Shown in pieces: positions 1-41,880 of a stretch of DNA of 41,880 bases. The notes under the pieces were generated by a model. It did no database searches and was not told where the DNA came from. It saw only the letters and a program-made list of their open reading frames with translations. Origin of the DNA: Omnitrophica bacterium GWA2_41_15 (lineage in GTDB: Bacteria; Omnitrophota; Gorgyraeia; Gygaellales; UBA12090); NCBI GenBank assembly GCA_919902675.1, contig CAKKRH010000030.1:1-41880 (forward strand), read 5' to 3'. A program made the translations under genes and the position numbers. Position 1 is the stretch's first letter, and each line of letters begins with the position of its first letter.

Positions 1-1167
1 GAAAGCCGCATTGTTACGCGCACCAAGGAATTGGAATTCGCCAATAAAGGATTAGTTGAGGCCAACTTTATGGCCACGACTCTCTTAGAGGCAATTCCCT
101 TTGTTATGGATATTGTGGATGAGCAAGGAACGGTTTTGCGGGTTAGCCCTAAATTAGAGGCGATAACCGGCAAGGGGGTTTTGGGCGGGAAGTGCTGGGA
201 GTTTTACCGGGATAATAAAAGGCAGTGCCTGGATTGCCCCTTAAGAAAGGAAATAAGAATAGGCCAGACTGCCTTTATGGAAACCAGCGGAGTATTCGGG
301 GGCAGGATATTCAGCGTCAGCCATACCGGAATGATTTATCAGGGGAAGAAGGCGGTCTTGGAAATCTTCCAGGATATTACCGAAAGAAAGCAGTCTGAGG
401 AAGAACTGATAAAGGCCCACGAGGAGCTTAAGTCTGCCCAGGCGCAATTAGTTCAATCAGCCAAGATGGCCTCGGTAGGCCAGCTGGCCGGAGGGGTGGC
501 CCATGAGATCAATAACCCCTTGACCGGGGTATTAAATAATGTCCAGCTGATCAAAATGGAGCTGGCGGATAAAGTTGATTTTAAAATAGATGATTTTAAG
601 GAGCTTTTGGATATTATTGAAGAATCGGCTCAGCGCTGTGCCAAGATAACCCGTTCCCTGTTGGAGTTTTCCCGCTCTCCCAAGGAAACTCTGGCTCCGG
701 TCTCTTTGAATGAGGCAGTGGAAAAGGTGGCGGCCTTAATCAGCCATGAGTTAAAATTGCAGAATATCATAATTGAAAAACAGCTTGAGCCGGATTTACC
801 CCCGGCTTCGGGAAATTTTCAGCTTCTTCAGCAGTGTATTTTTGACATCATCACCAATGCCCGCTGGGCTATCCGCAAAAAATCCGAAAACGCCGGCGGG
901 GTAATCACCATTAAGACTCATTATGACGACCATCTGGGAAAAACGGTGAATATCTCGATTTCGGATACCGGCGTAGGCATTGCCCAGGAAAACTTAGGCA
1001 AGATTTTTGAGCCGTTTTTTACCACTAAACCGGTTGGCGAGGGCACCGGCCTGGGATTATCCATTGTCTATAACATCATCAAGGAGCACAACGGAATAGT
1101 TACCGTGGAAAGCGAGCCCGGCCAGGGAGCGGTATTTAAAATCTCCCTGCCGGCGATAATTATATAG
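1..1167 (+). CDS. PAS-domain sensor histidine kinase (NtrB-like), 5'-truncated by window edge
   Basis: Frame is open from base 1 (ESRIVTRTKELEFANKG...); the listed 'start' at 31 is a TTG inside the ORF. H-box SVGQLAGGVAHEINNPLTGVLNN, G-boxes DTGVGI and GTGLGLSIV. Confidence 0.9.
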   Translation, partial: ESRIVTRTKELEFANKGLVEANFMATTLLEAIPFVMDIVDEQGTVLRVSPKLEAITGKGVLGGKCWEFYRDNKRQCLDCPLRKEIRIGQTAFMETSGVFGGRIFSVSHTGMIYQGKKAVLEIFQDITERKQSEEELIKAHEELKSAQAQLVQSAKMASVGQLAGGVAHEINNPLTGVLNNVQLIKMELADKVDFKIDDFKELLDIIEESAQRCAKITRSLLEFSRSPKETLAPVSLNEAVEKVAALISHELKLQNIIIEKQLEPDLPPASGNFQLLQQCIFDIITNARWAIRKKSENAGGVITIKTHYDDHLGKTVNISISDTGVGIAQENLGKIFEPFFTTKPVGEGTGLGLSIVYNIIKEHNGIVTVESEPGQGAVFKISLPAIII

Positions 1168-1205
1168 CCTTGCATAAATATCGCTACATATGAACTTATA
1201 ATCCT

Positions 1206-1278
1206 GTGTCATTGCGAGGAGCGACAGCGACGAAGCAATCTTACTTTTAAGATTGCTTCGCTTCGCTCGCAATGACAC
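1206..1278. repeat. Palindromic intergenic repeat of CATTGCGAGGAGCG type
   Basis: GTGTCATTGCGAGGAGCGACAGCGACGAAGCAATCTTA ... TAAGATTGCTTCGCTTCGCTCGCAATGACAC forms a long imperfect hairpin. Confidence 0.85.
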
Positions 1279-1300
1279 TTTAATTATGCAAAGGTATATA

Positions 1301-1397
1301 ATAACCAATAACCAATTTTCAATAATCAAAATATTTGGGTATTGGTATTTGGGTATTGGAATTTATTTGGTTATTGCATCTTGGTGGTTGGTTATTA
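1301..1397. repeat. ACCAATA/TTGGTTATT inverted-repeat spacer element
   Basis: Left arm ATAACCAATAACCAATT, right arm TTGGTTATTGCATCTTGGTGGTTGGTTATT, with internal TTTGGGTATTGG repeats. Confidence 0.65.
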
Positions 1398-1417
1398 AAT
1401 AAGAAGGAAAGAATACG

Positions 1418-3220
1418 ATGACTAAAAAAGCTGTTTCAGGCGGACTAAATACCAGGGTTTATTATTTATTTATTTTTATAACTTTTATCTTTTTCCTCTT
1501 GACCGGAGTTGTGGTTTTTGCCCGGACCAAGGCTATAATCAAGAATTTTATTTTTAATGAGCTGGGCTATTTTATTCAGAATGTTGACGCCAGGATTGAC
1601 CTTTTTATTGAGGCCAAAAAAGGCCGGGCCCTGGATTTTTGTTCCGACGGCATCATTAAAGACGGGCTTACCTATTACGATCCCGACGATAAAGACGTGG
1701 ATAAACTCCGTCAGCAGATTGATGATCATTTGGCTAAAAACAAGGTGGTGCTGGATGCCCAGCTTGAGGACACCCTTATCCTTAACCTTAAGGGAAAGGT
1801 TATTTTTTCCAATAATGAGCGGAATATTGGAAAGGATAAATCGCGAGAAGAATATTTCAGGCAGATCAGTCGTTATTTTAAAGATCAGGCGGTTTTAAAG
1901 AAACTCCGCCGCAATCCTACTTCTACAGTTTATGCCGGTGATGTCTATGTTTCTGAAGACCTGAATGCCCCGGCTTTGGCGGTTTCCAATATTATTACTG
2001 CCCGGGCTACCGGACTTCCTCTGGGGGTCCTGGTTAACCGCTACCGGCTGGATGTCCTGATAAAATCCATAGAGATACGCGAGGCCGCGATGGGAAATAC
2101 AGGCAAGTTTTACCTGATTAATAAAGACGGGCTTTTGCTTAACATACCAAAATTTTTTCCCTCCGGGAAAAAAGAAGATATAATTTTAAAAGAAAGGATA
2201 GATATTCCGGTGGCGATCACCATCTTGGAGGATTCGGTTAAAATGTTAGGCGTATACCGGGATTTCCGCGCCGAGCCGGTTCTGGGAGCGGCAATGTTGA
2301 TGAAAAGAAATAACTGGTTGATTATCGCGGAAAAAGATACCCGGGAGGCATTCGCCCCTCTTTACAGCTTAACCTGGCAGATGATTTTTATCGGCTTGGC
2401 CGCTTTAGTGGTGATTGTCGGGGTATTCTTATTTATTATCCGCCTGCATAAAAAAGTAGATGAAAAAAACCGGGAATTAGAGGATTCCCGCAATAAGATG
2501 TTTCAAAGCGGAAAGCTGGCCGCGGTGGGGCAATTGGCCAGCAGTGTGGCCCATGAGATTAACAATCCGCTTACCGGTGTTTTAAACAATGTCCAGTTGA
2601 TTAAGATGGAGATGGAGATGGGGGCGGATTTTAAGGTTACGGATTTCAAAGAGCAGTTGGATGTGATTGAGGAGTCGGCCTCCCGGTGCGTGAAAATAGC
2701 CCGCTCTTTATTGGATTTCTCCCGTGCCGCCAAGGGGACATTCCAGCCTTTTTCCCTGAATGAGGCGGTAGAGAAGACCATAACCTTAATCGGCCACGAA
2801 CTAAAATTGCGTGATGTCTCGGTAAAAAAAGAGCTGGGGGAAAATCTTCCCCGGATTCAAGGCGATACCCAGCTCATCCAGCAGGTCATCTTTGATATTG
2901 TTAATAACGCCAGATACGCCATAGAAAAAAACCCCAAAAAAGAAGCCGGGCTGATAATCTTAAAAACCCGCTATGATATGGTTAAGGATCTGGTTTTGCT
3001 TTCCATCTCTGACAACGGCACGGGAATCTCTCCGGAAAATCTGGATAAACTTTTCACCCCGTTTTTTACCACTAAGCCGGTTGGTGAGGGTACCGGATTG
3101 GGCCTGTCTTTTATCCAGGACATTGTGAAGAGGCATAACGGTAAAGTTTCAGTGGAAAGCGAATTAGGCAAAGGAACGACTTTTCATATTTCTTTTCCGG
3201 TGATAAAGGAGAATAAATGA
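1418..3220 (+). CDS. Membrane sensor histidine kinase with extracytoplasmic (Cache-like) sensor, NtrB-like core
   Basis: N-terminal TM (YYLFIFITFIFFLLTGVVVF), second TM (MIFIGLAALVVIVGVFLFII), H-box VAHEINNPLTGVLNN, GTGLGLSF; upstream AAGGAAAG. Confidence 0.9.
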   Translation: MTKKAVSGGLNTRVYYLFIFITFIFFLLTGVVVFARTKAIIKNFIFNELGYFIQNVDARIDLFIEAKKGRALDFCSDGIIKDGLTYYDPDDKDVDKLRQQIDDHLAKNKVVLDAQLEDTLILNLKGKVIFSNNERNIGKDKSREEYFRQISRYFKDQAVLKKLRRNPTSTVYAGDVYVSEDLNAPALAVSNIITARATGLPLGVLVNRYRLDVLIKSIEIREAAMGNTGKFYLINKDGLLLNIPKFFPSGKKEDIILKERIDIPVAITILEDSVKMLGVYRDFRAEPVLGAAMLMKRNNWLIIAEKDTREAFAPLYSLTWQMIFIGLAALVVIVGVFLFIIRLHKKVDEKNRELEDSRNKMFQSGKLAAVGQLASSVAHEINNPLTGVLNNVQLIKMEMEMGADFKVTDFKEQLDVIEESASRCVKIARSLLDFSRAAKGTFQPFSLNEAVEKTITLIGHELKLRDVSVKKELGENLPRIQGDTQLIQQVIFDIVNNARYAIEKNPKKEAGLIILKTRYDMVKDLVLLSISDNGTGISPENLDKLFTPFFTTKPVGEGTGLGLSFIQDIVKRHNGKVSVESELGKGTTFHISFPVIKENK

Positions 3221-3957
3221 CAGAAAAGACTAAATTGAAAGTGTTGGTAGTTGACGATGAAAAGGTGATTCGGGACTTCTTGAGCCGTTTTTTAAGCCTG
3301 CAATTGGCCCAGGTGAAGACCGCCGCCGACGGAGAAACGGCCATAGAGCTGGCCAAAACCGAGGAATTTGATTTGGTGTTTTTGGATATCCGGATGCCCA
3401 AGACCAACGGCCTGGAAACATTCGGGGAACTGAAGAAGATAACTCCGGATATAGCCTGCGTGTTTATGACCGGGTATGCCTCAGCCGAAGAGGATTTGAT
3501 TAACAAGATTAAATATGAAGGGATTATGTGCGTGCGCAAGCCCTTTGAGAATTTAAATAAGATAAAAGAGATAGTGGAGAATGTGCTTAAGGAGGCCAGC
3601 CTTGTGCCGGATAAAAAAGAGAGTGATCCTAAGGAGAAAAGGGCCTATCGGCGCTTTGATATGGTTTTAGAAGTAGACTACCGGATAAAAGGTAAGACAG
3701 GCGCTTTTAGCCATTGCCTAAGCAATAATATTTCCCTGGGAGGAATAAGGCTTTTAGCGCCTGATGAGTTTTCTCTGGGGACAAAATTGGATTTGGTTAT
3801 CAAGAGCCCGGACAATAAAAATACCTGCGCGGTTCCCGGCGAGGTGGTCTGGGTGAGAAAATCCGAGAGCAAGGCCGGCCATTACGAGGCGGGAATAAAA
3901 TTCAGCGAAATAAATATTAATCAGTTGTCCGGGCTGATGATGTCAATAACTGAATAA
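3217..3957 (+). CDS. Response regulator receiver (REC) + PilZ domain protein
   Basis: REC: VLVVDDEKVIRDF, VFLDIRMPK, CVRKPF. C-terminal PilZ-like RRAYRRFDMVLEVDYRIK...NISLGGIRLL. Confidence 0.85.
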   Translation: MTEKTKLKVLVVDDEKVIRDFLSRFLSLQLAQVKTAADGETAIELAKTEEFDLVFLDIRMPKTNGLETFGELKKITPDIACVFMTGYASAEEDLINKIKYEGIMCVRKPFENLNKIKEIVENVLKEASLVPDKKESDPKEKRAYRRFDMVLEVDYRIKGKTGAFSHCLSNNISLGGIRLLAPDEFSLGTKLDLVIKSPDNKNTCAVPGEVVWVRKSESKAGHYEAGIKFSEININQLSGLMMSITE

Positions 3958-4087
3958 ACACTAAATTCTAAACTCTAAATCCTAAACAAACCCAAAAGCT
4001 AAAATCCTAAATCCAAAACACATGTTTTGAGTTTTGTATTTATAGTTTTGAGTTTGTTTAGAGTTTAGAATTTCGGGTTTAGAGTTT
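3955..4087 (+). repeat. 133-bp heptad-type intergenic element, copy A
   Basis: TAAACACTAAATTCTAAACTCTAAATCC...TTTCGGGTTTAGAGTTT; near-identical reverse-complement copy at 32574-32706 (5 mismatches by eye). Confidence 0.9.
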
Positions 4088-4115
4088 GTATTAGGGTTTC
4101 ATATGGAGACGCGAT

Positions 4116-4859
4116 ATGGCTGATACGAAAATCAAGGTTTTGGTAGTTGACGATGAAAAGATTATCCGGGATTTTTTTGCCCGGCTTTTATCTTTGCAGG
4201 GATTAGAGGTTGTTGAGGCCGAAGACGGCTATAAGGCCTCAGAACTTGCCAAGGCAGGTAAGTTTGACCTTTATTTTATTGATGTGCGCATGCCCGGATT
4301 GGACGGATTGGAAACCTTCCGCAAGGTAAGGCAGGTTCATCCTGAGGCGCTAGTTGTGATGATGACCGGTTACGCCTTGGATAATATTTTAGAGCAGGCC
4401 CAGAAGGAAGGGGCATCCGGCTCCATCCGCAAACCCTTTGCTATAGGTGAGATAAAAGGCATCGTGGAGAAGGCCTCCCGGGAAAGAAACAAGGGGGCTT
4501 CCAATATTTTAGTCATTGATGATGATCAAGCGGTGCTTAATTTCTTCGGTAATTTTTTAAAGGCCAAGGACCAGAAATACAGCCTGATAAATAATGCCCA
4601 AGGCGCTTTAGAACTTATTCAAAGAGAGAAATTTGATTTGGTCTTCTTGGATTTGGTGCTTAAGAAGGATGATGGTTTAGAGCTCTATAAAAAGATTAAG
4701 GAAGCCATGCCCCAGGCGGAGCTGGTGATAATTACCGGATATCACGATAAAGCTCGAGAAATTGAAGGCAGGCCCGATATCAGCGGTTTTCTTTATAAAC
4801 CCTTTGAGATTGAGGGGATAATCAAATATATTGAAAAAATAAAAAATGACCGAAGTTGA
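4116..4859 (+). CDS. Tandem two-REC response regulator
   Basis: Two receiver modules (VLVVDDEKIIRDF...FIDVRMPG; ILVIDDDQAVLNF...VFLDLVLKK...LYKPF). Confidence 0.85.
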   Translation: MADTKIKVLVVDDEKIIRDFFARLLSLQGLEVVEAEDGYKASELAKAGKFDLYFIDVRMPGLDGLETFRKVRQVHPEALVVMMTGYALDNILEQAQKEGASGSIRKPFAIGEIKGIVEKASRERNKGASNILVIDDDQAVLNFFGNFLKAKDQKYSLINNAQGALELIQREKFDLVFLDLVLKKDDGLELYKKIKEAMPQAELVIITGYHDKAREIEGRPDISGFLYKPFEIEGIIKYIEKIKNDRS

Positions 4860-6393
4860 CAGCCTTAAAGAGGAAAACCAGCGCCTGCGCGACGAGCTCA
4901 ACGACCGGATTTTTGAGCTGTCCATACTTTATGATATCTCTAACAGCATCAGCTATACCTTAAATTATGAGGATTTTATGAAGATTATGGCTGATTCCCT
5001 GAATAGGATTATTGATTACGACCTCTGCAGTTCCTTGCTTATACTCGACGGAGAAAAGGCCAGGATGATAATCCGCGCGGCCCATCCCGTAAAGAGGGAT
5101 ATCTTTGAGGAAGTTAAGAATAATGTGATCGCTTCTTTAAATTCGCTTCGGCCAAGAGCTATTTCCGGTGAGGAGATTGAGTTTGAGGTCAGGGGAGAGA
5201 TTCTGGATGATAAGAGAAGCGAAGGCGAACGGATAGTTTCTTCTTTTGACGTGCCTTTGTTTGTGCGTCAGGAGGCGGTGGGGATATTAAATGTGGCCGC
5301 GGTCAGGGACATCGCCTATTCGGATGAGGAGATAAAACTGCTTTATACCCTGGCCTCCCAGGCCTCCGCGGCTATTGAAAGGTTGCAGGCGGTATTATCC
5401 GCGGAAAAGAGCAAGATGAAGGTGATGGTGGAGAGGATGTCTGAGGGGGTGGCGATGTTTGACGAAAAAGATGAGCTGGTGATTGTCAATTCCGCCTTTA
5501 ATGAGATGACCGGAGGCGACTTAAGCCTGTTGGGTGAGCTGGATGAGATAAAGAAGCGCCGCAAACAGCCGAAGGTTCTGGATATTCATTTGGAAAAACC
5601 GTTTCCGCGGGTAATTAACAGCGAATCAGCCTGTATTGAGGACGATAATGGCCGGTATCTGGGGATAGTAATGCTCTTGAGGGATGTAAGCAAGGAGCGG
5701 GAGATTGAACAGATGAAGTCGGATTTTGTTTCGCTGGTTTCCCACGAACTGCGCACGCCCCTGGTAGCCATAAAGGGAGCGGCGGATAATCTCTTAGACG
5801 GCCTGGCGGGTGAGTTAAACGATATTCAGAAGGATTGTCTGGTTCTTTCCAAACGTAACATTGACCGCTTAAACCGGTTGATTTCCGACCTTTTGGATAT
5901 ATCCCGGATTGAAGCCGGAAAGATTCAACTTAACAAACAGCCGGCGGATGCCGCTTCTATAGTTAAGGACGTGTTGGGTTTATTTCAGGCAAGCGCGAAA
6001 GAGAAAAACATCGCTTTGGAGTCATTACTGCCTGAGGAGCTTCCCTTAGTTACGATTGATTCGGATAAGATTAATCAGGTGCTTACCAATTTAGTGGGTA
6101 ATGCCTTGAAGTTTACTCCCGCCCAGGGTAAAATAATGATCAAGGTTTTTCGCGCGGAGAACTTCTTGCGGGTAGAGGTGAGGGATACCGGAGTAGGTAT
6201 CCCTAAGCAGGATCTGGAGAAGGTTTTTGACAAATTTTATCAGGTGGACCGCAATAAGAGTTTTACCTCGGTTAAAGGTACCGGCTTGGGGCTTCCTATA
6301 TCTAAAGGCATTGTGGAAAGGCACGGAGGCAAAATCTGGGCCGAGAGCGAGGCGGGAGAGGGAAGTAAATTCATTTTCACCCTTCCTGTTTAA
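4846..6393 (+). CDS. GAF-PAS sensor histidine kinase (PhoR/WalK-like core)
   Basis: FVSLVSHELRTPLVAIKGAADNL, NLVGNALKFTP, DTGVGIPKQDLEKVFDKFYQVD, GTGLGLPISKGIV; start overlaps upstream gene. Confidence 0.9.
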   Translation: MTEVDSLKEENQRLRDELNDRIFELSILYDISNSISYTLNYEDFMKIMADSLNRIIDYDLCSSLLILDGEKARMIIRAAHPVKRDIFEEVKNNVIASLNSLRPRAISGEEIEFEVRGEILDDKRSEGERIVSSFDVPLFVRQEAVGILNVAAVRDIAYSDEEIKLLYTLASQASAAIERLQAVLSAEKSKMKVMVERMSEGVAMFDEKDELVIVNSAFNEMTGGDLSLLGELDEIKKRRKQPKVLDIHLEKPFPRVINSESACIEDDNGRYLGIVMLLRDVSKEREIEQMKSDFVSLVSHELRTPLVAIKGAADNLLDGLAGELNDIQKDCLVLSKRNIDRLNRLISDLLDISRIEAGKIQLNKQPADAASIVKDVLGLFQASAKEKNIALESLLPEELPLVTIDSDKINQVLTNLVGNALKFTPAQGKIMIKVFRAENFLRVEVRDTGVGIPKQDLEKVFDKFYQVDRNKSFTSVKGTGLGLPISKGIVERHGGKIWAESEAGEGSKFIFTLPV

Positions 6394-6500
6394 ACTCTAA
6401 ACTCTAAACCCGAAACTCTAAACAAACTCAAATATTTAAACCTAAAATCCAAAACAAAATAAACATAGAATTTTGTGTTTTGGGTTTACTTTTAATTTTA
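6391..6500. repeat. Heptad-type intergenic element, degenerate copy B
   Basis: TAAACTCTAAACTCTAAACCCGAAACTCTAAACAAACTCAAA then TTTTGTGTTTTGGGTTTA; right arm shortened. Confidence 0.65.
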
Positions 6501-6511
6501 TAGGTGCTGCT

Positions 6512-6886
6512 ATGGACAAAAAGCCTAAGATTCTTTTAGTGGATGATGAGCCGGATGTTTTGAGTATGACCAAGATGCGCTTAGCCTCGGCAGGTTATGA
6601 GGTTATTACCGCTGAAGAAGGCGTTATGGCTTATAATATGGCCAAGTCCGAAGCGCCGAATTTAATTATCTTAGATGTGATGCTTCCGGGTATGGACGGA
6701 TACCATATCTGCCGGCTTTTGAAATTTGACCAGAAATACCGCGGTATTCCGATAATTATGCTTACGGCGCGGGGGCAGAAAGAAGACCAGGAATTGGGCG
6801 CCAAGGTGGGAGCGGATTGTTATATGGTCAAGCCCTTTGATCCCAAGGAGTTTTTGGATAAAATTAAAGAATTGCTAAAGATATGA
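6512..6886 (+). CDS. Single-domain response regulator (CheY-like)
   Basis: MDKKPKILLVDDEPDVLSMTKMRL...LDVMLPGMDGYHICRLLK...YMVKPF; ATG at 6512 preferred over upstream TTG extension. Confidence 0.85.
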   Translation: MDKKPKILLVDDEPDVLSMTKMRLASAGYEVITAEEGVMAYNMAKSEAPNLIILDVMLPGMDGYHICRLLKFDQKYRGIPIIMLTARGQKEDQELGAKVGADCYMVKPFDPKEFLDKIKELLKI

Positions 6887-7746
6887 AGAAACCGGGAAAA
6901 CTCTGGTTTTTTAGTCTTTTGGTCCTTTTGTTTTTCGGGTCAATCAACTGCTTTGCCCAGGAGTGGCAGGAGTTAAGGGGAGACCATTTTCTGGTTTATT
7001 TTACCAAGGATGAAGGTTTCGCCAAAGATGTCTTAAATAAATCCGAGCTTTACTATAACCGGATAAGTTCGGATTTGGGCTATGCCCGTTATTCGGAATT
7101 CTGGACCTGGGATAAACGGGTGAAGATTTATATCTATCCGGATAAGGATTCTTTTTTAAAGGCTTCCGGTGAACAAAATTGGTCGGAAGGCCTAGCGGAC
7201 TACAAAAAGAAAGAGATTGTCAGCTATGCCTGGAACCAGGGTTTCCTGGAGAGCCTGCTTCCCCATGAACTGGCCCATTTGATCTTCCGGGATTTTGTCG
7301 GCTTTAAGGGAGAGGTGCCTCTCTGGCTGGATGAAGGAGTGGCCCAATGGGCGGAAGAGGCCAAAAGAAAGCATGTGAAAGAAATTTCCAGACAGCTCTA
7401 TAAAGAGGACACCCTGCTTTCGCTTTCGGATATGATGAATTTGAATATACGTAATATCAGCGATAAAGACGGAGTTCGTATCCGTTCAGCCAGGACCAAG
7501 GATAATAAAGAAGGGGTTTTGTTTTTGAGCGGGAATAATCTGGTCAATGTATTTTATGTCCAGGCGGTTTCTTTGGTGGGTTTTCTGGTGGAAAAATACG
7601 GCGGGTCAAGTTTTATTGATTTCTGCCGCCAGCTTCGGGATGGGAAAGGCCTGGAAGACGCCTTAAGTTCAGCTTACTCCGGATTAGTGGGAAGCCTCGA
7701 GGAGCTGGAAGATAAATGGAGAAGATATTTAGAGGAAGGAGGATAA
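6883..7746 (+). CDS. Secreted HExxH metallopeptidase-like protein (peptidase MA-like gluzincin)
   Basis: Signal peptide (LWFFSLLVLLFFGSINCFAQ), LLPHELAHLIFRDF, PLWLDEGVAQWAE. Confidence 0.75.
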   Translation: MKKPGKLWFFSLLVLLFFGSINCFAQEWQELRGDHFLVYFTKDEGFAKDVLNKSELYYNRISSDLGYARYSEFWTWDKRVKIYIYPDKDSFLKASGEQNWSEGLADYKKKEIVSYAWNQGFLESLLPHELAHLIFRDFVGFKGEVPLWLDEGVAQWAEEAKRKHVKEISRQLYKEDTLLSLSDMMNLNIRNISDKDGVRIRSARTKDNKEGVLFLSGNNLVNVFYVQAVSLVGFLVEKYGGSSFIDFCRQLRDGKGLEDALSSAYSGLVGSLEELEDKWRRYLEEGG

Positions 7747-7750
7747 AGAT

Positions 7751-8152
7751 ATGAGAAGAAACGGTTTTACCCTGATTGAACTTATGCTGGTAGTCATAAT
7801 TATCGGCGCGCTGGCGGCAATGGTTGTCCCCCGTTTTGCCGGAAGGGGGGAGCAGGCGCGGGTGGGAGCGGCCAAGGCCGATATCCAGGCCAATATCGCC
7901 ACCGGCTTAAAGATGTATGAGATGGATAATGGAGGCTTCCCTACTACGGAAGAGGGTTTAGCCGCCTTGTTGGGTAAGCCATCTTCAGCTAACAACTGGA
8001 ACGGCCCTTACCTGGAAAGAAAGGCTGTTGATCCTTGGGGCCGGGAATACAAATACAAATCTCCCGGTGAACACCGGAGCGCGGATTATGATTTGTATTC
8101 TTTGGGTAAAGACGGCGCGGAAAGCGCGGACGATGTAAAGAACTGGGAATAA
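7751..8152 (+). CDS. gspG: Type II secretion major pseudopilin GspG
   Basis: GFTLIELMLVVIIIGALAAMVVPRF prepilin motif; ...WNGPYLERKAVDPWGREYKYKSPGEH...DYDLYSLGKDG; strong SD AAGGAGG. Confidence 0.93.
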   Translation: MRRNGFTLIELMLVVIIIGALAAMVVPRFAGRGEQARVGAAKADIQANIATGLKMYEMDNGGFPTTEEGLAALLGKPSSANNWNGPYLERKAVDPWGREYKYKSPGEHRSADYDLYSLGKDGAESADDVKNWE

Positions 8153-8186
8153 TTTAAAACTCCCTAAACCCTAAATCCAAAATCCT

Positions 8187-8346
8187 AAACTCTAAACAAA
8201 CTCAAAATGATAAATTCAAAACTCAAATATAATGTTTTGGGTTTGGAAAATTTTTATTTTGGATTTGTTTAGGATTTATGGTTTAGTGTTTAGAGCTTAT
8301 CTTTTATGTTCAGTATTTAAAGTTTTAAATTCAAATTATGAAGAAA
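8187..8346 (+). repeat. ~160-bp direct repeat, copy C (upstream of gspI, includes its ATGAAGAAA)
   Basis: AAACTCTAAACAAACTCAAAATGATAAA...CAGTATTTAAAGTTTTAAATTCAAATTATGAAGAAA; matches 8753-8913 with about 7 differences. Confidence 0.9.
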
Positions 8347-8727
8347 GAAGCGCGCGGGTTTACCCTAATTGAGGTATTGGTTACTACCGCGGTTTTATCT
8401 TTAGGTATAGTGCTTATCTACCGGGCATTTTTTACCCTGCTGGATTCCTTTGGTTATTACAGCAATTATTTGAGGGTAGCTGCTTTTGCCGATGAAAAAC
8501 TCTGGCAGGCCCAGGACGCCTTAAGTTGTTTCGGCCCTGATGCCGGGGCAGGGTCCTCGGGCAGGCTGAATATCCAGAATAAGGATTTTAACTGGAGGCT
8601 TTCGGTTAGTCCGATTGAAGCGGAAAGCCTATACAGGATAGATTTGGCAGTAAGCTGGCGCCAAGGCCCCAGGACAAGAGAGCTTTCTAGAAACGGTTAC
8701 GCCTTGTATATCAAGAAAGAATCCTAA
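8338..8727 (+). CDS. gspI: Type II secretion minor pseudopilin (GspI-like)
   Basis: RGFTLIEVLVTTAVLSLGIVLIYRAF; position in gspG-I-J-K order. Confidence 0.75.
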   Translation: MKKEARGFTLIEVLVTTAVLSLGIVLIYRAFFTLLDSFGYYSNYLRVAAFADEKLWQAQDALSCFGPDAGAGSSGRLNIQNKDFNWRLSVSPIEAESLYRIDLAVSWRQGPRTRELSRNGYALYIKKES

Positions 8728-8752
8728 AAATAAACCCGAAACCCGAAACCCG

Positions 8753-8913
8753 AAACTCTAAACAAACTCAAAATGATAAACTCAAAACTCAAAATAAAAT
8801 GTTTTAGGTTTGGAAAATTTTTATTTTGGATTTGTTTAGGATTTATGGTTTAGTGTTTAGAGTTTATCTTTTATGTTCAGTATTTAGAGTTTTAAATTTA
8901 AATTATGAAGAAA
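8753..8913 (+). repeat. ~160-bp direct repeat, copy D (upstream of gspJ, includes its ATGAAGAAA)
   Basis: See copy C; one 1-bp indel plus several substitutions. Confidence 0.9.
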
Positions 8914-9480
8914 ACTGCTCCCGCGTTCACCCTCATTGAGCTGTGTTTAGTAAGCCTAATAGCTTCAGTGATCGGCCTGGCGGTGTATTTTACTTTTAGT
9001 AATGGGATGAGAATCTGGCAGAAGGCAAATCAGAAAGTTGTTGAGGAGGATTTAAGCATATTTTTTGACCGATTTGCATCAGATGTAAGAAGCTGCCTGA
9101 AATTTTCCGGCTTGGGTTTTTTAGGGACCAAGGAGAGACTTGAGATTGCTTCTTTAGTGGTGAGCCCTTATTTGAGAAATAAGACTATAGGCCGGGTGGC
9201 TTACTTTTATGAACCGAAGAGTAAAGCCTTATTCAGGGAGGAGAATGACCTCAGCCGGATATTCGAAGGCAAACAAGGAATAGCGAAAGGGATTTTAGAA
9301 AATTTAAATTCTTTGAAGTTCGGGTATTACTTTTATGATAAAGAGAAAAAAGAATATGTCTGGCTTGAGGATGCTACTCTTGAGGGATTGCCGCTGGCGG
9401 TGAGAATAGAATTTGAGCTTGACACTCAGGGTTCAGCCGGCAGGTTTGCCAGGACGGTGAGTATTCCTATCGGCGGATAG
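8905..9480 (+). CDS. gspJ: Type II secretion minor pseudopilin GspJ-like
   Basis: PAFTLIELCLVSLIASVIGLAVYFTFSNGMRIW; length and order typical of GspJ. Confidence 0.75.
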   Translation: MKKTAPAFTLIELCLVSLIASVIGLAVYFTFSNGMRIWQKANQKVVEEDLSIFFDRFASDVRSCLKFSGLGFLGTKERLEIASLVVSPYLRNKTIGRVAYFYEPKSKALFREENDLSRIFEGKQGIAKGILENLNSLKFGYYFYDKEKKEYVWLEDATLEGLPLAVRIEFELDTQGSAGRFARTVSIPIGG

Positions 9481-9513
9481 TTTAGTTGACGGTTGACAGA
9501 TGACAGTTCACAG
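9481..9513. repeat. GTTGACAG/GTTCACAG-type short element
   Basis: AGTTGACGGTTGACAGATGACAGTTCACAG. Confidence 0.6.
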
Positions 9514-9575
9514 AAAAAACATTCTTCCATTACGTGTTTTTGTATTAATTGTTGACTATTTTATATTTTGCGCTT

Positions 9576-10589
9576 ATGTCTTATAATTTAAAAGTAACAA
9601 GGGCAAGTATTTTACTGCTTGCTCTCTGGTCGCTTTCGCTCTTGACGGTATTTAGTGTGGCTTTAGGTTATGGCCTTAGGCAGAAACTCTCTTTAGTTAA
9701 ACGTATTGATGAGAGGGAAAGGCTGCGCCTTATCGCTGAGGCAGGTGTCCGGAAGGCTCTTTTTGAGCTGATAAGGCAGGAAACCGAAGGTTGCAACAGC
9801 CTAAAAGATCCTGTTAGTAATGACCCGGAACTGTTTAAAGACGCGCATCTTGAGGGAGGAAGCTTCTCGGTGTCATATAATTTTATGAACGAGCCGGAAG
9901 GAGTCTTGGAAACGCGCTATGGCTTATCGGATGAAGAAAGTAAAATTAATCTTAACGCCTCTGGACTCGCGGTGTTGAAAAATCTTTTCGCCGCCGTCGG
10001 ACTTGATGAGGTTGAGGCCCAGGAATTGGCGGCTTCAATAGTTGATTGGCGGGATAAAGACAGTCAGCTTTCCATACCCTTAGGCAGTGCCGAAGACCCT
10101 TATTATCACGGATTGCCTTATCCTTATGAGGCCAAAGATTCCGAGTTTGAGTCTTTGGATGAGCTTTTATTGGTTAAGGGAATGAGGCAGGAGATATTGG
10201 AGAAGCTAAAAGATTATGTTACGGTGTCCTCCGCGGGCAGAATAAACATTAATACCGCGAGTTCGCTTGTGCTTATATCACTGGGCCTGGACGAGGATAC
10301 CGCGGATAAAATCATCCGCCACCGAAGCGCGGATGACGGCATCTTAGGCAATGAAGACGATAATGTCTTTCTGAAAACTTCCGATATAGTGCCTCATCTA
10401 AGCCAGGCTTTCCCTTTAAGCGATTCCCAAATCTCAAAACTTACCATTGTGATTGATCAGGGCTTAGATGTCTATTCCAACAATTTTATGATTAAAAGCA
10501 CCGCCGGGCTGAATAATAGGAAGGCAGAACTAAAAGTGGTGTGTATAGCCGATATATTCGGAAAAATCCTCTATTGGCGAGAAGGATAG
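9576..10589 (+). CDS. gspK: Type II secretion protein GspK-like
   Basis: RASILLLALWSLSLLTVFSVALGYG; ...SIVDWRDKDSQ...; INTASSLVLISLGLDEDTADKII helix-hairpin-helix-like. ATG 9576 preferred over upstream TTG start. Confidence 0.8.
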   Translation: MSYNLKVTRASILLLALWSLSLLTVFSVALGYGLRQKLSLVKRIDERERLRLIAEAGVRKALFELIRQETEGCNSLKDPVSNDPELFKDAHLEGGSFSVSYNFMNEPEGVLETRYGLSDEESKINLNASGLAVLKNLFAAVGLDEVEAQELAASIVDWRDKDSQLSIPLGSAEDPYYHGLPYPYEAKDSEFESLDELLLVKGMRQEILEKLKDYVTVSSAGRININTASSLVLISLGLDEDTADKIIRHRSADDGILGNEDDNVFLKTSDIVPHLSQAFPLSDSQISKLTIVIDQGLDVYSNNFMIKSTAGLNNRKAELKVVCIADIFGKILYWREG

Positions 10590-10622
10590 TTTAGTTCACG
10601 GTTCACAGTTAACAGTTCATAG
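10590..10622. repeat. GTTCACAG-type short element
   Basis: TTTAGTTCACGGTTCACAGTTAACAGTTCATAG. Confidence 0.6.
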
Positions 10623-10634
10623 TAATTAAGAACT

Positions 10635-12104
10635 ATGTTTAAAGCCCTTACTCAGAAATTAAATCACTTAAAGCGTAAGACAGGCGAATTGGTGAGCCTT
10701 AGTCTGGGAAACTCTTTAACCATTGCTTCTGCCACATCCCTCAGCAAAAAGGAAATATCCGGAATCTTCTCTAAGAATATTAACAGCTTAAACGATGATG
10801 AAATCTCCAAGATAATCAAACAAGGTTTCACCGAATTAAAAATTAAGAATCCCAAGATAATATGCGTGATAACTTCGCAGTTGGCTATTACCAAAAACAT
10901 TGAGATACCCTCTACTGACCCCCAGGAAATAAAGGAGATTATCAATCTCCAGGCCGGCCGCCACACTCCTTACGCGCGCGAGGAGATAATCATTGATCAT
11001 ATCAATATCGGAACTTATAAGAACAGCTATACTAAGATTTTGCTGGTGATAGTGGCGCGCGCCGCGGTAAAAAGGCACTACGAAATCTTAGCTAAAATAG
11101 GCCTAAAGCCGGAAAAGGTTTTTTTTGCCCCTGAGGCGCTTGGCCTGGCTTCTTCAAAGATGCTGAAAGTTGAAAGCGATAACAGTCCTTTGAGCCTTGT
11201 CCATATTGATGAGACGGTAACCGATTTTACGGTAATTTTCAAAAGAAAACCGTTGTTTATCCGCAGTATTCCGATAGGGATACAAAGTTTTGAGCTGGAT
11301 AAAGATAAAAATGAGTTAAGATTTGCCGATGAGCTTAAGAAATCCATAGAATCATATCAAAGCGAAGGGATCGCGGATGTCCCCTCCAGGTTTATCCTTA
11401 CCGGAGCTATCGAGAAACTTTCCGGTTTATCCGAGGTGTTGAGCAATTCGCGCGTCCCGCTAAAAACAACCGCTTATCTGGGCGGATTTCATCTGTATCC
11501 GGAGGCCTTGAAATCGCTTTCGCTCACCCCGCGCGTTTCTTTTCTTAATGTGATTGCCGGACTCTTTTTCTCCGATGAATTGAAAGTGGATTTGGTTCCC
11601 GAGGAGGTAAGATTAGCCAGGGCGCTTGAAGAAAGAGGAAGGGAACTTATAAAAATAGGAATTTTTGTCCTGGCGGTATTTGTTTTGGTATTTTTCATAC
11701 TCTTAAGCAACATATTCTTTAAGAGCGCGTATTTAAAAAACTTAGAAGTTAGATACGCGCCGATGATTGGTGAGTCTGATAAATTAGAAAAAGATTATGC
11801 CAGGGTCTCAACCATCAGGCATTATTTAGAAAACCGCGGGTATTCCCTGGAGGTATTGACTGAGCTCCACCGGCTGACTCCGCTGGAAATTGCCCTTACT
11901 GATATTCGTTTGGATGAGCAGAGAAAATTTTCCATCAAGGGAACCGCCGAGGCGATGTCGGTAGTTTTTTCTTTCGTGGATAACATGGAGAAATCCAGCT
12001 ACTTCAAGGATGTAAAAACCAAATATACCACAAAAAGAAGGGATGGCTTGAAAGAATTTACCGATTTTGAGATAACCGCGGCCATTGATAGAGGAGAAGA
12101 ATAG
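10635..12104 (+). CDS. GspL/PilM-like cytoplasmic-membrane assembly protein
   Basis: Actin-like PilM features in the N-terminal half, late TM (IGIFVLAVFVLVFFILLSNIFF), C-terminal ferredoxin-like PilN/GspL region; sits between gspK and gspM. Confidence 0.65.
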   Translation: MFKALTQKLNHLKRKTGELVSLSLGNSLTIASATSLSKKEISGIFSKNINSLNDDEISKIIKQGFTELKIKNPKIICVITSQLAITKNIEIPSTDPQEIKEIINLQAGRHTPYAREEIIIDHINIGTYKNSYTKILLVIVARAAVKRHYEILAKIGLKPEKVFFAPEALGLASSKMLKVESDNSPLSLVHIDETVTDFTVIFKRKPLFIRSIPIGIQSFELDKDKNELRFADELKKSIESYQSEGIADVPSRFILTGAIEKLSGLSEVLSNSRVPLKTTAYLGGFHLYPEALKSLSLTPRVSFLNVIAGLFFSDELKVDLVPEEVRLARALEERGRELIKIGIFVLAVFVLVFFILLSNIFFKSAYLKNLEVRYAPMIGESDKLEKDYARVSTIRHYLENRGYSLEVLTELHRLTPLEIALTDIRLDEQRKFSIKGTAEAMSVVFSFVDNMEKSSYFKDVKTKYTTKRRDGLKEFTDFEITAAIDRGEE

Positions 12105-12107
12105 CTG

Positions 12108-12665
12108 ATGCTTAAATTTACACGGTCTTTTCAGGCGTTTTTTTTGCGTCTATCCAAGAGGGAAAAATTTATTTTTTACGGCGCGCTGTTCTTCGTTTCT
12201 CTTACTCTGCTTGATCAGCTGGTGGTGTCTCCGGTATTTTCTAAAATTAAATTTTTGGACGCCGAAATAAAGGATAGAGAAACCTTGATAAAAAGCAGCC
12301 TGAAAATAGTTACTCAAAAAGAAAGGATACTCTCAGCCCGGAATAAATACAGCTACCTCTCCAGCGGTTTCACCTCAAGCGATACCGAGGTAACTTCTTT
12401 ATTGAAAGAGATAGAAGGGATGAGTAATAAAAGTTCAGTGTATCTTGTGGATATGAAACCGGCAGCTATCAAGGGGGGCTCTTCCGAGAAGTTTATGATA
12501 TCCTTAAGCTGTGAGGCCCAGATGGAGCAATTAGTTGATTTTATGTATAATATAGAAAATTCGGATAAACTTTTGATGATTGAGAAATACCAGATCAGCC
12601 CCAAGTCCAAAGAATCAAGCGTGGCCAAATGCGTTATGTCTATATCAAAGATAGTAATACCCTAA
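12108..12665 (+). CDS. GspM/PilO-like protein
   Basis: Single N-terminal TM (FIFYGALFFVSLTLLDQLVV), coiled-coil, C-terminal PilO-like fold; last gene of the T2SS block. Confidence 0.6.
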   Translation: MLKFTRSFQAFFLRLSKREKFIFYGALFFVSLTLLDQLVVSPVFSKIKFLDAEIKDRETLIKSSLKIVTQKERILSARNKYSYLSSGFTSSDTEVTSLLKEIEGMSNKSSVYLVDMKPAAIKGGSSEKFMISLSCEAQMEQLVDFMYNIENSDKLLMIEKYQISPKSKESSVAKCVMSISKIVIP

Positions 12666-12714
12666 AAAAATGAATAATAAATATCGAATATCGAATAAAA
12701 TTTTAAAAAAAAAC

Positions 12715-12742
12715 TTGACAAAAGTTTTTTTTGTATTAAACT
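12715..12742 (+). promoter_or_regulatory. Sigma70-type promoter for tRNA-Thr/rpmG/secE/nusG region
   Basis: TTGACA (12715-12720), 16-nt spacer, TAAACT (12737-12742). Confidence 0.6.
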
Positions 12743-12748
12743 TATGAT

Positions 12749-13107
12749 TCCGCTGTAAATGCTTATCGCTATCGGCGTGGAAAAATAGCCGGCTTTCGCG
12801 GGGTAGAAATAAGCGCAACAAAACAGTCGGGCATTAAAGAGAAAGCCGGACAAGGCCAGCAAAATAAGATCGAATCAACTCCAAGATAAGGATTGCGCGA
12901 AGAAATGTAATTCTTGCAAAGGGTAGGTTTTTGTTTCTTTTGCTCCGCTGGTTATAGCAGGTAAAAAAGGAATTAGGCTTGCGTATAGCAATGCCTATTA
13001 AGTTTAACATGGGATTGCGATGCCAGGGCGGGGCAATGGCTCTACTTATCTCACCATCCTGAGCCTGTCGAAGGAGCCACCCGGAGTGAAAAAGCGGTTA
13101 ACAATCT
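12749..13107 (+). ncRNA. Candidate structured leader or independent ncRNA
   Basis: No convincing ORF; follows promoter; 9-bp complementary pair CCGGCTTTC (12789-12797)/GAAAGCCGG (12841-12849) and a local hairpin AGGCTTGC-GTATA-GCAATGCCT. Confidence 0.4.
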
Positions 13108-13180
13108 GCTGGAGTAGCTCAGTTGGTAGAGCACGTCCTTGGTAAGGACGGGGTCACGGGTTCGATTCCCGTCTCCAGCT
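13108..13180 (+). tRNA. tRNA-Thr (anticodon GGT)
   Basis: GCTGGAG...CTCCAGC acceptor, TAGCTCAGTTGGTAGA D-arm, CGTCC-TTGGTAA-GGACG anticodon arm, GGTTCGATTCC T-arm. Confidence 0.95.
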
Positions 13181-13208
13181 TAAATTCGCGCCTAAAAGCG
13201 CGAATTTA
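13181..13208 (+). repeat. Perfect 11-bp inverted repeat of the TTCGCGC family
   Basis: TAAATTCGCGC-CTAAAA-GCGCGAATTTA immediately after tRNA-Thr. Confidence 0.8.
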
Positions 13209-13236
13209 ATCCTGAGGAGCTACAGTGACGAAGGAT
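13209..13236 (+). repeat. ATCCTGAGGAGC...GACGAAGGAT palindromic element
   Basis: ATCCTGAGGAGCTACAGTGACGAAGGAT; shares its core with the 1206-1278 element. Confidence 0.7.
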
Positions 13237-13252
13237 CTTAACATTTAAAAAG

Positions 13253-13402
13253 ATGCGTGAAACTATAACCTTGGAATGCTCGGTTTGTAAAAACCGTAAT
13301 TATACTACCACCAGAAATAAGAAGATACATCAGGATAAGCTTCTTTTGAGCAAACACTGCAGATTTTGCCGTAAACATACAGAACATAAAGAAATAAAGT
13401 AG
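13253..13402 (+). CDS. rpmG: 50S ribosomal protein L33 (zinc-binding C+ form)
   Basis: [49 protein letters not shown]; absent from the supplied ORF track (49 aa). Confidence 0.93.
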
Positions 13403-13406
13403 TTCT

Positions 13407-13429
13407 AGTTCACAGTTGGCAGTTCACAG
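13407..13429. repeat. GTTCACAG-type short element
   Basis: AGTTCACAGTTGGCAGTTCACAG. Confidence 0.6.
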
Positions 13430-13463
13430 AGATAGACCGTATCTTTTTTTTAAGGCAAGGCTT

Positions 13464-13534
13464 AGGAGCGTCGGTTAATGGCAAACCACCGGTCTCCAAA
13501 ACCGGGACTGCAGGTTCGAGCCCTGCCGCTCCTG
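13464..13534 (+). tRNA. tRNA-Trp (anticodon CCA)
   Basis: AGGAGCG/CGCTCCT acceptor, CCGGT-CTCCAAA-ACCGG anticodon arm, GCAGG-TTCGAGC-CCTGC T-arm; classic position between rpmG and secE. Confidence 0.93.
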
Positions 13535-13575
13535 GTAATTTAAGGAAAGAAACCGGATTAGATATAATAATAAGG

Positions 13576-13761
13576 ATGATAAAAAAGACTAAAAAATTTT
13601 TGAGTGAAGTAAAAGTGGAATTAAGCAAGGTTTCCTGGTCAACCCGTACCGAATTGATCGGAGCCACAGGCGCGGTCATGACAGTTACCTTGATTATGGC
13701 GATATATATCGGAGTTGTGGATTTGTGCCTGTCTAAAATGTTTACCTATTTTATAAAATGA
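13576..13761 (+). CDS. secE: Preprotein translocase subunit SecE
   Basis: FLSEVKVELSKVSWSTRTELIGATGAVMTVTLIMAIYIGVVDL; precedes nusG. Confidence 0.93.
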   Translation: MIKKTKKFLSEVKVELSKVSWSTRTELIGATGAVMTVTLIMAIYIGVVDLCLSKMFTYFIK

Positions 13762-14285
13762 AAAAGTGGTACGTGGTCCATACCCAGACCGGTGTTGAGG
13801 AAAAGGTAAAAGCAAATTTAGAAAAACGTATATTAAGTTCGCAGGATAAGGATTCTTTTGGCCAGGTAATGATTCCTACAGAGCAGATTTCTGAGATTAG
13901 AAGCGGCAAGAAAAGAGTAACCCAAAGAAAATTCTTTCCGGGATATTTATTGGTAGAGATGGATTTGAATGACGCCAGTTATCTTCTGGTAAAGACTGCT
14001 CCCGGGGTAACCGGTTTTATAGGCCTAGGAAGACAGCCTTCATCTTTACCTGACGAAGAAGTAAAGGGCATTCTTAAGAAATCCGAGGATACGCAGGCTA
14101 AGCCCAGCCCGAAGATTGTTTTCGCCAAAGATGAGCAGGTGAGGGTTACCGAAGGGCCGTTTGTTAATTTCAACGGAACCATTGAAGAGGTTCGTCCTGA
14201 AAAAGGAAAGTTGAAGGTCGCGGTTTCTATTTTTGGCCGGGCAACACCGGTTGAGTTAGAGTATTGGCAGGTGGAAAAAGTATAA
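13758..14285 (+). CDS. nusG: Transcription termination/antitermination factor NusG
   Basis: KKWYVVHTQTGVEEKVKANLEKRI...FFPGYLLVEM...VRVTEGPFVNFNGTIEEV. Confidence 0.97.
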   Translation: MKKWYVVHTQTGVEEKVKANLEKRILSSQDKDSFGQVMIPTEQISEIRSGKKRVTQRKFFPGYLLVEMDLNDASYLLVKTAPGVTGFIGLGRQPSSLPDEEVKGILKKSEDTQAKPSPKIVFAKDEQVRVTEGPFVNFNGTIEEVRPEKGKLKVAVSIFGRATPVELEYWQVEKV

Positions 14286-14312
14286 TACCGAGTAACAAAA
14301 TTAGAGTAAAAT

Positions 14313-14456
14313 TATAAATCCTAAATCCGAAACCATAAACCCTAAACAAACCCAAATGTCAAAACTTAAAACCCAAAACAAAAAATAAGAAATAAACCTT
14401 TGTGTTTTGAGTTTATAGTTTCGGATTTGTTTAGAATTTAGGGTTTAGGGTTTGAA
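14313..14456. repeat. Heptad-type intergenic element, copy E (before rplK)
   Basis: AAATCCTAAATCCGAAACCATAAACCCTAAACAAACCCAAA ... TTTATAGTTTCGGATTTGTTTAGAATTTAGGGTTTAGGGTTTGAA, imperfect inverted repeat. Confidence 0.75.
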
Positions 14457-14464
14457 TTATTAAA

Positions 14465-14890
14465 ATGGCTAAGAAAATAGTCGCGCAAATTAAACTGCAT
14501 GTTCCCGCGGGGCAGGCTAATCCGGCTCCTCCGGTTGGCCCGGCATTAGGCCAGCACGGCGTGAATATAATGCAGTTCTGTAAACAATTCAACGACCAGA
14601 CTAAGGGCAGAGAAGGCCTGATCCTTCCGGCGGTAATCAGCGTATACGAGGATAAAACATTTACTTTCATAATCAAAAGTCCGCCTAGCTCGGTCCTGCT
14701 TAAAAGGGCGGCAAATATCGCCAAGGCTTCAGGCCAGGCGGGAAAAGAAAAGATTGGGACTGTTACCCGTAAGCAGGTGGAAGAAATAGTAAATTTAAAA
14801 TTAAAAGACTTGAATTGCAGCGATATAAAACAGGCGTTCAAGGTAATCGCGGGCACGGCCAGAAGCATGGGCATCGCGGTTGAGGGATAA
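14465..14890 (+). CDS. rplK: 50S ribosomal protein L11
   Basis: [40 protein letters not shown]. Confidence 0.97.
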
Positions 14891-15574
14891 ATGTCAAAAA
14901 AAAGAAGCAAAAGATATGAAGAGGCCTTAAAGCTTTTTGACGCGGATAAATCTTACGGCCTTAAAGAGGCAATCGCTATTTTAAAGAAATTTCCGTCAAC
15001 CAAGTTTGACCAGACGGTTGATTTGATTTTTTACGTCAATGTTGACCCTAAGAAATCAGATCAGCTCATCCGGGGCACGGTGAGCCTTCCCCATGGCACT
15101 GGAAAGACGGTGCGCGTGGCTGTTTTCTGTAAAGGGGAGCAGGAAAAAGAGGCCAAGGCCTCAGGGGCGGATTTCGTGGGAGGCAGTGAACTTATTGATA
15201 AGGTGGCCGCCGGTTTTCTTGATTTTGATGCCGCGGTTGCTACCCCGGATATGATGAAAGATTTAAGCCGCTTAGGAAAAATTTTAGGGCCAAAAGGCCT
15301 TATGCCCAGCCCCAAAACCGGAACCGTAACTGTTAATGTCGCTCAGGCGGTTAAAGCGATCAGGGGCGGCAGGGTAGAATTTAAAGTAGATAAGCAATCG
15401 GGAATCCAGGCGCCCGCGGGGAAGATTAGCTTTAGCGAGGCGCAGCTTCTTGAGAATGCCTCCAAGGTTATTGAGGTTATTACCCAGTCAAGGCCGGGAA
15501 CAGTCAAAGGGAATTTTATTAAATCAATTTTTATTTCTTGCAGTATGAGCCCGGGAGTCCGGCTTACCTTATGA
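14891..15574 (+). CDS. rplA: 50S ribosomal protein L1
   Basis: SKKRSKRYEEALKLFD...LGKILGPKGLMPSPKTGTVT...GNFIKSIFISCSMSPGVRL. Confidence 0.97.
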   Translation: MSKKRSKRYEEALKLFDADKSYGLKEAIAILKKFPSTKFDQTVDLIFYVNVDPKKSDQLIRGTVSLPHGTGKTVRVAVFCKGEQEKEAKASGADFVGGSELIDKVAAGFLDFDAAVATPDMMKDLSRLGKILGPKGLMPSPKTGTVTVNVAQAVKAIRGGRVEFKVDKQSGIQAPAGKISFSEAQLLENASKVIEVITQSRPGTVKGNFIKSIFISCSMSPGVRLTL

Positions 15575-16104
15575 AATTAGGCAGTTTTTTTCGTAACTCG
15601 GCTGTTAACAGATTAAAGAAGGATATCGGTGAATCCGACAGCCTTTTTGTGGTTCAATATTCAGGGCTGGACAGCTTTAGGATGAGCCAGCTTAGAATCG
15701 CGCTCAGGGATGGGAAATCCAGGCTCTTTGTCTCTAAGAACAGCCTGATGAAGATAGCCCTTAAGGATTCTAAGATTGATGGCTTAGAAGGATTTTTTGA
15801 GGGGCCGGCGGCCCTGGTCTTTAGCGATAATGATATTGCCGTTGTTTCAAAAATCCTTTCTAAATTTGCCAAAGAGAACGAGAAATTGATTTTGAAGGGG
15901 GCTTATTATAAGGGAAGCTTATTTAAGCAGAAAGATATTGAAAATATAGCCAAGCTTCCCTCTAAAGAGGTATTGATAGCCCAGGTGGTATACGCCCTGA
16001 AGTCGCCGTTGGCAGGTTTGGTTTTTACCCTTGGGGGCGTTTTAAATAAATTAGTGATCGTGCTTAATCAGATAAAAGAGCAAAAAACAATCAAGGGTCA
16101 ATAG
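15571..16104 (+). CDS. rplJ: 50S ribosomal protein L10
   Basis: MKLGSFFRNSAVNRLKKDIGESDSLFVVQYSGLDS...; ATGA overlap with rplA, so ATG 15571 preferred. Confidence 0.93.
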   Translation: MKLGSFFRNSAVNRLKKDIGESDSLFVVQYSGLDSFRMSQLRIALRDGKSRLFVSKNSLMKIALKDSKIDGLEGFFEGPAALVFSDNDIAVVSKILSKFAKENEKLILKGAYYKGSLFKQKDIENIAKLPSKEVLIAQVVYALKSPLAGLVFTLGGVLNKLVIVLNQIKEQKTIKGQ

Positions 16105-16164
16105 TTGATGGTTGATAGTTTATAGACTCTTAGTTATTTACTTTCATTTAAGGAGGAACTGAAA

Positions 16165-16545
16165 ATGGCTGTTAAAGATGATGTAATCAAGTCAATTGAA
16201 GGAATGAATGTGCTGGAGCTTGCTGATTTAGTCAAAGAGCTCCAGGATAAATTTGGGGTTTCAGGCCAGATGGCGCAAGCGGCTGTTGGCGCGCCCGGCG
16301 GCACAGCGGCCCCTGCCGCGGCTGTTGAAGAAAAGAGCGCTTTTTCCGTGGTGCTCACCTCATCCGGAGCGAATAAAATCTCGGTTATTAAAGAAGTGCG
16401 CACTATCACTAACCTGGGACTTAAAGAGGCCAAGGATTTAGTTGACGGTGCCCCTAAAACAGTTAAGGACGGACTCCCCAAGGCGGAAGCCGAAGAAATG
16501 AAGAAAAAGCTTGAGGCCGCTGGAGCGACGGTAGAGTTAAAATAG
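16165..16545 (+). CDS. rplL: 50S ribosomal protein L7/L12
   Basis: [45 protein letters not shown]; strong SD AAGGAGG. Confidence 0.97.
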
Positions 16546-16627
16546 TTTGTAGAGTTTGTTGAGTTATAGAGTTTGTTGAGTGGAATTTGCGAAAGATTCA
16601 TACAAACGTACAAGGATAATAATCAAA

Positions 16628-19600
16628 ATGCCAGAACGTAAAAATTTCGCCAAAATCAAAGAAGTCTATAATATGCCGCATCTCTTGGATATCCAGCGTT
16701 TGTCTTACGCTGAATTTCTGCAGATGGAGGCATCTCCTTCACAGCGTAAGAATATCGGCCTACAGGAAGTTTTTAACGAGATTTTTCCTGTTGAAAGTTT
16801 TGACCGCCAGGTGCGCCTTGATTTTATCGGCTACAATTTAGGAAAACCAAAGTATGATGTGGATGAATGCCGCCGGCGTTCAATGAGTTATGCCGCTCCC
16901 CTGAAGGTCCGCTTCAAACTGGTCAGCCCCGGAGAAATTAAAGAGCAAGAGGCGTATTTCGGAGAAATTCCTCTTATGACCGATACCGGGACCTTTATTA
17001 TTAACGGCGATGAGAGGGTAGTGGTTTCCCAGCTTCAGCGTTCGCCGGGTGTTTCCTTTGAAGAGGAGATGCATCCTACCGGGAAAAAAATATTCCATGG
17101 CCGGGTAATCCCGTATCATGGGGCCTGGCTTGAGTTTAAGTATGATATCTCCGAAGTGATCCTGGCTTATGTGGACCATCGCCGTAATTTTCCGGTGACC
17201 CAGATTTTACGGATTATCGGCTATTCCTCCGATGAAGATATTTTAAACGCCTTTGGTTCAAAACCTTACCCGCAGATTCTCAATACCTTAAAAAAAGATT
17301 ATACTAAAAATAAAGAAGAAGCCTTAGCTGATTTCTACCGCAAGATGCGACCAGCTGAACCAATGACTCCTGAAGCGGCTGAAAATCTTTTTTATAGATT
17401 ATTTTTTGACCCCCGCCGCTATGATCTCTCCCGTGCCGGCAGGTTCATCTTAAACCGTAAACTCGGTATTGATATTTCTCTGGATAAGCGGGTACTTGAC
17501 GCCCCCACGGTAATTAAAGTAATCGAATACTTAATAAAATTAAGAGAAGGAGCCGGACAGATTGACGATATTGACCATTTAGGAAACAGGCGCATTAAGA
17601 GTGTCGGTGAACTGGTTCAAAACCAGGTGCGCATAGGTTTGACCCGTTTAGAAAAATCTATCCGGGAGCGCCTTGCGGTTTTGTCCGAATTCCATACCTT
17701 GAGCCTGCATCATTTGATAAATTCCAAACTTTTATCCAACCAGATCAAGGATTTCTTCGGACGTTCCCAGCTTTCTCAGTTTATGGATCAGGTGAATCCT
17801 TTGGCTGAGATGACCCATAAACGCAGGCTTTCCGCTCTTGGGCCGGGAGGCCTTTCCCGGGAAAGAGCGGGTTTTGAGGTCAGGGATATCCACTCTTCGC
17901 ATTACGGAAGGGTCTGTCCCGTAGAGACTCCCGAAGGACCGAATATCGGTTTAATCGCTTCACTAAGCACTTTTGCCCAGGTAAATGATTTAGGGCTGCT
18001 TGAGACTCCTTACCGTAAGGTTGAAGACGGTAAAGTTACCCGTAAGATTGAATATTTGACCGCTGATATTGAGGAGAATAAGCTTATTGCCCAGGCAAAC
18101 GCGGTTGTCGGCCCTGACGGCCATTTCCAGGAAAAAGGGGTTTCCTGCCGCCATAAGGGTGATTTTCCCAAGGCCGATCCCAAGAAGGTTGAATATATGG
18201 ATGTCAGCCCCAAACAGTTAGTTTCGGTGGCCGCCGCCTTAATACCGTTTTTGGAACATGATGATGCCAACCGCGCGCTGATGGGTTCAAATATGCAGAG
18301 GCAGGCCGTTCCCCTGATGATTACCGAATCTCCTTTTGTGGCTACTGATATGGAATATAAGGTGGCAATCGACTCCGGAGCGACGGTAGTGGCTAAGGAA
18401 GAAGGCAAGGTTAGCGCCTTTGACGGCTCAAGCATTACTGTAGGAAAGAATACTTATAAGCTGAAGAAATTTCAGCGCTCCAATGCCGATACCTGTATAA
18501 ATCAAAGGCCGCTGGTTAAATTAGGAGATAAGATAGAAAAAGGACAGGCTATTGCCGACGGAATGAGCACTGATAAGGGAGAGCTGGCTTTAGGCAAAAA
18601 TCTTTTGGTTGCCTTTATGCCCTGGCGCGGTTTTAATTTTGAGGACGCTATCCTTGTTTCTGAGAAAATTTCCAAAGAAGACATCTTTACCTCTATCCAT
18701 GTTGAAGAATTTCAGATTGAAGCAACTGAAACCCGCCTGGGGAATGAAGAGATTAGCCGGGATATTCCTAATGTTTCCGAAGAAAGCCTTAAAGACCTGG
18801 ATAAGGACGGAATTATCCGCGTTGGCGCGGAGGTGCACCCCGGCGCGATACTGGTGGGCAGGGTTACCCCTAAGACTGAATCCGAACTTTCCTCCGAAGA
18901 ACGGCTTTTAAGGGCGATATTCGGCGAGAAGGCCGGAGATGTCCGGGATACCTCATTGGTGGTCCCTCCGGGAGTGGAAGGCGTAGTAGTAGATATCCAT
19001 GTCTTCCAGCGTAAAGACAGAGGCAGGAAATCCAAGGAAGAAAAGAAACAGGAATTGGCCAAAATCCGCGAGATCAAGGCTTACTATAAACAGGAAATAG
19101 AATTTGTTGAAGAAGAAAAGATTCTTCGCCTGAGCAAGTTTCTGGGTGTGGATAGAAATAAATTAGACCGTATTGATTATAGAGCTAATGAAGAAGCGGC
19201 TGTCCTAACCGCTTCTTTTGAAGAACAGATTAAGGAATTATTAACTGAACAGGAACAGGAAATAGAAAAGGTCCACCGCGGCGATGAGCTCCCTCCGGGA
19301 GTTCTCAAGCGGGTAGTCGTGTATGTCGCCATTAAGAGAAAGCTGGCGGTAGGGGATAAGCTTGCCGGGCGCCACGGCAATAAAGGAGTGCTCGCCCGGA
19401 TACTTCCCGAAGAAGATATGCCATTTTTGGCGGACGGCACTCCGGTGGAAATAGTGCTCAATCCTTTGGGTGTGCCTTCGCGTATGAATGTAGGGCAGAT
19501 TTTAGAGACTCATTTAGGCTGGGCGGCTCATGCCTTGGGGATAAAAATCTCCAGTCCGGTCTTTGACGGCGCCGCCGAAAGCGAGATAAAAGATATGCTT

Positions 19601-20035
19601 AAAAAGGCCGGCCTTCCTGAAGACGGCAAAATTCAGCTATATGACGGTTATAACGGGCTTCCTTTTTCTCAGAAGGCAACCGTAGGTTATATTTATATGA
19701 TGAAATTGAACCATATGGTTGATGAAAAAATTCATGCCCGTTCAATAGGCCCATATTCTTTGGTTACTCAGCAGCCTTTAGGCGGAAAAGCCCAGTTCGG
19801 CGGACAGAGATTTGGTGAAATGGAAGTCTGGGCCCTGGAGGCCTATGGCGCGGCCTATGCCCTCCAGGAAATGCTTACGGTAAAGTCTGATGATGTCAAG
19901 GGCCGGACCCGTATTTATGAAAATATAGTAAAGGGTGAACAGAAGCTCGATTCCAGCACTCCAGAGTCTTTCAACGTTTTGATAAAAGAATTACAGGGTT
20001 TAGCTTTAGATATAAAAACTCAGATTACTAAGTAG
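16628..20035 (+). CDS. rpoB: DNA-directed RNA polymerase subunit beta
   Basis: [45 protein letters not shown]...; ATG 16628 ([23 protein letters not shown]) preferred over GTG 16580. Confidence 0.97.
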
Positions 20036-20053
20036 TTAACCAGCAACCAATAA

Positions 20054-20136
20054 TCGCTGAACTACGCGGAGCAGTACGCAGAACTACGCACAACTTGTAT
20101 TGCGTGGTTCCGCGCAGAGTTCAGCGTTGTTCCGCG
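20054..20136. repeat. GAACTACGC-type palindromic element before rpoC
   Basis: CGCTGAACT...AGTTCAGCG 9-bp arms; repeated GAACTACGC/TACGCAGAACTACGC and TTCCGCGC; related sequence at 29006-29074. Confidence 0.7.
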
Positions 20137-20156
20137 CCCGAGCGGAGCGAGGGTAA

Positions 20157-23100
20157 ATGGCACAAGAAATAGTTAATTTTGATTCTATAACAATTAAAAT
20201 AGCTTCGCCCCAGGTAATCCACTCCTGGTCAAAGGGTGAGATTAGAAAGGCCGAGACTATAAATTATCGTACCCTTAAACCTGAGAAGGGTGGACTTTTT
20301 TGTGAAAAGATATTCGGCCCGGTAAAAGATTGGGAGTGCAACTGCGGAAAATATAAGGGGATAAAGTTTAAAGGTATCACCTGCGATAGATGCGGGGTAA
20401 CCATTGACCGCTCTTCGGTCAGGCGAGAGCGGATGGGCCATATTGAGCTGGCTTGCCCGGTTACCCATATTTGGTTCTTCAAGGCGGTCCCCAGCCGTTT
20501 ATCCGCCATATTAGGCTTAGGCTTAAGGGAGCTGGAGAAAGTAATCTATTATGAAGAATATGTGGTTATTGACCCTCAGGATACACCTTTAAAGAAAAGA
20601 GAATTGCTTAGTGAAGAAAAATACCAGGCCTGTTTAGAGAAATACGGCGCTAGTTTTAAGGCCAAGATCGGCGCGGAGGCAATCCGGGATATGCTTAAAG
20701 AGGCTGACCTTGATGAGCTTTGCGCCAAGATGCGTAAGAGTTTAGACAAAGGCAAGGACACCCCTTCCAACCGCAAGACTGTAAAGATTCTTAAATTAGT
20801 TGAGGATATAAAAAACTCCGGCAATAAGGCGGAGTGGATGGTTTTAGAAGTCCTTCCGGTGATCCCTCCGGATCTGCGTCCTCTAGTTCCTCTAGATGGC
20901 GGAAGATTTGCCACTTCTGATTTGAATGATCTATATCGCAGGGTGATTAACCGCAATAACCGCCTCAAGAAATTAATGGAATTGAATGCCCCGGAGATAA
21001 TCATCCGTAATGAAAAGAGAATGCTTCAGGAGGCAGTGGACGCCCTTTTGGATAATGGAAGGCACGGCCGGGCGGTTATGGGGGCGAGCAGCCGGCCCTT
21101 AAAGTCGTTATCGGATATGCTTAAAGGAAAACAAGGACGTTTCCGTCAGAATCTCCTGGGAAAGCGGGTAGATTATTCCGGGAGATCGGTAATTGTGGTC
21201 GGGCCGGAGTTGAAGATGAATGAGTGCGGCCTGCCTAAACAGATGGCCCTAGAGCTCTTTGAGCCGTTTATCATCAAGAAACTCCGGGAAAAGGGATTTG
21301 TTCACAGTATTAAAGGCGCTAAAAGGATGGTGGAAAGAGCCAAGATTGAGGTCTGGGACATCTTAGATGAGGTGATCAAAGACCATCCGGTGATGTTAAA
21401 TCGCGCTCCTACTTTGCACCGTTTAAGTATTCAGGCCTTTCAGCCGGTTCTTATTGAAGGAAAAGCCATTAAGATACATCCTTTGGTCTGCACCGCTTTT
21501 AACGCGGATTTTGACGGCGATCAGATGGCTGTGCATGTGCCGCTGTCATTAGAGGCCCAGGCTGAGACTAAACTGTTGATGCTTTCGGTAAACAATGTAT
21601 TCTCCCCAGCTGACGGGCGCCCGATTATCAGCCCTACCCAGGATATTGTTTTGGGCTGTTGTTACCTGACCAAGGAAAAGCCTCATGCCAAAGGTGAAGG
21701 AAAGATATTCTCTTCTTGTGATGAGGTTTTGACGGCTCACAGTGATGACGCCGTAGATTTAAATGCCAAGATAAAGGTGAGAATCAGCTCGGTGTTTGAT
21801 TTAGCTCAAACTCAATTGATTGAAGAAAAACAGATAATCGAGACTACGGTGGGAAGGGTTATATTTAACAATACTCTGCCTGAAGGTTTTGGTTTTATTA
21901 ATTTGGAAATGAATAAGAGCCGCATAGGGCAGGTGGTGGCCGACTGTTACAAAAGATTCGGCCATATGGAAACAATCAGGCTTTTAGACAGGCTTAAGAC
22001 ATTAGGTTTTGAATACGCGACACTAGGCGGAATGTCTATTTCCATTGATGATTTGAAAGTCCCCCAGGCAAAAGGCGAAATCCTGAAAGAGGTTATGCAG
22101 GAAGTAGCCAAGGTTGAAGGGCAATACCGTAAAGGCATCATTACCGACGGCGAGAGATACAATAAAGTTATCGATATCTGGACTCATACTACCGATAGGA
22201 TTTCCGAACTTCTTTTTAAGGAAATGGAACAGTTTAATCCTATATTCATGATGGCTGATTCCGGGGCCAGAGGCTCGCGCCTGCAGATCAGACAGTTGGC
22301 CGGGATGCGCGGGCTTATGGCCAAACCATCGGGTGAAATTATCGAGAATCCGATAACCGCTAATTTCCGCGAAGGATTAACCGTCCTGGAATATTTTATT
22401 TCAACCCATGGAGCCAGAAAAGGGCTGGCGGATACGGCCCTGAAGACCGCTGATGCAGGTTATCTCACCCGTAGGCTGGTGGATGTGGCTCAGGAAGTCA
22501 TTATAAATGAGATAGATTGCGGCACCCTTAACGGAATAACTCTTGCTTCGATTTCTGAGGGTGATGATATGGTGGTTTCCTTGAAGGATCGCATCACCGG
22601 AAGAACGGCTTTGGATAACGTGGTGGATATCATTACTGACGAGACTGTGGTGGATGCAGGAAGCGAGGTTACCGAAGAAAAGGCGGATATGATTGAGCGC
22701 TTAGGCATTGAAAAAATTCGTATCCGCAGCGTCTTGACCTGCGAGTCTGAGCGTGGAGTCTGCGCCAAATGTTACGGCAGGAGTCTGGCTACCGGAAGGC
22801 TGGTTGAAATAGGTGAGGCGGTGGGAGTAATTGCCGCTCAAAGTATCGGCGAGCCGGGAACCCAGCTAACCATGAGGACTTTTCATATCGGAGGGACAGC
22901 GTCGCGCGTGGTAGAGCAATCTTCGCTGAAAGCCAAAAATAAAGGTAATGTCAAGTATCATAATTTAAGGGTGGTCCATAAAGATAAGGAATTTATAGTC
23001 TTAAACCGTAACGGCGCGATAAGTGTTAATAATGAGCAAGGCAGGGAACTGGAGAGGTATTCCATACCGCAGGGCGCGTTTATCAGCATTGCCGAGGGTA

Positions 23101-24206
23101 AAGAAACAAATAAGGGAGAGGTTTTTGTCCGTTGGGACCCTTACACTTCACCGATACTTACCGAAGTAAAAGGCAGGGCTAAATTTGAGGATATGCAGGA
23201 AGGCAAGACTATGCGCGAGGAACTTAATCCGGTTACCGGAGTTACCGAGCGCGTGGTAGTCGAGCATAAGGCTGAATATCATCCTCAGATCATCATTCTT
23301 GATTCCAAGGATGAGGTTTTAGGCATATATCCTTTGCCGATAGGCGCGCATATTATGGTTAAGGACGGCGAGACCGCCGAGGCGGGTGAGTTGGTGGCCA
23401 AGATTCCCCGGGTTTCCGGAAAGACGCGCGATATCACCGGAGGTTTGCCCCGGGTAGCGGAGTTGTTTGAAGCCCGTAGGCCTAAGGATCCGGCGGTAAT
23501 CAGCGAAATAGACGGTTTTGTGGAATTTAGCGAGAGCAAGAAAAATCAAAGAGAGATTGTGGTGAGAAGCTCAACCGGGATGAAGCGCGAATACGCTATC
23601 CCCCACGGCAAACATCCTAATGTGTACAAGGGCGACCGGGTCAACGCCGGCCAGCAGCTCACCGATGGGCCGGTGGTTTTGCAGGATATATTGCGGGTTT
23701 CCGGAGACAAAGTTTTGCAGGAATATTTAGTTAATGAAATTCAGGAGGTCTACCGCCTTCAGGGTGTGCGTATCAACGACAAACATATAGAAGTAATTAT
23801 CCGGCAGATGTTAAAGAAGGTGCGCATAGAAGACGCGGGAGACACGGATTTTCTCTCCGGCCAGCATATAGATAAAATTAAGTTTCAGAAGGAAAATTCC
23901 CGGGTGGTTAAGAAGGGCGGAAAGTCGGCTTCGGCAACTCCGCTTCTTTTAGGAATTACCAAGGCTTCGCTGACTACCGAAAGTTTTATTTCAGCAGCTA
24001 GTTTTCAGGAGACTACCCGGGTGCTTACTGAGGCGGCGGCTTCCGGTAAGAAGGATGATCTTCTGGGCTTGAAAGAGAATGTCATCGTCGGTCATCTTAT
24101 CCCCGCGGGGACCGGTTTAAAGATACACCAGAATATTGAAGTGGTTAGGGAAGCCTCTGGCGGGCCTAAGGCGGTAAAGGAAGAGCTTTCCGCGGCGGCA
24201 GCTTAA
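20157..24206 (+). CDS. rpoC: DNA-directed RNA polymerase subunit beta'
   Basis: [71 protein letters not shown]. Confidence 0.98.
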
Positions 24207-24239
24207 TAGCGAGTATCGAATAACGAAGAAGGATAGAAA

Positions 24240-24641
24240 ATGCCAACAATTTCTCAGCTTATCAGGCTTGGACGGATAAAAAAAGCAAAAAAATCTAAAT
24301 CGCCGGCGCTTAAAAATTGCCCTCAGCGAAGAGGAGTGTGCCTTCAGGTGAAGACCATGACTCCTAAGAAACCCAATTCAGCATTACGTAAGATTGCCAG
24401 GACCCGTCTCACCACCGGTATAGAGGTTACTTCTTATATTCCCGGGGAAGGACATAATTTACAGGAACATTCCATAGTCTTGGTCAGGGGCGGAAGGGTT
24501 AAGGATTTACCCGGAGTAAGGTATCATATTGTTCGGGGCACCCTGGATACCGCCGGTGTGCAAAACAGGAGAAAATCACGCTCAAAATACGGAGCCAAGA
24601 GACCTAAAGAGGCCGCCCAGGGAGCTGGTAAAACTAAATAA
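24240..24641 (+). CDS. rpsL: 30S ribosomal protein S12
   Basis: [12 protein letters not shown]...[22 protein letters not shown]...[16 protein letters not shown]. Confidence 0.98.
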
Positions 24642-24713
24642 TTTTTTTGAGTTGCTCGAGTTATCGAATTAAATCCGAAAATAACTCAACAAACTCGTAT
24701 GAATCGAGGATAG

Positions 24714-25184
24714 ATGAGAAGAAGAAAAGCGCCAGAAAGAGAAGTTCGTTTAGACCCCAAGTATAACAGCAAGACCGTTACCAAATTTATCAATATGGTA
24801 ATGAACAGGGGCAAAAAATCGATTGCCGAGAGAATAGTTTACGGCGCCTTTGAGATAATGAGGCTAAAGCTTAATGACCAGGACGCGCTTAAGCTCTTTC
24901 ATAAGGCCATTGATAACGTCAGGCCGCGTCTGGAAGTAAAGCCGCGCCGGGTGGGTGGAGCCACCTACCAGGTTCCTATTGAGGTGCGTCAAGACAGAGG
25001 GACATCAATATCAATGCGCTGGTTAAGGGACTTTGCCAGAAATAAAAAAGGTAAGGCCATGATTGACAGGCTTGCTGATGAGTTGATTTCAGCTTATAAG
25101 GGTGAAGGTTCGGCGATAAAAAAGCGTGATGATATGCATAAGATGGCAGAGTCTAATAAGGCTTACGCTCATTTCCGCTGGTAG
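24714..25184 (+). CDS. rpsG: 30S ribosomal protein S7
   Basis: [45 protein letters not shown]. Confidence 0.97.
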
Positions 25185-25188
25185 AAAA

Positions 25189-27285
25189 ATGCAAAGACAA
25201 TTTACTTTAGATAAAATAAGAAATATTGGGATAGTAGCCCATATAGATGCCGGTAAAACCACAACCACCGAACGTATTCTTTTTTATACCGGCAGGACCT
25301 ATAAAATCGGCGAGGTCCATGAAGGGACCGCGATTATGGATTGGATGCCTCAGGAGCAGGAGCGCGGCATTACCATTACCTCGGCTTGCACTACTTGTTT
25401 TTGGCAGGATTGTCGAATTAACATTATTGATACCCCTGGGCATGTGGATTTTACTATTGAGGTTGAAAGATCTTTAAAGGTTTTAGACGGGGCAGTAGTC
25501 TTATTTGACGGAGTAAACGGGGTTGAGCCGCAATCTGAAACAGTCTGGCGTCAGGCGGATAGATACGGCGTGCCGCGGATATGCTTTGTGAATAAAATGG
25601 ACCGGCCCGGTTCAAGCGTGAGCGAAACAGTAAAACATATACATGATCGCTTGGGGGCGAATGCCGCGGCAGTGCAGATTCCTTATGGCATCGAAGATAA
25701 CCTCAAGGGAATGGTGGATATAATTGAGGATAAGCTTTATCTCTACGATGATCAGACGGGCAAAGGGTATAGCGCGGTAGATGTGCCTGAGGAATTGAAG
25801 ATAGCCGTAAAAGAGGCCCAGGGTAAATTGATAGAGCATCTGGCGGAAGCCGACGAAGAAATAATGCGGTATTATGTGGAGAATAAGTATCCCGCGAAAG
25901 ATATAATTAAGAAGGCCATCCGTAGGCAGGTTATCAATAATGCTTTTGTTCCTGTATTTTGCGGCGCTTCTTTTAAAAATAAAGGCGTTCAGCCTTTATT
26001 AGACGCGGTGTGCGCTTATTTACCGGCTCCCTCGGATCGGGTGAATATCAAAGGTATAGATCCGGCAACAGACCAATACGAAGAGCGCTTAGTCAGCGAT
26101 GACGCTCCTTTCTGTGGTTTTTCTTTTAAGGTTGCTTCCGACCCCTATGTGGGTAAGCTTAATTTTGTGCGGGTTTATTCCGGGATGCTAAAGGCCGGAA
26201 CCTATATCTATAATTCCAGCAAGCGGGAAAGAGAAAGAGTAACAAAAATAGTTTTAATGCACGCCAATAAGCAGGAAATTGTAGATAGTGTGGCAACCGG
26301 AGACATCTGCGCCCTGGTAGGACTTAAAGACACCAAGACCGGAGATACCCTTTGTGATGAAAAGGACCAGATAGTACTGGAAGCGATGCATTTTCCTGAG
26401 CCGGTTATTTCTCAGGCGGTTGAGCCAAAAACCAAATCCGATCAGGAAAAGATGGGTATGGCCTTAAGGAAGCTGATGGATGAGGATCCGTCTCTGAAGG
26501 TCAAGTATAATCATGAAACAGGTCAAACCATAATGTCGGGGATGGGGCAATTGCACCTGGATATAATTATAGACAGGATGCAGAGGGAATTCAACGTGCT
26601 GGCCATGGTGGGACAGCCCCAGGTTGCCTATAAAGAAACCCTGACCAAGAAGATTATTTCAACCGGTAAGTTTGTTCAGCAGTCGGGAGGCCGCGGGCAA
26701 TACGGACATTGTGTTTTAGAGATGCAGCCGCATGAAACTCCCGGGGCAGGGGTAACTTTTGAAGATAAGCTTAAGGGCGGAGTAATCCCTCGGGAATATA
26801 TTCCAGCAGTCAGGAATGGAGTTATGGCCAGCGCCAAGAGCGGGATTTTAGCCGGCTATCCGGTTACGGATGTGGCGGTTACTTTAATTGACGGCTCATA
26901 TCATGATGTGGATTCTTCAGAGCTATCCTTTCAGATGGCCGGATCTATCGCCTTCAGTGACGGCATGAGGCAGGCTTCTTCTATTTTGCTGGAGCCGATT
27001 ATGGATATGGAGGTTATCGTTCCGGAAGAATTTATGGGCACTATTATTGGCGACTTGAATTCACGCCGGGCAAAAATAGTTTCTTTGGGTCAGCGTGCCA
27101 ATGCCAGAATTATCAGGTGCACCGTTCCTTTGGCGGAGATATTTAATTATGCCACCATTATCCGCTCTATGACCCAGGGGAGAGCGAGTTATTCAATGGA
27201 GCCCTCCTTTTATCACGAGGTGCCTTCACATATAGCGCAGAAGATAACTGAAAGAGGTACCGCTGTCCAGAGGTTCGGTGTATAA
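25189..27285 (+). CDS. fusA: Elongation factor G
   Basis: [29 protein letters not shown] 25189 ([14 protein letters not shown]) preferred over 25126 ORF start. Confidence 0.97.
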
Positions 27286-27296
27286 GCAAAATAACT

Positions 27297-27339
27297 CTAC
27301 CTGCTTTAGATGAGCAGGCCTGTCTACTAAAGCAGGTAG
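27297..27339 (+). terminator. Perfect 12-bp stem-loop between fusA and tuf (terminator/processing candidate)
   Basis: CTACCTGCTTTA...TAAAGCAGGTAG; no obvious 3' U-tract. Confidence 0.4.
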
Positions 27340-27400
27340 GTTCCAGGCTCTAAGTGTGTGATTTGCTTATCGGTATTCATAATTACGAAAGGAGTTGAAT

Positions 27401-28603
27401 ATGGCTAAAGAAAAATTTGTAAGATCAAAACCGCATGTAAATGTCGGAACCATCGGTCATGTAGACCACGGGAAAACCACTCTCACTTCAGCAATTACTT
27501 GTGTGTTACATAAAAAAGGTTTTGCCGAGGCCAGGGCCTACGACAGTATTGATAACGCTCCCGAGGAAAGGGAGAGAGGGGTTACTATTAATATCTCCCA
27601 TGTGGAGTATCAAACCGACGAGCGCCATTATGCTCATATTGATTGTCCCGGCCACGCCGATTTTATTAAAAATATGATTACCGGAGCGGCCCAGATGGAT
27701 GGGGCGATATTGGTGGTTTCCGCGGCTGACGGCCCGATGCCCCAGACCAGGGAGCATATCTTATTGGCCCGTCAGGTGAATGTCCCGGCAATGGTAGTGT
27801 TTTTAAATAAGGTGGATATGGTCGAGGACAAGGAGTTGATTGATTTGGTTGAGATGGAGGTCAGGGATTTGCTTACCAAATACAATTTTCCCGGAGACAA
27901 AACTCCAATCATCAAAGGCTCGGGGTTAAACGCGATGAATTGCGCCTGCGCCAAGGATGATTGCCCTAATTGTAAGCCGATATTTGAATTGATGAAGGCC
28001 GTGGATTCCTTTATTCCGCTTCCCAAGAGAGACCTGGATAAGCCGTTCTTGATGGCGGTTGAAGATGTGTTCTCTATTGAAGGCCGCGGCACAGTCGGTA
28101 CCGGGAGAATAGAGCGTGGCAAGGTTAAGCTTAACGAGAGCGTGGATATCGTGGGCTTGAGGCCTGAGATAGGCAAAACCGTAGTTACCGGAATTGAGAT
28201 GTTCCGTAAGCTTTTGGATGAGGGTATGGCCGGAGATAATGTCGGGCTTCTCTTAAGAGGCGTTGATAAACAAACCTTAGAGAGAGGGATGGTTTTGGCG
28301 GCTCCGGGTTCAATTACTCCTCATACTAAATTCAAGGCCCAGATTTATATTTTGTCTAAGGAAGAAGGCGGAAGGCATACCCCGTTTTTTAAAGGATACC
28401 GGCCCCAGTTTTATTTTCGGACAACAGACGTTACCGGGGATTGTCATCTTCCAGAAGGCGTGGAAATGGTCATGCCCGGGGATAATATTCAGCTTGAGGT
28501 AGAACTGATAATACCGATTGCCATGGAAAAAGAATCCCGTTTTGCCATACGTGAGGGCGGACATACCGTCGGAGCGGGAGTTGTTTCTGAGATTATAAAG
28601 TAA
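27401..28603 (+). CDS. tuf: Elongation factor Tu
   Basis: [62 protein letters not shown]; strong SD AAGGAG before ATG 27401. Confidence 0.97.
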
Positions 28604-28604
28604 A

Positions 28605-28692
28605 ACGCGCGATTTCGCGCTAATTTTTATTCGCGAATATTCTTGCCTGTTTGTCAGGCTGGATGCGGGTATGATTCGCGAGAATTCGCGCC
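28605..28692. repeat. TTCGCGC-type palindromic element before rpsJ
   Basis: CGCGCGATTTCGCGC...ATTCGCGAATATTC...GATTCGCGAGAATTCGCGCC; AATTCGCGCCTAAAA shared with 13183-13197. Confidence 0.65.
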
Positions 28693-28705
28693 TAAAAAAA
28701 AGAGA

Positions 28706-29005
28706 ATGCAAAAAATTCGTATAAAACTGAAGGCCTACGATCACCGCGTATTAGATCAGGCAGTGGCAGAGATAGTGGAAACCGGCAAGAGAACAGGGGC
28801 AAAGGTTTCCGGGCCCATCCCTCTTCCGGTTAAGCGTGAGATCTACACGGTGAATCGTTCGCCGGTCATTGATAAAAAATCCAGGGAACAGTTTTATTTA
28901 ATTACCCATAAGCGTCTTATGGAATTGAATGAGCCTACTGCCAAGACAATCGATGCTCTTCGCAAGCTCAATCTTCCGGCAGGCGTAGATGTGGAAATAA
29001 AATAA
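28706..29005 (+). CDS. rpsJ: 30S ribosomal protein S10
   Basis: [46 protein letters not shown] 28706 preferred over 28643. Confidence 0.97.
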
Positions 29006-29074
29006 ACGCGGAACTTTCGCGGAACTACGCATAACCTATATTACGTTATTGCGCGTAAAGTTCTGCATAGTTGA
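29006..29074. repeat. GAACTACGC-type palindromic element before rplC
   Basis: GCGGAACTTTCGCGGAACTACGCATAACCTATATTACGTTATTGCGCGTAAAGTTC. Confidence 0.65.
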
Positions 29075-29085
29075 GCGAGAATAAA

Positions 29086-29784
29086 ATGTCTAATTATATT
29101 ATTGGTAAAAAAATAGGGATGACTCAGATTTACGATGAGTCGGGAAAGTTGACTCCGGTTACGGTAATTGAGGCCGGGCCATGTCCGATTCTTGCGGTTA
29201 AGGATAGGAATATTCAGATAGGTTTTGACGCGGTTAAAGAAAAAGCTTTAACTAAGCCTGTCCTAGGTATCTATAAAAAAGCCGGAGTAAGCCCGCGCAG
29301 GATGTTGAAAGAAGTCCCTAAGGTTTCCGGTCAAGAGTATGCGGTGGGAGGAGAGCTTAAGGTAGACATTTTTACTTTTGGCGAGAAAGTGGATGTTATT
29401 GGTGTTTCCATTGGTAAGGGTTTTCAGGGTGGGATGAAGCGCTGGCATTGGCAGGGCGGGCCTAAGACCCATGGTTCAACCAGTCATCGCCGGGTAGGCT
29501 CAATCGGTTCTAGCACCACTCCGGGAAGGGTCTTTAAGGGGCATCATATGCCGGGGCATATGGGAAATGAAAAGGTTACTGTCTTTGGCCTTAAGGTGGT
29601 AAAGGTAGACAGCGTGAATAATCTTTTGGCCTTAAAGGGCGCTGTGCCGGGGCCTAAAAATAATTATCTGGTTATCCGTAAGACTACTAAACATAAACGT
29701 CAGGTAATTAAGCCTATAATTGCCGAACAGAAGGCTGAGGCGGGAAAGAAAGACGCCAAGAAGCAGGCAGCGGCTAAGAAATAA
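29086..29784 (+). CDS. rplC: 50S ribosomal protein L3
   Basis: IIGKKIGMTQIYDESGKLTPVTVIEAGPC...GFQGGMKRW...HRRVGSIGSSTTPGRVFKGHHMPGHMG. Confidence 0.96.
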   Translation: MSNYIIGKKIGMTQIYDESGKLTPVTVIEAGPCPILAVKDRNIQIGFDAVKEKALTKPVLGIYKKAGVSPRRMLKEVPKVSGQEYAVGGELKVDIFTFGEKVDVIGVSIGKGFQGGMKRWHWQGGPKTHGSTSHRRVGSIGSSTTPGRVFKGHHMPGHMGNEKVTVFGLKVVKVDSVNNLLALKGAVPGPKNNYLVIRKTTKHKRQVIKPIIAEQKAEAGKKDAKKQAAAKK

Positions 29785-29842
29785 ATCAAATATCAAATAT
29801 TAAAATCTAAAATACAGACAAAAATTAAAATAAAATATCAAA

Positions 29843-30502
29843 ATGCAAAAATCAAAAAGACAATCTAAAGACAAAAAAGACATATCGGAAACCATAGCGG
29901 TATACAATAACCAGGGTAAGAAGATTGAAGAGCTTCCTTCAATCTTTAATGGTCCGCTTAAGCCCGCGGTAGTATCGCAAGCCGTCACGATGTATCTGGC
30001 CAATCAAAGACACGGGTTGGCCTCTACCAAGACAATCGGCGAAGTTTCCGGCGGCGGCAAGAAGCCTTGGAAACAGAAGGGAACAGGCAGGGCCAGGGCC
30101 GGTTCAATCCGTTCACCCTTATGGAGGCACGGAGGTGTTGTTTTTGGCCCGCACCCGAAAGATTTTCATTATACCCTATCGGCAAAACTCAGGGATGCCG
30201 CTTTACGTTCAGTCTTGAACGAAAAAAACCTAAACGGCGATATATTAGTCCTGGAAAAATTAGAAATAGCAAGACCCAAAACCAGAGAGATAAAAAATTT
30301 ATTGGAGAGTCTAAATATAAAAGCAAAAACCCTTTTGGTTTTACCGAAAGCCGATCATAACCTGAAGCTCGCGATTAAGAATATGACGGACGTAGAGTCG
30401 GTATTGGCGCAAGGCCTGAACGCGCTTGATTGCCTTAAAGCCGGAAAGATTATTTTCTCAAAAGAATCTTTAGAGTTATTGAAAAAACGGTTAGAAAAAT
30501 AA
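29843..30502 (+). CDS. rplD: 50S ribosomal protein L4
   Basis: GEVSGGGKKPWKQKGTGRARAGSIRSPLWRHGGVVFGPHPKDF. Confidence 0.96.
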   Translation: MQKSKRQSKDKKDISETIAVYNNQGKKIEELPSIFNGPLKPAVVSQAVTMYLANQRHGLASTKTIGEVSGGGKKPWKQKGTGRARAGSIRSPLWRHGGVVFGPHPKDFHYTLSAKLRDAALRSVLNEKNLNGDILVLEKLEIARPKTREIKNLLESLNIKAKTLLVLPKADHNLKLAIKNMTDVESVLAQGLNALDCLKAGKIIFSKESLELLKKRLEK

Positions 30503-30510
30503 TTAAAAAT

Positions 30511-30798
30511 ATGATGACAAATACTAATTCGTATGATATAATTAAAACTTTGTTACGCACAGAGAAATCAACTCAGTTAGAGCCAGCGAGAAAATATTTA
30601 TTTCTCGTCGATAAAAAAGCGAATAAGGTTCAAATAAAAAAAGCGGTTGAAGAAATTTATAAGGTGAAGGTTTCTTCGGTAAACACAAAGATATCTCCCG
30701 GGAAGCTGCGGGTGGTGCGCCGCGAGGCCGGTTATGAACCGGATAAAAAGACAGCCCTGGTTACCTTAAAAGAAGGCAATAAAATAGAAACTACGTAA
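30511..30798 (+). CDS. rplW: 50S ribosomal protein L23
   Basis: YDIIKTLLRTEKSTQLEPARKYLFLVDKKANKVQIKKAVEEIYKVKV. Confidence 0.95.
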   Translation: MMTNTNSYDIIKTLLRTEKSTQLEPARKYLFLVDKKANKVQIKKAVEEIYKVKVSSVNTKISPGKLRVVRREAGYEPDKKTALVTLKEGNKIETT

Positions 30799-30837
30799 AG
30801 TTTAGTTGAATAAGATATTAAGCGAGAACCAAAAATC

Positions 30838-30984
30838 AAACACTAAATCCTAAACCATAAACTCTAAACAAACTCAAAATGTCGAAAACACAAAACACAA
30901 AAACAGAAAAAAGTAATATAAATATTTCGCGTTTTGAGTTTATGATTTTGAGTTTGTTTAGGGTTTAGAATTTAGAGTTTGAGT
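30838..30984. repeat. Heptad-type intergenic element, copy F (before rplB)
   Basis: CACTAAATCCTAAACCATAAACTCTAAACAAACTCAAAATG ... TTTGAGTTTGTTTAGGGTTTAGAATTTAGAGTTTGAG. Confidence 0.75.
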
Positions 30985-31016
30985 TTTTTTAATAATAATT
31001 CTAAAGAGTAATAGAA

Positions 31017-31850
31017 ATGGGTATAAAAAAACATAAGCCGACAACACCGAGTTTAAGGTGGACGCATACATCGGATTTCCAAGAGTTAACCGCTCAGAAG
31101 CCGCATAAGCCGTTATTGAGACCGCTGAAGAAAAGCGGAGGAAGAAATGTCTACGGCAGGATAACTGTTCGCCATCACGGCGGCGGCCACAAGAGGATGT
31201 ATCGCTTGATTGATTTTAAGCGCGACCGGCTTGATGAGTTTGCCACGGTTTTAACTATTGAGTATGATCCTAACCGTTCAGGCAGAATAATGTTAATTGA
31301 ATATCCGGATCACCAAAAAAGGTATTGTATCGCTCCGTTAGAAACAAAGGTTGGGGATAAGGTCATAAGTTCCTATAAGCCTGATATAGAAATAAAGCCG
31401 GGCAATTGCCTTTCTTTAAGGCATATTCCTTTAGGGGTTCCTATCCATAATCTTGAACTTGCCAAAGGAAAAGGCGGCCAGATAGTCAGGAGCGCGGGAA
31501 ACCTGGCCAATATTACGGCAAAAGAAGGCGATATGGCCCAGGTGAGGCTTCCCTCCGGAGAGGTAAGGTTTATTAATTTAGACTGCCGGGCTACTGTCGG
31601 GCAGGTTTCTAATATAGATCATGAGTCTTTAGTCATAGGTAAGGCAGGCAGAAGCCGCTGGCTGGGAATACGGCCTACTGTTAGGGGTTTGGCAATGAAT
31701 CCGGTTGACCATCCGCATGGCGGCGGTGAAGGTAAATCCGGCCAAGGAAATCCTCATCCGGTTACTCCCTGGGGCAAACCAACAAAAGGTTTCAAAACCC
31801 GCAATAAGAACAAATATTCAAATAAATTCATCGCCAAAAAAAGAAAATAG
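31017..31850 (+). CDS. rplB: 50S ribosomal protein L2
   Basis: [28 protein letters not shown]...[33 protein letters not shown]. Confidence 0.97.
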
Positions 31851-31885
31851 GCTAGCGCGTAGTAAACAGTAAAAAACATATTTCT

Positions 31886-31914
31886 CTTAACTGTTCACTG
31901 TGAACCGTTAACTA
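31886..31914. repeat. GTTCACAG-type element before rpsS
   Basis: CTTAACTGTTCACTGTGAACCGTTAACTA. Confidence 0.6.
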
Positions 31915-31936
31915 TCTGAAGCGAAGCGAGGATGTA

Positions 31937-32224
31937 ATGCCGAGATCATTAAAAAAGGGTCCATATATAGACCTAAAGTTATTAAAAAAGGTAGAAAAAA
32001 CAAGGTCCAGCGGTTCACGTCTGCCGATTAAGACTTGGTCCAGGCGTTCTACCATAAGTCCGGATTTTGTGGGTTTAACTATTGCCGTGCATGATGGAAG
32101 AAGGCACATTCCGGTATTTATCGTGGAGAATATGGTGGGGCATAAATTAGGAGAGTTTGCTCCCAGCAGAATTTTCAGGAAACATGGCGGCGTAAAGGCC
32201 AAGAAGGCCGCGGAAAAAACATAA
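31937..32224 (+). CDS. rpsS: 30S ribosomal protein S19
   Basis: [18 protein letters not shown]...[46 protein letters not shown]. Confidence 0.97.
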
Positions 32225-32225
32225 A

Positions 32226-32561
32226 ATGTTAGTAAAAGCAAGCGCTAAATTTATAAGGATATCACCCAGCCGTCTTCGAGAGGTAATGGATTGCGTGCGG
32301 GGAAAGAGCGTGATAGAGGCCGAAGGAATTTTGCTTAATATTGGTAAGCGCGCCAAGGGATATATTCAAAAGGTTTTAAAATCAGCGGCGGCTAACGCCA
32401 AGGTCAAGGGTTTTTCTCCGGAACAGTTATATATCTCTAAAATTAACGCTGACGCCGGTCCGATGTGGAAGAGATTTAAGGCAGCGGCTTTTGGCCGGGC
32501 ATCAAAGATACTCAAACGCACTAGCCATATTAATATAGAACTGGATCTTAAAAATAAATAA
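32226..32561 (+). CDS. rplV: 50S ribosomal protein L22
   Basis: KFIRISPSRLREVMDCVRGKSVIEA...AAAFGRASKILKRTSHINIEL. Confidence 0.95.
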   Translation: MLVKASAKFIRISPSRLREVMDCVRGKSVIEAEGILLNIGKRAKGYIQKVLKSAAANAKVKGFSPEQLYISKINADAGPMWKRFKAAAFGRASKILKRTSHINIELDLKNK

Positions 32562-32573
32562 GATAATGGGCTT

Positions 32574-32706
32574 AAACTCTAAACCCGAAATCCTAAACTC
32601 TAAACAAACTCAAAACCATAAACACAAAACTCAAAACATGTGTTTTGGATTTAGGATTTTAGCTTTTGGGTTTGTTTAGGATTTAGAGTTTAGGATTTAG
32701 GGTTTA
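32574..32706 (-). repeat. 133-bp heptad-type intergenic element, copy G (inverted copy of 3955-4087)
   Basis: Reverse complement aligns over the full 133 bp with copy A, 5 mismatches and no gaps by eye. Confidence 0.9.
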
Positions 32707-32755
32707 ATTAACAGAGTTTGCTTTAAATAATGTAGTTTACGGTAAGTGAGGGCAC

Positions 32756-33466
32756 ATGGGACATAAAGTAAGTCCGTTATTATTAAGAATAGGTTATATT
32801 GAAAATTGGCGCAGTAATTGGTTTGCCAAGAAACGGGATTATCCTAAATTTATCCAGCAGGATTATGAGATCCGTAAGCTTATAAAGAAGCGTTTTAAGC
32901 AGGCATCTGTTTCCAAGATTATAATAGAGCGGCTTTCAGATAAGCTTAAGATAAAAATACATTCCGCGCGGCCCGGATTAATTATCGGCAGGCATGGACA
33001 GGATATTGAAAGGCTGCGCCAGGATATATTGGCTTTGATTAAGCAGGAAATAACCATTGATATAGTTGAAGTTAAAAATCCCGCTATTGACGCTCAACTG
33101 GTTTCTGAGAATGTCGCTCTCCAGCTTGAGAAAAGAATCGCGTTTCGCCGGGCGATGAAGAGGTCGATTGAGCAGGCCCTGGGAGCGGGAGCAAAGGGTA
33201 TTAAGATTTCGGCTTCAGGACGGCTCGGAGGAGCCGAGATTGCCAGAACCGAGGGTTATCGGCAGGGTAAATTGCCGCTATCCACTCTAAGGGCGGAGAT
33301 TGACTATGGATTTAGCGAGTCGCTTACAACTTACGGGCTTATCGGAGTTAAAGTTTGGATATACAAAGGAGAGGTGTTTAATCCCTCCAAAGTTAAGGCG
33401 ATTATTCCTAAAACAGAAGAATTAAAACGAGATACCGAGGTGGTTAAAAATGCCGTTAATGCCTAA
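32756..33466 (+). CDS. rpsC: 30S ribosomal protein S3
   Basis: GHKVSPLLLRIGYIENWRSNWFAKKRDYPKFIQQDYEIRKLI...ARPGLIIGRHGQDIERL. Confidence 0.97.
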   Translation: MGHKVSPLLLRIGYIENWRSNWFAKKRDYPKFIQQDYEIRKLIKKRFKQASVSKIIIERLSDKLKIKIHSARPGLIIGRHGQDIERLRQDILALIKQEITIDIVEVKNPAIDAQLVSENVALQLEKRIAFRRAMKRSIEQALGAGAKGIKISASGRLGGAEIARTEGYRQGKLPLSTLRAEIDYGFSESLTTYGLIGVKVWIYKGEVFNPSKVKAIIPKTEELKRDTEVVKNAVNA

Positions 33467-33863
33467 GAGAGTAAAGTTCCGCAAGACTCAAAGAGGCGCC
33501 CGGGATGGCGTATCTACCCGGGGGTCAGAACTTAATTTCGGCGAGTATGGTTTAAAGGCCTTGGAGAACGGCTGGTTAAAAAATAATCAGCTTGAAGCTA
33601 TTCGCGTAGTTCTGGCCAGGAGGCTGCATGGCGGAGGTAAGATGTGGTTGAGGGTTTTTCCGCATAAATCCGTTACCAAGAAACCGGCGGAAACCCGCCA
33701 GGGAAAAGGCAAAGGCGATCTCGATCATTGGGTGGCGGTAGTTAAAAGAGGCAGAATCCTGGTTGAGTTAGGCGGGGTGCCTGAGGCTATTGCCCATGAA
33801 GCCTTCAGGATGTGCGCCTATAAATTGCCGTTTTCGGTAAAGCTTGTTAAGAGAGCGCATTGA
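33450..33863 (+). CDS. rplP: 50S ribosomal protein L16
   Basis: MPKRVKFRKTQRGARDGVSTRGSELNFGEYGLKALE; overlaps end of rpsC. Confidence 0.96.
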   Translation: MPLMPKRVKFRKTQRGARDGVSTRGSELNFGEYGLKALENGWLKNNQLEAIRVVLARRLHGGGKMWLRVFPHKSVTKKPAETRQGKGKGDLDHWVAVVKRGRILVELGGVPEAIAHEAFRMCAYKLPFSVKLVKRAH

Positions 33864-33890
33864 AAGTAAAAAGTTAAAAGGTAAAAGAAA

Positions 33891-34082
33891 ATGAAGTTTA
33901 AAGACATATCAAGCTTAGGCCAGCAGGAATTAATAGAAAAAGAAAAAGCCCTGAAGGAAGAGCTTTATAAATTAAATTACCAGCGTTATAGCGGGAGGGT
34001 GGAAAAACCGCATAACTTTTCTTTAATCAAGAAAGATGTTGCCAGGATAAAGACCGCGATAAGGCAGATTCGTAAACCATAA
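33891..34082 (+). CDS. rpmC: 50S ribosomal protein L29
   Basis: [31 protein letters not shown]...[12 protein letters not shown]. Confidence 0.93.
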
Positions 34083-34084
34083 CT

Positions 34085-34112
34085 GTAGAGACGCACGGCC
34101 GTGCGTCTCTAC
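34085..34112. repeat. Perfect 28-bp palindrome GTAGAGACGCACGGCCGTGCGTCTCTAC
   Basis: 14-bp arms with no spacer, in the rpmC-rpsQ gap. Confidence 0.95.
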
Positions 34113-34122
34113 CCATAAAAAT

Positions 34123-34380
34123 ATGTCAGAAAACAGAAGAAAGATAAGAGTGGGAACGGTAGTCAGTGATAAAATGAAAAAGACTATTGTGGTTAAAACC
34201 GAAAGAATAACCAGGCATCCGCTGTATAAAAAGATCATTAAAAGATACGCGAAGTTCAAGGCCCACGACGAGAATAACAGCGCTAAAATCGGCGACAAGG
34301 TAAGGATCATCGAAAGCCGTCCGCTGTCCAAAGAAAAACGCTGGCGATTGGTTGAGATAATTGAAAAGGCGAAGCTATGA
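34123..34380 (+). CDS. rpsQ: 30S ribosomal protein S17
   Basis: [47 protein letters not shown]. Confidence 0.96.
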
Positions 34381-34745
34381 TATACATGAAGACAATTTTG
34401 GATGTCGCGGACAATACCGGCGCCAAGAAGGCATCAATGATAGGCGTATCCGGCAAGAAGAATTGCCGCTTTGCCGGCATTGCCGATGTAATTACGGTTA
34501 ATATTAAAGAATCCGCTCCGAACGCCGCCGTAAAAAAGGGTGAAAAGGCCAAGGCGGTTATTGTCAGGACCACCAAGGCGATAAAGCGTCCGGACGGTTC
34601 TTACTTAAGGTTTGACCGTAATGCCGCGGTGATTGTGGATGTCCAGGGTAATCCCAGAGGCACCCGTGTTTTCGGGCCGGTAGCCAGGGAATTGCGGGAT
34701 AGAAATTTTATGAAGATTGTTTCTTTGGCCCCTGAAGTTATTTAA
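34377..34745 (+). CDS. rplN: 50S ribosomal protein L14
   Basis: [19 protein letters not shown]...[34 protein letters not shown]. Confidence 0.97.
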
Positions 34746-34797
34746 CACGGATATGCGCAGGTAAAGAATTCGTACTATTTTTTGCCTAAAAAAGAAA

Positions 34798-35109
34798 ATG
34801 CTAAGAATAAAAAAGAACGACATAGTGATGGTAACTTCCGGGAAGGACAAGGGTAAGACAGGTAAGATTGTCCGCGTTTTTGCCCAGGAGTGCCGGGTTT
34901 TAGTTGAAGGGATAAACCTGGTGAAGAAGCATGTGCGTAGGACCCGGGAAGACCAAAAAGGCGGGGTTATTCAGATTGAGAGGCCGATTTCTGTTTCTAA
35001 TGTTATGCCTTTTTGTAAAAATTGCAACCGCCCGGTAAGAATAGGTGTTAATATAAATAAGGATACTACTAAATCGAGAATTTGTAGAAGGTGTAAACAA
35101 AATATATGA
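34798..35109 (+). CDS. rplX: 50S ribosomal protein L24
   Basis: IKKNDIVMVTSGKDKGKTGKIVRVFAQECRVLVEGINLVKKHVRRT. Confidence 0.96.
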   Translation: MLRIKKNDIVMVTSGKDKGKTGKIVRVFAQECRVLVEGINLVKKHVRRTREDQKGGVIQIERPISVSNVMPFCKNCNRPVRIGVNINKDTTKSRICRRCKQNI

Positions 35110-35651
35110 TACCCAATCTATTAGAAAAATACCGTAAAGAAATTGTGCCCCAGATGCAAGAGAAATTCGGATATAAAAGTCCGATGCAGGTTCCGGCGAT
35201 TAAAAAAGTGGTAGTTAACATGGGGGTGGGGGAGGCGATTGCTGATGTCAAAATCCTGGATAAGGCCCAGGAGGAGCTGGCTATGATTACCGGGCAAAAG
35301 CCGATTAGGCGCTCTGCCAAGGCCGCGATCGCTAATTTTAAGACCAGAGAGGGTGTACCTGTCGGCTGCAAGGTAACCTTAAGAAACAGGATGATGTATG
35401 AATTTCTGGATAGGTTAATTAACGCTACCTTGCCTCGAATCAGGGATTTTAGAGGCATTCCGGCAAATTCTTTTGACCGGCAGGGCAACTATAGCATGGG
35501 ATTAAAAGATCAAAGCGTATTTCCGGAGATAGATATAGACAGGCTTCCCCGGGTTCAGGGTATGGATATTACCATAGTAACCAGCGCTCGCGATAGTAAG
35601 GAGGCATACGAGCTGTTGAAGTTGTTTGGTATGCCTTTTCAGGCAAAATAA
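35106..35651 (+). CDS. rplE: 50S ribosomal protein L5
   Basis: VVVNMGVGEAIADVKILDKAQEELAMITGQKPIRRSAKAAIANFKTREG. Confidence 0.97.
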   Translation: MIPNLLEKYRKEIVPQMQEKFGYKSPMQVPAIKKVVVNMGVGEAIADVKILDKAQEELAMITGQKPIRRSAKAAIANFKTREGVPVGCKVTLRNRMMYEFLDRLINATLPRIRDFRGIPANSFDRQGNYSMGLKDQSVFPEIDIDRLPRVQGMDITIVTSARDSKEAYELLKLFGMPFQAK

Positions 35652-35672
35652 TAAAATCTGATAAGAGGCTTT

Positions 35673-35858
35673 ATGGCAAAACAATCACAAATAGCAAGAT
35701 GGAAGCGGCCGGCAAAATTCTCAACCCGTAAATACAACCGTTGTTATGTCTGTGGCCGTTCAGGCGGCTATCTTCAAAGATTTCAGTTGTGCAGGTTATG
35801 TTTCAGGGAAATGGTTTGGAAAGGGTTGATCCCGGGGGTAAAGAAGGCAAGTTGGTAG
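35673..35858 (+). CDS. rpsZ: 30S ribosomal protein S14 type Z (zinc)
   Basis: 61 aa; [26 protein letters not shown] (CxxC...CxxC). Confidence 0.96.
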
Positions 35859-35953
35859 CATTTTGAGTTCATTGAGTTTGTCGAGTGCATTGAGTTTATT
35901 GAGTTGAATCAAAATAACCCGATAAACTCAAGTAACTCAATAGACAGGAGTAT

Positions 35954-36355
35954 ATGGCAAGCACAGATCCAATAGCAGATATGTTGACCGTGATTCGCAA
36001 CGCGGTAATGGCGCGTAAAGATTCTACGATAACCACGGCATCTAAGATAAACAGGGCTGTTTTAGAGATATTAAAGGCCGAGGGATATATTGAAAATTTT
36101 AAAGAGCAGGCGGCACTGAGCGCGGCTAAAACAATCAAAGTGTATTTAAAGTATAACTCTGATAAGAAACCGCTTGTGAAAGGTTTAAAGAGGGTTTCTC
36201 GCCCGGGTTTAAGGGTTTACGCTAATGCCGCCAAAATACCTTTTGTGCTAAGAGGGTTTGGCCGGGCGATAATTTCCACATCCCGCGGTTTAATGATTGA
36301 TAAAGAGGCCAGAAAGCAAAAATTAGGCGGAGAAGTCATTTGTTATGTATGGTAA
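35954..36355 (+). CDS. rpsH: 30S ribosomal protein S8
   Basis: DPIADMLTVIRNAVMARKDS...GFGRAIISTSRGLMIDKEARKQKLGGEVICYVW. Confidence 0.97.
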   Translation: MASTDPIADMLTVIRNAVMARKDSTITTASKINRAVLEILKAEGYIENFKEQAALSAAKTIKVYLKYNSDKKPLVKGLKRVSRPGLRVYANAAKIPFVLRGFGRAIISTSRGLMIDKEARKQKLGGEVICYVW

Positions 36356-36410
36356 TTAGTTGTTTGAGTTAATTGAGTCTATTGCGTTATCGAGTTAAAT
36401 TCAAGAATAA

Positions 36411-36470
36411 CTCAACAAACTCAACAAACTCAACAAACTCAACAAACTCAACAAACTCAACAAACTCAAA
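36411..36470 (+). repeat. Tandem 9-mer array CTCAACAAA x6 plus partial unit, abutting rplF start
   Basis: 60 nt of uninterrupted CTCAACAAA units ending CTCAAA, then TT-ATG of rplF. Confidence 0.95.
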
Positions 36471-36472
36471 TT

Positions 36473-37012
36473 ATGTCACGGATTGGAAAAAAAATAATAA
36501 CAGCAGTACCGGGGGTTAAGGTTACCGTAGTTGACGGTGAGGTTTCTGTGGAGGCACAGAAGGGAATGCTTAAATTCAAGATTCCCGGAAGGATAAGCTG
36601 TGAAGTCAAAGACGGCCAGGTCTTGATAAAATCTCCTTCAAACAGCATTGAAGATAAATCTTTACATGGCCTGACGCGCAGTATTATCGCCAATATGATT
36701 ACCGGCGTATCCGTCGGGTATACAAAAGAATTGGAAATTCAAGGCGTGGGTTTTCGCGCGGCGAGCGCGGGTAATATTTTGACTTTAATCATGGGTTTTT
36801 CTCATCCGGTTAGTTTTCCTATCCCCGCGGATATTAAGATTGAGACGCCAAAACCAACCCAGATTGTTGTCAGGGGTATTGATAAGCAGAGGGTTGGCGA
36901 GACGGCGGCACAGATACGCAGGGTATATCCTCCCGAGCCTTATAAGGGAAAAGGTATCCGCTATCAGGGTGAAATAGTGCGTAGAAAGGTCGGAAAATCC
37001 ACGACCAAATAA
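36473..37012 (+). CDS. rplF: 50S ribosomal protein L6
   Basis: SRIGKKIITAVPGVKVTVVDGEVSVEAQKG...PPEPYKGKGIRYQGEIVRRKVGKS. Confidence 0.96.
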   Translation: MSRIGKKIITAVPGVKVTVVDGEVSVEAQKGMLKFKIPGRISCEVKDGQVLIKSPSNSIEDKSLHGLTRSIIANMITGVSVGYTKELEIQGVGFRAASAGNILTLIMGFSHPVSFPIPADIKIETPKPTQIVVRGIDKQRVGETAAQIRRVYPPEPYKGKGIRYQGEIVRRKVGKSTTK

Positions 37013-37039
37013 TTCAAATATCAAAAATAAAATATCAAA

Positions 37040-37402
37040 ATGCGAAATACTAAAGAAACAAAAAGAACAGCCCGCCATGTCAGGATAAGGAAGAAGTTGC
37101 GCGGAGTATCAAATCGTCCCCGGCTTTGCGTGCATCGCAGCCTGAAGAATATGCAGGCTCAGCTTGTGGATGACGTTAAGTCCGTTACTATTTTATCTTT
37201 ATCCACGTTGGCTAAAGAGGTGAAGGAAAAAAATTCTTTCGGAGGAAATATCAAGGCGGCGCAAGCGTTAGGTGAAGCCCTTGCCGTTTTAGCGGTAAAA
37301 AAAGGCATCCAAGAGATTATCTTTGACAGATGCGGTTATGTCTATCATGGAAGAGTCAAGGCCCTTGCCGAGGCTTTGCGTAAAGGAGGGTTAGTTTTTT
37401 AA
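37040..37402 (+). CDS. rplR: 50S ribosomal protein L18
   Basis: [36 protein letters not shown]...[24 protein letters not shown]. Confidence 0.96.
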
Positions 37403-37404
37403 GC

Positions 37405-37917
37405 ATGGATTACAAGAGAAGAGAAGCTTCGGAGTTTGTGGAAAAGGTTATTAGCATTAACCGTATCACCAAGGTTACCAAGGGAGGCAAGAAAATGTCT
37501 TTTAGCGCCCTGATAGTGCTGGGTGATCCCGTTAAGGGGCGCGTAGGATATGCCTTAGGTAAGGCTAATGAGGTGGCTGATGCCATACGTAAGGGCCTGT
37601 ATCACGCCAAGAAGAACCTTTTTAAGATTAACCTCAAAGGCACGAGTATTCCCCATGAAGTGATGGGACGATACGGAGCGGCAAAGGTTTTGTTGAAACC
37701 CGCCTCCGAAGGCACCGGAGTTATTGCCGCGGGTTCAGTCAGGGCGGTCTGTGAGGCTGTGGGCATAAGAGATATTCTGGCTAAATCCCTTAAATCCAAT
37801 AATCCCATAAATGTGGTGAAAGCCACGGTAGAAGGCCTTAGGCAGTTAATAAAGGTCGATATTGAAGCGAAAGGCTGTTCGCCACAAGCGGCTGAGGAAA
37901 CAGCAGAAAGTAAATAA
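37405..37917 (+). CDS. rpsE: 30S ribosomal protein S5
   Basis: [45 protein letters not shown]. Confidence 0.97.
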
Positions 37918-37922
37918 TTAAA

Positions 37923-38369
37923 ATGGCTTTAAACGCATTGATATCAGTAAAAGGCGCTAAAAAAAGAAAAAAGCTGGTAGGCCGCGGCCCGGGTTCAGGG
38001 CACGGAAAAACTTCAACTCGTGGCCATAAAGGGCAAAGGTCCCGCTCGGGAAGGGATTTTTATCTTGGATTTGAGGGGGGGCAATCCCCCCTGATTCGCA
38101 GGATTCCCAAAAGGGGTTTCAATCATCGTAAAAGAAATAACTATCAGATAGTAAATATCAACAGCTTAAATAGATTTTCCAAAGATTCGATTGTAGACGC
38201 GGCCTCACTACTCAAGAGTGGCTTAATAGAAGATGCCATGGGTTTGGTAAAGATCCTGGGAGATGGTGATTTAGCTCATCCTTTGACGGTCAAGGCCCAT
38301 AAGTTTTCTAAGGCTGCCGGCGAAAGAATAGAAAAGGCCGGAGGAAAAATAACAGTTATAGAGTTATAG
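37923..38369 (+). CDS. rplO: 50S ribosomal protein L15
   Basis: [29 protein letters not shown]...[17 protein letters not shown]. Confidence 0.96.
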
Positions 38370-38390
38370 AGTTAAATCCAAAAAAACAAA

Positions 38391-38462
38391 CTCAACAAAC
38401 TCAACAAACTCAACAAACTCAACAAACTCAACAAACTCAATAAACTCAATAAACTCAATAAC
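38391..38462 (+). repeat. Tandem 9-mer array CTCAACAAA x5 + CTCAATAAA-type x3, abutting secY start
   Basis: 72 nt of 9-nt units ending 5 nt before secY ATG. Confidence 0.95.
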
Positions 38463-38467
38463 TCTAA

Positions 38468-39808
38468 ATGCTGGGCGCTTTTAAGAATATATTTAAGATT
38501 CAGGATTTAAAGCACAAGGTTATAATTACCTTGGCCTTAATAGCGGTTTACCGCGTAGGCGGCTTTATTCCTGTTCCCGGAATTGATTCTCAGGCCTTAG
38601 CCGAGTTCTTTGACAGAATTGCCAAAAGCCAGGGTGGGTCAATCTTAGGGATCATGAATATGTTTTCCGGAGGTTCTCTGGAAAAATTGACTATCTTTGC
38701 CCTGGGGATAATGCCTTATATCTCTAGTTCAATAATAATCCAGCTCTTAACCGCGGTTATTCCGGCTTTGGAAAAAATTTCTAAAGAAGGAAGAGCCGGC
38801 CACCAAAAGATAAATCAGTATACCCGTTATGCCACGGTGGGCCTGGCCCTAATTCAGTCATATTTTATCGCCTTATGGCTGGAGCATCCGGGGAGACTTT
38901 TAGAGGGTTTAAGTATTGTGACTGACCCGGGATTAGGTTTTAGATTCATTACCGTGATTACCCTGACCACCGGTACTATTTTTATTATGTGGTTAGGTGA
39001 GCAGGTCCAGGAAAGAGGTATCGGAAACGGCATTTCTTTGATTATTACCGCTGGGATTATTTCGAGTATCCCGGCCGCTGTTCAGCAGCTAATTATGTAT
39101 GTTTCACCTAAAACTCGCCAGCTTCATCCGGCGACTCTGGTGGTTATGGCGGCCTTGCTGGTATTCGTAGTTTTGGCGGTTATCTTTGTTACTCAGGGCC
39201 AGCGCAAGATACCGGTGCAATACGCCAGACGGGTGGTGGGAAGAAAGGTCTTTGGCGGACAATCAACCTACATACCTCTAAAGGTGGATACCTCAGGGGT
39301 AATCGCGATTATCTTTGCCCAATCTATCATTATGTTTCCGGCAACTCTGGCCTCTTTTATTCCCAATCCGGCATTCCAGAGAATGTCTAATTTCCTTATG
39401 CGCGGGCATATAGTCTATACCGCAATGTACGCTCTTTTGATAATTTTCTTTTGCTATTTTTACACGGCTATTGTTTTTAATCCCAAAGACATTTCGGATA
39501 ACTTGAAAAAATACGGCGGTTTTATCCCCGGGATCAGGCCGGGTTCTCCCACTACGGAGTTTCTGGATTTTGTGATGACCAGGATTACTTTGGCCGGCGC
39601 GATATTTATCGCGGTTATTGCTATTTTGCCGGATTTCGTAATGGCCACCCTGAAAGTTCCTTATTTAGTCGCTTCATTCTTCGGCGGAACAGGAATTCTT
39701 ATTGTTGTCGGAGTAATGCTGGACACCCTTAAACAGATCGAATCTCAGCTTTTGATGCGTAACTACGAAGGTTTTATTAAGAGCGGCCGTATCCATGGTA
39801 GACGTTAG
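38468..39808 (+). CDS. secY: Preprotein translocase subunit SecY
   Basis: KVIITLALIAVYRVGGFIPVPGID...GNGISLIITAGIISSIPAAVQQL...YARRVVGRKVFGGQSTYIPLKV. Confidence 0.97.
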   Translation: MLGAFKNIFKIQDLKHKVIITLALIAVYRVGGFIPVPGIDSQALAEFFDRIAKSQGGSILGIMNMFSGGSLEKLTIFALGIMPYISSSIIIQLLTAVIPALEKISKEGRAGHQKINQYTRYATVGLALIQSYFIALWLEHPGRLLEGLSIVTDPGLGFRFITVITLTTGTIFIMWLGEQVQERGIGNGISLIITAGIISSIPAAVQQLIMYVSPKTRQLHPATLVVMAALLVFVVLAVIFVTQGQRKIPVQYARRVVGRKVFGGQSTYIPLKVDTSGVIAIIFAQSIIMFPATLASFIPNPAFQRMSNFLMRGHIVYTAMYALLIIFFCYFYTAIVFNPKDISDNLKKYGGFIPGIRPGSPTTEFLDFVMTRITLAGAIFIAVIAILPDFVMATLKVPYLVASFFGGTGILIVVGVMLDTLKQIESQLLMRNYEGFIKSGRIHGRR

Positions 39809-39858
39809 TGCGCTGTTACATAAAATTTTTAATAACAGCGCACAGAGCAATTGAGCAA
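39805..39858 (+). repeat. TTAGTGCGCTGTTACATAAAATTTTTAATAACAGCGCAC element, copy 1 (overlaps secY stop)
   Basis: 11-bp stem GTGCGCTGTTA/TAACAGCGCAC, then GAGCAATTGAGCAA; second copy at 41826-41880. Confidence 0.9.
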
Positions 39859-39942
39859 TAGAAAATAGAACAATAGACAAACAAAAGCTCAATTGCGGTC
39901 TAATGCTCTATTGTTCAAAAACTAATTTAACGGTGCGCTATA

Positions 39943-40593
39943 ATGATAATAATCCTTCTGGGCCCTCCGGGGGCCGGTAAAGGCACTCAAGCCAAGATAT
40001 TATGCCAGAGATTGAAAATAGTCCATATATCCACTGGAGATATCCTGCGGGAGGCGATTAAAAGCAATACCGCCTTAGGGCAGGAGGCGGCCAAGTATGT
40101 GGAGCGCGGCGAGTTGGTTCCTGATAGTCTGGTAACCAAGATGGCTCAGGAGCGCTTGACTTGCGATGACGCTAAAGAAGGGTTTATTTTAGATGGCTTC
40201 CCTCGGAATCTCTCCCAGGCAGAATCGCTGGATGAGTTTTTTAATAGCAATGGCTTGTTAGATTATTCTGTTATATACTTAGAAACAAGCGAGACCACTA
40301 TAATTAAACGGCTTACCGGGCGCAGGATATGTAAAAACTGCCAGGCGGTTTATCATTTGATTAATGTTCCGTCAAGAAAAGAAGGTATCTGTGATACTTG
40401 TGGCTCAGAGCTTTATCAGCGTCCGGATGACAGCGAATCAACCATAAAAAACAGGCTTCAGGTGTATGAGCGTATGACAGCTCCGGTTGTGGCATATTAT
40501 TCTCATAAGGGCAAGTTGCTTCATATATCCGCGGATAATGAGGCGGAGAAGGTGATAGAAGCTATATTAAAGTTTCTTGGCAAGGATAGCTAA
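39943..40593 (+). CDS. adk: Adenylate kinase with Cys4 zinc-type LID
   Basis: IILLGPPGAGKGTQAKIL; FILDGFPRNLSQAE; ICKNCQAVYHL...GICDTCGSELYQRPDD. Confidence 0.96.
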   Translation: MIIILLGPPGAGKGTQAKILCQRLKIVHISTGDILREAIKSNTALGQEAAKYVERGELVPDSLVTKMAQERLTCDDAKEGFILDGFPRNLSQAESLDEFFNSNGLLDYSVIYLETSETTIIKRLTGRRICKNCQAVYHLINVPSRKEGICDTCGSELYQRPDDSESTIKNRLQVYERMTAPVVAYYSHKGKLLHISADNEAEKVIEAILKFLGKDS

Positions 40594-40628
40594 GGGCCTG
40601 ATAAAAAGCTGTAGGCAATATTTTTTCC

Positions 40629-40657
40629 GTGAACTGTCAACTGCCAACTGTGAACTA
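40629..40657. repeat. GTTCACAG-type inverted repeat directly before map
   Basis: GTGAACTGTCAACTGCCAACTGTGAACTA. Confidence 0.65.
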
Positions 40658-40659
40658 AA

Positions 40660-41406
40660 TTGATTCCTGTAAAGTCAGCTTATGAGCTTAAGGCAATGCG
40701 GGAGGCAGGGGCATTGCTGGCCAAGATAGTTGATAAGATACGCGGTAAAATTAAAACCGGAATATCTACCGAAGAAATTGATAAGATTGCTGAGGAGCTG
40801 ATTCTTGGAGAGGGCGCGCTTCCGGCATTCAAGGGATATCGCGGTTTTCCGGCGAGCGTGTGCGCTTCGCTCAATGAGGAAGTGGTACATGGCATACCTT
40901 CGGGCAGATGCCTGAAGGATGGCGACCTGCTTAAGCTGGATATAGGCATCAACCTTAATGGTTTTTTTTCAGATTACGCCTTTACCTTTGCTATAGGTAA
41001 TATCAGTGGACGCGCCAGACGCCTTATTGAAGCAGCTAAAAAATCCCTGGAGCTGGGTATTCGTGAGGCCAGGGTGAATAACCGCCTTTTTGATATTTCC
41101 TGGGCTATACAGAATTATATAGAATCGCAGGGGTTTTCCGTGGTGAGGGATTTTGTGGGACACGGCATAGGCAGGGATATGCATGAGCCTCCTGAGGTGC
41201 CTAATTTTGGCCAGCCTCATAGCGGACCCTTGTTGCGGGAAGGCATGGTTTTAGCGATTGAGCCGATGGTTAATGCCGGAAATTGGCAGGTTAGAATCAG
41301 TGAAAACGGCTGGACCGCGCTGGCTAAAGACGGATTAGAATCCGCTCACTTCGAACATACTGTGGCGATTACCGCCGCCGGCCCTGAAATATTGACTAAG
41401 GTTTAA
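40660..41406 (+). CDS. map: Methionine aminopeptidase type I
   Basis: IPVKSAYELKAMREAGALLAKI...LKLDIGINLNGFFSDYAFTF...FVGHGIGRDMHEPPEVPNFG; probable TTG start. Confidence 0.95.
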   Translation: MIPVKSAYELKAMREAGALLAKIVDKIRGKIKTGISTEEIDKIAEELILGEGALPAFKGYRGFPASVCASLNEEVVHGIPSGRCLKDGDLLKLDIGINLNGFFSDYAFTFAIGNISGRARRLIEAAKKSLELGIREARVNNRLFDISWAIQNYIESQGFSVVRDFVGHGIGRDMHEPPEVPNFGQPHSGPLLREGMVLAIEPMVNAGNWQVRISENGWTALAKDGLESAHFEHTVAITAAGPEILTKV

Positions 41407-41421
41407 TCCGTAAAACGTAAA

Positions 41422-41640
41422 ATGGCCAAAGAAGAAGCGATTGAGGTTGAGGGGGTAGTAAAAGAATCTTTACCGAATGCGATGTTTAGAGTGGAATTGG
41501 AGAATGGCCATGTTGTCTTGGCCCATGTCTCAGGTAAGATGCGGATGCACTTTATCCGGATCCTTCCCGGTGATAAGGTAAAAATGGAATTATCGCCATA
41601 CGATTTAACCAAAGGCAGAATAACTTTTAGGGTAAAATGA
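41422..41640 (+). CDS. infA: Translation initiation factor IF-1
   Basis: [69 protein letters not shown]. Confidence 0.97.
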
Positions 41641-41712
41641 ACCCCGCTCTTCCTTCAGGATTTTCCATGCTGAATAAAGAGAAGGGTTATAATAGAAAAG
41701 GAAGGGCGGGGT
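41641..41712 (+). promoter_or_regulatory. Long stem-loop enclosing rpmJ Shine-Dalgarno and start codon (candidate cis-regulator)
   Basis: ACCCCGCTCTTCCTT (41641-41655) pairs with AAGGAAGGGCGGGGT (41698-41712): 15 positions with one G-U wobble. Confidence 0.6.
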
Positions 41713-41824
41713 GAAAGTAAAATCTTCAGTAAAAAGAATTTGCGACCGCTGTAAAATAATTAAGCGCTGCGGAGTAGTAAGGGTTATCTGCACTAATCCT
41801 AAACATAAACAGAGACAAGGATAG
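41711..41824 (+). CDS. rpmJ: 50S ribosomal protein L36 (zinc form)
   Basis: GTG start; [37 protein letters not shown]; absent from the supplied ORF track (37 aa). Confidence 0.95.
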
Positions 41825-41825
41825 C

Positions 41826-41880
41826 TTAGTGCGCTGTTACATAAAATTTTTAATAACAGCGCGAGAGAGCAATTGAGCAA
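41826..41880 (+). repeat. Second copy of TTAGTGCGCTGTTACATAAAATTTTTAATAACAGCGC element (truncated by window end)
   Basis: First 36 bp identical to 39805-39840, then ...GAGCAATTGAGCAA. Confidence 0.9.

Follow-up and report, generated by a model that had tools for sequence, protein, structure and literature searches.

A 133-bp gene-less element at positions 3955-4087 of the window, the 41,880-nt stretch of DNA analyzed here, is probably a MITE-like derivative of a small mobile element that carries an S23 gene. This is the best explanation that we can offer for the element.

Copies of the element in the window and in its genome

The sequence at 3955-4087 aligns with the reverse complement of 32574-32706 over 133 nt with 96% identity, five mismatches, and no gaps, as the original prediction of two opposite-orientation copies had it. 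The E value of the second copy (5.5e-58) excludes chance for this pair. The prediction counted the element as present twice, which is correct for the pair and too low for the family. Searches of its own genome (1.74 Mb in 58 contigs, 80% complete) return 82 matches over both strands, giving about 41 places, and seven copies of this TTTAG type start within the window, at 3955, 6391, 8166, 8732, 14315, 30838, and 32574. A lack of further copies genome-wide, which was to speak against the prediction, is thus contradicted by the search. Like a MITE, the family is built on a short unit that is non-coding, has inverted ends, and is scattered over the genome in many copies. The copies in the window are as follows, with the strand where one is assigned.

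3955-4087, plus strand: TTTAG-type gene-less element, the subject of this study; its first TAA is the stop of the REC-PilZ gene
6391-6510: TTTAG-type copy, left arm complete and right arm degenerate; its TAA is the stop of ORF 4846-6393
8166-8299, minus strand: TTTAG-type gene-less copy, by sequence match to the family
8732-8866, minus strand: TTTAG-type gene-less copy, by sequence match to the family
14315-14453, plus strand: TTTAG-type gene-less copy in the nusG-rplK spacer; retains the S23 start and first codons (MSKLKTQN)
30838-30986, plus strand: TTTAG-type gene-less copy in the rplW-rplB spacer; retains the S23 start and first codons (MSKTQNTK)
32574-32706, minus strand: second TTTAG-type copy, in the rplV-rpsC spacer; 96% identical to 3955-4087

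The predicted overlap with the stop codon of the REC-PilZ gene is borne out, the first TAA of the element (3955-3957) being the stop codon of ORF 3217-3957. The arms of this copy match the arms of three S23 units (L206, L159, and L160). The copies at 8166 and 8732 have their right arm and neighbouring flank in common with each other and with position 96847 of contig C9. As a separate observation, a 149-nt stretch spanning the right half of a heptad element and the beginning of the next gene is duplicated with 91% identity (8225-8373 and 8792-8940), as it would be after local duplication or gene conversion.

Anatomy and folding of the element

The element is a long quasi-palindrome, 110-150 bp in its gene-less form. 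From outside to inside, each arm consists of four heptads AAA[C/T]NCT (AAAYNCT), the core AAACAAAYYCAAAA, and more heptads of the types TAAAYYC and CAAAAYTC, followed by a short loop and the other arm. The commonest outer heptad words are AAACTCT, AAACCCT, AAATCCT, AAACACT, AAATTCT, AAACCAT, and AAACCCG. Because the arms are quasi-complementary, both 133-nt copies are predicted to form a single long hairpin (-46 and -52 kcal/mol, with z of -6.2 and -8.5). The element is asymmetric and has an orientation, as originally claimed, but the accompanying statement that it is not a simple hairpin does not hold, each copy folding as one asymmetric hairpin. In an Rfam search of the window at the gathering score, the only matches are two tRNAs; the element has no match, and no rRNA is found.

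Opposing heptads of a copy differ more than heptads of separate copies do. We class arms by their inner part, re-pair them irrespective of orientation, and repeat the tests on an independent set. Opposing heptads within a copy are 0.712 identical in our genome (29 copies), compared with 0.762 between copies; in other genomes (43 copies), the values are 0.727 and 0.767. None of 3,000 random re-pairings in either set is as low as the observed identity of opposing heptads. In particular, the two arms never agree in the word of the innermost of the four heptads (0 of 29 and 0 of 43 copies, where 19% and 30% are expected), and the mismatch is mostly C opposite T at positions 4 and 5. Shared ancestry of the copies could account for part of this dissimilarity. 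We infer that selection disfavours long palindromes that are perfect and thereby keeps the arms imperfect.

GC-rich palindromes (CTGCCTGCCGGCAGGCAGG; GTCATTCCCGCGGAAGCGGGAATC) are also seen nested in the arms or loop of heptad elements of several phyla. Copies with such nested palindromes include the loop regions on contigs C20 (88257-88410), C44 (29233-29387), and C22 (20560-20687), together with loci L081, L109, and L116.

Full-length units enclose an S23 gene

A 28-nt core pattern (23 fixed bases and five purines) matches 79 stretches in a collection of species-representative genomes. Omnitrophota records are the most numerous. Others are labelled Thermodesulfobacteriota/Deltaproteobacteria, Nitrospirae, Planctomycetota, Bacteroidales, WOR-3, Dehalococcoidia, and NPL-UPA2, and there are several Patescibacteria, including a complete Campbellbacteria chromosome (CP011215); nearly all are MAGs, and single taxon labels may reflect binning errors.

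At two of these loci (L100 and L130), TTTAG-type arms enclose an ORF. A third case lies in G014, a genome of the same order as ours, where arms at C1:1174238-1174303 and 1174638-1174702 surround ORF 1174333-1174620; the same genome also has at least six gene-less copies. All three ORFs score above the Pfam cut-off for PF05635, "23S rRNA-intervening sequence protein". One of them, run against NCBIfam, is assigned to TIGR02436, "four helix bundle protein", and its sole relative by sequence in the PDB is 2RLD. A further S23 protein of this genome matches 2GSC (XCC0516), for which a homopentameric assembly of four-helix bundles has been reported (PMC4990558).

A complete unit, about 465 bp long, reads left heptad arm, one S23 gene, and complementary right heptad arm. 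The start codon of S23 lies within the left arm (...CTAAATAAACCCAA ATG ACC CAA ACT CAA AAC CCA AAA CCA...), and the reading frame is conserved, with 18, 7, and 37 differences at the three codon positions in one ortholog pair. PF05635 is the sole ORF of the parent unit, in which no recombinase domain is found, so that a transposase encoded by the parent, as in a MITE, is missing from it. The full-length units have an S23 ORF between inverted repeats, as IVS-type elements do; the copies in the window are without the ORF. No intact S23 gene with TTTAG-type arms is found in our genome (80% complete), and a search for S23 in phages gives no match.

The architecture bears on the idea that the heptamers arose by plain tandem slippage, with no element behind them. 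Although bacterial simple repeats contain an excess of heptamers (PMC4692102), the arms are inverted, they have a fixed multi-part structure with a non-repeat core (AAACAAAYYCAAAA) common to genomes of many phyla, and they can enclose an S23 gene. Slippage is thus hardly credible as an explanation, and for the TTTAG family it is refuted.

Several gene-less copies retain the beginning of the S23 gene

The copy at 30838 reads ATG TCG AAA ACA CAA AAC ACA AAA, or MSKTQNTK. Gene-less copies on other contigs contain MSQIQNPKP and MLQTQNSKP, which compare with the intact S23 N-termini MTQTQNPKP, MTKTQSSKQ, and MSEIQNPKP. The persistence of the S23 start codon and first codons indicates that these gene-less copies are internally deleted, as MITEs are. 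In addition, their ends are shared with a longer element that does carry the gene (L100, L130, and L206). We conclude that the window element very likely derives from an S23 element.

A second S23 family shows the same process. Between tRNA-Val and tRNA-Asp, our genome (G000) and G006 have an intact S23 gene with TAAGA-type arms; in G001, nothing but the final S23 codons (ENIEVIKILSTIITS) is left between the arms. The G001 unit is a deletion derivative from this other family. The S23 unit between these tRNA genes is kept in G000, G006, and G049 (L152, G006 C34:10097-10694, and L205), which represent two genera of a single family and a second family of the order, and is apparently a stably inherited copy.

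Orthologous sites with and without the element

At nusG-rplK (the names nusG, rplK, guaA, and carB are assigned by reading the sequence), about 175 nt are inserted in our genome precisely at the upstream gene's stop, with TAA on both sides. In G001 and G002, which belong to the same genus, the site is empty and reads GTATAAGATG. The check for empty sites in related genomes thus has a positive outcome, and the family shows presence and absence at an orthologous site, as MITEs do. The 3-nt TAA is a candidate target-site duplication in this one case.

Most genomes of the order have rplW-rplB and rplV-rpsC spacers of between -1 and a few nt, and in nearer relatives these spacers contain assorted heptad-type inserts. 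The same spacer at both loci of the pair in relatives, which would have pointed to an ancestral sequence, is absent from the relatives compared. At guaA-carB, our genome has an S23 unit, G006 a different S23 unit, G001 a different gene-less palindrome, and G002 a short repeat of another type. The element has very likely been mobile in the recent past. The dispersed intergenic copies, the empty sites in relatives, and the longer gene-carrying version together uphold the original reading of a MITE-like non-autonomous element.

The same comparisons weigh against a non-mobile reading, in which selection maintains the heptad palindromes for regulation or processing (as RNase III sites, terminators, or transcript stabilisers) and S23 binds them. 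The strong predicted hairpins and the location of sites between co-transcribed genes are in keeping with it; Geobacter heptad families have been annotated as putative regulator sites (PMC2700814), and an effect on transcript stability has been proposed for cyanobacterial STRRs (PMC2670836). Such a role explains neither the empty nusG-rplK site nor the different or missing elements of close relatives at the same site, and it is at odds with the S23 reading-frame relics in gene-less copies and the lack of an Rfam match. We consider it unlikely as the primary explanation; the palindromes may have a secondary regulatory role.

S23 genes lie between inverted heptad arms of their own

Our genome has seven S23 genes, each beside short-unit repeats of its own sequence family and most with such repeats on both sides. 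For a wider set of 65 S23 loci from about 30 genomes, we score the local alignment of the 5′ flank with the reverse complement of the 3′ flank. The mean score is 21.8, compared with 10.0 for exchanged partners, and the true partner ranks within the top 5% at 57 loci; the other eight have no matching arms by this score. Identity at a lag of 7 nt is 0.432 in the flanks and 0.270 farther away, with more peaks at 14 and 21. Similarity of S23 proteins correlates with similarity of their arms (Mantel r 0.30; permutation maximum 0.115), and the three S23s with TTTAG arms, which are among the best pairs by arm similarity, also have similar proteins. S23 genes thus generally lie between inverted heptad arms, similar proteins with similar arms.

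The association extends to cyanobacterial plasmids, on which ten S23 genes have flanks with 7-nt periodicity (lag-7 identity 0.43). For example, AVA_RS28115 of Trichormus variabilis ATCC 29413 is flanked by AATTCAGAAGTCAGAATTCAGGAGTCAGAA and TTCTGAATTCTGACTCCTGACTCCTGA. By the same score, two or three of the ten loci (L302, L304, and L306) have no conspicuous inverted repeat. As an aside, three plasmid S23 genes (L300, L305, and L306) lie inside CRISPR-Cas clusters, in two cases with cas6 and cas4 on either side and in one with cas10 and a cmr3-like gene. On the scale of whole genomes, an S23 gene of any kind occurs in 10 of 14 genomes with TTTAG elements and in 8 of 17 without them; over these 31 genomes, the two show no clear association.

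Two further readings assign the movement to other machinery. In the first, the element is a REP/BIME-like palindrome moved in trans by a RAYT (a Y1 tyrosine transposase), with S23 as a passenger. Our genome does have six Y1_Tnp genes, and the element is an intergenic hairpin-forming palindrome. However, the flanks of all six Y1 genes are free of heptads and of TTTAG-type cores, and at least four of the six bear other palindromes on both sides (GGGGACACAT and GGTCGCTGTCCC types), so that no Y1 gene of this genome is flanked by the same palindrome as a RAYT gene would be. In addition, each heptad family would require its own adapted RAYT, whereas arm similarity tracks the S23 protein. The suggested dependence on a RAYT accordingly finds no support, and we regard this reading as quite improbable. 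The Y1_Tnp genes (L049-L054), RAYT-like and flanked by inverted GGGGACACATC / GGTCGCTGTCCC sequences, mark a second, independent palindrome system of the genome.

In the second, S23 acts as Avd with a reverse transcriptase, and DGR-like copying explains the degenerate heptads. S23 and Avd are homologous (PMC10053308), and S23 weakly matches bAvd and DivGenRetAVD. No reverse transcriptase (PF00078) is found in G000, G001, G002, G012, or G014, however, which makes this reading very improbable.

Arms of other S23 families in the window

Besides the TTTAG type, gene-less sequences in the window match arms that belong to about five further S23 families.

9481-9517: gene-less array, GTTGACA type (arms of S23 locus L147); 94% over 34 nt
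10590-10622: gene-less array, GTTGACA type, by arm match
13404-13431: gene-less array, GTTGACA type, by arm match
40623-40662: gene-less array, GTTGACA type, by arm match
16547-16581: gene-less array, AACTCAA type (arms of S23 locus L196), by arm match
36358-36470: gene-less array, AACTCAA type, with a 9-nt (AACTCAACA)n run, by arm match
38374-38466: gene-less array, AACTCAA type, with a 9-nt (AACTCAACA)n run, by arm match
39843-39916: gene-less copy, CAATAGA type (5′ arm of L197 and L149); 91%, 76 nt, E 1e-21
1298-1403: gene-less copy, with matches to both arms of S23 locus L182
29825-29869: uncertain weak match to an arm of S23 locus L151 of the same genome; runs into ORF 29843-30502

All but one of 24 arm matches are intergenic, and intergenic DNA makes up 12% of the window. 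Shuffled arms give 0.7 matches on average. A match in the window is obtained with 13 of 116 arms and with 7 of 348 control stretches from the same loci. At 13115-13169, what matches the 5′ flank of L152 is a tRNA gene according to Rfam and is discounted. Two identical 37-nt inverted-repeat sequences (TTAGTGCGCTGTTACATAAAATTTTTAATAACAGCGC) occur at 39805-39841 and 41826-41862; in G001, similar sequences (GCGCTGTTAAATTAATCTTTAACATCGCAGCGC) adjoin CAATAGA-type heptads.

Discussion

In the MITE-like model, loss of the S23 gene body would join both arms into a quasi-palindrome of 110-150 bp. The S23 protein, whose known relatives form homopentameric rings, may recognise the heptad arms of its unit and, together with host enzymes that would perform the DNA chemistry, could act as the trans-acting factor moving full and gene-less copies. 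The imperfect pairing of opposing heptads would keep the palindrome stable in the cell. Insertion would be tolerated because the site is intergenic, often at a stop codon, and the RNA hairpin could be cut or bypassed there, like the 23S rRNA IVS, which is excised by RNase III (PMC4990558).

That S23 is the mobilising factor is plausible, falling a little short of an even balance. Gene-less copies are present in genomes that have no PF05635 match (G012, which is 94% complete, G005, and G007); the cognate S23 therefore need not be resident now, or there is another mover. We know of no catalytic activity of S23 and, since its discovery in 23S rRNA intervening sequences, of no function of S23/IVP proteins.

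More tentatively, and with some doubt, we suggest that S23 units form a separate class of mobile elements without a known transposase or nuclease, mobilised by a heptad-recognising pentamer, with heptameric repeats being largely their debris. Each S23 lineage would then have its own heptad code, read by a ring-shaped pentamer binding tandem heptads, and the STRRs of Nostoc and Calothrix, the Geobacter heptads, and others might be largely S23 debris. We find no description of free-standing S23 elements with heptad arms, or of a link between S23 and heptads, in the open-access literature searched, and there is a serious chance that these elements constitute a new class. S23 proteins and heptamer repeats are connected by the start-codon relics and by the fact that, in several phyla, S23 genes go with inverted heptad arms of their own; both thereby become testable in culturable strains such as Trichormus variabilis ATCC 29413 and Picosynechococcus sp. 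PCC 7003. If S23 does move the units, they would be a mobile element without a recognised recombinase.

Several known systems resemble the units in part. The STRRs of filamentous cyanobacteria are hairpin-forming 7-bp repeats (PMC2670836) and are likewise intergenic hairpins of degenerate heptads; the likeness is one of architecture, not of descent. They were described without an associated gene or mechanism (PMC2670836), and heptads of this kind border the S23 genes on plasmids of Trichormus, Nostoc, and Calothrix. In Geobacter metallireducens, multi-copy intergenic sequences each comprise four or five degenerate heptanucleotides in tandem, and one class (MTYCTGA) is drawn as looped-back strands; these sequences resemble our units in their tandem degenerate heptads and were read as regulator sites or regulatory RNAs (PMC2700814). 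The over-representation of heptamers in bacteria has been reported with no detailed account of it, and GGGAATC-type heptads have been described in the genome that encodes XCC0516 (PMC4692102).

REP/BIME sequences with a RAYT are likewise intergenic palindromes thought to be moved by a trans-acting protein, and differ in that the RAYT genes of our genome bear other palindromes. The Avd protein of diversity-generating retroelements, a ring-shaped pentamer of four-helix bundles, is an S23 homologue (PMC10053308); no template repeat or variable repeat is found in our units, and no reverse transcriptase in the five genomes searched. MITEs are likewise short, non-coding, inverted-repeat, multi-copy, and internally deleted from a longer gene-carrying unit. 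They differ from our elements in their sharp terminal repeats, where ours have degenerate arrays, and the parent unit here is without a recognised transposase.

The 23S rRNA IVSs with an S23p ORF (Coxiella, Leptospira, and others; PMC4990558) likewise have one S23 ORF between inverted repeats. The Coxiella IVS is 428 nt long with a 28-bp stem (PMC4990558), and the units are of like size, about 430-465 nt. Mobility has been suspected for IVSs as well, with the ORF as the mobility component in an earlier proposal cited in PMC4990558. Unlike IVSs, our units lie between protein or tRNA genes and not within the 23S rRNA gene, their arms are degenerate heptad arrays, and they have many gene-less derivatives.
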